From NCBI GenBank assembly GCA_902702965.1, contig CACRXP010000426.1:463363-527362 (forward strand): a DNA stretch of 64,000 nucleotides, in the 5' to 3' direction. The position numbers were made by a program, and so were the translations under genes. The notes under the pieces were generated by a model that was not told where the DNA came from, searched no databases, and saw nothing but the letters and a program-made list of their open reading frames with translations. Positions 1-64,000 of this stretch are shown piece by piece. Position 1 is the stretch's first letter. The number at the start of each line of letters is the position of its first letter. This stretch comes from Spirometra erinaceieuropaei. Its lineage: Eukaryota; Platyhelminthes; Cestoda; Diphyllobothriidea; Diphyllobothriidae.

Positions 1-316
1 TTCCATGCGAAAGGCGGTCAATGAAAGAGCTCCTAAAGCAAAATATATAAAATGCCCACAGGTGTATGCCGAAAGCGACGTCGTATGAATTCTAGAGAGT
101 GAACTGGCGGGACCGTCTTCTCAATTAATCCAGCCGGTGAATTACTGCAAAAACAGGGAGTCCCTTCGAGTTGAACCATATCTATAATGTGTGTAGTTTG
201 ATCTCTTGTAAGGGTTTGGATGTACGTTCGTAGCAGAGGTACAATAAATATTTGACTCTATAAATCGTACAGATATTACTGGGTGTTTGGGTTTACTGTT
301 GACCATTTCCTTTTAG

Positions 317-566
317 ACGCATCCCTAGACTGGTCAGAAAAGGATGAAATCCCCAGCGCTGAGTCGCTCTACCAGCTCTCTCAAATCTCTCTAGCCGACT
401 ACAAGAGTGGCGTGTTAGAGGTCGGTCATTCGGACCCGCAGTCTTCGATCAAGGTCCATGCTGACTCCGTGGCGGACAAACTGAGAGCGGATTTTGGTGA
501 TGCGATTGAAGCCCAGTCATGCGTGGAACCAAACGCTGAGGACACTACCCAGTACTTAAATACTCG
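317..566 (+). CDS. Unidentified plus-strand gene, internal exon
   Basis: This is an exon of a gene whose 5' part lies left of the window. A strong acceptor (gttgaccatttccttttag) precedes a frame that reads ASLDWSEKDEIPSAESLYQL and continues with an acidic, serine-rich sequence including SLADYKSGVLEVGHSD. Two donors fit the phase of the next exon: CCCA|gtactt (end 551) and CTCG|gtgtat (end 566). I do not recognise the protein; no membrane segment, zinc-finger or enzyme motif is visible. The frame without splicing runs to about 726, and the extra part looks like intron. Confidence 0.6.
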
Positions 567-1634
567 GTGTATATCCACTCAGGCGAATCGAATGATAAGC
601 TTAGCGCTGTATTATAGAGAAGTGTCACTGAAATGTTTCTATGTGGTATTTTTCTCTTTACCTTTGCGCATGGTGGTCGGTGTAAAGGCCAAACAAACCC
701 TAGAAGAGACAAACGTTGTTGGATAGACTCATTTGAGGAGCATTAACTATGTCAAAGCGGAGACGACAGCTCTTTTGATTCTAATTGTCTTCGAAAAGTT
801 CTATTTTGTCCCGAAAAAAAACGTATCGAAGTGAATGTACACTATGCAGGTGTAAGTATGAACATGAAAGAAAACGATTAATCCAGCGACGTAATCGTTT
901 GTTTACTTGTCTGACCTTCTGAACTCGTGCGGTAGCGAGCATCCCAGACTCCAATGGTTTCACCATTTTAAACAAGCATGCTGTTCCGGTTATTGCACTT
1001 TGTTCAGATTACAACAAGCAATGGAAACGAAAATTCTCCGTTCTCAAACTCTCCGTTAATTGCTGACCGTAACGATCATCTTTTTAAAAGTTTTTAAAGA
1101 ATCCGATCAGGACCATAGACGATGCTCTCTGGTAAGGAAATAAAGTTATCCGGACAGACCAAACTAGCGCTAAGATAAATGGTCATTTATTAAAGGCCTC
1201 CCTAAGAACCACTGAATTTTCCTTCTGTCGCTATTGACAATGTCGTATAAAGTGACATACCACTGTAAGCCACCTCTTTATATCATATTGCGAGCGTTTG
1301 GATACGCTTTGTCTAGTCTCAGACTTGCTGATCTGTGCATCAATGAAACGAAATTTCCCGAAGATATTTGAGCTCACGGAGAAATTCGTCGACTAGGGAC
1401 TATAGGGAAGAAGGTCAAACGGCCGTAAATTAATAATCACGTCAAGACAGCAGGATGAACATGAGAAAGGGCGTAGCTAAGCCTATAAAATGCAGATTTT
1501 ATGCGGTTTTCATGTTTTTAAAAGGTGTTTTTAAGAAACGCAACCGCAACCCATTTCGCCTTCGAAGACCCACTCGTAGACTCCTTTTTCCGTTGTTATC
1601 ACCTTTCGTTTAAAATTACCTCCTTTTGTTTCAG

Positions 1635-1690
1635 GCACGCAACTGGCGGGCTGAACTCAAAGTCTCATTACCTGGATTTTGACCAGAAAG
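1635..1690 (+). CDS. Unidentified plus-strand gene, small exon
   Basis: A 56-base exon between a textbook acceptor (cctccttttgtttcag) and donor (AAAG|gtaagc). Only one frame is open; it reads HATGGLNSKSHYLDFDQK. It takes two bases from the 317-566 exon and leaves one base that combines with the next exon to make a glutamate codon, so the three exons form one continuous frame. Confidence 0.65.
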
Positions 1691-1907
1691 GTAAGCTAAT
1701 AAATATAATCATTTACTTGAGGAAGGATGAGGCAGACGGACAGAGCACCGGAACACTTTTTTCATTTTTTAAGCCTTCAAATTTGCGCATGGGATACTGG
1801 CAACCTTTATCACCGACAGCTGACTGGTATTCGAGTGTTGGCCTCTAGAGTTATATTTATTATTGTGGAAGGCTTTTCTTCATGTATGAATGTTGAAAGT
1901 GCCTTCA

Positions 1908-2455
1908 TCAGTCGGGTTGCATGGCGCAGTCCTCCTGTGGTGCTTTGATGATCAATCTAGAGCGCCCAAACGCAGACACAAAGCGACTGGTATTACGGCT
2001 GTCATCAACCAGCCACACCAAACAAACTGCTTGGGTCTCCGCGGAATCGGCAGCCGCAAAATCAATGGTTTTAACATCGGGCCCAAATACATTGCCAATA
2101 GAAGCGAAGAGACAAGTCCCAGGAAGCAGTCTTGAAGAAGGAGACACGATCGCCGGGACAAGAGCTTTAGTAGCCTGACGTTTCGGATTCCTGCTCGAAC
2201 CCTCCATCAGAAACAAAAGCAGATACGGGTGGCTCATGCACAAGAGGCCGACATTCGCGTCGTTAATTACGGCAATTTCATCACGTGCATTGGATGTTGG
2301 TGTGACGAATACTCGACCATCTGATTCACCGACCCTGGTGTTGGGAAGAGTGTTCACCTGTGCGCTCCCCACGTGGCTAATTACTCCACCTAGGCGAAGT
2401 CTCAGTACCGAGTATGAAGGTGAAGGTCATTGCACTTGTTAATGGACTGGGGGCC
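1908..2455 (-). mobile_element. Penelope-like element 3' fragment
   Basis: The minus strand carries the 3' part of a Penelope-like element, closely related to the plus-strand copy at 11230-11895. Shared conceptual peptides include PNTRVGESDGR, EIAVINDANV and NPKRQATKAL, and shared bases include GAATCCGAAACGTCAGGC near 2170-2190. The reverse transcriptase and most of the GIY-YIG domain are missing. No intact protein remains. Confidence 0.65.
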
Positions 2456-2461
2456 AGTTAA

Positions 2462-2960
2462 CCATGATGGCTATTTCTGACATTTTGGCCGTCGCCAGCC
2501 AGCTTTACCCAAAGTCATCTCACCTAAGCCTTGAGTCCGCGTTCTTCTTGGTCAAGCTAAACGCACTAACAATCGAGTCAAGACCCGTCATTCTGTCAGT
2601 TGCTATCTGGAATAGCAGCTCTATTGGAAGTGCGTTCACCGATCGTGTTACGGCACATGCTCGTCGTGCTGTGCTTTAAGGCTCAATCCAGAGCCCACGA
2701 ACACAGACGCAGAACTACCAGTTATTACTAAAAAAGACGAGGGAGACTGCAGCGCTCATTCATGGCTTATTAGCTGTCATCAGACAGCCGTACCCCAACC
2801 AAGGTTTGCAGAGCCTGGGCCTCGATCTGACGTGCTTCGGTTATTGAGCGTTACAAAATCCAAAGCACTACCATTTGCGCCACGGACTCGCTGTCCTGTC
2901 AGTTATGATCGGGAATGTTAGCTATGCTGGAAGTGCTTTCACCGATCGGCCTACAGGACA
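2462..2960 (-). repeat. tRNA-like SINE fragments (two adjacent)
   Basis: Two degenerate copies in reverse orientation lie in 2462-2670 and about 2730-2950. Both resemble the units at 3750-3960, 4070-4240, 8680-8850 and 23640-23830. Shared landmarks are a start like GGCTATTTCTGACATTTTGGCCGTC and, in the tRNA-like part, a segment related to GTTAGCGCGTTGGA and CGGAATCGGGTCTC. Confidence 0.5.
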
Positions 2961-3189
2961 TGCTTTTGCCTATATGTGTTTTGGGGCCTGAGTGTCCACC
3001 AAACGGGTAACTCGGTAGGTGATTTGAACTAGCACGGGAGCTACATCGGATTATGGTAGGCGTTATCGGAATGTGCACCATAATAGATGCGAACGTTTGG
3101 GGTGCGGTGGCAGGCCAAGTTACCGGCTGACGGCCCCCCCCCCATTGTTATTGCTGACTTAAAATCCTTGTCAAATGTTGTTGTGGGCC

Positions 3190-3590
3190 AGAAGGTGTGG
3201 GTCCGGCCGCGCCATCGACCTGCCCCCCCCCCGATTCTGGCATTCTTGGCTATATCTTGACATCGGGTCTAGGTGGGGAAGGGGGAGGAGGAGAGTGTGC
3301 AGTAGATGCTGCGCAAGTCCACACTCACTATAAACTAATTCACGTGCAAGTCACCGTGCCTGCTTCCTCCTGATGTGCGGTGCACGGTGGACACCTTTCG
3401 GCACGACGGTCAAACTGTCGTGTTTGGGGCCCTATAGGCGGCTGTACAGAGACTAGTAGAAGACTGTCGACAAAGACAGGGGAGGTTGGGATGGCTCCTT
3501 CTGGTTTTTTATCCATTGTCAGCGGTCTGCTGTTTGTTGCCCTCCCACATTTTCTGTCACCAGAGAACATAGGCGCATGAAACTGGTGCG
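3190..3590 (+). repeat. GC-rich dispersed repeat
   Basis: One copy of a family seen also at 15377-15830, 26380-26640, 35640-35830, 41730-41920, 48130-48330 and 57405-57720. The shared core is a G-rich tract, then AGTAGATGCTGCGCAAGTC, ATAAACTAATTCACG, CAAGTC and a segment around GACGGTCAAACTGTCGTG. It has no coding capacity that I can see. Poly-C runs at 3130 and 3220 adjoin it. Confidence 0.55.
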
Positions 3591-3739
3591 CGTCCATTCT
3601 AGTAACTCAGCTGTACAGCCTTCGACTCAATGGCCAAAGCTACTGACCGCTGTGCGGCTGCTGGCGGAGCTCTTGGTCGAGCCCCAAGGCACAACTGGAC
3701 CAGTGCGGCGTAACGCGATCTGCGAGCGGCTCTCTAACA

Positions 3740-4240
3740 TTAATAATATGTCCGATCGCAGCCAGCTGGTTAACGAACTCGTGGCTCAATGGTTAGGGAG
3801 TCGGACATTTTTAACTAACAGGACGCGGAATCGGGTCTCAGAGGTTTCAAAACCTGGGAATGAGTATGGCTGCTTGATGACTATTAACAAGCCAGAAAAG
3901 GCCATTCATGTATCTCTTGTTTTTGTCGACATTTTTGTTCTGCCCGTTTATATCAGGGGAGTAATTTCGAAAGTTTTTGGGGACAGGGCATTGGACTGAA
4001 GGTGATTAACCGCAGGTCTAAGGACACCCGATGTTTGGACCCATTTTTTGTTTAGTTAATTGTTTTAGATCCAATGCCCTAACTATTGGATAACAAGCTC
4101 GTTTACTTGTCGATTCTGATCGGGAATATAAACAATGTCTTAAGTGCATTTACCCATCGTTCCACGGGACCTGCTCGTCCCGTTTTGTTTTGGGGGTTGA
4201 CCAAGAACCCTGAAGGCATATGCAGAAGGGGATTGTTGAC
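3740..4240 (+). repeat. tRNA-like SINE copies
   Basis: The segment GTGGCTCAATGGTTAGGGAG (3781-3800), followed by GGAATCGGGTCTCAGAGG, resembles the A and B boxes of a tRNA promoter, as in the copy at 8690-8760. A second, reversed fragment occupies about 4070-4240. These are retroposed short elements and not functional tRNA genes. Confidence 0.5.
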
Positions 4241-4557
4241 AAAGAAAAGGGATTGAGAAGGGCCGTCTCTGGCTTACTGGTCGGCACTAAAAAGCGATCA
4301 TAAATGGATCTCTAAACCAGCGATTCAATAGTAGCCTAGATAACCTGAAAAACACGATGCACCTATAGAGGCATACTTCTCGATTAAGCTGTAACTTCTT
4401 TGAAGTGAAAGTTTGGCTGTCTCTTACTGAGATGAGCTCTTTATAATTAAAATGCCTTCCGGATATTCCCTTACCGCTTTGTGAACGTTATGATTTTTGC
4501 AATTGTGACCTATTTGATGAAGTAATTGAAACGTTTTGCAAATTTTATATTTCTTAG

Positions 4558-4703
4558 AAGGTCCCAACGGAGAAGCCTGGCCGGAATGCAAATACGAATT
4601 TGATGCAGAACGCACCTTGCAGGTTATTCGGTCACATCTAGAGAATCTTTGCGCCCAAAGTGAAGAGGACGACGAAATGGTGGAGGTGATGGATATGGCT
4701 TGA
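4558..4703 (+). CDS. Unidentified plus-strand gene, terminal exon
   Basis: This is the last coding exon. After acceptor ttttatatttcttag, in the phase set by the 1635-1690 exon, it reads EGPNGEAWPECKYEFDAERT, then LQVIRSHLENLCAQ, and an acidic tail EEDDEMVEVMDMA before TGA at 4701-4703. A polyadenylation signal follows 65 bases later. The protein family is not recognised. The end is a probable short helix plus acidic tail, compatible with a cytoplasmic or nuclear protein. The gene converges with the TRPA1 gene. Confidence 0.7.
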
Positions 4704-4767
4704 GGAGACATGTATCCTTTACGATCCCCCATTCAGTGAAAAAGGCCGGTGTTGTTAGTCACCTTTT

Positions 4768-4773
4768 AATAAA
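4768..4773 (+). promoter_or_regulatory. Polyadenylation signal AATAAA
   Basis: A canonical AATAAA hexamer lies 65 bases after the stop codon of the unidentified plus-strand gene, giving a short 3' untranslated region. Its position supports the terminal exon call. Confidence 0.6.
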
Positions 4774-6360
4774 GCATAATACCCCCGCCTTCTCGAATAT
4801 GATAGTTACGGAAGCACACCTAGGCGCGGTTATATGTAGGGACTCATTTCAATAGCGCGGTCGTTATGACTATTGATGAAAATGATTCTGAGATGAGTTC
4901 AAAACATACGCTACTATTATTTATCTAGTAGATGTTTTATACCCTATTTACTAAGATCTGAATCAAAGCGTAAGAAAGCGTAACTTACCATAGAGAAGCA
5001 AAATTACAGAACTCCAATAATCGCAATGATCAGAAGACTGAGGGTGATAGATCTGAAAAGTCATACCCGAGCCGTCCATTGGGTGACTGGAGCCACCAAC
5101 GGATATGCCAGTTTATCCAAAATTTGTGACCTATTTATCGCATCCATGCTGTTCGCGATCAATTTAACAGTGTTTTAGGGGTCCTAGTCGTCGGACATTT
5201 AACATTGAAAAGCTCTGTCTACCTTTATTGCATGACAAAACGCTGTGATTCTGGGAATTGCCTCAAGTCTAGGCGCGCCTTGCGCGAGGTGAACCCGAGT
5301 AGTCACGTGGTCGGTACTACGTGTGCTGTAATTGCAAAACAGAATTTGGAATTATGTTTTTAAAACGACGACGTCATTAAATTGATGGTGGTTTGCATGC
5401 GTAAGCTGAAGACGAGTCAGCTGTATGCCAATCTCAATTAAGCGATCTTTTCTGCATGAACACGTGTTTGGGGACTCGGGGTATTCTTCCTCGACTTTTC
5501 TCGCACATCGTAATCGCAACTGTCACTGTGAAAGACAGTTTTAGACAGAAAATCCAAGTCTTAGGGGTCGGAGAGCGGCGTAGATTACCCCACTCAATAG
5601 GCACGACACGGGAAAAAGGTGTGGCGTACAGACTGGTTCAAGCAAAGAGGCCGAAATTGAGTTGGCAAATATGCTTGAGGTTTGTAAGACATGCCTCTGA
5701 CACGCATTTGCAGCTGTCTAAGACCTACACCTTCCAGCTGGTTTGTCAGAACTGATCACGAAGACAACAAGTAACACTGAAGCAATCGGATGATCGCAGC
5801 GAGCCCCCAGTAATTCAGGTGAGATTATTGACTTGGTCGGCCTACGTTGGTAGTATTGTGCAAACTTGATTGGACTGTCCATTCAGATTTCAGTCGCGCT
5901 ATCATGCTTTGTTATGTGACCTGACTGGACGTTTTACGAACTGATTTTGATTTGCTTTCAGCGCATAGTTGGAATTTTGGAACGAACAGTCAGTTTTGCA
6001 GTGTCTCTTCCCAAGAATTACTTAAGCAAATTAGCAGGGAGTGAAGATGATCCAGAAAGCCGGTGTCTGAGCGTCACTGCGCGTCGTATTTTTGCCGGCG
6101 TGACCTTGCAGGATAGACTTTCGGAAATACTGATCTTAAGAGATCAACTATGCAGGGAGACTCCTTTCATACCGGAACTGTGAAATGAACTGACTTTTTA
6201 CTGCTTTCGCCAAATCTACCACTCAGGATACCAAATCTGCAAATCTTGGCAATTCTTCATCCCGCTTCGCATGCACACATGGGTACTTAGCTTGCATCTC
6301 CGGGAGTGAAGACCACATCAGAACTCTTGTCAAAGAGGGTATATTTGAAGCTAAACGGTA
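4774..6360. other. Region between the two convergent genes
   Basis: This stretch separates the stop codon of the plus-strand gene from the last candidate TRPA1 exon. I see no exon with convincing splice sites or protein similarity and no RNA gene. Open frames of 78 to 99 codons on the plus strand look random. AATAAA in the minus orientation occurs near 5224-5230 but is far from the TRPA1 stop. Confidence 0.4.
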
Positions 6361-6473
6361 GAGTCACGAAAAAGTGGTGCAAACTGGAGCCATGCGTGAT
6401 ATTAATATAGGTGGCACAACTTCCCATCTGATTATGCCAGCAGGAGGGCGGATGAGGTCGGTCTTTAGCTCAT

Positions 6474-6505
6474 CTAGTAAAAGCTCGTCGTTTTTAAATT
6501 TCCAT
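6474..6505 (-). CDS. TRPA1: Candidate last exon of TRPA1
   Basis: A very strong acceptor (aactgttttgcttttttgtag) begins here. Joined in phase to the 7.7 kb exon it adds DGNLKTTSFY and a stop codon at 6474-6476. In a second frame the same exon would stay open to a TGA at 6364-6366 and add about 46 residues (start WKFKNDELLLDELKTDLI), but that needs another exon between 7.7 and 6.5 kb to shift the phase. I cannot decide between them. Confidence 0.4.
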
Positions 6506-9500
6506 CTACAAAAAAGCAAAACAGTTATGGTTATGCAGAAAATCTCTTCGATTCTCCACCCCTGTTTACGATTCGTAAATGAATGCTTTGAATATAAGTG
6601 GGCTGGAACCCTTCACATACTGCGCTTAACGTTAAATTGCCTTGCAGAGCTGATTGCTTAAGAAATGAAAAAGCCATATTCAGAACTGTGTGGCCGCTGA
6701 GCAGTTATACCTGTAAATATACGCTGCATCTTGTTTCAAATGCCTCAATGATTATTGCTTTCTTTGAACTATTGTCAGAAAATATTAAAAATGCACAGAC
6801 ATTTTGTGACTGTTTCTTGTAGGGGGGCGTTTGCAGACCAAGTTGAGGAACATTTAAGCCCATAGTTGAGCCAATATGAAATGTGCTTAATAAACTAACA
6901 GTAGCAAAGAAGTTCCCAACAGTTTAGACGGATGTATTTGTATTGGTGTTTGATAGAAGAAATAGATGTTACAGTTTAATTTATAGTTTTTTGAATGCAC
7001 TCGACTCGTCCGGCGTAAATTGTTCAGAACATGGCTTTACTCTCGGCCATAATTTTGATGCAAATCACTGCTGAAAACTCATTCCCTCTAAAGTACTAGA
7101 AGCGTAATATGAAAGCAAAGGTAATTTGATCATACACACAGTAAGGGGATCAACCATTAGAGCAGAAATATCTTTCGTCCGTTGGCTGCACTGGGTTAAG
7201 AAATATGGCCACCATTTTTCCTGTTACTTTTAGGTTTGTTCGTCAGGGATACGATCTTTTAAGTAAAGTTCAGGATGTCCGTGAAGTTTTATGCAATACC
7301 TGCGAAATGCATATCACACAATTCACGGTAATACTAGTAACATACCTATACAGGGAGGAGGATTCCCTATATCCCTAATAATTGCAATAATTTCAATCGC
7401 AGGCACTTAGTTTATTGGGTCTCTGGGAGACCTTCTCGTGGTGTTTTGCAAGATTCCGCCTATTTAGTTTATATCTGTGGTTTAGCAGGAGTTATTTTTC
7501 TACACTAGAGCAATAGGCATAGGAAATGAAGAGTGTAGGGAATTTTCGCGCAGGTCATATGGTCATTTAAGTCAAAATCCTGCTGAAATGAGCTGATGAA
7601 TCAGGCAAATGCATCCACACGGGAAGGAAACATGTTTGAGAATATTCTTTTGCAAAAATGTCAGACAAGTAGAAAAGACAGAATATGCCCTGAGGCGTAC
7701 TCACCCTTTTGCTTTTTATCTCCAAGAGCCTTTATCATCTCCTTCATCTCACTGAACTGAATCTGTATTCGCTCCTCGAGGGCATAAGTGCTTCACAAGT
7801 GGACAAGGAGAAACACATAAGGGTAATAAAAGAATTTTCTTTTTCAAGCTAGCTCGGCGAGTCGTGGTTATGCGGCCTCCCATGATGGACACCATATTGC
7901 CGGGGTTATGATTAGGGGCTAGGGTAAGGGCAACTATTTCTAAACCACCCAAAGCACAACAGTGCATTCCCAATAGCTTCTCTTTTGCATACAACCAGTT
8001 GAGCACTTAGCCTGTGCGTTTCCCGGGCCCGCCTGTAAGAGCCCTATTTCCGCCAGTCCCGTATTACAGGTGCCTGGGTTTTGTTTACTCAGGTGGGGCT
8101 ACATAACCACATGTAAACGCTGGTTCATCATTCATCACAATGATGCTTTTGCACGTTTTCCGGTAAAAAAAAATTAAAAAAGGTTGACAAGGAACAAAAC
8201 AAAATTTGTGATTGATTAGATTGCGCTTAGTTCATTCAGTTCCAAAAATAAATCCTCAGTCACAAGAATCAAAACCGAATGCGTCCCCTACAAAATCATG
8301 GGCGGTAGTCGGTGGCCTACTACCTTGTGGACCTAGATTTCGGGTCTTCACTGGGTTGCATGGTTTCAGTTCCCTAATTTTTTACAGAAATTCATCATCT
8401 TAACCGCTTACCATTCGAAAAAACAAATTGTAAAGTAAAATCCTATGGAAAATCTTCTGTGTTTTGCATAATAATATGCAATCTCCGAGACTTTCACCCT
8501 CAACAGCTTTGATTCACTCCCTTTTAGTCAGTACGAGCAGGTATTTTCATTTCGCCTATGCCAAACTTTGCTGTACTGGTGTTGGCGGGACTCGAGAGTG
8601 TGAACCCCAAGGCACAGCGGAATGCGTGGGCTCCACAAAACGATCGATGAATGCCCTTCTACTCGACCGCAACCGGCAGGACATCGAGCCCCTGGCTCAG
8701 TGGTTAGCGCGTTGGACCTCTAACCAACAGGTCGTAGGATCGAGTCTCAGGTGTTTTACACTGTGGGATTTAGTGTGGCTAACTGATGACGGCTAATAAG
8801 CTAGAAATGACCATCCCAGTCTCCCTCTTATTTTTCAGTAATGTCATACTATTGTAATAGTCTTAAAGAGAGCCGAGGGCAAATCATTAGTAGGCCAATG
8901 GAAAGCCGACAATTTGAACAAAAGTAAGAGCCGCAGTCTGCAGTCATCTGTTTTTGTCTGGTTAATTTCCCCAGACTAACGCAGTCCCGTCTGCTGCCTG
9001 GTCTGCTTCAGATGTGTATTTAGATGTCGCACCCAGAGCCGGCAGTAGAAATGGTTTTTTCGATAGTAAAATCTCGGCCGCTGAGTCCGTTAACATCTGT
9101 TTCTATTGCGATAGCGAAGCTAAAGCAGAATCAACGTTGTACAGTCAGCGTATGCATTCTGATGAATTAAGTGGGACTACGCTGCTGTGAGATACTGATC
9201 TAACTATATTGTATTAGCTGTAGAAGGCGGATTTTCAGTACAGCTCGCGTTCCTAAAGAAAAGTCATTATGTGCAGCAGTTGTTAAAATAAATTATCAAC
9301 ATTTACTTAGTATTGTGTATTTTAATAGGTTGAAATTGTTGTTATATATTACTATAAGACTATATCCTCTAAAAAGTTGACGTTTAAAGAAATATGTTAG
9401 CCTGATACTGAAATGGGGAGTTAATCTATTCTGTGACAGATGGCCGCGGTTTGCCTAGTTTCATTGCAGCGAGCCACTATCTACTATGTAAAATAATGAG

Positions 9501-12500
9501 GAAAATTATAGAAGTATTATCAGTCCACGGGGATAATTATATGAATAGTCAATGGCACACCGTTAACAATTTTTTTAAAAATGACCCCAGCTTCTGCAAA
9601 TATTAAAGAACTAGGTTGTTTAATAGTGCTTCGGAACAATTGCTCTAGATAAGGGAAGTTTCCGGGATATAATTATTGTATAAATATGGACCTTTGAGGA
9701 GCACTGAGAGCATAAATAAAAATGCTCACCACCTAAAGAAGGACGGGGTTCCAGAGATCCACCTGTGGACCAGCAAATTCTCCAGATGCGAATCGCTCGA
9801 AAATGTATTTAGGTTTTTCCTAGACTCTGTCCAATGCTTCTCTGTATTGCAGTTCAGAATAATCCGTATCAGTTTAATAAGGCATTTGTTGTTTTGAGTG
9901 AAATTTCGTAAGTTTGGACTCTTCTGATTTTATCAGTCTTCCTCCAAATAAAAAAGTTCGCTCTTGCGATATAAGTCTATTTGTTTCATTAGACATGCCG
10001 AGTTCAAATACGAATGTACACAGCCCGCTTCAAAGAAATCAGTTAAAACAAGTGGAATCTTCTCAAAATGTTGTAGGCGCCGGGGTTGACAAAACAGCGA
10101 CCCACGTTTTTAGATGTGTTTTCAGACTGAAAGTTACTTGGTCGAAGTCGCTAATCCGGTAGGTATGAAGCCTACTTCAAAATACATTCATTTATCTTAG
10201 TAGATTGACTTCTTAATGAACTGGCTTCTGTCTACTGCTGTAAAATATTGCAAGAAATGAGCGGCACTTGTGAAGTTGATGTGTGTTAGGTAGGTTTGAT
10301 ATCTGTTCAGATTGGAAAAGTTTAGAGATCCGGGAAGATTATTAGAAGAAGAAAATTGGCTCTCCGGAACAGGTTTATTTAACTGCTGAAGTCCTATGTT
10401 CAGTAAAAAAATGAGGAAAAATTCCTTTATTACACATAGTTTATAGGAAGTTAAAATCTCACTATTTTTCAAAATTGCAAAAATTAAAAAACTAGAATAC
10501 TTTCCTTCGTTAAATACAAAGTTCAAAGAAAATTCAAATAATTATAGAAGGAATAGAAAAAAGTATTTAATTAATTGTCCCAAAACCTGACCGACTTTAT
10601 ACACACGTCGACAAAAACTATAAGCAAAAATTGAAGCAAGTAATAATTTAGTTTTGGATGAAGTTTGCGCAGTTGACTGACTTGAGATTCAGCATGTTAC
10701 CGCGTATGGAGTTATTTAAAAGTGCACTTCGTAAACTGGTCAGTCTTTTGGGAGACGCATTTGTGCCAAAACTGTCTAGGGTAAATTCAGAAGAGTTAAA
10801 AGCGGAGGTGAGTAAAACCAAAGTTGAGCTGCAGGTGGACTTCATTGACGCACTTTATTCCACCACGAAAACAATGACATATGAGTGTAAATGATTGCGG
10901 TATAACGAAAGACTCTTTTGTACTAGGAATAACGGAAAGATATGTCGTTTCTTCTGGTCCTAATTTGAATGCCACTTAATAGATGTTTATGTCTGCTCAA
11001 TCTAAACCATGTATCTTTTTCAACCAGCCAGGTCTTTTTTAGAAGTTGGCATAAATTTTGCTTTGCAAATGATGAGAGACATAAAACCCGAAAGCGGCCT
11101 TGTTCGATATCGTATAGTGTAGGACATTCGCGAGGGAAACAACGCAAGAACAGACACCAAAACAATCTGTGCCGTGTATTCGAAGGCTGTAGATGTCCAC
11201 AAGTACCATTTGTGACTTGTGAAAGTCCAATCGAGCGATTTCAACCTTTTTAATGCCCCTTGTCGGGAAGACCAGTGGAGTTGGATAACGACCCCTGGGG
11301 CGAACGCAAAGGCAGTTGGCGCCCAGGTCTATTGAGCACCTACCCGGAGAATGAGAGAATTTCGACCTCGTCGAATTTGAATGTTTGGCCGCAAGAGGTG
11401 ACAACCGTGTGAGCCGGGAGCTACTTGAGTCTTGGTTTGCTGACCCCCAGTCCATTAACAAGTGCAATGACTTTCCTCTTCCATACTTGGTGCTGAGACT
11501 TTTCCTAGGCGGAGTAATAAGCCACGCGGGGAGCGCAGGAGTGAACACTTTTCCCAACTCCAGGGTCGGTTGGTCAGATGGTCGAGCAATCATCACGCCA
11601 ACGTTCAGCACACGTTGTGAAATTGCTACAATGAACGACGCGAATGTCAGCCGTCAACCAATTAGCACACCAAGTGCGACGATCCTCAATGAAGTGGGGA
11701 GCCGTGAATGTTCATAGGTATGCCGTAGCATGGTGACTGCATCCTATAAATACTGCAGCCCCTTGTGCATGAACCACCCGTATCTGCTTTTGCCTCTGAT
11801 GATGGGTTCGAGCAAGAATCCGAAACGTCAGGCTAATAAAGCTCTTGTCCTAGCGATCGTGTCTCCTTCAATTCTTCCAAGTACTTGTCCGGGCACGAAC
11901 AGCTCGGACATTTCGTTGCCCGGAGGTGGCCTTTATATGGCGGGCGAAACCAGGTTTACGTAAACAACAGGAATATGTGGTCAGCCTAACTTTGCCATGG
12001 TAACCTCTAGCTCTATGATTTTCACATTCCCCTTTCCTTTTTCTCGTTAAGGTTTTTACCACTATTCTTCCCGTATTGTGTCTAAGCTACTACTTTTATC
12101 GATCAGCCGACATTGCCCAAAACCATGACCTTGCTGGCTGTGCATCAATTTTCCGGGGAAATTCAAACAGCTGTGTCGTTCACATTCGCTATTTATGTTA
12201 TGAAACGACAGGACGTAGCTGATGAGCCGTCACACAATAAATCCTGCCTTGCACGCTTGTCTCAGCACCGCAACTGTTTACGCAGATCCTCGTCAGACCA
12301 AGAGAGAATTACCAAGAAACCCAGATTTATAATGGTCTATTATCCAAAAGCAATTTCGGCAGGTAGGAGAAGTCAGCAGACAGGACGTTCGGGTCAAACG
12401 CTAACTTAAGATAGAAAACAAATTCCAACTTTCCTCAACTGGCGATTCATAGTTAAGTAGACAGGGAGGGGGGCCATTCCTTCATCGAACTTTCACCGGA

Positions 12501-15500
12501 CATAAGAAAGATCCTTTACATTATCAGCAAACACAAACACCAATGACTTTACATAGGCCAGATGCTAATTACTACACGGAGCTTAGACCCATATCCCAAT
12601 AAACCTTTCCTGTGTTTCGTAGAGTATGGCTGGCAACAAGTTCGGACTATAAAAGCGGGCCACAGCTGTGAACAATTACAACGAATAAATCGAGATACTG
12701 CCGTTGTAAATCCAAACCTAATCAACAGAAAATGTGACATTCTGCTGCGTGACGACGCGAGACCTCATTTAGCGCAACAGAATCAGAACAAGATCCGAGA
12801 TTTAGGGCGGTAACTTTTTCCCCATCCACCCAATTAACCTTGTTATGGGTCAGGTGATTATCGTCTCTTCAGATTTCTACAGCACTTTCTGGGCGGAAAA
12901 AACTACTCGAAATAACGATCACCCCAAAACGAAGACTTTGAAATCCTCTGCATAAAATAAACTGTTTTTTTAAAGAGGGTATTGAAAACTTTGTTTCGGA
13001 ATGTGCAACAGAGAATAGAATAGAATGTTTTCAGTGAACACTTATCTTGTTCTTTTAAAAAACAACAGTAACAAGTCAAGAATAGAATGTTTTCAGTGAA
13101 CACTTATCTTGTTCTTTTAAAAAACAACAGTACTTTCCTCTATCCCTAGTTTAGTAGTACGTTAGCCGCAATCGATCTCCAGATTGCGGTTGGATTGTGA
13201 ATCACCACTACGGGGCCACTTTTATCTTGAGATAATCCGATTTTAACTGGTTTCCTCGATAGCCTATTTATACATAGACGAAGATCTTTATATAAAATTT
13301 GACACAGTTAGTCTTTTGGCCAAAGTTTGTCGCCATTCTGCCCTCCAAAAGTTATGGTCTTTAAGTCATCTCCGACAAAACCTTCCTGTATTTTTTGGCA
13401 TTTCATAATAATCCTTTTTGACTTAATTACTCATGGGAGTAACAAGGCAAATCAAAATGAAAGACGCCAATGATTAGTAACTCTAGGAAATAAATCAGAA
13501 ATTACCCAGTTACTTCCTTGAACTTGGCGGACTGTTGCACAGAACTGTATCCGGCGTCACTTGTATCGTACGCCTACCACGAAAACATCAATTAGCAGAA
13601 ATATTAAGGAACATTGGTTGTCATCCACGATAAAAAATAAAGATTAAGTGCAGTTTGATAAAACGTATTATTTGCCGGACAAGCTTCAGCTAGCGCGGCA
13701 CGTATGACATAAACGCAGATGTCTAACATCGACTGTGAAAGACTGATGAACATTTTTACCTTCTCTCCGGAATCGCTGATTCCCCGTCACTATTCCTTTT
13801 TCGTCGTTCAAAATTTGCCTAACACAAAATCGCCCGTGCGTGTGACATTTATCGATTTTTTTCTGACTGCGGGACAGAGTATTGATGCTTCGTCTTGGCT
13901 TGGAACGTCGATCTGCAGCGCACGTGGGCGCCGCCATGACGACACGAAAATCAATAATACAGACGTGTTAAGGGTAGCCACAAGGGAGGGTGTAAGGACC
14001 ATCGGATTTAGAAATGTTCATTCTGGATTCCATTATCAAAGTCAATGGCACCTCTAAGTGGATGGAACAGCCAACATTGTCGGTTTACTGCCGTCAACAT
14101 CCTCTTGACCTTGCCATTTTTGGCTGGACACGGGAATAAGGACGCCCCCTTATCAAGGTCGGCCTTACGCTAACCTTATTGGAAGTAACTATTACCGTTT
14201 CCTAACTTTAAGCCAAACCCTAACCCCAACCCGTCTAACCCTAAAATTAGTACTAACTCCCATAAACCTAATCTCGTTTGCATTAAAAGAGAAAGAAACA
14301 TTTAATTAAGAAGGCTCCTTTTTCTGAAGAGGAGACATCATACTTACCCGAGCCGTTTTCCTGAAATTAGAATTGCTCTTCCATGTGTGCATCACGAGAT
14401 GAGCGTAGAGGCGTCTAGGAACAGCCCTTTCAATGGAATTGTACCAATTGACAATCTGGGCGATAAGTCGGACAGTAGCCTCTTTCCGGACGGCATCGAT
14501 ATCGCCAACCGCAAGACCGACCTGGAAATAAAGCCAGGAATATTAACAAATATCCCAGGAAAGTGGCAGCAATAATGAAAAGGTCGATGAAGGGATGGAT
14601 ATGAGAAAACTGGTGTTCGACCACCAAGAGATTCTTTGATCCCTACAGAGTTTGGTTTAGTAGTAGTATTTGTGAGCAAGATGACTGAAGGTTGCGCAGA
14701 TGGGCAGAAAGTTGACGAATTGCGAAAACCTCGCTAATGATCATCAAAAAGTGAGCGACCGATCATAATAAAGACCGACACATAAGATTTTAAGAATACA
14801 TGATTTATCTTCAAATAAGTGCAAGAAAGAAGGCTTTTGCGCATGCTTTATGGGAAATATGTTTTAATTTTTAAGGACACCAAAAATCGATAAAGCAAGT
14901 GTTTTATCGATTGTGATTTTTGGAGGTGGTCAAAAAATGTATTCAGGAGTCAACACTCCGGAGTGTATGACGTATCATGGGATTACGTTGCAAGATAATA
15001 AATCTTACAGCCCCACTTGAGCACCTCTTCCCAATCGAAAACGTATTTCAGCATTTCGGTTAACATTTTGAAAGATTAGTCACTACAAATTAACGCTGTT
15101 TCGCAAAGTTATTTCGCTTGAAGCGTATACCTAACTGAATATTCTCTGCCGCTTCTGATGAACGTTTTCCGAACAGTCTCCACATTTCCAACTTTTCATC
15201 TGATTTTTTACTAATCTTATGTCATAAGACGAAAGCAAGCAGATAAAGTCGGTTTTAGTGAGAACAGGGGCAGAGGCGACATTCACTATATTTCCGCCAC
15301 CTTCGATTTCCCGTCCTCCTCTTTATCTCACTAACCAACCAGAAATGCAGCCAACTAGAAATCGTGGCGTTGTGGCATGCATTCTCCGTGTTTGGTTCTA
15401 AGAATAATAAGAGTTTGCATTTCCATCATGCCTGACTTCGCGTGCCTTGCTACCCGACAATTTGACCGTCGTTACCGACGGCGTCTACCGTGTTCTCCAC

Positions 15501-18500
15501 AACTGGGTGAGAGCAGAGACGGCGACTTGGGCGTAAATCCGTTTGTAGTGATGGAAGACTTGCTCTGCGTCTACCGCACTCCCTCCCCCGCCACCACATG
15601 GGTTTGATGTCATGACAGTCAAGAAGACCCGAGGCAGGAGGGGACTTAGGTGGCTGGTACGGCGAAAACCCACCCTTGGTTGCATCTCCGTGCATCCTGA
15701 TCCACAGTAAAAACTTATTAGTGTTTTACACGACAGCGAAAGGAAAACGGCGGCTCGGATTCGGATCGGCGTGGCGTGGGCCTGCATCTGGGCATGCCGT
15801 CCAACTTCCAATGTCGCAGTTTGTTATGGGTGCGCAGGAACGACTACTGGACCCCGATCTATGCGTACTTGGTCAACACATCTGTTGCCCTCAACCACGG
15901 CGAACATTATAACTGTTAACGCATACCAACGATGAGATTTGGGTTGTTACTGAGAGGCCAATTTGACTGGTCTGAGAATACTCCAATTCCTGTTGTTTGA
16001 ATCAGCGGTGGAGATAGAATCAAAGACTTTCATGCTGAAAAATATCCTTTCTAATTAGTTTTCTATTAATAATTAGGATTATTTCGCCACGTCGAACGTA
16101 ACAAACATCCTTTTATAACGGCTGTGTGACTTAACCCTCGTGCAGCTCCCAGCCGGACGATGGAAGATACTTCTTAGCGTCCTAATCACAAATGTCCTGA
16201 ATCGTCGAGAGTATTTTTAGTAACTTTAAGATGTTTTCATGACCTTCCGATAGCACATTTCGTTCAAAAGTCGAAGAAAAATTGTTTCAACAGAACATTT
16301 AGAAAACTTTTATGCCCTACGATATCTCTACTGATTACATGGTAACTATTTAGTCTTCACATTTATGTCTCCTTTATGCTAGTTTTATACGCGATGGTAT
16401 TAGGGTCGGAATGCCTTTTCTTCAAGCCTCTGACGGGAACAATTTTCGAACGTTGATCCTTGACTGTTTCCACTTTACCGTTCGCCGATCCGCAAAAAAA
16501 TCCATTAAAACACTCATAAGACCATAAGGCGAAGTGGCTGTGTCATGAAACAACGCACCAATTACAGACTTGTTACCTAAACTCGGTACAGCCATTTTCT
16601 TGCTAAAAGTAAGGTTTGAGATGTGTGTGCAGTCCGCGTATTCCAATGCAGTATATGCGTCAGACCATTTGATACTGACAGGTCAGGACTCCACCAAAAC
16701 CATAGAGATGTGAATTTTGATAACAAGATGACTGTGCATACCGTGAAGGGAGGTAAACTACTACTATAACATGCTGTTTATTTGCCAGGAAGCTAATAAA
16801 ACGCGTTTTCGACAAAATTTTGCCTGACTGGTTTGCCATGTGTTCAGACACTCCGGTAGAAAAATAGGTAGATCAGTCGAAGAAGAATTGATCCCTTCTG
16901 AACGCTTTTGCCGTATTACCCCAGAACTGGAATATCTGCAATGAAAATTACCTAAAGAAGCGTGCCCAAGTTATAATGTCATTGAACTCTTCCGTTAGAA
17001 AAAAAAACCTGTTTCAGTGCCTGCCCAAATGTGCTCGAAGAAAAGTGATAGAATTTGCGTTCGTATAGAAGAGAGAATAGAACGAGGTTTCCACTGGAAA
17101 GAAGAACTATTTTCCAGGCTGCTTCTGAATGGTGGATCACCCGGCGACGTAACAAACAAATGATCTTTTCAAGCACTTTTATCCACTTTTCCAGTCATAA
17201 GAACGAAGAGATATTATTCCCCCAGTCCGCATCCTACGGACAGACAGAAGGACAAGTCACCGGTCCAGATGAATGCCCTTTCACGTACAGTAGACTGGAT
17301 TGTCCCTAGTAGTTGAGGCTTGTTCAGTAGGATGGGAGAGAACAGACCAGTAGGGTTCGGACAGTCGCCACTTCTACCTTCAACCGCCTAGTAGACGCCA
17401 GTCATAGACTGTACCTCAGTTATGTCTTTATTCAATCTACAGAGTATTGTGGAAGCGCCAAAAATTGCCACTTAAGGGCTTTCCAGCAAACACGAAAGCG
17501 ACTGCAATCGCCTTCGTTCTTGCACTGCGATTGCCGTGGTCACCGTTGACCTGTCAAAGGCGCGTAGACGAATTGGCGCCGGCACATTCTAATCTATTTC
17601 CCCTCCACACTTCTTTTTCATCCCAGAAACTGTCTACTGTTTTCATTTGCGGTGCCCAATCAGACATTGACTCGCTACATAGCCGAACAGGTCTGCTGAA
17701 GAGTGATCGTAAATATTTTAACCTGCCGTCTTCTGTATCCTTCAGAGGGGACACTTTCCGGTCGACGGTTTGTGAATTTTAACTAAAAGACAAATTTTGT
17801 CCAGGTGAACCATCAGGGCATCCCTAGACTTCTGCTAAAACCTGGAGCTACCAAATGATTCACTTTCACTGAGCTTTTTGACCCTGGAGCAATCCCAGGA
17901 GAGCTTCCAGTAGTAAAGCAAAGGCGTGCACACCAGGAGGTTTGTGAGGATCATTGGCGAGCAGAGGAGGAAGGCGATGAACATGACGAGGGTGACTTCC
18001 GGGAAGTGCAGAGTGATTTGATAGTCATCCGTCAGTGGGTTGATAATGGTGTCAATGAAATTGAAGTCCCCCAGCGACATGGAGAGGACATTGAGAAGCG
18101 TCAGTTGTGGGTTTTGGAACGCCTGCAGGGTTGAGCTAATGGGCTGCATAAAGGTTTCGTTGGTTTTCAGATGGTGGATGAGGCGGTAAGGCGTGAAGCA
18201 GTCCTTTAGCGCCGCCTGTTCTGTTGCAGATTTGCTGAAAAAGTCCTAAAATAAAGTCAGGGGATTGGTTGAGCCGCTCGCCAGCTAGGCGCATTGAATT
18301 GCAGTAGGCATTTCGTCAAGTCAACGGGGTGATCAGTCCAGTACGTGGCCTATCTCGTGCAACTTGGCAACAGAAAATGGTTTGAGAATTTTCGGATAGC
18401 TTAAATATTTTGCATTTTGTTCTCTTGACCGTTTTCTTTAAAGAAATGCCTTTATGCAACTTTATCAAGCAAAATATCCATATATTTGGGCAAATATATA

Positions 18501-21500
18501 CGTTATGATATATAAGGGCAATCTTGGGCATGTCTTTGACTCTGTCTAAGTATGTGAGTTTTTTTCTATCAAAGTAGTATACTCTTAAGGGTTTCTCCAA
18601 AAAGTCTTCCGCACTTGAGAATTGAGTTTTTGCCCTTTGCTGATCGCAGAAATCGGCTTGCTAACACGGAGGCTACTTTTGAGAACGAGACGTTTCATCG
18701 AGCTCTAAAGGTCGAAATAGCAAATTTGTGCGATTTCGTGTTCAAAAGTGCTGTAATAATTCATACAGTCAATTTTTCGTTGGAATGGACCGAAATTCCT
18801 TTGCCACTCCAAAAGTATACCTTCAGATACCAGATCAATATTTACCGATTAGGCATTTTCAGTTTCAAACATATAAGGACTTGCCGAAGCAGGCAGGCAG
18901 GGCAAAATTTATTGGTGCCCAAAAATTTCGCGAAGACTCGTCAGCTGCGTCCTGTCGCCAGTGCGTCTGCAGAGTACTATGGAAACGTCAAAGACTGCCA
19001 CAATTAACGTTCAATCTCTTTTAAACAGCCAATTACAGTAGGTGGGCTAACTCATGAAATGTTGACTGAAATCCCAAAGTGCGTTTTCTTTTTAAAAATA
19101 TTAAGTTTGGTTGTAAAACTAATCATCTTGTTGCGTAATTCTACGGGAATTCAGTTACCTCAGAATGAACTTCTCTTTGGCTGCATGCGACAACTATACT
19201 CTGTAAAAAATCTACTTAAATATCATGTATTTTTCTCATTACCTGTTGATGCCCTTAAGAATTCAATTATATTTCATGGAAAGCATGCAGAAAAATATTC
19301 ATTCTTTTGCTCATTTGGTAGAAAATGACGTTTTCCTTCTATGTCATACTCAAAAAGGGTAAACGTCGGTTTTCAGACATTTTTGTTTCATTCACTGTAC
19401 CCCGCCCTATGTAAATGTATTGGCCTGATGAGAAATAACCGAAATGAACGTTCACTCGCCTGTAATTTAAAACCTTACTTTTATCGATTTCTTCAATTCT
19501 CGAATAATTTTTAACCCAGCCTGCCACTAAACTTGCATTCAGGGTTTAAAACTACAAGCCGTATATCTCTGCTGTACAGAAATCCATACAATTCTCTATG
19601 GTATAACGAGAAGACCATTTATATTTTATAAGATCTGGCAGTGGATTTGAGTTACATCAATAACTGTAAAAGCTACACTGGCAAATTCAGTAAGAATATG
19701 TGGCTAGCCTAACCTTTCCATGGTAGCATTTAGCTCCATGACATTCACTTCCCCTTTCTTTGTGTTTGTTTACGCTTTTTTGACTGTTCTTCCCATACTG
19801 CGTTAGAGTTACTTATTTTATCGTTTACCCGGCAATACCCAAAACCTTGATCTTTCTTCTGCATTTATTTTCTGCAGGAATTCAAATCTGTTGTATTCTT
19901 CTCGCTTGTTATGTATGGTATGAAGCGACAGGACGTAGTTGACAAGCCGTCGCGGATGTTTTCGGTGCTGATAAATCCTGCCCTGCTTGCTTGCTTCAGA
20001 TTCGTACCGGGACAAAATGCTCCAGCTATAAAGCTTTAGTTTTTGTGCGGTTTTCTTTTGGCGTGTACGTAGTTTAGAAATGAAACGAGCTAAACATTTA
20101 CAATTTCAACAAAATAGCAGTATTCACATGGCCAGTCTGTCGTACATTCATAATCGTAGAACGAAGCCTACAAGTCAACAAAGATAGCGGAAATGGACGC
20201 AGTATCTAGCGAGGGGCATGTTCTTACGTTTGCGGAGGAAAAATATCTGCATATTTTAGCACCGTGAAAGAAAAGGCCTGGTGTTATATTCCTTTTTGAT
20301 TTCACCACACAAAAATGTAAAGTACGCAGGCTTCCGTTAGGGGAGGTCAGTTTTAAGACACTGCCTAAAAGGCAATTTATTAGAGGATGTTTTCTAAATG
20401 CTCGAAAGTCCATTCGTTGTTGGCTTTTTTGTGGATATTCCTTTTCCTCCCCGATGAGGTTTCATGTTTTATATGACCCAAACGACCTTCTGCATGGAAA
20501 TGCATGCGTAGATGATTCATATTCACCTAACTGTAAAATACTCGGCGCCTCGGTGGGGTTCGAACCCACGCAGTAAGGGGAAGGCTTTAGTACAGCCAAC
20601 GATCTAACCGCTTGAGCTACGAAGCCTCGCCGGATGACGAGAGTTTAATCATATCTGGGTCAAGTTTTTCACAGTTGGACCAATATGAATTATTCAAAAT
20701 CTGCAAAAACATCTGTGAATGCCTAAATATTCTTTAGTTCGATATATAACCTTAAGGAATATTTCATTTTAAGGCTTCTAAAAAGCATGCAAGCGAAAAT
20801 CTATCCCTGCGTTCAGCCGACTGAAAAACTGAAAATCGTGAAGTGCCCAGCTATATTTCGAGGCTGATTTTAAGTTCAGAGTAGGCCAGTACAAACGTAA
20901 GCGTGGGTAGCGGCGGTCTTGATATGAAAACAGAACAAAAGACCAGTCAGCTGAATTGGTTCTACTGCCAGAATTTTTTTTATTTGAAGGAGAGTGTGTA
21001 GCTGGCGCTGTCACGTGCCGGTGGAGATACTGGTTAGCGTCGGCCCCGTATGAAGGCCGTGAGAATTTAATAACCTGGCCAATTGACCAGGTTGAACGGT
21101 TGAACCGTTGAACGGTTCTTGCCTTGCTCGTTGTATGGGCCACGTTCAACGCCCACGAACAACCAGAACAACCACCAGGGTCCCGCTAATGACCAATTTG
21201 TCTATTGTCTCCCCTTGTTTATGCAGCCGGCTGCGTTCCCCCCTTTCGTAATCTCAGTGTTAGGATTTAAACTGCTCTTATCCGTTTTCTCCCCCTGCTT
21301 CCGTACCCCTTTATTATCTAACCCGTTATTATAATAGTATCCCATTCAGACTATATCCTTCTAATGTTTGAAGTGTGGCGTCTGCATGCCGATAACTGAG
21401 GTACTAATACTCAGTCCCCCGTAGGTCGTCACATATTTTGGTGGCAGCGGTGGGATTAGGGGATCCATGTAACTGGCGGTCATAGATGAGGGATACATTG

Positions 21501-24500
21501 GGATCGGACGCTTGCATTTGAGCCCACTGCTCCTGGGCTGCCTGTGATATTTGGATAGCTGCCACAGGAAAGGCGTCGTTCGGTGTCCTCGTCGGGGGGA
21601 GTGGTGGACGGGAGAGAGTGTCGGCGTTATTGTGACGTTTCCCAGGGAATGTCTGAACGAGAAGTCAGCATGATGAACTTTTCTAGTCCGACCGTGTCTG
21701 TGGAGTGGTTTACAAGCTGGTCCGTCGCATTATTTCTTTCTCGTGTAGACTTACCTCTGGTTCGGGTATTCTGAATAGGACGTAGAAGGGCACTGCACAG
21801 GAGATCATCACCAGAATGACGACGATGGCACTCTTTCCAAGCGTTTTTGCCACTTGGAAAAACATGACGACGAAAATGCCCACAGCGTCAAAACTAAAAC
21901 AAAGGAAATGCTCCTGAAGTCTCATCAGTCATTGACTGTGTGCTTCTTGAATGAAACAGTATGGGCTTTGAAGCCCAGCACGGTGTTTGTACTTAGAATC
22001 TCAGCTACGCGGTACCATCGCCATAACAATGGGTCTCGCGAATTAAATTTCTTATTCAATGGTCACCGACAATTTTGCGTCAACTGTTTCTGATTGGATC
22101 CCCTCCCGAGGATTCTGTGGACCAACTCCTATCCTACTCCTCTTCCAGTGTTTCTATGCACTCCAAATCCACGGTGCCGAGAGGTCGACTGTACAGTTTG
22201 ACAACCAATCACGGCCTATCCCGAACGCCCGGGGCTAGACTCAGCTGTTTTCGACTTCCGATTAAGTGCTCTTAGAGTTAAGAAAATACAATGCGTGTTC
22301 TATCTCATGGAATCTGATAACGGGAACTGATGAGAGAATTTCTGGACGCCTTTAACGTTTAGCATTTTGTTCGCTCATCCACTTCCTTCAATAAAAGGCC
22401 TTTTTCTTGTGCAGAAATTGTGTTTACGTAATTATATCAAATAAAATATCAGTAAATTTTAGCGAAAATGGATGTTGGAATATATAAATGCGATTTTTAT
22501 GCTAATACATGTCCTAGACTCCGGTTACGCATCTGAGCGACTTTTTCATTGAAAGGATAGTAATTTACCCGCGAGAGTTTTAATGAACAGTTTAAGCCGA
22601 ACTTGGAAATTTAGTTTATGTCCGATGTTAACCATGGTAATCAACCTGCTAACAAAAAGGTTTTTAAGAATACCTGAGAATTAAACACCAATGTGGACGG
22701 TTAAATTGCTCACAGGTCAAGATTTTAGGTGCTGAGCTGAGGGTAATCCTAAATTCCTGTAACACAGGTCTAGAACTACATTTATAGTGGATCACTTATC
22801 GAAAATTAAGTAAATGCGGATAAGCGTCAGCAGCAAAGAGCAGCATAAAACAGCTTATTAGTTAACTTCAGGTGATTTTCAATGCTTAGCGGTATTGTTA
22901 GCGCGAAATATTTCAAAATGCGTGCGCTGTACCTGAGTCCGTTTTACATGTCTGCACTGAACAAACTGCAAGCACACAATATTGTGTGATCTTTTCGCAG
23001 CAAAGATTTCTCGGAATTTTCAAAGTTTCATGACCCCAGAGTGATTTTAATCGCTTAAGGTTTTCGAAGATAGGCGAATTTAAATGTGCCCTATTCCGCT
23101 TGTTAAAACCAGTCGATTTATGTGCACAGAGATTTTATGGGACCTGATGGCGGTCAAAGTTATCCCAACATGTTAATATGACGCCTACTGATGTATTATC
23201 AGGGCAAGAATATGGCTGCGGTGGATGCCCGTCCCTTGCGTTTACACGTTCTTTGCCTGGAAAAGCTTTTCGTTTATAATCGGCTATTAAAATTTATTTT
23301 CAGCAATTACACTATCCTCCCTAAAGCCAGAAGTATGCGCTGTATAGAAAGTACGCTTAATAAGCATACAAACACCAGAAAAAGTACCATCTTCTTTTTC
23401 AGGATAATGTTTGATTGTTTTGAAAAAAGGGGAATATTGTTCGATTGTGGTCGTCTATGCCTTGAAGTGGATTAAACGAATATTTTATATTTTATTTATT
23501 AAATCTCATAATTCTGCTGGATATCAAATAAATACCGGTGTTCGCACCTTATACACTCGCGAACGCACTTAATTTTCCACAATGTTTCCCGCCTGCTAAT
23601 GATTTCTTAATATTGACAGAATGAATTCGGCAGAACGCTAGTACTGACAAAGACAAGGAAGACAAGAATGGCCATTTCTGGTTTATCAGACGTCATCAGC
23701 CAGTCATGCCCAACCCTGAAGAGTGGAAAACCTGGGACGCGATTCTGTGACCTGCTAGATAGAAGTCAGTGCCTCTAACCACTGAGCCACGGGCTCGTTG
23801 TCCTGTCGGTTTCGATCGAGAATGTATAATGGTAAAGGGACGTCCACCTATTGTTATTTACAGAACTCATTCGTCCCGTTGTGCCTTACGTACTGTCTCT
23901 CGCTTTAGCCCAACCAGCAACCGAAGAGCACCGCATACTGTGTGCCGAATGTTGTTACCGACAAAGCATCGAATGTGGTCATTTCTACAATAAGTAGGCA
24001 ATAGAAATCTCAACCTACCGCATGAGGTGAATTACGAAGTAGCTCCATGCCAAGAAGGCAGCGATTGCGCTCAGCTCAACAAAATGATGGTTCACCTGCC
24101 GCATGGAGTTCAGCACAGCAAAGCCTATTGCGACAGAATATACAGCAAGCGCGTAGATCGCAAGGCCACTTTTGTAAAATCGGAAACCCTGTATGACCAG
24201 AACACAATAAAATCATTTCGACCGAAACATAATGCAGAACTGACCTTGAAGAATAATAAATATGCTAATAACAAGTAACCTACCGGGTCGTGTTCACGTA
24301 ATTCTTTATTCGTCTGAACAACACTGAAGGGTAATTGCAAAAGGCGGCACAACTGAAGTGCTTGATGGTTGATTTTACCTGGAACCACGACCGAGGTATC
24401 GGAACAATTTTGAAACTTATTTCACGCTAAAATACGCCGATGTGAAACGATTGGTGACTCATAATTGTCGTTTAAGTGCAGTTTGCCCTGAGGTCCCATT

Positions 24501-27500
24501 GCCAAAAATTATCAGTCAGTCGTTACTTGAGCCCCAAATGGCGTTATTAGCTCAGCGATATCTCATTTTTTAATTTTTGGGCGACAGCCTACAGTTATCC
24601 ACTCAGTAACTAAGGCCTCAAGATTACGCCTCTGTGATTTCAATCTTCAGACTTTTCATTAAAATGCACCTGCAACTTTTATTTCATGAAGAATACGCAG
24701 TCATAATTCTTGGAAGGTGAGTGTATGAAGAGGAAAAGCTGCGATCACCGGAATATGAAGTTTATTGCCCTGGCGTTCCAGATTTTCACTCAAGCCCATC
24801 ATCAGAGACAGTCGCGGATCGACAGTCGCAGTTGACTGTTTTAAATTCTGGCTTCGAGTGAGAATCCAAACCGTCAGGCCAGTGATTGCATCCTCTCCTG
24901 GACTGCTTCCTGGAACCCACCCGTTCGCTTCTATCGGTAAGTGAGTATATGTTGTCCAGCATGCGTCACTATCACGGACAGGGTTTATTCTGCAGGGTAT
25001 AATTTCTGTATTTGGGAATGTCTTACAAAGAACCTACTGATTGTCTAAAAAGGGATCTTCATTGGACGTGTCTTTTATGTTAAATTGTGTCTACTGCTGG
25101 TATCTGAGCAGTTTGTTAATTTCCGATTTGCGTGACAGGAGAAATGTCAAGGAAAATACTGAAAGTTACTTACCTCCTTAAAGATGAACAGTACCTCCTT
25201 TAGGAGGTAAATGCCTGCAATCACACCAACAATGACACCACACGCGGAGTGCAAGGACAACTTGTCCGCTGAACCGTAGACCTTGGAAGAAGAAGGTAAA
25301 AGCAATTACATCGAATTCGGACTCATTCACAGAGCGCAGTATTAAAAAACGTACTAGCTCAAAGCAGTCGACAGTAGTTTCGCCCGAATCGATGTGTCGC
25401 AGCGGTTCGTGATCCAGGACCATGAAGGAGAGGCAGATAAGGAAGAGAATATAAAAGGCCGTGCTGAAACAATGCAGCCAGATTCCATAATGACGCCTGT
25501 TGGAAACAAGAAAACGGAAGAGTTTGCCTTTGAACACGACTCAAAACGACAAAGGGACAGAATGGGAATGCTGATGCCCAGCAGTCGAGGAATAACAACG
25601 GAGGGGAGACGGCGAAAAATGCCTCAAGCGGCGTAAGACAGGACAAATGCGAGAGGAGACTATCATGGCTGGTCCTCTGAAGCCGGTGGGAATCGAGGTC
25701 GTCTAAATGGGGATGTTAATTTGAGCGTGTTATAGTGATTTTTGTGGGAGCTTGGAATACCACCATGCACACGCAGCACCCGCCTCAACTGCCCACACCT
25801 CTTACGCACATAAAGTCATCACATGGGCCTCACTGGCTACATAGGCATACAGGAAAACCTGCCGTTAAACACCACCGGTCAGGCTCCACCAGCACATACA
25901 CCGAATATTGACCTGTCCTACGTCACGCATCAAAAGCACGACATCAACACCTCACACGCTAGTGAAAATCATGGTTTTTAACGTCTCTTTTTGGCTCTCC
26001 TGCCACTGGAACACGTGCGAAATACGAGAAGGTTACCCCATCGGACGAAATCGTGGAAGGGGGCAGGGCCGCTGCGCACAATATCGACATCAGGTGGCCG
26101 ATCGGCGCGGACAATTGATGGGTGAAAGGGACACGGAAGGGGATAGGGGGGAGAGAGTAAGGTCGACTCTCAGCGCATGATTTCTCATTATAAGCGATCT
26201 GGCGCGCTTGAATACTTCGCAATACGCCGGAAGCAGCAATTTAAAATGTTGCCAACTGATGGTACGACTCGGTCCTCCTTTCATGATGAATGGTGAGGCC
26301 GCAGTGTGTTTTTCCTAATGTGGCCTTTACAGCCCTTCCACTCAAATGAGATCCTGTCGGTCCCCTCAAGCTTGCTTTATGCGTAGACCAGGGTCTGTGG
26401 GGGGCAGGCCTGGGCGTCGGTTCGTACAACGCCAGCCACCTGTTGTCTCTCCCCCCCGGTTTTCTTGATTGTCTTGACACCGGTTCCACGTGGGAGAAGA
26501 GGGGGGAGTGTAGTAGATGACCACCATTGTAAACTAATTATTGTACAAGGTGCTGTCACTGTGCCCCATCCTGCTATGGCGCACAGGGTGGAAGTGGTCA
26601 AAAATGACGGCCCGACTGTTGGGTGAGACTCAGAGAACATAAGCCTCACATTCTCAACCTACGTCCAACTTAACCCATTGGCAATAGAAGCGAACAGGCG
26701 AGTTCCAGGTAGCCGTTCAGAAGACGAATATGCGATCACTGCAACAAGAATTTTATTGGCCTGACGTTTCGAATCCTCACTCGAATCCATCATCAGAGAC
26801 ATTCGCAGATAAAGGTGATGGTGGCACAAGGCGTGCAGTATTTATAACACTTGGCTGTCGTGGGACCATATGCGACACTGTAATTAATACCCCTCGCAAT
26901 CACCGCTGGGGTCGTAATTGATGCAGTGGTGACTTGTCAGTCCGAGTCCGATTCGTTAATTACTGTGATTTCGTCATGCAAGCTGGATGCTGGTGTGACG
27001 ATTGCTCGGCAAATTGACTCACTGTCACTGTGATAATTGCTCGCCCGCGCCCTCCCTACGTGACTGATTCCCCTGCCGAGGGAAAATCTTCTAACCCATT
27101 GGTCATATTCTGTCAGGACGACTGGAGCGGATGCGGTAGATACTCGCACAAGCGCCGTGTTTTCAACCCACATGAACCCGCAATGTGTGACCTAGATATT
27201 GTGCAGAAGGGGTTGAGAGTTCATTTCCAGCTGGCCCATCAGCTGGAAGCCAGGCAGGCCTCGAATGGCGAGGTGCAGCGATGACTTAACTGCACAGCAT
27301 TGACCTTCCTTATTCATCCACACACCTTTGCCAATGACAGGAGTGAGGTAAGCCGACAGGTGCTGTAGTAGGACGCAGTGTCTAGTCCTGCAACTGACAT
27401 CATATAGACTTTACCCCCGAAATTAGGCAAGAGATTGGCTCCCTTTCAAGTTGGACTCATGACGTCATCCATTTTGGTGAATCATAGAAAACGCAGGGAA

Positions 27501-30500
27501 TCATAAGGCGCTTTTAGGAAGATCCTTGGAAATAAACGACCCATCGTCGTCGCCAAGTTGCAGCAGCTGGGTGGTGTGATGGCACTATCGGACAAAAGAG
27601 ACAGGAGTGACTACTTTCATTTAATTTCCCGCCTTCAGTCATCCGTGCAACAAACGCAGCCTCGGGGAGATTTGCGGCTACAATTCTGAGTCACCCAAGT
27701 CAAACTGACCACTATTTGGATACCTAGTCCATGCTTTACGGCATTGAATATCCCTGTGACTCCATAATCTACTAAAAGATTGGCCTGATCCACTGCTCTC
27801 TAAAGCATTGATTGGCTCACTGCGCTCTTTTCGGGCATTCTAACGTCGTCAGCTGCACGCTCACTATTTGGCAACTCGGTTTAGATGTACTTAAATTAAC
27901 AGAAGATCGCCGGTCAGTGATATGATGTCGATACTAGACGAAGCATAGAAGTCCTGTTTTGCCTAGGGTCGACTATCGACTAACAATTAACCATAATGTA
28001 GTAAAATGTGAATTGTAGATAGTGAGGCATTGAGTTGATTTATAAAAATGCCTTCAAATATAGCATTGTGGATGGTCAGTATCTCTTCCAGAGCCTTGTC
28101 GTAAACTGTTTCCTATGCGGTAGATTTTCCGGCTTTTGCATAGGCATACTCACTGCCACCTTTGTAAATTGCGCAAAGCTCACCGTCTGGCCCAACTGTA
28201 GAAAAATCTGCAGCCTCGGTGACTGTTCACAAGGCATGCAGTGGTTGTCATGGACTTTATCCAGTCGTGATCGTGCTTTTTTTACAATGGAGCCAAATTA
28301 CTTAAGCTAAATTGTACAAATACTTATTATTTAAGTAGCTCGTATTTCCCCATTAATCAGACCAAAAACCGGCAATTAAAATGGGCCATTTTGCGTTTAT
28401 TATGCAGAAACGCACTTCCTATTAAATTTTTTTCCACAAAGGCCTGAGTCTTTCCGTTCTAAAACAGTATGTGCTTATCATAGCCTTAAGATGCTTAGGC
28501 AACCTTTCAGGATGTCAGCTACCCACAAACGTGCTCCCTCTACTTGCAATCTATACAGCATAATTGCCATCCAGTACGCTAGTGCGGACTAGATGACCAT
28601 TTATCAGGTATGTAAGAGGACAAGTTGATTTGCAGACTTTAAATCTCTCCAGAAATTAATCGCTAATTTGGTCTTAATCCGTTTATTTGAGACTAATTAG
28701 AACAAAGTGAGTTTTAATATGAATATTCGAGTCAATATCCACCATTCATAAACTGCCAAGAGGTAGCCAGCACTATAAAATGAGGTTGAATACTATACCG
28801 TATTTGACAGCACAGGTACCAGCTGAAGCCCAGGCACGTATTTTGCCGATATTCTGCCGCTACGTGACACACCTACGAGGAGTTCGGCTCATCGATGGAT
28901 CCTTAAGGGTTCCCTGTGTGCTTTTTGGTCGACACTCGTGTTTAAAAATTGTGGTTTCTAGATTTTCTCGGAAATTAGTCGCTAACTTGGAGCACACCAG
29001 CCTGTTTAAGACTTAGAGGCTCAGACTGAATTTTGCAGTCTTTTCTTGGAAAAATTTAAAGTGTTGCAGTGTATCAGTGTCCTATCGACATTATTGTATC
29101 CCATAGGGAGTCCAAATTCGCTCGTTAGCGTCCACTTAATAAAAGTAACCTGGACTTCAGAGGGCTTGAGAAGCGACCTTGACACGTATGGCGATCCCCA
29201 CGGCACCTCTGATGCTGGAGCACCAGAATAGATGATTCCAAAGATTTGAGCTAATTCTTACCTCCTCTAGATTCAATAAATGAGAACACCTTATAGAGGC
29301 AAAAGTGAATTAATATCAAAAATTTTCTGCGCACGTTCGTACACCCTCGTGGCCGTCCGCAAGCCAGAAGGGTCGCAATTTGCGTTTGAGGTGAGGCTGA
29401 GTATCTGCATCTGCAGAAGAACCCTGCATGACCGCGAAGGATAGAGTGCGCCCAAAACTACTCAAACAGATCTGTCGGGGCCGCAACAGGTGATTGATGG
29501 TTTACAATCATCAACCTATGTAGTTCAATCTATGCAAATGACAGAAATTTGTCGAGACAGCAAAAAGGAAGTTCGTACTAGAAAACATCAAAGAAAGAAA
29601 ACGTTCGAGTGTTCTATCACGTACCACTTGCATCGAAGTAGGGCCGAGCACAGGGGATGAATTATGAGTTCGTTTCTTCCAAACTCTATCATCAGCTAGA
29701 AAGAGAAGCATGCGTATTTTATTGGCAGTAGTAGAAGCAGTAGTAGCGGTGCTCTTAAAACCAGTGTTAGTAGCACATTTAATCCGGGGATGGCAAGACA
29801 CGGACGACTTTGTAACACGCAGGATGGAGGGCAAAATATTTACGTGTAAATAACTTGGTGAGGTTCTCTGACCGGTGGTTTTATTGAACATTTTAACATC
29901 CAGGCATCGAGAGGCAGGAAACTAGCGTAGGGCTTCACTTATTGGTTTCATGCTATTTTCTTATCATCATTAAGTCTAGAACTAAAAGTTTCTGATTGTA
30001 TTTGACTAGGAGGATGGAGCGTTAAGTAGTCAATGTAGTTAAGGAAGCCCCACAGAAGAAATAAAAGACATTATTTGCTGCTTTTTGAAGGGACAAGCTG
30101 TTTCCAAAGTCCATGTGTGGTGTTCTCATCTCGACAAAATTCCAAGCCCAACCTCACAGCTATTCTAGCCTTAAATTTAAACTAACCGAATCATATGAGA
30201 AACTTTATGTGGTTTCGCTCCCAAAATGTCGTACACTTTACGGTATAACGTGTTTAAATCAACGGATACGAGCCAAAATGTCTGACTTCAAATTTCGACT
30301 GGTTTTCAGTCCTAGGCCTACCACTGACTTGTGGCCTCCCAAGTTATGGTTTATTTTTCATGCATATTTTCCGAAATAAACAGCAGACCTTGCATTCTCA
30401 GAAGACGAATTAAATTTTTTAGGCCGAAATTGTCGTAACTGAAATCCAGGTGAGCGATCTAAGAATAGATACTCGTTCATTATGAAGGAGGAAGGTGGAA

Positions 30501-33500
30501 GGCCGTTCCTAGTAATTCATCGCCCACACCCGTGGGGCGGATTACATCGGTCAGAAGACTGGGTGGCTTTTTAAAAAAGAGTTATGAAGCACCTTCTGAC
30601 TGAGTTGAGAGAAAGGGACTTGAAAGACCATCCTCTGACCACGGAGTGGACGCTGCTCAGGCCGATTTGATGATCTGTGCGGCACCAAATCTCCACTGAT
30701 CGTGACGGAGACGACGTATTATAACGACAGAAAAAGTGACTACAACCCGACTTAAAGGCAGAACTCCTTATCCTCTGTATAAGCGACTCACTTCCTACTT
30801 TTACTGTCACCCTGCGTGTAAATTCCCTGTCCTCTTCAGCCTCTCCATTCTCAGATGCTTAAGGCTCCATGGATACCAACTGCCGTCCACGGTGTCCTCC
30901 GATCACATTGCCTACTCGGATCCACTCCCCTTTCCGCCATCTCATACAGAGCCCAACGCTTTAAAGAGACAACCATCCAACTGCGCAAAGATTTTCATCA
31001 GTCGCTACATACGCACGCACCCACGATGGACAAACGGAAAAGAGAGACACCAACAATTTGGCATTCCCTACCGTACATAAGAATGTGTCCGGGGCCACAG
31101 AACACATTGCGTCAGAGTTAGGCGTGGGTATCGCTCATCATCCGGCGGCTATCATGCGTAGCAGGATCATGAAAATGAAGGATTGGCTGGACGCCAATGA
31201 GCAGTCGGGCGTAGTCTATCCAATCCCTTGCCATAACTGCCCTTGCCACTACACAGGTCAAACAGGACGATGTCGCAGCTCAAGAATACTTGAGCACAAA
31301 CGGGCCGTTCGGAGAGGCGACCCACTATCTCAAGTCGCCACTCACACGCTGGAGGAACATCATGAGTTCGACTTCGTCAACACGCGGACGTTGGCGCGAG
31401 CCGGCAATAAGACAGGGCGAGAACTGCTGGAGGCGTGTGTGTCGGACACCACCTCTATCAATAGATACATCGATTGACCTGCGTGCTATCACGCACTCCG
31501 CCCACGCAACGAGGTGGCGCAGCTTACATCGCTGCGAAGTACAAACGGCGTCACCATGCCGGGAGACCACTGTGGGCCAGGCGGTACAAACCATACCTAG
31601 CCACGGACGTAGTCCCCCTCCTCACGGCACAACGATATAAATGTTCACACATTGTTGCACTCTAGCAGTCTCTGATGATGAACTGCTGTTCGAGTTCGAA
31701 AGTTAGGCCAATAAATCTACCGTTCCAGTGATCTTGCCTTCGTCTTCTTTTAGACATGAACCTGGAATGCGCATATTCTCTTTCGTTCGTAAACAGCCTT
31801 CCCTCTCTGTCCAGGGGGTTTTATACCTTATAGACGACTCGTGTATTCTTAAAACTGAATACGCATGCCCGTACATTAGCTGGATAGCTAACTGAGCGTA
31901 CACGTAAATAATTCTATATGCAATAATCAGTGCCCATAATAATTAGAGGATATATAAGCCACTCTTTTCTGTGTGTTTTCAACGTTTTGAGTATAAAGAA
32001 TAAATGTGCATTCAGTCTTAAATAAACAGCAATGAGCTTTAGATTCCTGTTCTTCGGAGGCGGGATGTCGGTAAATTGCAAAATTTGTGGAGACTCACCA
32101 GCAGTTTCCTCAGTGGCGACCGAAGAGCCTGATCGGGGGCATCAGCTTTTGGTTGGAGCAATTTAAAGTCATAGCTGACCTTTCAGTATGAAACAGGACC
32201 AAAGTTAAAGATAATATTATCGCTGCATGGCAATCGTCTCGTTCTAGAGAAAGGCTACAACAAATCAATTTCCTACTAATGTATGAGCGAATGGGGTAAA
32301 ACTGGCTGCCCGTTGACATGACTAATTAATTTCTGTATTGGTAATATGTTTGACGAAAAGGGAGATCAGTCCGGGAAGAGGAGGCCTCTCGTAAGAAGCC
32401 ATGCTGGACCGAAAAACTCATTTTTGCCATAGACGACGAACGACGACTTTTCAAGAAATTCAAGCCAGAGTAATTGTTGAAGGTCCGGTCAATCTCTGGG
32501 ATCTGTGTCACGATAAACATTTCCATGAGTAGTCTTGCGACCGACAATCAGTACATACCCTTCCTTCATGTACAGAATTTAAAGAGGATGAAGTTTCCAC
32601 CAACTAAGTAGAGGAATTGATATTGTCATGCATGTTCTCTGTGAAGTATATTTAAATTTATCAGGGCGACGAAAATCTATGAAAAAATCACAAGGTATGA
32701 GTCGTTATTGCTTAAACAGTGTAGTTTTTGCAGGCGATCAAAAAGAAGTCCGTTGCAAAGTCGGCATCCCGAAATAACTAAAATAACTCGGGATTTAGCT
32801 GCACGGTAGTTAGTATTACAACCTCACTTAGGTAATATTCTGGAGCCGAAAACGCATTTCAGAATTTCGGTCAACATTTCATGAGCTAGCACATCCACCA
32901 TACATCGCAAATCGTGAAGAGGCGGAAATAATCCCCTAACAAGAGTGATACCGTGACATCACCAACCTCACACAAGATGGACAGTACAACGTCGGCAGCG
33001 GTGGGATGAAGAGGAGCGCATATTTCTCCCCTTCCAGGCGGGGGCTATGTAACGCCGCACGAGTTGGACTGGGTTGTTTGAATGAGGTGAATATTTTTAG
33101 CGCGGACCCACGATGGAGATCATGTGACCGCGTGTCGGTGAAAATAGCCAATGCACTTCCCCCGCGTAAGCGCCGACCCCCTCCTCGCAAGATAAGCCTC
33201 AACTCTCGTCCCGCTCGNNNNNNNNNNNNNNNNNNNNNNNNNNNNNNNNNNNNNNNNNNNNNNNNNNNNNNNNNNNNNNNNNNNNNNNNNNNNNNNNNNN
33301 NNNNNNNNNNNNNNNNNNNNNNNNNNNNNNNNNNNNNNNNNNNNNNNNNNNNNNNNNNNNNNNNNNNNNNNNNNNNNNNNNNNNNNNNNNNNNNNNNNNN
33401 NNNNNNNNNNNNNNNNNNNNNNNNNNNNNNNNNNNNNNNNNNNNNNNNNNNNNNNNNNNNNNNNNNNNNNNNNNNNNNNNNNNNNNNNNNNNNNNNNNNN

Positions 33501-36500
33501 NNNNNNNNNNNNNNNNNNNNNNNNNNNNNNNNNNNNNNNNNNNNNNNNNNNNNNNNNNNNNNNNNNNNNNNNNNNNNNNNNNNNNNNNNNNNNNNNNNNN
33601 NNNNNNNNNNNNNNNNNNNNNNNNNNNNNNNNNNNNNNNNNNNNNNNNNNNNNNNNNNNNNNNNNNNNNNNNNNNNNNNNNNNNNNNNNNNNNNNNNNNN
33701 NNNNNNNNNNNNNNNNNNNNNNNNNNNNNNNNNNNNNNNNNNNNNNNNNNNNNNNNNNNNNNNNNNNNNNNNNNNNNNNNNNNNNNNNNNNNNNNNNNNN
33801 NNNNNNNNNNNNNNNNNNNNNNNNNNAGCTGCCCACGGCGCTGCAGTTGCCGCCTGTTGTTAAGCTGGCATGTTGGCGCCACCTGCCCATTCAGCTGGAT
33901 CACCTCCCTGAGGTAATTCATCCATTCTTGTGACATTAATTACAAAGTTCCCATCCGTTCCTACTGCACAAATACTTATGCGTACCTGTGCTTGCAAAAT
34001 TCTTCTACCGTGTCGGCTGAATGAGTCTGGTGGTGCGCCCAGCAACTTTCCTCAGCCCGTTTGAAGTCGGGAGGTATCCCCACTGCTTCACTTTTCCCCC
34101 TCGTATCCAAGCGAAAAAAGGAATTCAAACCCCTCGTCGATCATCAACTCAAGAAGAATATTCTGCTTCGGTAGATTAAAGGTAGTATCAACTTATGCAG
34201 ACGGGGCTTTGTCGCATGAAAAGACAAGCCGAGCGTTCTGCTTTTAAGAACAGAATGGAACGTTCGTCCACAGTCTGGCGATTTTCATTGGAGGGGAAAC
34301 ATATGACCAGTCAGGGCCGCGCAAAAACACGTGCTTGATTTCTGTCCTGGAGAATCGGATTAATATTTGGCATCAGACGAACGCTGATCAAACCCTCAGC
34401 GTGATCATCTGGCAGCTGGAAAGCATTTCCTAACATCAGTCACTCATTCGGGCGAGGACAGGTACAGCGACACGGTTCTCTGTTTGTAGCAGACACTTCT
34501 ACGTACTTTATGTCAACCCGGCTGAAAGACCTCATATCAAGCCATAATTACGGCTGAATTCTTACCACACTTTCGCGTCCGAAATGCTATCCTAGGTTAT
34601 CGCCTTATAAGCATATTGCAGCTCTAACTCAAAGGACCGATTTGTGCAAAGGTTAAACGTGTCAAAGGACCGATTTGTGCAAAGGTTAAACGTGTAAAGG
34701 TTAAAGTGTCTCTCCCTCTGTATTGGAACACAAAACCTGACCTCAGCTGCTGAAAATGATTGCGGCATTCCGTAACGTAACAATGTCTGAAATGGGAACG
34801 GCTCCTGATCTTGAGATCTTTTCCTTAACCCGAAAATGTAAACGATGCGTGGAGCAATTTCGGTTATCCTCTACTTGCAGAGTTGGTTTCAAGTGAAAAT
34901 TTGGGTTTTCCAAGGATAAACCGTCATGTCGGCAAATATTTTCGTCTACGGCGAGGCGACATAAGTCGCTTTAACGTATTCAATTATCACTCGGGGCACT
35001 GGTTTTGGCATAATCACCAGAATTCAGTGGGAAGGTGTACAGTCGCCTTCATCTTTGCCCAAACATTGAAGCAGACAAATTAAGATGCACAACGTGGCAC
35101 TTTGTGTAAATGCCTAGTTTTGATGACACAAAAGCTTTCAGATCGAAAAGCTTGCAATTTAATGACCCTTGGTTGACTAAACAGCCAACTTTTCACTGGA
35201 AAACGTCGGATTAATCAGTGTAAAGATTTTTCAAATAAACGTTTGGTGCTTTGCAACTTCTTCGGGGTTTATTCTCTAAACGACTAACCTCGTATGAGGG
35301 TGTATTCGGGAGTCCGGACTCCGCAACGTATCGATCCATGACAATCTGCGCAGGATTCAAGAACAGATCGAAGATAGAGTTCATGAATGGGAAATAAGTG
35401 TTTGCACTTTAAATATGTCATTACTGTATTTATCAGCTGGACCATGGTTTATCTAAGCAGTTATAATCACTAGTACGAAAAATCAACAGCGGGCGCAGGT
35501 TCACAGTCTTCAGTATGGACATATTTTATGGGCCAGATTGTCAGATGCCTAGAGAGACAGGGCATTTCGACCATCGTTTCCGATGATGTCCATCGTGTAT
35601 TGCACAGCATACTGAGAGCAGGGACGGCTAATTGCGCATTAGTTCGTTGGGATGATAGAAGGCTTGCGCTGTCTCGGGTCTTCTTGGCTCTCTCTTGACA
35701 CCATCACCACAAACTAATTCACACGCAAATCTCCGGGCGGGACACACAGTGGGCATGTTCGGAATCGACGGCCGAACTGTCGTGTGTCGCAATGTCTGCC
35801 ACCAGTGCTGATTTGTGGCGTGATAGTGATTCGACTGTTTGGTCAATCTTGGGGGTTAATCACTCTACCCAAACAAGCCCTAAGTATCGAAAATGAAGGG
35901 GGGAGGCTCGTGCGATTGTGAATTGATCGCGGACTAGGTAAACATGCCTCAAGCAGTTATTAATCTGCGTATGGGATTCGGGTTTGTGAAACCTGAAAGT
36001 GTGGCGCTGTTCCGTTGACTGGGGTGTGAGCGGTGAAGCAATCAAAGCACCAGGCGTGACCATCACGATTCGCGACCGCTTGTTCACCCCATAATTCCAG
36101 CTGATGAATCTGAATGTGCGCCCGAAACTTTGGGCAAACGACATTTTTGTCCAACTGAACACCGATATCATGTGATACTGCAACCTAACGATCATTGTCG
36201 ACAGACTGAGTGCCTGGTAGTTGGAGTGGCAAGAACTCAAGAACCAACTGGCCCCTTGTCTGAATTCGGAACTACATAGAAAGGCAGAGATGCCCATTGC
36301 CTCCCATCCCGCAATCAGTCTGCACACCGAACCCCGAAAAGAGCTCTCATCACTTCACGAAATGGTCCGTGTCATCTCGACTGAGACTGGTAGTATTGAG
36401 TCGTATGAAATTGGGGTGCACATATCCATCCAGGTTGGAGTGCGACAACGAGCATCTCCGCGTTGCTTGCAGATGGGGGTTTACAGCCCGTGAAGGCAGT

Positions 36501-39500
36501 CACATGGGGACTACCAATTAATAATTTTGCAGTGTTTACCGACAGTGGCGGCATATTGGAATGCCCTTTCGGGCTTGCTAACCATCACCAACCTGACACC
36601 AGACCTGAACACCTGACAGCAGCTCCGCTCGAGTCAGTTAATCATCGGACAACGCCATCACCACGGCGGGAGTCCGCTGATGTAGTGTTGAGGGCGTTGA
36701 CGGAAGTCTGTCGCGCAGCCTGGGTCTCAAGCACCATTGGCTGATGTCAGGGAATAGGTCAAAAATGGGAATTCCGGTATTCTCTGCACTTGTCGTTAGG
36801 AGCCACGAGGCAGTGAGAGGGAGGCATGATTGATGGAACAAGAGCTTGCGGCCTACTATAGCCCTTATCGGACTCTATCTGTCACGCTAAATCCGAATGT
36901 AAATCAAAAACTTCAGGCCAACAAATCTCTTGTTTTACTGATTGCGTCCCTTCCTTTCGGAATTACTAGCCTTGCCAACAAAATTATCTGATTATCGAGT
37001 GTCTGCATGTGTTGCAGCTCCCCGGAGACGTCCTACAATCAGGATAGATCGACGGACGCTGCTCTTATACGTTGCTACGTAATCTTCGCGTGCCTATGCA
37101 CTTTAGAGGCATCACTTATGTACTCAAGACTTGTCGACATCACGTAAAAGGGAGACTTCAACGATTGTTTTTTAATTAAATGCAGTTCAACCTCTTAGAA
37201 AGCCGATTTTGTCTTTGCATTTTCTTAGGCCTACTGATATAGGCTTAACATAGAGTTTGGACTTGCGACAACTCGTGTTCTGACGGTTCATTAGTCCTTT
37301 TTGTGGTCCTGAATCCGTTTTAGTCAAGCGCGACCGGCATCTGAAATCTGCCGCTCAATCACACCTTGTCAGACATGGATTCATCCAGCAAAACACACTG
37401 CCAACAAGAGGCCGCTCGAAACTTTTGGAGTCATCTAAAAGGACCCCCACTTTCTACAACAACCTGACACAGGAGAGGGCTTTACTTCTTGCGAGTCGTA
37501 TGCCATTTTTCTCATTAATTTTCCGTCTCAATGCATGGGTTAAAAACAACAGCCTGCTACAGAGCTACGTTGCTCCTACTCATATTATTTTTTGTAGTCC
37601 TTATTATTGTTTACACTACAGGGTTGAACGCAAGGTCTACTTTTTCATTGGGCCAGCAGCCCTGTCAATCAACCTCCGACTGACAAATTAGCGATTGTGA
37701 TAAAGAATATTCAGATTTAGATTTGGGTTCATGTTCATCGGTTGATCCCGCCTGCAAAATGCAGCACGCATCGCTGTTCTGCTTCGCAGTAACAGCCAAA
37801 GGCACAGAATTGGTTAAGCGGTACTCAAAAATTACTGCCGGTAAATTTAATGGGCAATCGAACTGCCGGGGTTGGCCAGCTTTTCGTCACAATCCCGTTC
37901 TGAATCCTAGTCGACGGAATGTCAGGAAGGGATGCAATTCTTAAAATGCCGCATGTCTTAGTCCGCATTTCTTCCTAGTCTAGTTCGTCTCTGGAAATTG
38001 GCAACTGGACTCAACCCTCGAAATCAACTTTATGAACCTCGAGTTGTGAAGGAAATTCGACAAAACGTAGCATGGGCTTGATGTAAAGTAACGGGAAGTC
38101 AAAGGGGGTACAGGGGCTAAACAACGAAGTCGGCTCACATTTGTTTACCGACTTATGGTCGGGATTCAACAAAACGATAAAACTTACCGAACAAAGACTG
38201 GGCACTTCACGGATGAAGCCCTCAAAAGGGCACTGGTCCGTGTGTGAAAGGATGTCGAAAATCTCGTCCCATCTGCATGAAGGTGAAAGAGGTAGAAAAC
38301 CAGAATAAAACCGACCCTTACTAGTTTGCCGTAAGCTGCCTGTAAATTGGTGTTCGACATGGCCAATCTGCTTTAGGGGAGCAGTGAAATATAACCATAA
38401 CTCTTTTAACTAACGCCTACATAATTGTTACTTATTGTTTTAAACACTTCGGAACGCCGCAATGCAGCTACTTGCTCAATTCGTGTTCTTAATTCTTAAT
38501 CGAGGTGCGTGCAGTGGCTAAGAATGAAGAGATTGTGAATTTGCGCGAGACTGCCTTCCTCGATGACTCGTCATAAACATGCAGTGGACAAAATTGGCAA
38601 ATAAATCTTCTTTCTCATCCACGCATACCCAACACCTGCGTTTTTAAAGGGTTTTTGAATTGCAAATCACACGCCTACGTGCAATACGGAATCTATGTCA
38701 TATGTTAAGAAAATGTCTGCATGCGGCTGACAGAAAAAACATATTGGGATTAATTTAGATGAAAATTCGAGAAATAGTGGCCATTTCAATAACTTATTTT
38801 TAGGTGCCTATTAAAATCATCTGAAGTATATTTTGTTATTTCGTTTGAAAGTGAAAATTTATTCAGCTACAGATAATTTATAAATCAAAATGCAGGCATC
38901 CAAAAAAATATAATTTGATGATAGTAGATTCTTTAGGAGAATTAAGAACCTTATTGATACATTTTCGAGGCCAGTTCCACATGTCGTCGTCAGACTGGTG
39001 TAACTGTACAAAAAGTCAAAATTTCGGACGTGCTCAGAAAATCAATATCTCTCCGGCGATTCTGTCAATAAGCGTCCTCAGCATACCTTATTGTGTATCG
39101 ATTGGTTCTTGTCTTTTCCATTCTCCTTGAGATTTTTGTATATGGCATCTAACTCAACATGAGGATTAATGCATGACCAAACGGAGTGCATGACTTCAAG
39201 AAATTCTTGGCACTTTTGGTGGGGCAGACGCCTACAATGCGAGTCTTGTCCCATGCAAAAGCATGCTAGGTATCTAATGTGTACATGACCATTTGAGATA
39301 GGTGGTCTCGGCTCTTGAGAGCTAACGTTCATGGATACGTATGGAGGCGGACTTTTCAGTTTGGCCACAATATAAGACATCGCAAGTTTCACATGGGATC
39401 CTGTAGACTACTTCTTTCTTCTGCAAAGAGCCAGCTCTATCTTTAGTGTGTACACGCGGACTGCGTAAGGCAGTCGCAGGTCTGCGCGCCACTTGCTTTT

Positions 39501-42500
39501 TATGTTTTCTCTGGTGTCTTTCAACGAGTTCAGACGCAGTTGCGATGAAAGTGAGGGTTCTCCAAGTATTTGCTTTGGCGCCCGCTTGGAACTATCTAGG
39601 TCCTTCTATTTTAACTCTTGTTTTTTATGCATAGACATACGAAATCTTTAGGGTGATCACTCCGGGAAACTAATCAAACAGCTTGGTGAATAAAGCTCTT
39701 GAAAGTGCTCCGTTTGTGAGCGATTTGGTTGTTGTTGTCGTAGTGTAAAATGAGTACTGCATAAAATAATCATTTTGATATTTGCTTATGTAGTCAGCCT
39801 CGTTATTCTGGGGGAGAGGGGTTACGGACGCTGTTATCCGGGAAATTCTGAAATCAGAGAATACTTTGCACGCCACTGGTGATTAGTTTTACCACCCCAT
39901 TTAATTGATCTTTTCGAAAAGAAAATGCGCTCCGGAATTTGATAGATGTAAATACTCCGACATCATAAATATTACGTATTTGCACCTTACCTACCATTTT
40001 AATCCAAAGGGTGGCTGTGCCACGTGTGGAGGAGTGCTTATATGCCAGCCTTTGTTACTTCAGTTATCAGCTCACACGCCCTTCCCCGTGAGTGTTTCGA
40101 GCCCTGCTTGCGCCCGCTTTACTACCTCAGTCCAGCGAGCGGCCAAGTGAACTTGCTAATGGAATTATTCCGACTGTGTGGATCTCCGCCGACCCCTCTA
40201 CAGTGGCCATACACTGCGAGTTACCACCTGGTACCCCCAGTGGCCTTCCAGTTGTGATCGCGCCCCATATCCTCTTAATCCAGCGGGTGGCTGTGTCGGA
40301 GGGGGATTTGTACATGCCACCTTCATGCACTTCCCTGCGCATGCTTCGAGCTCTGCTTAAGCTCTCTTTCCCTTTCTAATCCAGCGAGTGAATAAGTTGA
40401 GTATATTAATAAAAATTGTTTTAGTAAGCTAAACATATGGTATCAATAAAGTGAGGCCGCAGAACCAAACCTCGTCAAAACATGCGATTCTGCCTCACCT
40501 GCCGCTGACTGCTATGGCCTGCGCAGCCTTCAGATTTCGTTTTCGAAGCGCCATGGTAACAAAGTAGATACCGTTGAAGTCCGGTTCAATCTTTGCCCCT
40601 TTTTGCAGGAAGTATTCAAGGACAGCGCTGTGGTCCTTCTTCGCCGCGTAATGAAGCGCTGTCATCTGTTTAGTTAAGTAAAAAGTGAGAAAGTCTGTAA
40701 AACCAAATGCGGTGCTCACATGGGACGTTCGCCAACGCCTCCAGAAAAATTATTAGTGCAGAAGAACTTACAAAAATACCAGCCCCAGTGGACAGAATAT
40801 AGTTAAAAAGCGCCATAAGCGATGAATACGGATCGAATCCACGGCCCAAGCGAAAATAAAAGCTTTACTTGTTAGCCTTTTACAGAACATCTTAGAAGCT
40901 TCTACTCATTTTGTTCAACTAAAATGGATATCAAATAAATCGTCAGATTGCGGCCTGTAAGAGATTTAGCTGTCATTATCATTCTTTTAACGTCAACGAC
41001 GGCATCGCCATAGGAATATGCATTTTAAGTTGCAATTGTGAGGAAATGTATTTTTAATTACGAATTTTAACCGCCACTAATAGCGAGTCTCTTGTAGGGT
41101 CGCTGATAAACAAACCGACCTCGCCTTAGTTGGCCTTTATCCTTCGCTGCTCCGCCATATTCACTAACCCTCTAGGCATTGCGCTCAACCAGTCGTCTTT
41201 GCGTCCTGCTTCAACAAAGACTGTACAGTCGGCTGCTTCGTCCTGATTTCTGATGTCGGAACACGCTATCGTAGCGCATCAGATCAATGTCTGCCAAAAA
41301 ACTGACCAATGAGTTCATCTTTCACATCTGATGTGCATTCAACTGATGGGACTGTCGTATCCAGCCAGGCGTGTTCATTGAGGATGAATGTAATTTATCT
41401 CATCCCAAGCTATGCATGGTTTGGGGTGATGAATCCTACGACTAATGTTTCCTACTTAGTTGACGAATTTGAATATGAAAAGTTTATACAGTTGTACCGT
41501 CTCGCAAGTGCGACCGTTCGTTTGTCCATTGTATAGACGCTTTTGCGTGGCCTGAGAACCATTCGTGGCTGCTTTTGACCTCTTTTCACCTTCCTGCTTT
41601 GCTTTTTCCTAACGTTTCCATGTTTCCCTTTTCGTCAAGTATTTTCCTTTTTTAATGTGTTCCCTGCTGTTTTCGCTGAGTACCTGTTAGATTTATGGTC
41701 ATCGTTCTGATGCGTTGTGGGCAGTTCGGCCGTCGCCGACTGCAATGGCCATAGTGCGCTCCGCACCAAGTTGGGCTCAGGGATATGGACTTTCGCGTGA
41801 ATTATTCTACAATGCTAGCAGACTTGCACTGCATCTACCACTCTCTTTCTTTTTGACCCATCTGAACCCGGTGACATGACAGAGTCAATAGGATCGGAGG
41901 CGGGAATGGACACATTGGCTGACAAAACTAATCAGCTCGTCTACGCCTGCGACGCATGCCCCGCCCACGCACGATAGAGCGAGGCTTTCACGGAAGCAGG
42001 AGGGGGGCGGCCCAGATCGCAGCTGAATAGGGATGCCATAGAGAACAAATTGAGAAGTAGCCATCGTGGTCTGACTCCCCGTTCTGAGAAGGCCGAAGTA
42101 CCCCGTCAGTCGACAGCCTTCTAGGCCATGACGTCTAGCACACCATGATAGTTTAAAAGCTCGCCGGATTATTCATAGGGGAGAATGCACTTTTAGTTCA
42201 CCTGTCAACCGCCGCATCAATTTGCCTCCCCCCCATCTGACTTTACGAACCTTCTTAGCGGGGGACAGTCACGGCGCGGGACAATCGGGGCCGTCAGTCA
42301 TCTCCGGGGCCGACGGGGGCGATTCAGGTCACGGTGACATGCGGGTTGGATGCAGCCACACAGGCGTCATTGGCGGGTCGCGCACTGAACAAAGTGCGCC
42401 ATATAAGGGGAGCTGTGCGTAGGGCTTTCCAGGCTCTGAAGATGGGTAGACGAAGCAACTACTCGAAACGTCGGCCCTCCCATCTTTTGACACCAGGATG

Positions 42501-45500
42501 GTTTAAAAGCGCGCCAGATTATTTATAGTGGAGAATACGCGTTGAAAGCCGAGGGGCTGGAGTGGTCAGAGTCAGCCTCGCTCTCTCTTTCCCCCCCCCC
42601 CCCCAGACACAGGTAGGCTGTCCGACCCGGTTAGCCATGTGATGAGGAGGCCTGGTATGGGGGTTAGCGCGGCGTGGGCCTGCGCATAGGCTTGTTACTC
42701 CACTCCACGTGTGGCATCCGATACGGATGCGCAGCCTTAATAGCGCATACTATGCCCTAAGCCGGCCCTCCACGTTGGTCCGGGCAACCCCCGCGTGGGC
42801 TGTTGTGGGGAACATGGTGGACTGTAGATCTGCATCAGAAAGCACGTCCGAGCACGGGGGGATTACGGCCACTGCGCGTAAGCCATAGCAGCACAGTTTT
42901 CAAACGCAAATGTTGTCTTCGCTTGCATGGTTAGGGGTCAGTGACCGGTGAGCAGGAGGAAGTAGCCGTCAAAACTAGAACTCACCCCACGGAAGTCTTT
43001 TGCGTCGATTATTTGGGAGTTAGCTTCATATATCACACGGCAGGTCTCCAGACAGCCAGTTTTGGCTGCCCAATGCAGCGGCGTCCCACCCTTTTGGCAT
43101 CTGATAATGAAAAACAAGAAGATAGTAGGAAGAAAACGCCGAAAAAATAAAGCCAAAAAGAATGGCGAAAGTTCAAAAGACATCAAAAGAAAGACACCAT
43201 TTCGGTACGTCGTTTTTATAAAGCTCAAATGTACTGGAGCAAAATCTTTTACTTGAGGACAAGAGGGGGTTTTAGTAAAACAAACGAAATTAGAATTCCA
43301 ATACACGGTATGTCTCCCTGGCAGAATTTGGGTTCGTAATAAGTGTCAAATTATGAAGTAAAAACTCCCGGAAGTCGTTAAATCGGTTAAATATCCATTA
43401 TTTTCTGATACTATTTGAAACTTAAATGTGAATTTTACAGACGGAATTTGCGTCTCATGAAAAACCCAAACGTCCCACCTCCCAAACTACAAATGAATGT
43501 TATATCACCGAATGGAAATAATTAACCTGAACATTTTCATATGTACCGCCCATGTAATTTCCGTATTCATCGAGACAGAAACGATGGAATGCTTAATTTC
43601 GTACGGCCGACGACGACTCGCTCCTATTTAGCATGATCGGGAGTTAGAGTCCGTCGCATGATCGGAAATTTCCATCTACATGGATTTCCTATTTATCATG
43701 GTCCGCAAAGAGCATCAGAAAAAACTGAAAAGTATTCATCACTCATTGCTGGAATGTTGGTCTGCAATCCGCATTTGAACTGAGTTCGAGTTCACGGTCA
43801 GTAAAAATGTCAGACGAACAGGTGGTTGACGAGATTTTGTAATCAATTACACTTCAAGAACGAAGTGTTCAGGCAACTGTAATGACATGAGACGACTTCA
43901 CTTATTCGACCCAGAAACCGATGAGGGGAAAAATAAGCCGTATTTATTTTTCGAGGTGAGTAATTCTTACCATAACCGGACAAACTCTGTTCAAATATTT
44001 GTAGCAGACGCCCAAATGATAAGTATCTTGTATAATCCGTCCACTGATCAGCGGCCTTTTGAAAGATCCACGTCTTACACAAGGGCTTCACACTCCATCC
44101 AACACTGTACTCACTCTCTTTTGCAGTGGACTTGACTCTCATAGTCCGCCAGGATTGGAGAGGGCAGAGAGAGGGTGAGTTCGCTATAGTTTGACCCCGG
44201 TACTTAGTTCCTGCATTACAAACAAATAGGCGGCCTTTTATATTAGTTCCATGTCGCATGATCAGTAACATTGTTGGGGCTCCCTTTTAATGTTGTCTTT
44301 GGGACACTTTCACCAATGTGATGTCCGCGACCCCTCACCGTGATCTCCTACGCGTGAAACAGCATGAATCAAATCGTGTGGAGTATGTGTGGACAGATAA
44401 TGTTTTACTGTCAACAACCATCACACTAATCCCCTTCAGTCGTCTCGAACCTGTTTTTTCATAGGAACCTGACAGACGGATGAAGAGTGAACAGAGGTGG
44501 ATGTCATGCAGGTAGTCCTTTTTTAAATAAGTAGCTGACATCCTCAAACAACTTAGAATTGCGTGGCATATTTATGACAAAATGGAGTACTAGGTGGCAA
44601 GTGAGACGAAATAGGCCATGTTGTTGGATGTTTCTGGATCATACCCGGACTCCTAATCAGAGACGAGGGGGGTGGGATTAACAGGCTTATGCAGTGGGGC
44701 GATTCAGTTCCCGAAAATGGCGTTCTGCCGACGGCGTCTCGTGTCTAGTGGTTGGCCGCCTCAGTTAAATATGCGCGCTCAACACTCGGTGGCCGGTGAT
44801 TGGAGCGCGGCGTGTCAACCAATAAGAACCGCATCCTGTAAACAGTGTAACACCTTCGCGTCCTACTCTATCCACTCGTCTCTGCTGAGAGGTTCCGGTG
44901 AGGGAATAACTGCGGTGCATAACTCCCGCACGAAAGCAGTTCTGTACATTTCTTCCCCGGCAGTTATTTGCATATTTACATAAAATTAATCTAGCTTCTG
45001 CTCCCCTTCCATATAGTAAGAGAATACAAGCACTTTGATAAACGTCTCGCAAACGTAGAAAGTACCTTTAATGTTGGAAGTTAAAGTAGGCGCATTGATG
45101 GGTACTGACGGGCTGCCTACTAACAAGTTACTTTCTCGAATTCCATGTTTGTCGATCGAGTACGTTTTGTTCGCAGTTTCCTTGACTCCTCCTTACGCGT
45201 ATGAAACTTGCTTTGTGGACTTGGAACAGCCTTGAGTAGCCATAAAGTTCACCTACAAGACAGGTCTTCTGCTGAAATCTATAAGGATCAGCGATGCCCA
45301 AAAGATGGCTGAAATTTACGTTTAGAGTTAACTGTAGTGCGGACGCGCCTTCGTCTCCCGCTTGCCATTGGCAAATTGGTAGGTAGAAGCACGCAGACCG
45401 GCCCTCAAGGACTCAGGTAAAAGGGAATTCCAATGAGTTAGCATTTTGAAATACTTACTACAACTTGACTCGCAGCCCCGAAGATTTAGTCACCAAGCCA

Positions 45501-45577
45501 TTCGACAGTTTTGCGAGTAGTCAATAATAGCATTGGTCTTATTAATGACATTGTCACTAGTAATGCTGCAACCACCT

Positions 45578-45631
<54 letters not shown>

Positions 45632-45632
45632 T

Positions 45633-45680
<48 letters not shown>

Positions 45681-48600
45681 CACCACCATTAATACAATAT
45701 CTCAATGCTTTTACTGCTAATATGACTACCAGTGCAAGTATGTTTGCTATCTCGCGAAGTGCTAACCGAAATTTTGAAAGTTGCCTTCAATCCAAAAATA
45801 ATATTTAATTAGGGTCGTCACATTAATTATCCTTTAGCGTAATGCTAAGGTAATTCAGTCAAATCGAGATGCGGGTTTTCGAATCAGCTTCTAGGTCTTA
45901 TGCAAAAACAACACTGCAAGAATTGCAATTTAAATGGCATGCATTTTCTACATTAAGTTCCAATGTCCTTATAAATTCAAATAAGTGATGTGGAAATCAT
46001 GCACTAAAATATTCTTTCTTGTTCTTACTTGATAGCAAATCACGTCTTCAGTTTTCCAACTGGAAAAGAGAGTATGCAGTTGGTTGGCTAACTCATGAAG
46101 TGTCAGCCGAAATTCCCAAATGCGTTTTCGTTTCGGAAAAATAACTAAGTAGGGTTCTCAAAAACTCATTATGCAGCGTGGTTCTATAAGAATTCTGTTA
46201 CAAACAGTTCGAAAAAACTTGTTTCCGGTTGCATATAAAAACTATACTCTTTAAAAAATAACTACTCATTTAGCATGCACTTTTCTCATTTATGTTGGAT
46301 GCTGTTAAAAATTCAATTATGTTTCGTGAAAAACATGTATAAAAGTATTCATTCACTTGCTCATTTGGTATAAAATGGCGTCTTCTTCCAATATGATACT
46401 CGTAGGAAGAGTATAATTTAGCCTTAACAAAGTTTCTGATTGTGAGATTTTATAAGATCGTGAAATGATCATTCACGAAACTTCATGCCCATGCAGTTAC
46501 CACTGTGGCTTGTAAAGTTAACAATATGGCTTAAATCCACTGCCAAGTTTTATAAAATCCATGTGGTCTCCTCTCAATACCGTAGAGAAATGTATGGTTT
46601 TCCGTACGCGCAAAATATACGGCTTATAGATCTGAAAGCCTGAATACAAGTATAATGGCAGGTCAGGGTTTAAAATTATTCGGGAGTTGGAAAAGTGTTT
46701 AAAACGCTTATTATATTTTTCCTTTGAGTATGAAATTTAAAGGAAACGTAACCTTTTACAGAATAAGTGGAAAAATGAATATTTTTATGTGTTTTTTATG
46801 AAATATAAATGAATGTTGAAGGACCTCGAAAGTCAATAAGAAAAATGTATGTCACATAAGTAATCATTTTTTACAGAGTATGGTTTTTGCCTGTAGTCGG
46901 AAAGAAGTTCTTTCGAAAGCCGACATCCTGAGGTAAATGAAATATTATAGAACTACGCTGCATCATGATTTGTCTGACAAGCTCACTTGATTAATTTTTC
47001 CGAAAAAACGCATTTTCTAGTGTTGGTTGACATTTCATGCGTTAGCCCACCTGCTGTAAGTCGTTAAGCCAATCTTTTTCAATTCCCGAATAATCCATTG
47101 CCCCATCCGCTGCCATACTTGCATCCAGGTTTCCAAACTACCTGCTGTGAATATATCGTTAACGGGACGTCACAGATCTCTTTTCCCTTTTAGGACGTTG
47201 TCATATTGGCCTCATACAATTGTGCAGTAGATGTTGATCAGGTGGTATACTTTAAAAGTGGCATTACTTAAGCTGCTGCTGTGCTTCTGTATTAATGGAC
47301 ATTTCACAGTCTTAGAAGAATATTTTTGTGCATTTTTTCTAAATGAACTGTATAGATTCATAAGGGCACATATAGTCAATAGGGGAAAAACCGTACTACA
47401 TGGGTAATTATTTTTACAGGAGTGCATTTTCTGTAGACGGTCGGAAAACAGCGCATTCGAAATCCACCATCCTGGCTGGGCTGAAAAATCTTAGGATTGT
47501 TCTGCATAATATTCAGTATTATAACATTGTCTAGCATATTCAAGTTAAATTAATCTAGTTTTGCCTCCTTTCCATTGGTTAACAGAATTCAAGCACTTTA
47601 TCACGTGTCTCGGAAATGCAGACACCGCATTGCATGTCCCAAGTTAAAGTTTGCGCATTTTTGGTTGCCGACGACTGGCCTGACAACCAATAAAGTTCGC
47701 AAATTCGACGTTTTACGATCGAGTACGTTTTGCCCATACTCCCCTTGATTCCTACTGACACGAACAAAATTCCTTTTGTAGAGGTCACCTACAGAACAAA
47801 TCTTTTGCTGAAGTCGACGAGGATTATCGATATGCCCAGGTCAGTTGAGCCTTACATATGGATTTGAATAAAGTGCGGACGCATCTTCATTTTCCGCATG
47901 CCGCAGACATGTGGGTTGGCTATTCCACACGAACCAGTCTTAACTTATCCACATAGAGGGAGTTTCCATTCGAAAGGAACAACTACGATTTGGATCACAG
48001 CCCTGAGGAAGTTACGTATCAAGTCACCGGTAGTAGCACTGCCTTTAATGATGCTGCTATCATTGGTACCGTTGCGACCACTACTAGTTCGAACATCATT
48101 GCCGACTATTTCCGCTGTGTGCTCTACAGAAAGATGAGATCAGGCACGGTGACTTGTGCATGAATGACTTTATGGCGATAGTAAACTTGCGCGGAATCTG
48201 CCGCACTCCTTCCCCCCTCGCTCACGTGAGCCTGCTATCAAGGCTAAGTCAGGGGGACCGGAGGCGGGACCAGGAGTAGGTGGCTGGCGCGGCCGCACCT
48301 GCACCTGGGCGTACCACCACACCCCTGGTGAACATCAAACACCTGACCAGGATTTTAACCAAAAAATGTGGGTCAGAAAGAGAAGGATAAGACAAGTAAC
48401 TGGGCGACCATGCACGCGACCTGTATACCCAGCGGGAGCGCAAGCGCATTTACTGGCAGGGAACAAGGTGCCAGTGCACAGCAAACTGCATAGATCATGG
48501 TTTGCCGAATCATGGCATGGCAGATGCACGCAGTCCTTAAATCCTTGCCAGATTCACTGGTTCTTCTACCGCCACCATTACGAATGCCTTCCACTTCTAT

Positions 48601-51600
48601 TACGACAACCGCTGCAAGTACTACCTGCATTATTACTTCAATACTGCTTAGACTATTGTTGTCTTCGCCGCCGCCGCTGCTGCTGCCACAACAAACACAT
48701 TCAAACCAAAGTAGTTGGTACACATCAACAACAGGTCCGCGACCAGACCTTCTGAAACTGCTGCCCTTGGCGATGAGCAGACTGACGATTCGAGCATGTC
48801 CATTGAGGGCAGCAATGTGTAGAGGAAGACGGCCCCTGTCGTCGGGCGTGTTCATTGCCCAGAGACCGTGAGCTGTGCGCAGGAGACTCTCGCAGGTCTT
48901 CAGACAGCCCTTGTGAGCGGCCAAATGCAGTGGCGTCTCCCGTTCATTGTTCTGAGCGGTGCAGCTGGCACCCAGATCGACGAGCTCCACTGTGAGGCTG
49001 AGTTGACAATCTTTCGTGGCGTAGTGGAGGGCTGTGCAACCGAATTCATCCTTCTCCTCAAGCAGTAAAGGGAAAAGGCCATGCTGTTGGCGCGTCGGGG
49101 TTGTGGCAGTGGTGGGGTGAAAAAGAGAAAGGAGGATGATGAGGTTGAATGGCTTTCAGGTTTTATTGTCCAGACATCTTTCTATGCGCATGTGTATGGG
49201 CCAACTTCTAACCAGATGATTAATACGCGGCTGCAGCAAGTGAAGTCAAAGAAAGGGTGGCTCTACTTGAGGAATGCAATTTAAATGAACCTAGAACACT
49301 CAGTGAGCGAGAATTGATGTTAAGATGATCTGACATCACTTCACTGGAGATTTTCCGTTCACAAATTGCGATAATGTAATTAGTTTTGACGCGGCTACAT
49401 TCTGAATAAGTCATGCTTACCATCATCCACCGCCTACCTTCTAAAATATTCCCTGATGAGAGACTTCCCGAGGCGCGTGTACTCAGATAATCCAGGAGTA
49501 CCATCATATCGAGGTGACATTCATCAGTCTGTATGGCATCTTGCCTGCTATGAACTCAGATTTGGAAATGGCGTTTCCCTCTGATTATAATAAATGGACA
49601 ACGGATCAAATGAATCCTAGATCCATAGGGAACCGTTGCATTTAAAACCACTGCACGAGTTTCGTGTGTCCTTCATGGTGTTTCTCAACTTTTGACAGTC
49701 AACGGGCGGAGATATTGCCTTGCGTTATTTCCATTAAAACTCTTTTTCTAAAAAAACCTTCCTGCTAGTGGTGGAAGGAAGCAGTTTCATGAAGTTGCAG
49801 TCATTAACACCATTTTCGGTATCCCTTTCCCTCGAAATGTTACGGCATTTTGCTGGCTTGGGATATTGAGATCGTGTTTTTTTGCAGTTCTATTTATCCC
49901 CAGGACTGGGTACAAGTGTGAGACTGGACTAACGTTTGAAGTTAGCTCAACTTGTTGAATATCTGTAAAACACCCAAATTTGAAAAATTCCAAGATTCTC
50001 GATCGTCATGCTAATTTCATGCGCATGCTTTCATGAGTTCGAATCCTGCTGAGGTCAGTAAGTTTTTCACATATTTACCCCTTGGGCTTATTTATTTATT
50101 AATCATAAAAATAATAGTCCTTCGAATGAGAGGGGAAATTGTGGCCCGACGTTCAAGACGACTGAGGTCTACCGGCAACTTATAAAGTCAGCGGTTTGCA
50201 CTTTTCAATGACTTACAACACCAATGTCGACAGCGGTTATGCAGCTTCAGTCAGTCTAATTTCATTGTGCTTGTCTGCAATGATGCTGGAACTCCCCGTG
50301 GACAAGAAGTCAATACGAATGCTGGAACGAGAGCTTCATTAGCCTGCCGTTTCGGATTCTCACCGAATCCATCACCAGAGTCAGTATTTATAGGGTTACT
50401 TGCTATGTCATTGTAAGCTTTTATGCATTAACTGCTCCCGAATGAATTGCAAACACTTGCGCGTGATGTAATAAGGGCCTGATTGACCTATGCGACCTTA
50501 CGCTCTAAAATGCAATACTAAACGTACTGATGTTGTTCCTCTATAAACAACTGTGAAGGGACCCATCATCACGTGCTCACCGTTACTTCCGAACATGTGG
50601 CAAGATAATCTTTGTGCAGCTCACTTACTGCTTAAAGGTAATTTAGAATCGGAAGTGGATGAACCTCAGCAATGTAAACAATGTGACACCATTTATACAA
50701 TCATTCATCTACTCATTCATGATCATAGAACATGACCTAACATTAAGCACTGATAGCGGAAACTGCTGCAACATAGAGGGCCGCTCTAAAACAACGCACG
50801 ACTTTGTCCCCGAACATTCTGGGTTGCTTTTACGGAGAAAACTCCTTTTTATCAACAAAAAAATGGTATACCTACGATTACAGTTTCTGATTCTATTTAA
50901 ATTTATTAATCCCTGACCAGTCTTATAACATATGAACGTATTATGAACGTATTATTATTACGTCCCTACAACACACCTCAACTCTTAGTCTGGCGATTCA
51001 TCGATGCCTACATTTGTTCTCTTATCTTATATTGCTCTCCTGTCATTTTTCCTGCATTGCTCAAAAAAGATCTTTTAATTTTAAAATGAGTCCTCCAAAT
51101 GTTCTCTTATGCCGCTGGTGTTTCACATCTATTTTAGTCGATGTTATCCTGCAACGACACTTCAATTCGGTCAAGCAATTTGCTGGTCGGATTATATATG
51201 AAGTTGTCCATCCCATGCATTCCGATCTTATTTCTGTTAAGCCTTCCCTCCCGATGCGCCGCGGCTACCGATTAATCACTTGTCGCACATCGGCATATCA
51301 AGATTCTGTATTACCATTTCTGGCGCGCTATCTGACGTGTGAAAAGATTGAAATACAGAAGCTAAGACTTGAACTCTCCCCATAATACTCGTTCCTTTTA
51401 TGTTAAACTTTTTGACTCTTGAGTAATCTATTAGCTTTTTTACTGCCCACAGTGAAAAGAGTCAATTTTTGCGGAAAATTTTGAATTTAGGATTTAACAA
51501 TTTAGCGTATTCCTCTCTCTCTTATGAAATTTATAATTCGGGTGGCGTCTGTATCGGCGAAAGCAAGCTTGATCTCCTTTGCTTAAAGCAATCGTATCTC

Positions 51601-54600
51601 TAGCACTATCAAACCCGGAAAATTGCATTGATTTCACGCAGCAAGGTCGTGAAACACATGATCGGACGTCACGAACGTGATTTTGTGCCAGGCTTCATAA
51701 AACACGCATTTCTATTTCTAAGCAACGAAATTGTGCCGGAAATATTTATCATGCCTTTTCATTTAGTTGACGGTCCATTTTGTGAAAGTGTTCTGACTGA
51801 TTTCACGTTGGTTAGTGATTTTTCGTTAATTTAGACATATTTAATGAGATAAGTATTCAACCGTAAGTGCTATAAGCTCGTTATGTGAAATATTAAATAA
51901 TGAATACATTTTTATCCTGGCGAATACAAACTTCACTTCTGCTATGAGGCCTGGCCTTGGCACTGCTACCGGCATCAGGCCTTGCCGATACGGTTGTCTA
52001 ATTTGCATTAAGTACAGACGACAATCATTCACCTTTGTGATGTGTTCCCAGAGCTTTTCGTCCCTGAGGGCACCAGAAATTATGGCCAGATGAAGGATAT
52101 TGCGTGATGACTCATCCAGAGCATGCAGGTCGGCACCCAACTGGATGAGAGTGAGGGCCGCGGCGGTGGCACAATTCTTGATCGCGAGTAACAACGGGGT
52201 ACAACCTGACCAGTCCCGTAACTCCATCGGTGAAAGCTGGAAAGGAGGAGGAACGGCATCAGTGAACCAGGCAGAGACCGCTAACTGTTCACCAGGAAAA
52301 CATTTATAAAAAGCAGACATTGCCACTTCTGAGCCTGGATGAAAAGAGATTAAGTCTTCAAAAATCCAGCCAGTTTCGTCAAGTTTTTTCTCCGTTCTAT
52401 TTAATGACTGCATTTAGATAAGACTCCAAAGCAAATGTCGATCTGTCGAGTGAACGATCTCATGAAAAGTTGGCCGAAATTCTTAAATGCGTTTTCGATT
52501 AGGAAGGATTACTTGGTTGCGGTTGTAATACTGATTATCTTGCGACAAAATCTTATAACATTTCAGACTCAGTAGGATGTCAGTTTTGGAATACACTGCT
52601 TTTGAAGCAAGCAAGGACAGCAGAATTTAATGGCACCACAAAATTTCGCGACCGCTTCTCAACTGCTGCCGGTCGTTGCATAACAGAAATAACAAGTGAG
52701 AAAGGTACAAAGGTTTGAATTTCGACAGAGAAAATCGATGTAAAACAGCAAGGTCAACGTGTACTGTGCGTAGACTAATCGATAAAATGGTAACTTCAAA
52801 ATTCAACATAGGAATGAAAATGGGGAACTAGGCATGCCGAGGGATTTCGAAACTCAAAAGGGGCTCGGGTCTACCAGGGCAAGCTGAGGTTGACCACGTG
52901 GTCTAACTGTTTACATAGGTCGGGTTTCTCCCGCCGTATATAGGCTGCCTCCAGGTAACGCAATAACCGAGTAGTTCGTGCTCGAACTAATACTCGAAAA
53001 GACGTCTTAGGGTCAACCGAATGGCCACTATCAAGGAGATGTTTTGTAATGGAAGACCGTGGAGTCCTGTTCTCCTGCTTTAGAAGCCATTTGGGCAGGT
53101 GCTCAACTGCTCTGGCTGCCAGTTGCCTTTGCGTTCGTCCAATGTACTTGCATCCACAAGTACATGTAAATTCGTAAACACAATTTGACGTGGCGTGCAA
53201 CGACCAGCAGCAGTTGAGAAGCGGTCGCGAAATTTTGTGGTGCCATTAAATTCTGCTGTCCTTGCTTTCTTCAAATTCATTCCGGGGAAATATTCATTCA
53301 AAAATACACTGCTTCTCAATCTCCTGTAGAAACCGTACTGGGTAAATAATGACTACTTAAGTAGCATGCATTTTTCCCATTGATTTTCGATGGTCTTGCA
53401 TATTCAATTATATCTTATAGAAAACATGAACAAACATAGGCTTTTCTTAAGTCAATTAATAGAGGACCCCGTATTCTTTACATTTTATACTCAAGGCGGG
53501 AGTATACTTAGGTTTTGAAAAAGTTTCTAATTATGAGATTTTTAAGACCGCGCAAAGTCCATTCACATAGCACCATACCTCGTCGTTTATTATAGCTCCT
53601 CATGAAATGTACAACACAGTCCGCATTCATTGTAAAATTTTATGGACTCTCTATGATACCTTTTTAATGTTGTAGAAAAATATGTAATTTTGTTTACGCG
53701 GAACGTATGCACCTTGTAGACTGAAATCACTTAGCGCTAATGCAACGAATGACCGGGCTTCAAATTATTCGGGAATTAGAAGGCTTTCTAAAAACCCAAT
53801 TATAGTCCTTCCTTGAGTATAAAAGATAAAGACGACGTGATTTTCTATTAATTAACCGAAAGAAAACACATTTTTGTTAATGTTTTCTAAAGATATATTT
53901 GAATTTGCAAGACCGTCGAAAATCAATGGGAAAATACATGCTACTTAAGTAGTCATTTTTTACTCAGTACGGTTTCTACCGGAGATTGAGAAGCAGTGTA
54001 TTTCAAAGCTGACATCCTACTGAGTCTGAAATGTTATAAGATTTTGCCGCAAGATAATCAGCATTACAACCGCGACCAAGTAATCTTTCCTGATCGAAAA
54101 CGCACCGAAGAATTTCTGCCAACAGTTCATGAGATCGGTCACTCACTGTAACGTCACCGAAGGACAGCAGTTCAAATAACCCTTTACAATTCAAAAGTTA
54201 ACATTTATAAGAACTCCTTGTTCCTGTGTATAAGTACTTACTTGATCAGTCTCCGCACCTAAATAACCTGCTTGTAAGAGGTTGTCATTTGTTTAGGTAA
54301 ACGAAAGGTTTAAAAACGGTGGTAAGTTAATGAGTGTTTAATGGGGCCAGGAGTTAGCTTTTGAGATCTTAACTGTTAAATTGGAGGGGGCGATGACTAA
54401 ATATTACAATCTAGCGATACTGCGAGGAGGAAGAAGGAACAAAGAACACACGTTCATGGGCGTGGCACTCCGTAAACGAAAGACTTGAATGAAGTTATTC
54501 CACACACTCAACACTGAATTCTTCATTTTGATAGTCCTCCGTTCTGCTATCATTGGACTGCACTTTGAATGACTCTGTGGCATACAGCGATCTAGTGTTT

Positions 54601-57600
54601 TTGCAAGAGAATCAGGGAATATCGTCCAGGAGGAAGTAAAGACAGCGAATCCAAGATTAAATTTAACTTAGTCCAAGCACTTTATGTTTGCTTTGGTCAC
54701 GAGGTTGGTGCTGGTCGTGCTGTTAAGATGATCGGTTGGGCACGGAAGTGTGTCCGGACACATTTTTAAGTTCAGCCAGGTTTAAACTTGGCAGTCGCTT
54801 GAGTCGCGGACAGTTGGATTCGGGGTTATCCTACCTGCAGTCGGCCGGTAAGCGGAAAACTCCCTCGCCTCCCCCTCAATTTCCCCGACTTTGCCCAGGC
54901 GGAAGAACCAATCGGATGGGAACTCACGAAGCAGTACTGTCTCGAGGGTACAACTGGTGAACTAAGTTGCGGGATAATTATCATGTCCAAGATTCAAGCA
55001 ACACTCACAATTAACAAGAATCAAGTTGTTGCAGTTAGCCTTTGTCGCTATTGGTACACAAAACCTCACGTCTTTTTCGTTCGCCACAAGGTTTGCTGAC
55101 TCTGGTGCTGTTTTCGAGCAGGAACCCGAAACGGCCGTAACGTGAATTTCTTGTCCCAGCGATCGAGTTGCCGCCGCAACTTCCAGTAGTCTCGACTCTT
55201 GTCATTCAAACACGACGTTTGTAAGGAGGAGAGAGACAGAGAGACAGAGAGACAGATTGACTCCCAGCCTCTGCTAAACGCTAGCGAACTTCGTTAAAGC
55301 TGAGGTAGTGGATTAGAACTCACATGTTCAATCAACGCGGCAGTCATCTCAGCATGATTAAACTTTGCAGCCAAGTGGAGGGGAGTGCATCCCTGCTTGC
55401 AGACAGAGCAGAGCAGTTTCCCCGACTGTTCCGGTTGCCATTCGAGGAGACGATTGAGAACCGAGATGTCGCCTCGGCGACAAGCGAAATGAACCGCGTT
55501 GAAATCTTCGTTTTGTGTGGCCTCGACACAGGCGCCCATTCTGAGACAAAACTGTTAAGACAAGGAGACGAAATTGTAAAACCTCAGAGTACGAACATAA
55601 GACGGAAAAATAAGAGGCGATCTTTGGGAAAAAATTTACCGGCCTGAAGTTTCGGATTCTCACCCACTCGGACTCATTATCAGAGCGGACGTAGATGGGG
55701 CTGATTGAGGCACAAGGAGTGCAATATTTATGGGCCACAGTTGCCACGCAACCACATGCATTATATAATTGGCAGCTCCTGCGCCCACCAATGGGGGTCG
55801 TATCCGGTGCGACTATGACATCCGAGTTGTTAACTGTCGAAATGTAATCACTGTTGTGGAGGGTTGACATGATAATCACTCAACTCCAATTATCGATTGT
55901 CCGCATTCTCCCCACATGACCACTTACTTTGTTCAGGCCAATTCTCACCACAGATAACGGGACTTGGAGTTTGCTTCACTTGCTGATTGGCTGGACGCCG
56001 TAAGACCATCACTCAAGCAGCTCGCGTCTCACACAGTTTTCGTCTCTCGTGAGAATTTCAGCCTTGTCAACCTTGAAGATGAGGACCAACAAAGCATTAT
56101 CGCATCAGCGGGAGCCGCTATCTATAGCAGGCATGTAATAGCATGGCAACTGCAGCCTTTTTTAGTCTTTTTAAGTCTTAATATATTTCTTGGATAAAGT
56201 TCAGAAAATATTCTTTCTTGTGCATATTTGATAGCAGATAAAGTCTTCTTTAAATTTTATATCTAAAGCAGGAGCACTTTTTGCTTTTTAAAAAGCTTTC
56301 AAATGTAAAATTCTTTAAGACCACGAGATATCTAATTACCAAGCATCTTATCCGCCCATTTATTAATGCTGTTTGAAAAATATGCGACATTGTTCACATC
56401 CACTGCAAAATTCTGCGAGTACTATATGGCATTTTTGTAATAACACATGTTGACGTGTGATTTCCCTTTGTGGATGATACACAGCTTATAGCTTCGAAAC
56501 TTCGAATGAAACTACAGCGGCTGGTCATGTTCGGAAGTATTCGGGAACAAGGAAGGTTTTTAAAACCGAAAAGCACCCTCTTTTGGTGCAAAGCTTAATG
56601 ACGTTGTGGTCTGCCACCAAGTGAGCCAGAAGAATAAACAATTCTACGCGTGTTTTTTAGCAAATATTCTTGAAATTCTAAGGGCATCAAAAGTCGATGG
56701 CAAAATGTACACCATTTAAATAGCCATTACTTACAGAGTGCGGTTTTTGAAGGTAGCCGGAAAGAGGTTTGCTCAAAAGTCGACATCCTGATATGATCGA
56801 AATACCTTGTGATTACGCCGCGCAACACCTAGTCCTACAACCCTACTTAAGCAATCTTTTCTAATCAAAGCCTCAATGTAGAATGTCGACCAGCATTTCA
56901 TGAGATAACGCAGTTAATGTGGACGCGACCTGGTGCCTAACCAGGCCGCGTGTGGCATACGTAAACTTACTGTTCCAGCTTTGTCAGCCACCACACCCAA
57001 TCCCTGCACGAGAAAACTGACAAGCTTGGACTGTCAAATGGCGCGCGCGCGAGAGAGAGAAGAGAGGCAAGTCGATTCTGGGGCACTCATTTCCACGATA
57101 GATCAGGACATTCCTCATTATCAGAAACCTGACGTGCTTCAAAACTATCCCCAAGGGTGACTTTTTGGCTTGGAAAGCGGCCAGCCGATGAGATAACTCG
57201 ATTTTCACAGCAACCTTGTGTGGTTCCCAATGTGGCCTTTATGGCACCTCCACCTAGCCGCTTCCTTGGAGTTTCCGTGAAAACATGGTCCGTCGTGCAC
57301 GGACTGGGCCTGTGCGACACGCGTGTAGACGGACTGCTTGACTTAGTCAGCCATTTTGCCCGCTTCTCTCTGCAGTTGTTCACCGTAATCTTGTCACAGC
57401 GCCCAGGTGTTTGAGGGGGGGATGCAGTAGAGGCTTCGCAAGTCCGCCCAACCATAAACTAATTCACGCCCAAGTCGCCTGTGCTGCACCGACTCCATGG
57501 GACACGCGGTAGGCATCGTCGCCTGCGATGACCGAACTCTCCTATACCGGCTGTTTTGACATTGTCTTGTCATCGGGACTGGTGAGCAACAGATGAGGGA

Positions 57601-60600
57601 GTGTGGTAGGTGCTGCGCAAGTCAGCGGGACACACGGTGGACGTCGTCGTTCGCGAGGGCGGAGCTGACATACGGAAGTCGAAGGATGATGGCGGCCACA
57701 ACCGCGACGTCCTGCAAATAAAGCTGATTTACTTCTCGCAGAGATGGGAGGCCTGGTCACCATACTTTCCCCTATTTCCTGTCGGCGTGACTGTCTCTGA
57801 TGATGAGTTCAAGTGAGAATCCGAAACTTCAGGCCAATAAATTTCTTGGTCGACTGGTCAAATTTTCATCTTCAGAACTGCTTCCTGGAGCTCACCTGCT
57901 CGCTTCTACTAACGATATTTATCACAAAATAAAATGCGCAGGGGTGCACAGGTGTAAACGGAGACCTGAGTGCTCATTCAGGCCGGTATGCTTAGACCAG
58001 AGGCACTTCAGTCTGGCAACTACCACTGTTTACATCTCACGTACGTCGATCATTTCCAGGTTGCCGCAGTTTACCGCTGAGTGAAGCGGTGTCTCCCCCT
58101 CACTGTCAGTCAAATAGATCAAGTGCTGATCACTGAAGTTAACCTCGCTGTAGTTCGGTGCGTTGGTGGTTTCGTGATTGAAAAGCCTCTGGAGGCATTC
58201 AGTGCTGCCGGTGAGGACTGCCACATGCACACCATAATATCCGACAGCATCGGCCCTGTAGATATCAGCACCAGCCTGCAACTGTAAAGGGCAGTGGTGG
58301 GGGAAAGTATTATCGAGTTAGAGATTATTAGCGAAAGGAACAAAGGAGAAGAGACGTTGTAACTTTTGGCGGAAACTAATTCGGCCCTGCACATTGCACT
58401 CTTACTGCTAGTACTTATGTTTTCATCTTAGCTGCTAAAACAAGTATCTCCAAGGAAACAGCTTTACGTAATTAACAGTTCTCTTTCTATGACCGCTCTC
58501 AGTGTGACCTTGACCTTATTTTGACAAAGGCAGTTGAATTATAGCGTAGGCATTCAGGGTTACCCTTAAAGACATGTACATAGTGCCGCGGTCTTGTCCT
58601 TAAATCTATTTGACAACCGATTGTCAGCTACTTTGCCACCACCGACGTGAACTGCGGACCCCGCACTTTCAGGGCGAAACGAGAATACCCATTTGCGTTC
58701 GAGGTTAGGGCAGATTATCTCCCCTACATAATGGAGGGCTTCATTATTACGACGTTGAGGAAGAAGTCAGTTAACTTGACTACCCACATACTTAGCAGTT
58801 AATAGTTTAGACGCATCTCTCGCATATGTTTTGCCACTGGAAACACAACTGAGAGGAGTTGGGCTAGTTGGTTGAGCTTTCAGACCCTCCATTTTGCGCT
58901 GTTAGAAATAACTGCGTGAACTCGAATTGGAGTTCTTCTTCTAGTTTTCAGGTTCGACCCCGATGTTTATGTAAAAAATTTAAGCAGAATTACGAAAATC
59001 GTTAGCGAACAAGCCGCGCACTATGAGTGCCTGCCATCTCAAAAGTAGCACAAGTTGTCAGAAGTAAGTGGTTAAGATTAACACCCTGCAAAACGGCTAC
59101 ATCATGGTTTACATGTGGCAGGAACTACAACCGGTTCGAGGGCGCCGTCGACGTTTTCGTAGGAACTAGCCTATGGAGTGAGAGATTTATATCCCCTACC
59201 TTTTGCCACAACCACTGGGAGTCAGTGGTAAGTCAGAGTCAAAAAAGGTATAACAATATACTGAACGCAGTCAATCAGTTGACCCAAATTCCTTAACTCT
59301 ACGTGCCATAACACGAGTGTATCCGCAATACTGCGTGAAGCAGACCACACTTAGCAAGAAAGACTCCCCGTCTGACCTCATATGGATAAAAATGTCAAGT
59401 AAACGCGTGACCCTCACTGTCGTGGTTAGGATCTCACTCGATCTCATTCTGTCCATCCGCGAGCTTACTACTGACGACAAGGATCGTTGTGTCATAGGAT
59501 ACATACCACACATAATACACAAGCAGCTCACTAAGAATGCAACAGACTAGACGCAGACAGCTGTTTCGCGGTCGTTACCGATCATGAGTAAGTCATAGGC
59601 TATATAAAGTGAGGTACATAAACATGTCAAGTAAGCGTTTGATGATCGGCAACGACCGTGAAACAGCTGTCTGCATCTAGCCTGCCGCACTATTAGTGAA
59701 CTGCTTATGTCTCATCTGGATAAGCCTGAAAACCAAAGTGGTTTCAGGCTGCGACGGGATTTAATATTACAAAGAAGAAGCGAGTACTAGATAGGGGACG
59801 CGCAATGCCCTTAACGCTTTTGTGAGATAGAGTGAATTGCCAACTGCATCTGCTACAAGGAAATAAAAGTGCATTTATTCGGATTATTCTATGTTCATTT
59901 TTGTCTAACTGACCTCGTAGTTAAGTCCTGATTTATGGCTCAAGTATCTGTCAAATAGGGCTCCCGATTTATGATAAAATTGGACGTCTGCATAAAATCT
60001 GATGACTGTGGATAATTTTTGTAAAAATACTTCAGTTATTTCCTTTCGAAACTCAATAAGCTGCCGAATTTCCATATACTCTGACCTTACTGGACTCAAA
60101 AAGTTCGCAGCGCGGCAAATGCTTTCAATTTGGGCAACATTTTTTTGTCTGCAATACCATTGAACGGTACTGTGCATGGTGCACTTTTATGGTAGGTGAG
60201 ATCTGAAAATAAATGCAAACAGATATAAGGAACGACGATGGAGTTCCACTTTCTCTGTCATCTATTTATCCCTGAACAAACCCTACCTTCGGGGATCCGA
60301 AATTATAAAAATAAGACAATTATAACTTCAATCCTCATATATATATTCTGTTCACTTTGTCGATGGAATTGAAAACTGTTCAACAATAGGCACCCGTGAT
60401 TTTGCGAATGTGTTAGTGAAAAAACTAGCCCTTTCTCTCTTGTTTGACGTTAACCTATGTTTCCGTGAATATAGTAACCCTCATGTGGTCTATTGCAGAG
60501 CCACTGTTTTCCGAAAACTCAACTAGTTTTAGGATAGTTGTATCGGAACACATCTAAACTAGAATGGAAGACCAACTCACCACAACATCCAGACATTCAA

Positions 60601-63600
60601 CACTGTTCTTGCGACAGCAGCAATGAACAACTGTGCTGCCGAATTCGCCGGGTGCATTGATATCGATCGCCGAAGTATGCAGCAGTTTCTAAACTCAGCA
60701 GAATGTCTCAGGTTAAAAAACAGTAAGGAATTCTAGGGAAATATTTTGGAACAAATGGTTAGTTTTACGGTTTCTAGACTCGCAGCAGTTCGTTCGGACC
60801 TAGCAAGTTAAGAGCGCTGCATATGCAACATTTTTCAACCACCAGTGGTTGTCGATGAAATTAAGCCAGATAAAGAATTCATGCGCACTTCTGGACTATT
60901 TAAAAGTAGAAGTCAGCCACGTTTCTCCCTTCCTTGTTAATATCGCCCGATCACAGAGTAGCAGTAAATATATTACCGGCTACTTGTGCTCTAGACACGG
61001 AGCTGCAAGACGTGTGGTAGCAGGGCTTTTGCCTTGCAGTCAGGGCTGATCAGTCTAATCCATTCTTATTGGTTTTTTTGACTGCCCCACAACATTTTAA
61101 CCCACTTATTAGGGTCGAATAGACATACGCCCGCTCGTCGGGTTTTGATGCGAGTGGAAGGAATTTCATTGCCTCTTTTTATCCGTCTACTATCAGCGTT
61201 TTGCTGAACAGATACTACTTGGGTGGAAGCGAATATGCGAATTCCAGGTTCTTGTTGTAAAGAAGATGAAGACCCGGAGAGGCGACCCGTTGTCTCAGGT
61301 CGCCACTCACACCCTGGAGGAAGGCCACGAATTTAACTTTGCGAGCATGCGGATAGTGGCGCGGGCCAACAATAAGACAGGACGAGAACTGTTAGAGGCC
61401 TGGGTGTCTGACACCAACTCTATCAACAGGCACGTTGATCTACCCCCCTGCTATCACGCGGTCCGTTCCCGCAGCCAAGGGGCGAGACCCAATTTCCAGC
61501 CAAGGGTGCACGCAGTCACGCCACCATGAGACGGCGTGGGACCCAACTTATCGCGAATACCACCTTCTGCACTCATATCTCCCCCCCCCCTTCATGGCGT
61601 GACTACAAAAACCGTTCATTAGATGTTGCCTTCTCACAGTCTCTGACGATGGCCTCCTGTACGAGACCGAAAGCTCAGACTAATAAACCTACTGTCCCAG
61701 AGATCGGGCCTTCATCTTCTTTAGATACTACTTGTTTTCGAATTTAATCCCGCCACTTCCACGAACTCTCTCATGTTGCCTCGTGATGAGGTAAGCAATA
61801 AATTACGGCGTGGAAACTTTGGCCACAGTGGCAAAGCCTCCGAATGGCGTCAAGCAGTGATTAATACCGCTGGATAGTTAGGGAGCGTATGAACCGTTGT
61901 TATCCCTTTTCAGAGAGTTCATTCAAAGCGAAGAGGCCTTCCTCTGCGGACAATTCATTTTAAAGCAATTTTCCTGAACAAAACTTGGACATTTTTGGGT
62001 AGACAGCCCTTTCCATATATCCAGGCCATCTTCTTTGCCGCTGAGTGTCGCCGGCCAAAGTCGCATGTTTGAGCATGTCCTACTGCGAAGGAATAAGAAA
62101 AAGCGGCATAAGGCGCATTTTGAAGCGGGGAAAGCTGAATTTGCCCCCACCCCGAAGGTCGTGAAAGCCCGGATGTTGAAAATGCATTCGCCTTAGTGGT
62201 AGGGAAACAAATTCAGTTTTCCCAACTTCGATCCGAAAATCGGCGATATGACCCGCCATCAGACGCGTAATGGGGCTAACACGCTATGATTTGCTTTGTT
62301 GCACTGAGAACTACGAGGCACAGACAAATATGGAAGAAACGCTTTCAATATGGCAACTTTTTTCTCGGTTACGCTGAATTTGCTGAGGCTTTGGACAGAT
62401 ACGTAAAGTAGCAGACAGAAAACTGCCAGATGGTCCTTTGGCAAGCATTTGTAATATAAAAAGGTCAATATAGGGCGAGTTGTTTTTTCTGGAGCCGTGT
62501 CTAGAAATATGCAAGATGAATCAAAACGGTACATATTTAGGCAGGACGACGACTTTGTTTGCAAAACTCTATAAATGTATTAGGATGTGACCCGCAGGTC
62601 GTCCACAGGGCTTTTGTCAATGCTCCGTCAGTCAATAATTAGCGAGTAGACGAAGGAATTCGACAGTCCCTTGCAGTAGGGCTTCTGATGAGTACGTCCG
62701 TTATCGATTGTCATTTTGGAATAGCATTTGGTTCAACGATGAGGTTATCGTTTTTGACCCTCCGTTATCATAGTTATCCTTGTCATGATCATCTTCTTCG
62801 GGTTTAGATAGCTGCTGCCCTATCTGCCAACCCTCACGGCAAAATCGAGAAGTTTTTGATAAAATGTACAGATTTGAAAGACTACGCCTGAACTGTGTGT
62901 AAGCGCCGGAGAATTGGAAAATGTACACAAACTGTACGTAATTTCATAATTTACAAATATAGCTTTGCTGATATAACTCATGAATTGACGTGGTCCATAT
63001 TCGCGTAGACAGTACGGCACACATTTGGTGTTAAAACTTTTGTTTGTTGAATGGAACTAAGGCGCAGAAAGCTTTTTTTCAAAAAATGTTCATTTTAAAT
63101 CCATTTCATATAGGTAAAACCGGCCAGATCCGGGTGAAATCCGATGTTTCTCCATATCCAAGTGATTTCCTATGCCACTGAGTATAATAGGCCAAAACCT
63201 CCTTCTTGTTCGCTTTGAATTATAAAGAGCAGTAATTCAGGCATGAAGCGTTTCGAATAAGTCCTTTTTGGAAACGTCGACTCGGATTTCGCGTCAAGAG
63301 AGATCGACACGCCTTCAGCTAACAATGAAGCAGTCGACGGGTCCTCCGTCAGCCTCAACCTTTATCAATTACTTAATTTGTTATAAAGGCATTAAGAAGG
63401 AGGAATTGCAACGCGACTGACTCACTTTCAACGATTCAGCGTCATTGAGTTCGCAAGCCAAATGAATGGGTTGAACACCCTTCTCGTCTGCCAGCTCCAC
63501 ATTACTGCCCAATGAAATGAGATGAAGAAGAGCAGCAGTTTGGGAATGCGTAATGGCAAGATGCAGGGGTGTGTAGCCCTGAACGTTCCTCTGGTTGATA

Positions 63601-63601
63601 T
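6474..63601 (-). CDS. TRPA1: TRPA1-like cation channel gene (whole span, 5' incomplete)
   Basis: This minus-strand gene encodes a transient receptor potential channel of the A1 subfamily, a tetrameric plasma-membrane cation channel. Family members respond to reactive chemicals, temperature or other noxious stimuli. Exons run from about 63.6 kb down to 6.5 kb: ankyrin repeats, a linker with conserved W-D-E and QCP motifs, six membrane segments, a pore with LGD, S6 ending in NLL, then VGLAVGDI and a C-terminal coiled coil. Codon phases agree at each junction where both flanking exons were found. The start codon and first ankyrin exon(s) lie upstream of the window. Segments are unaccounted for in 38.2-32.1 kb, 32.1-25.5 kb and 14.3-7.8 kb. 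The introns are very long and full of transposons. Identity rests on my residue-by-residue comparison with vertebrate TRPA1 and is strong for the pore, S5, S6 and ankyrin region. No frame-breaking change is seen in the placed exons, so the gene looks intact. Confidence 0.9.
7706..7790 (-). CDS. TRPA1: Probable TRPA1 exon: C-terminal coiled coil
   Basis: An 85-base exon candidate with a clear donor (gtgagt) and an acceptor after a pyrimidine-rich tract (cttgtccacttgtgaag). It encodes YALEERIQIQFSEMKEMIKA followed by LGDKKQK, an amphipathic helix with heptad-like spacing, as expected for the TRPA1 C-terminal coiled coil (vertebrate LLEKQHELIKLIIQKME). It needs two bases from an upstream exon, while the 14.3 kb exon ends in phase 0. 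At least one exon between them is therefore missing from this annotation. Confidence 0.6.
8560..8850 (+). repeat. tRNA-like SINE
   Basis: The best preserved tRNA-like unit in the window spans about 8690-8760. GGCTCAGTGGTTAGCGCGTT resembles an A box and GGATCGAGTCTC a B box, at tRNA-like spacing. The flanking parts match the copies near 3600-3960. It lies in the TRPA1 intron between the 14.3 and 7.7 kb exons. Confidence 0.6.
11230..11895 (+). mobile_element. Penelope-like element remnant with GIY-YIG C-terminus
   Basis: The plus strand encodes in one frame AARGDNRVSRELLESWFADP (from about 11388), then QSINKC, the typical end of the GIY-YIG endonuclease domain of Penelope-like elements, with frameshifts before it. 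Downstream are NPKRQANKALVLAIVSPS and the 3' module CTGATGATGGGTTCGAGCAA (11797-11816) followed by GAATCCGAAACGTCAGGC and AATAAAG. The reverse transcriptase is absent, so the copy is 5' truncated and dead. Confidence 0.7.
11966..12290 (+). repeat. Dispersed repeat, copy 1
   Basis: About 320 bases that align with 19690-20015 in the same orientation. Shared blocks include AATATGTGG-AGCCTAAC-TT, CATTC-CTTCCC, CCCAAAACC, and GACAGGACGTAG followed by TAAATCCTGCC. No coding capacity or terminal repeat is seen. The mariner relic begins shortly after it. Confidence 0.55.
12562..12912 (+). pseudogene. mariner-family transposase relic
   Basis: One frame reads IKAGHSCEQLQRINRD, NPNLINRKCDILLRDDARPH and LAQQNQNKIRDLGR. 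After an in-frame stop it continues LFPHPPN, a second stop, and GDYRLFRFLQHFLGGKNY. This is the catalytic C-terminal half of a mariner transposase: LxHDNARPHxA, then ELGW-LxHPPYSPD and DYHLFRSLQHFL. The D of the DDARPH block and a later D (GDY) can be seen. Two stop codons and the missing N-terminal half make it a pseudogene. No terminal inverted repeats were found. Confidence 0.8.
13019..13132. repeat. 62-bp tandem duplication
   Basis: The block starting AATAGAATGTTTTCAGTGAA at 13019 recurs at 13081. At least 52 bases are identical, followed by divergence. Both copies include TTCTTTTAAAAAACAACAGTA. The lack of differences suggests a recent local duplication or an assembly duplication. Confidence 0.9.
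14205..14250. repeat. Degenerate telomere-like tract
   Basis: The plus strand holds several CCCTAA-like words (AAACCCTAACCCCAACCCGT, then CTAACCCTAAA). It is interstitial, short and imperfect, about 150 bases from the post-S6 exon of the TRPA1 gene. Confidence 0.45.
14348..14521 (-). CDS. TRPA1: TRPA1 exon: end of S6 and TRP-like helix
   Basis: A 58-codon exon, phase 0 at both ends, with acceptor ggctttatttccag and donor CGG|gtaagt. It begins VGLAVGDIDAVRKEATVRLI, the near-invariant TRPA1 sequence right after S6 (vertebrate IGLAVGDI), and runs on through ERAVPRRLYAHLVMHTWKSN. Joined to the pore exon it gives NLLVGLAVGDI, leaving no doubt about the subfamily. Confidence 0.93.
14860..15095 (-). 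repeat. Palindromic-element arm fragment
   Basis: This segment matches one arm of the long palindromic element at 46077-47058. Shared features are a purine-rich lead, the ACGTTGCAAGATAATAAATC-like block, AATCGAAAACG-TTTCAG-ATTTCGG and TTAACATTTTGAAAG. Only one arm is present. Confidence 0.5.
15377..15830 (-). repeat. GC-rich dispersed repeat
   Basis: Reverse-orientation copy of the family described at 3190-3590. Landmarks are GACAATTTGACCGTCGTTAC, GGCGACTTGGGCGTAAATC, GACTTGCTCTGCGTCTACCG and CACTCCCTCCCCC, then TCATGACAGTCAAGAAGACC. The overlapping open frames on both strands are by-products of the GC-rich sequence. Confidence 0.5.
17934..18245 (-). CDS. TRPA1: TRPA1 exon: pore region and S6
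   Basis: A 104-codon exon, phase 0 at both ends. It holds the outer-pore loop, the pore helix and selectivity region LNVLSMSLGDFNFIDTIINP (vertebrate FSMMLGDINYRESFLEP) and S6 (VMFIAFLLCSPMILTNLL; vertebrate SFTIFVPIVLMNLL). The conserved glycine-aspartate of the selectivity filter is present. The acceptor is ctttattttag and the donor CTG|gtgtgc. Confidence 0.93.
18345..18620. repeat. Dispersed repeat pair, copy 1
   Basis: Aligns in the same orientation with 22290-22590. Common blocks are TATCTCGTG/TATCTCATG, GCATTTTGTTC, a TTTC-rich tract, TATATCAA-CAAAATATC and a later GACTCTG/GACTCCGG stretch. No protein similarity is seen. Confidence 0.45.
18890..18965 (+). mobile_element. Penelope-like terminal fragment
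   Basis: The segment GCAAAATTTATTGGTGCCCA (18901-18920) followed by AAAATTTCGCGAAGACTCGTC matches the terminal inverted-repeat segment of the insertion at 52602-53302. It sits about 70 bases from the start of a palindromic-element arm at 19036. The same two element types are thus neighbours at two places in the window. Confidence 0.45.
19036..19690 (+). repeat. Palindromic-element arm, long fragment
   Basis: About 650 bases resembling one arm of the element at 46077-47058. The terminal GGTGGGCTAACTCATGAAATG is present at 19040, with ACTATACTCTGTAAAAAATC, TTCAATTATATTTCATG and the inner part with AAGCCGTATATC and CTGGCAGTGGATTTGAG. The opposite arm is missing. Confidence 0.6.
19690..20015 (+). 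repeat. Dispersed repeat, copy 2
   Basis: Partner of 11966-12290 in the same orientation; it begins directly where the palindromic-element arm ends. Landmarks are AGAATATGTGGCTAGCCTAAC, CAATACCCAAAACCTTGATC and GAAGCGACAGGACGTAGTTG. This junction suggests one element inserted beside or into the other. Confidence 0.5.
20545..20626 (-). tRNA. tRNA-like sequence (possible tRNA gene or pseudogene)
   Basis: On the minus strand an A box (TAGCTCAAGCGGTTAGA) and a perfect T arm with B box (GTGGGTTCGAACCCCAC) are correctly spaced. A seven-base acceptor stem pairs with one mismatch (GGCTTCG with CGAGGCG). The anticodon arm is doubtful: the stem GGCT/AGCC leaves the loop GTACTAA, giving ACT if taken literally. 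The region between it and the T arm is long, as in class II tRNAs. It could be a serine-type tRNA, a pseudogene or the head of a SINE. Confidence 0.45.
20640..21740. other. Intron stretch without recognisable genes
   Basis: Between the tRNA-like sequence and the S5 exon I see no exon or known repeat. A short self-similar block (GGTTGAACGGTTGAACCGTTGAACGG, about 21087-21115) is a local expansion with an internal palindrome. Confidence 0.4.
21755..21893 (-). CDS. TRPA1: TRPA1 exon: S4-S5 linker and S5
   Basis: After acceptor tcctttgttttag the split codon restores arginine, followed by FDAVGIFVVMFFQVAKTLGK and a hydrophobic S5 (AIVVILVMISCAVPFYVLF). It ends RIPEPE at donor gtaagt. The vertebrate counterpart has GIFIVMLEVILKTL and GLSFYILL at the same spacing. 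The agreement in this membrane segment is among the clearest in the gene. Confidence 0.9.
22290..22590. repeat. Dispersed repeat pair, copy 2
   Basis: Partner of 18345-18620; see the shared blocks listed there. The two copies flank the pore-S6 to S5 intron region, one on each side of the S5 exon at 21755-21893. Confidence 0.45.
23640..23830 (-). repeat. tRNA-like SINE, reverse copy
   Basis: The plus strand shows the family in reverse. ACAAAGACAAGGAAGACAAG is followed by ATGGCCATTTCTGG, the tRNA-like region CCTCTAACCACTGAGCCACG, and GGCTCGTTGTCCTGTCGG. It lies about 190 bases from the S3-S4 exon. Confidence 0.55.
24019..24188 (-). CDS. TRPA1: TRPA1 exon: transmembrane segments S3 and S4
   Basis: The exon starts GFRFYKSGLAIYALAVYSVA directly after the S2 exon (phase 0). 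It ends AIAAFLAWSYFVIHLM plus a split arginine codon at donor gtaggt. The second hydrophobic stretch lines up with vertebrate S4 (CGAIAVYFYWMNFLLYLQRF). S4 lacks the row of arginines typical of voltage-gated channels, as in other TRP channels. Confidence 0.87.
24790..24950 (+). mobile_element. Penelope-like 3' end fragment
   Basis: The segment contains the element's 3' module in rearranged form: CATCATCAGAGAC, then GCTTCGAGTGAGAATCC, ACCGTCAGGCC, and the tail GGACTGCTTCCTGGAACCCA ending in GCTTCTATCGG. The same tail follows the copy at 57796. Confidence 0.5.
25174..25281 (-). CDS. TRPA1: TRPA1 exon: transmembrane segment S2
   Basis: A 36-codon exon, phase 0 to phase 0, with acceptor accttcttcttccaag and donor GAG|gtaagt. 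It begins VYGSADKLSLHSACGVIVGV and continues IAGIYLLKEVLFIFKE, a hydrophobic S2 helix followed by a charged cytoplasmic end. The intron separating it from S1 is only about 70 bp, the shortest in the gene. Confidence 0.85.
25355..25496 (-). CDS. TRPA1: TRPA1 exon: transmembrane segment S1
   Basis: After acceptor cttgtttccaacag the product begins RHYGIWLHC and continues into a hydrophobic helix of about 20 residues (AFYILFLICLSFMVL). A short polar loop follows, ending at donor CTA|gtacgt. This is the expected position and length of S1 and the start of the S1-S2 loop. The exon starts one base into a codon, so the missing upstream exon must end with two bases of that codon. Confidence 0.82.
26380..26640 (+). 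repeat. GC-rich dispersed repeat
   Basis: Copy of the family at 3190-3590. It shows CTTGACACCGGTTCCACGTG, a G-rich tract, AGTGTAGTAGATG, CATTGTAAACTAATT and GCGCACAGGGTGGAAGTGGTC. A Penelope-like fragment begins right after it. Confidence 0.5.
26655..27175 (-). mobile_element. Penelope-like 3' fragment
   Basis: Read on the minus strand, this holds the typical 3' tail and module (CTGATGATGGATTCGAGTGA near 26785-26804, then TTCGAAACGTCAGGCC). Farther upstream is a segment with EITVIN and VSTASAPVV-like peptides shared with the copies at 2 and 11 kb. It has no usable coding frame. Confidence 0.55.
27290..30720. other. Intron between TRPA1 linker and S1 exons
   Basis: I see no exon with recognisable similarity here, although one short TRPA1 exon is expected between 25.5 and 32.1 kb. 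A short TAG/CAG-rich tract lies at 29720-29755. A minus-strand open frame around 28020-28120 follows an AG but ends in a stop and has no TRPA1 resemblance. Confidence 0.35.
30730..31745 (+). mobile_element. Penelope-like element, linker plus GIY-YIG domain
   Basis: The longest Penelope-like copy in the window. Frame 1 (30855 to about 31075) has the linker before the endonuclease and ends TPTIWHSLPYI. After a frameshift the next frame (31058-31477) reads ATEHIASELGVGIAHHPAAI, YPIPCHNCPCHYTGQTGRC, RILEHKRAVRRGDPLSQVAT, HTLEEHHEFDF and NKTGRELLEACVSD. The CPCHYTGQTGR block is the GIY-YIG signature in degenerate form, followed by the R-x-x-EH helix. The 3' module CTGATGATGAACTG lies at 31673. No reverse transcriptase motifs remain in this copy. 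Confidence 0.82.
32099..32179 (-). CDS. TRPA1: TRPA1 exon: pre-S1 linker (SYDFKLLQP)
   Basis: A 27-codon exon, phase 0 at both ends, with acceptor gtttcatactgaaag and donor CTG|gtgagt. It begins VSYDFKLLQPKADAPD and ends PLRKLL. It corresponds to vertebrate IEYNFKYLQCPLEF. The cysteine of the vertebrate LQCP motif (human C665) is absent here. The match is short, so confidence is somewhat lower than for the ankyrin exons, but place, strand and phase fit. Confidence 0.75.
32630..32900 (-). repeat. Palindromic-element arm fragment
   Basis: Matches the right arm of the 46077-47058 element. It shows a CACAAGGTATGAGTCGTTAT region, GAAGTCCGTTGCAAAGTCGG, CATCCCGAAATAAC, ATTACAACCTCACTTAGG and CATTTCGGTCAACATTTCATGAGCTAG-like end sequence. 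Confidence 0.55.
33218..33826. other. Assembly gap (609 N)
   Basis: Unknown bases. The gap lies in the TRPA1 intron between the 38.2 and 32.1 kb exons. A short exon equivalent to the vertebrate segment between the QCP cysteine and the NFKYLQ motif is unaccounted for in this interval and could be hidden here. Confidence 0.99.
34630..34695. repeat. 33-bp tandem duplication
   Basis: The unit CAAAGGACCGATTTGTGCAA plus AGGTTAAACGTGT is present twice without a difference, followed by a partial third copy (AAAGGTTAAAGTG). Confidence 0.92.
35640..35830 (-). repeat. GC-rich dispersed repeat fragment
   Basis: Short copy of the 3190-3590 family. CACCACAAACTAATTCACAC is followed by GCAAATCTCCGGGCGGGACAC and ATCGACGGCCGAACTGTCGTG. 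The surrounding 33.9-38.1 kb contains no other feature that I recognise. Confidence 0.45.
38188..38272 (-). CDS. TRPA1: TRPA1 exon: linker with conserved QCP cysteine
   Basis: A 28-codon exon with acceptor caccttcatgcag and donor TCG|gtaagt. It encodes WDEIFDILSHTDQCPFEGFI followed by REVPSLCS, matching vertebrate RWDECLKIFSHNS and KCPITEM. The cysteine in QCP occupies the position of an electrophile-sensing cysteine of the mammalian channel (human C621). The split arginine codon with the 40.5 kb exon confirms the order. Confidence 0.88.
39100..39445 (-). mobile_element. Penelope-like GIY-YIG remnant, second lineage
   Basis: The minus strand reads GSLQKKEVVYRIPCETCDVL, then YCGQTEKSASIRIHER, a stop, and SSQEPRPPISNGHVHIRYL. 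In the next block come GQDSHCRRLPHQKCQEFLEV and NPHVELDAIYKNLKEN. VVYRIPC-C and YCGQT are the first part of a GIY-YIG nuclease. The sequence differs clearly from the 31 kb and 53 kb copies, so it is a separate lineage. The in-frame stop shows it is dead. Confidence 0.7.
40001..40400. repeat. Two related GC-rich units
   Basis: About 40001-40150 and 40279-40400 share AATCCA-GGGTGGCTGTG, TGCATGCCA-CTTTG-like and CGAGC-CTGCTTAAGC/CGCCCGCTTTA landmarks in the same orientation. They lie just 100 bases from the last ankyrin exon of TRPA1, in its downstream intron. Confidence 0.4.
40499..40665 (-). CDS. TRPA1: TRPA1 exon: last ankyrin repeats
   Basis: The product begins MTALHYAAKKDHSAVLEYFL and ends with LRKRNLKAAQAIAVSG plus a split arginine codon. 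The acceptor is aactaaacag and the donor gtgagg. It aligns with vertebrate NTALHFAAREGHAKAVALLL and with the following repeat that leads to the R-W-D-E linker. The initial methionine is internal and not a start codon. Confidence 0.88.
41730..41920 (-). repeat. GC-rich dispersed repeat fragment
   Basis: Reverse copy of the 3190-3590 family: GACTTGCACTGCATCTACCA, CTCTCTTTC, GAACCCGGTGACATGACAGA and GGATCGGAGGCGGGAATGG. Confidence 0.45.
42128..42545 (+). mobile_element. Repeat with Penelope-like 3' module and direct short repeats
   Basis: Two related 50-base blocks at about 42140-42195 and 42497-42545 (CACCATGATAGTTTAAAAGC and CACCAGGATGGTTTAAAAGC) flank a segment. That segment ends with CTGAAGATGGGTAGACGAAG and CAACTACTCGAAACGTCGGCC (42436-42476). 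The latter is a variant of the 3' module found on the Penelope-like copies, here with a different hairpin stem. Confidence 0.45.
42986..43100 (-). CDS. TRPA1: TRPA1 exon: ankyrin repeat
   Basis: The exon contains CQKGGTPLHWAAKTGCLETC, then VIYEANSQIIDAKDFRG. Acceptor tttttcattatcag and donor GGG|gtgagt are good. It begins with one base completing the codon split after 48749 and ends in phase 0. It matches the vertebrate TRPA1 repeat HNGWTALHHASMGGYTQTMK. Confidence 0.87.
44990..45560 (+). repeat. Long direct repeat, copy 1
   Basis: Aligns with 47556-48075 in the same orientation. Shared landmarks are CCTTTCCAT, AATACAAGCACTTT/AATTCAAGCACTTT, GTTAAAGT-GCGCATT, CGATCGAGTACGTTTTG, TCTGCTGAAAT and AGTGCGGACGC. 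This copy leads directly into the trinucleotide tract at 45579. Confidence 0.6.
45579..45688. repeat. ACT/ACC trinucleotide microsatellite
   Basis: About 110 bases of nearly pure ACT repeat, with one ATT interruption near 45630 and a terminal run of ACC. Open frames through it encode only homopolymers of threonine, leucine, serine or valine and are not genes. Confidence 0.97.
46077..47058. mobile_element. Complete long-armed palindromic (foldback-like) element
   Basis: The two halves are inverted copies of each other over nearly the full length. The left end GTTGGTTGGCTAACTCATGAAG (46079) matches the complement of the right end CATGCGTTAGCCCACCTGC. Matching blocks continue inward (GATGCAGCGT-GTTCTATAA, ACTATACTCTTTAAAAAAT, CATTTATATTTCATAAAAA, TAAGCCGTATATTTTGCGCG) up to a centre near 46.5 kb. 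No protein is encoded. It is a non-autonomous foldback or long-arm MITE. It sits between the direct repeats at 45.0 and 47.6 kb. Confidence 0.7.
47556..48075 (+). repeat. Long direct repeat, copy 2
   Basis: Partner of 44990-45560. Its right end (GCTGCTATCATTGG... CGACCACTACTAGTTCG near 48047-48092) corresponds to the place where copy 1 carries the microsatellite, but only two ACT units remain here. Confidence 0.6.
48130..48330 (-). repeat. GC-rich dispersed repeat fragment
   Basis: Reverse copy of the 3190-3590 family: CACGGTGACTTGTGCATGAA, GTAAACTTGCGCGGAATCTG, CGCACTCCTTCCCCCC and GGACCGGAGGCGGGACC. It lies about 400 bases from the three-repeat ankyrin exon. Confidence 0.5.
48749..49056 (-). 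CDS. TRPA1: TRPA1 exon: three ankyrin repeats
   Basis: This exon carries EKDEFGCTALHYATKDCQ, RETPLHLAAHKGCLKTCESL and RGRLPLHIAALNGHARIVSL. These correspond to the vertebrate repeats with DGCTPLHYACRQGG, KSPLHFAASYG and MTPLHLAAKNGHDKVVQLL. The acceptor is ctttactgcttgag. The donor AGAAG|gtctgg is weak, but it is the one that leaves two bases joining the next exon in frame and gives a repeat of the right length. Confidence 0.86.
50290..50400 (-). mobile_element. Penelope-like 3' end fragment
   Basis: On the minus strand the module reads GTGATGGATTCGGTGAGAATCC then GAAACGGCAGGC. Its stem GGATTC/GAATCC is perfect. Only the 3' end of the element is present. Confidence 0.5.
51014..51385 (+). pseudogene. 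Possible non-LTR retrotransposon 3' coding end
   Basis: A 123-codon open frame includes DVILQRHFNSVKQFAGRIIY and RRGYRLITCRTSAYQDSVLP followed by FLARYL, ending at a TAA. The CRT-AYQ-S-LP-AR pattern resembles the extreme C-terminus of LINE reverse transcriptases. No reverse transcriptase core is present, so this is at best a 5'-truncated remnant. It could also be a chance open frame. Confidence 0.35.
52033..52236 (-). CDS. TRPA1: TRPA1 exon: ankyrin repeats
   Basis: The exon is 68 codons, phase 0 to phase 0, with a strong acceptor (cctcctcctttccag) and donor AAG|gtgaat. The product reads SGCTPLLLAIKNCATAAALT, then LIQLGADLHALDESSRNILHL. It aligns with the vertebrate repeat containing GRSPLILATASAS and GRNFLHLTV. 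A degenerate palindromic repeat with a nested Penelope-like insertion begins only about 200 bp further 5' on this strand. Confidence 0.88.
52448..54147. mobile_element. Long-armed palindromic element interrupted by an insertion
   Basis: A second, nearly complete copy of the element at 46077-47058. Left end: GTGAACGATCTCATGAAAAG (52450). Right end: complement GTGACCGATCTCATGAACTG (54127-54146). The arms agree closely over the first 150 bases and inward, for example TTGCGGTTGTAAT, CTGATTATCTTGCG, AATCTTATAACATTTCAGAC. The left arm is split by the insertion at 52602-53302, so the arm minus the insertion still mirrors the right arm. Confidence 0.75.
52602..53302 (-). mobile_element. Penelope-like insertion with GIY-YIG domain, third lineage
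   Basis: A 701-base insertion flanked by the 12-base duplication AATACACTGCTT (52590-52601 and 53303-53314). Its ends carry an inverted repeat of about 79 bases (52602-52680 and 53196-53274; TTGAAG-AAGCAAGGACAGCA). The minus strand encodes a GIY-YIG nuclease domain at 52871-53200: SNCVYEFTCTCGCKYIGRTQ, RQLAARAVEHLPKWL, then a C-terminal part with SITKHLLDSGHSVD and RTTRLLRYLEAAYIRREKPD. The EFTC-CG-KYIGRT and R..EH positions are conserved. The reverse transcriptase is absent. The domain has no internal stop, so the insertion is probably younger than the others. Confidence 0.8.
55324..55551 (-). CDS. TRPA1: TRPA1 exon: two ankyrin repeats
   Basis: The exon is 76 codons, phase 0 to phase 0. 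It begins FCLRMGACVEATQ after acceptor cttaacag, continues AVHFACRRGD and GCTPLHLAAKFNHAEM, and ends ALIEH at donor gtgagt. The start FCLRMGA matches vertebrate MCLDNGA and continues directly from the previous exon. A nearer AG just before ATGGGC was rejected because it does not keep the reading frame. Confidence 0.9.
55640..55960 (-). mobile_element. Penelope-like 3' fragment
   Basis: Minus-strand copy with a degenerate module (CTGATAATGAGTCCGAGTGG, GTGAGAATCC, GAAACTTCAGGCC near 55640-55680), preceded by the TGTTAACTG and CCCACATGACCAC blocks shared with the 2 kb and 27 kb copies. It begins some 90 bases 5' of the 55324-55551 TRPA1 exon on that strand. Confidence 0.55.
56200..56915 (-). repeat. 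Palindromic-element arm, long fragment
   Basis: About 700 bases matching the inner part and the right arm of the 46077-47058 element. Matching blocks are ATCCACTGCAAAATTCTGCG, ACAGCTTATAG, ATTCGGGAACAAGGAAGG, CGACATCCTGATATGATCG and CAGCATTTCATGAGATAAC. The left arm is absent. Confidence 0.55.
57405..57720 (+). repeat. GC-rich dispersed repeat, two partial units
   Basis: Copy of the 3190-3590 family in plus orientation: ATGCAGTAGAGGCTTCGCAA, ACCATAAACTAATTCACGCC, GGACACGCGGTAGGCATCGTC. A second partial unit starts at about 57560 (CTTGTCATCGGGACTGG, GTGTGGTAGGTGCTGCGCAA). Confidence 0.55.
57780..57930 (+). mobile_element. Penelope-like 3' end fragment
   Basis: The module GTCTCTGATGATGAGTTCAA, GTGAGAATCCGAAACTTCAGG, CCAATAAATT is followed by the tail CTTCAGAACTGCTTCCTGGA ending GCTCGCTTCTACTAACGA. 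Only the 3' end is present, about 115 bases from the 58045 exon. Confidence 0.6.
58045..58281 (-). CDS. TRPA1: TRPA1 exon: two ankyrin repeats
   Basis: The exon is 79 codons, phase 0 to phase 0. It starts LQAGADIYRADAVGYYGVH after acceptor ccctttacag, and ends GETPLHSAVNCGNLEMID at donor gtacgt. The last motif closely matches the vertebrate TRPA1 stretch with PLHLAVQNGDLEMIK. A second possible donor (gtgaga) lies four bases downstream but would break the phase with the next exon, so I chose gtacgt. An insertion relative to the vertebrate protein sits between the two repeats. Confidence 0.9.
59547..59680. repeat. 39-bp inverted repeat (hairpin)
   Basis: CTAGACGCAGACAGCTGTTT (59547) onward is inverted at 59642-59680, with three mismatches over 39 positions and a 56-base spacer. 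Short copies of ATGTCAAGTAA also precede the right arm (59624) and occur at 59394. Confidence 0.85.
60581..60688 (-). CDS. TRPA1: TRPA1 exon: ankyrin repeat
   Basis: The exon is 36 codons, phase 0 at both ends, with acceptor gagtttag and donor gtgagt. The product contains IDINAPGEFGSTVVHCC, which lines up with the vertebrate TRPA1 segment IDVNLEGENGNTAVIIAC. It is too short to show up as a long open frame and was found by reading between the flanking ankyrin exons. The exact frame fit with both neighbours supports it. Confidence 0.88.
61265..61735 (+). mobile_element. Penelope-like GIY-YIG fragment
   Basis: A 5'-truncated copy related to the 31 kb element. It encodes RRGDPLSQVATHTLEEGHEF, then NKTGRELLEAWVSDTNSINR, but lacks the GIY-YIG signature itself. 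The 3' module is degenerate (CTGACGATGGCCTCCTGTAC, GAGACCGAAAGCTCAGAC, TAATAAACC at 61643-61690). The peptide is closer to an intact domain than the 11 kb copy. Confidence 0.75.
61750..63380. other. Intron stretch without recognisable features
   Basis: Between the 61.3 kb Penelope-like fragment and the first ankyrin exon I see no exon, RNA gene or repeat that I can support. Open frames of up to about 100 codons lack protein features. Confidence 0.4.
63426..63601 (-). CDS. TRPA1: TRPA1 exon: ankyrin repeats (most N-terminal in window)
   Basis: The exon encodes two ankyrin repeats with the hallmarks GYTPLHLAITHSQ and GVQPIHLACELNDAES. It aligns with the second and third repeats of vertebrate TRPA1. 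The acceptor is a pyrimidine-rich run ending in tctag, and the donor is AAA|gtgagt, leaving phase 0. It begins with two bases of a split codon, so at least one more coding exon lies upstream, beyond 64 kb. Confidence 0.88.
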
Positions 63602-63774
63602 CTAGACAGTAATGGCACGGAAAAGGCATGATGAGCGAAGACGACATTTACCCGCTCCGACTTCTCTCAATGGAAAATGTTCACAATAATGCTGGCCTTC
63701 TGCATATTAACGAAACACATGGAAATGATCAGGCAAGGGAATATAAGTCTCCCTAACTTTTAAGGAGGATTTAG

Positions 63775-63865
63775 TCTGGTGCTAAGGTTAGGTTCATGAA
63801 CGGCGTTAGGCGGATTATGGTTGGGGTTGCGGTTAAGACCATAAGGATTAGGGTGAGTGTTATAA
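63775..63865. repeat. Degenerate telomere-like tract
   Basis: The plus strand has several TTAGG-like words at irregular spacing (AAGGTTAGGTTC, GGATTATGGTTGGGGTTGCG, AAGGATTAGGGTGAG), upstream of the first ankyrin exon on the minus strand. It is interstitial and low in purity. Confidence 0.35.
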
Positions 63866-64000
63866 TTAGTGCTAGGAGGATTTGGTGGTGGACCTAGGTG
63901 CAGATTCTCACCGTACTAGCCACTTGCGCCCTCCCTGCCTCCAGTACTGTTGACTGCTATGACTCCAGGATCCGGTAAGGGGGGAGGCGAGAGTACGGCA

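Follow-up and report, generated by a model that had tools for sequence, protein, structure and literature searches.

A Penelope-like element nested in a palindromic repeat of Spirometra erinaceieuropaei, with sister copies whose paired ends suggest two-ended target-primed reverse transcription

In target-primed reverse transcription, as known from R2 and L1, the 3' end of the target primes cDNA synthesis; in L1 twin priming, cDNA synthesis is also primed by the second target end, which anneals within the same RNA, and the inversion is confined to the 5' part of the insertion. Penelope of Drosophila virilis has pseudo-LTRs (pLTRs) with inverted and truncated copies, and a hammerhead ribozyme at the pLTR-ORF junction has been reported in several Penelope-like elements (PLEs). 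A tail of 30–40 bp is present in a fraction of the Drosophila virilis copies, as recounted in PMC11167929. Pen2a_Av and other Penelope elements of Adineta vaga contain pLTRs inverted head to head, one of which may carry a tail (PMC3846280). For Poseidon from Anolis carolinensis (PAc), the purified protein cuts and extends both target strands, and its reverse transcription in vitro begins at a pair of neighbouring internal positions of the RNA, close to where the ORF starts (PMC11167929). The tail of genomic PAc copies corresponds to the stretch between these two start sites, and the start sites tallied in vitro over pooled reads show no strand difference in the available text of the same paper (PMC11167929).

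The window analysed here is a stretch of 64,000 nucleotides of Spirometra erinaceieuropaei DNA, in which an insert of 701 bp (52602–53302) interrupts one arm of a palindromic repeat (Table 1). An exact 12-bp AATACACTGCTT lies on either side of it, as the first-pass annotation had described. That annotation had also pointed to the opposite arm of the palindrome, near 53990–54005, as holding the site only once, and indeed the complement of 54002–53991 reads AATACACTGCTT a single time and continues with CTCAATCTCC, the same as past the right border. When the insert is removed, the palindrome arms align without a gap through the target site. The blocks of the arms show 90% complementarity over 159 nt and 93% over 76 nt. 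The palindrome's unoccupied site serves as an elegant local control, although alone it settles nothing new.

The insert itself is an unequal inverted dimer, a feature that the first-pass annotation had overlooked: positions 52602–52680 are an inverted copy (98%) of 53196–53275. It thus consists of two copies of the RNA 3' region arranged head to head, with their 3' ends outward. In unit coordinates, with u1 set at 52602, the left arm of the window copy covers u1–599 and the right arm covers u−27 to about u79. We designate as D the end that carries a 27-nt tail and as P the tail-less end, which starts 27 nt further in. The long arm matches the sister copy L049 at 98%.

Table 1. Positions, in the window, of the insertion, its target site and its host palindrome.
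Feature	Position	Strand	Remarks
Host palindromic repeat	52448..54149		about 1 kb minus the insert; outer ends approximate
Left target-site duplication AATACACTGCTT	52590..52601	+	
Long arm, P end, starting outward at the tail-less (proximal) site 52602	52602..53200	-	599 nt; sense strand minus
C-terminal GIY-YIG endonuclease reading of the PLE protein, 5'-truncated	52874..53200	-	stop codon 52871–52873
Short arm, D end, covering the same 3' region of the RNA in inverted orientation	53196..53302	+	5-bp overlap with the long arm
27-nt tail, at the D end only	53276..53302	+	
Right target-site duplication AATACACTGCTT	53303..53314	+	
Empty target site in the opposite arm of the palindrome (pre-insertion control)	53991..54002	-	

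The insert is a truncated PLE of the EN+ Penelope/Poseidon type. This identity, already named in the first-pass annotation, is borne out by fuller sister copies: the full copy L049 contains a reverse transcriptase (PF00078, E 1.2e-11), and the reading of L058 has 36 homologues, several of which are named reverse transcriptase. The C-terminal GIY-YIG endonuclease was recognised from the fold of L058, for which a VIA second look ranked GIY-YIG nucleases first; Foldseek alone returned no match at E≤0.001, and a sequence profile run against solved structures returned one weak row only, a disulfide oxidoreductase. The pseudo-LTR or tandem arrangement is present in just 2 of 12 long loci, with direct repeats at 457–654 and 3119–3316 in L049 (99%) and at 474–888 and 3132–3546 in the reverse complement of L059 (98.6%). 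The predicted fold of the junction RNA is more stable than shuffles (z −2.96) and otherwise uninformative. The element itself is an ordinary PLE, and the part of interest is a one-of-each rule for its ends.

We scored the ends of sister copies in two samples, both limited to high-scoring copies. The first comprised 40 copies, the window's among them, scored out of 2787 first-look candidates (12 of these loci were refetched with longer flanks), and was picked by arm, whichever end was present. The second consisted of 8 copies, out of 9 new exact matches in a set of 93 tailed sites; selected by the tail, it tests D+D against D+P only and cannot reveal P+P. Two ends were recognised in 32/40 copies of the first sample, and each of these 32 had one D and one P end with the RNA 3' ends outward (the P arm of L033 was read by eye). 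Six of the eight copies in the second sample were two-ended, all six of them D+P. Across both samples, 38/48 copies were two-ended and 38/38 of these were D+P, with the 27-nt tail at exactly one end of each.

Two of these copies, L036 and L046, have a common target site and represent one duplicated insertion, leaving 37 independent two-ended copies. If each end chose its start freely at even odds, 37 independent D+P copies would arise with a probability of 7e-12, and the absence of symmetric ends (0/37) sets a 95% bound of about 8% on their share. D and P ends fall into separate clusters spaced about 27 nt from each other, with D starts at u−26 to −23, P starts at u−4 to +4 and none between (31 copies), which fits internal initiation of reverse transcription at two adjacent sites. 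L036 and L046, which lie on contig C218 about 0.52 Mb apart and point in opposite directions, share both their target site and their flanks; they are a single PLE insertion and probably mark an inverted segmental duplication.

The other 10 of the 48 copies have no recognisable second end, and none was seen as D+D or P+P. Six show no second arm in the fetched stretch (L048, L051, L052, L055, L056 and L063), and in the others the outer end of the second arm lies inside the unit (at u173 in L054, u983 in L057, u1026 in L067 and u1058 in L050). No convincing target duplication was found around these ten copies (the fetched stretch of L067 stops soon past its arm). Those from the first sample, 8/40 loci, were listed by hand before arms were assigned. 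Copies without a second end may reflect later deletions or damage, or another route.

A second PLE family is present in the same genome. An older copy of it occupies window positions 18883–20024 (ends approximate), with one tailed and one tail-less end, and has 39 relatives on other contigs among the matches listed. Four copies of this family were checked, the window copy and three relatives; three were two-ended, all of them D+P, and the fourth (L070) showed the tailed end only, within 1.7 kb. Target duplications flank two of the three two-ended copies (13/13 in L069 and 11/12 in L068), and none was found on inspection of the window copy. The tail, as judged by eye, measures about 23 nt (L068) or 32 nt (L069), and the P end (the inner start) is less exact than that of the first family. 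Window positions 11298–12209 hold a decayed PLE remnant, with three short DNA matches to the unit of the first family.

We then compared the two arms of each insertion, and found a divergence of 1.07% within the same insertion versus 2.86% between different insertions (26 copies). Divergence within an insertion was the lower in 21/25 copies (Wilcoxon p 1.4e-4; L046, the duplicate of L036, is left out of this 25-copy test and kept in the 26-copy comparison), and among copies with at least 200 nt shared, the arm from the same insertion was the closest of all, or tied, in 11/12. This arm comparison omits 5/31 copies with <40 nt of shared arm, as well as L033, whose P arm is about 11–13 nt. In L061, a jump from u174 to u463 is common to both arms. 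Because arms of the same insertion are more alike and the L061 jump occurs in both, a single source of RNA most likely served as the template for both arms.

The window copy is a short, dead-on-arrival PLE insertion into an older palindrome arm, probably generated by two-ended target-primed reverse transcription, and the sister copies suggest that both sides of the break are extended simultaneously by copying of the element, each from its own starting point on the RNA. The element's endonuclease, acting as a dimer, would cut the two target strands about 12 nt apart and leave 3' overhangs, as the 12-nt duplication implies. Each target 3' end would then prime reverse transcription inside the element RNA, one strand from the distal site D, whose use yields the 27-nt tail, and the other from the proximal site P, which lies 27 nt inward of D. 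Synthesis of each cDNA would halt at a variable point, the two cDNA ends would be joined by a few nucleotides of microhomology, and fill-in would yield the duplication of the 12 nt. The observed basis for this account is the anatomy of the insert, the target duplication, the empty site, the pairing of D with P wherever two ends were recognised among the copies examined, and the origin of both arms from a common source.

We tentatively propose a stricter form, in which PLE insertion is obligately two-ended and asymmetric, with a single RNA and two start sites 27 nt apart in one protein dimer, each used exactly once, one per cut strand. A single RNA is the simplest account of the exclusivity, but the second enzyme must then copy RNA that is already paired with cDNA. 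A variant that is compatible with two-ended target-primed reverse transcription uses two RNAs, one per protein subunit, in a fixed order, so that D always serves the first strand and P the second, or vice versa. This variant could well be the true one, although we stop short of calling it probable. The arms can cover the same stretch (>550 compared positions in L010, and 550 in L021 and L037), which is simple with two templates, and a protein dimer is predicted in PMC11167929. However, both arms appear to come from the same source copy, as in the shared jump of L061, so that two RNAs of one locus would be needed, which may have been available.

Self-priming, in which a strand of element RNA or cDNA folds back and copies itself and the resulting head-to-head inverted repeat is then inserted, is in our judgement unlikely. 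Self-priming on an antisense template is argued for in PMC3846280 for Adineta vaga Penelope, and both the near-identical arms and the few-bp overlaps at the junctions fit fold-back copying. The head-to-head junctions overlap by 2–5 bp in 21/31 copies, a figure that alignment ends can inflate, and 10/31 junctions are without such an overlap; the overlaps are also expected for microhomology joining, the count standing without a chance control. However, a folded copy cannot outgrow its template, and the tailed arm should therefore be consistently the longer or consistently the shorter of the two. Instead, the longer arm is P in 21/31 copies and D in 10/31 (counting both L036 and L046, which are one insertion), so that neither arm is always a copy of the other, and self-priming with a fixed long arm is rejected. 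Fold-back of a target-primed cDNA would, moreover, copy into the flank rather than give a 12-bp direct duplication at both ends. As separate observations on the structure of the arms, L037, L040 and L044 contain an extra piece of the unit, and non-element DNA lies between the arms of L045 (461 bp) and L065 (294 bp), either as captured filler or as a later insertion.

Two-ended target-primed reverse transcription of a single insertion is further distinguished from composite origins by the target duplications. A genome search for sister copies with duplications, which the first-pass annotation had recommended, recovered duplications of 11–16 bp around 37/38 two-ended copies, L042 being the one with no target duplication. 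In the first sample they flank 31/32 two-ended copies, with lengths of 12 nt in 21, 13 in 6 and 11–16 in the other 4, and 7/31 contain one mismatch (one mismatch was allowed); in the second sample they flank 6/6, one of which (L062) has one mismatch. In a control that left out L033 (hence n=31), the two ends of a copy matched each other in 30/31 cases, compared to 5/462 pairings between ends of different copies, so chance is not the explanation of the duplications. AT content is 0.72 in the duplications versus 0.55 in the flanks, and base tables inspected for a target-site motif separating D from P primers showed AT richness alone. It is highly improbable that the inverted arms were brought together by two separate insertions or by recombination between two elements: tandem copies do exist (L049 and L059), but a single matching duplication brackets both arms in 31/32 copies and mismatched ends match in 5/462 pairings only, and two independent insertions are rejected on these grounds.

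The palindrome belongs to a very large repeat family (11968 first-look candidates), of which we scored the 40 best, the window's own copy and 39 others. In 39/39 of the others the arm is contiguous across the target site, as judged from match coordinates and not from letters; together with the empty site in the opposite arm, this indicates that the insertion is real and younger than the palindrome. The remaining reading, that the palindromic element regularly contains the 701 bp internally, which the first-pass annotation had named as the outcome that would overturn its own, can be set aside almost entirely, since nothing was found in its favour, 0/39 other palindrome copies carry the insert, and the PLE is carried at 39 other places examined, 30/31 of the two-ended copies among them with a duplication of their own. 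These data support the interpretation of a nested Penelope-like insertion.

Several features of the surroundings were also recorded. Contig C523, at about 381648–413473, carries a probable paralogous or duplicated stretch of the window; it is diverged, and the palindrome is absent from it. Among the 39 other palindrome copies, one arm is about 99 bases short in 21 (query 739–751) and reaches 841–845 in 18, and the palindrome family, too, may have two kinds of ends. Ankyrin-repeat coding stretches flank the element on the minus strand (window 48376–49155, 51844–52413 and 55297–55554), and because they lie on both sides, the element may be inside an intron of an ankyrin-repeat gene.

Parts of this picture are already in the published record, namely inverted arms with an optional tail (PMC3846280) and two adjacent starts in vitro (PMC11167929), as far as the available text of these papers extends. 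A strict one-of-each end rule for PLE insertions was not found in the literature covered, including the available text of PMC3846280, PMC11167929 and PMC12910113, a weak absence given that subscription papers fell mostly outside this scope. The dozens of young copies in one genome follow a simple rule that is exceptionless among the two-ended copies examined. If insertion is obligately two-ended, the optional tail of PLEs becomes an invariable sign of one partner in a coupled pair of reverse transcriptions; their inverted repeats become the normal product and no accident. The D+P rule would also unite the tail seen in a fraction of copies and the two start sites seen in vitro into one testable model.

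Compared to PAc, the element described here likewise encodes a protein with GIY-YIG and reverse transcriptase domains and has AT-rich targets (PMC11167929). PAc has a hammerhead ribozyme (PMC11167929), for which Rfam gave no match here in window 51500–55500 (E≤1) or in L049 400–800 (E≤10), searches that degenerate forms could escape. The PAc study, in its available text, does not pair the two ends of one insertion, as is done here, and the lack of a strand difference in its in vitro start sites means that a population average does not itself show the pairing of D with P (PMC11167929). The account of Adineta vaga Penelope in the available text of PMC3846280 draws on few copies, calls the tail optional and puts the inverted structure down to self-priming. 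The likeness to Penelope of Drosophila virilis is one of described structure. Unlike in L1 twin priming, both arms here begin at the 3' start sites of the RNA. The inverted pLTRs and two-strand extension described in the available text of these studies, taken together with the one-of-each rule, point to two-ended target-primed reverse transcription with coupled, non-equivalent starts (PMC3846280, PMC11167929).
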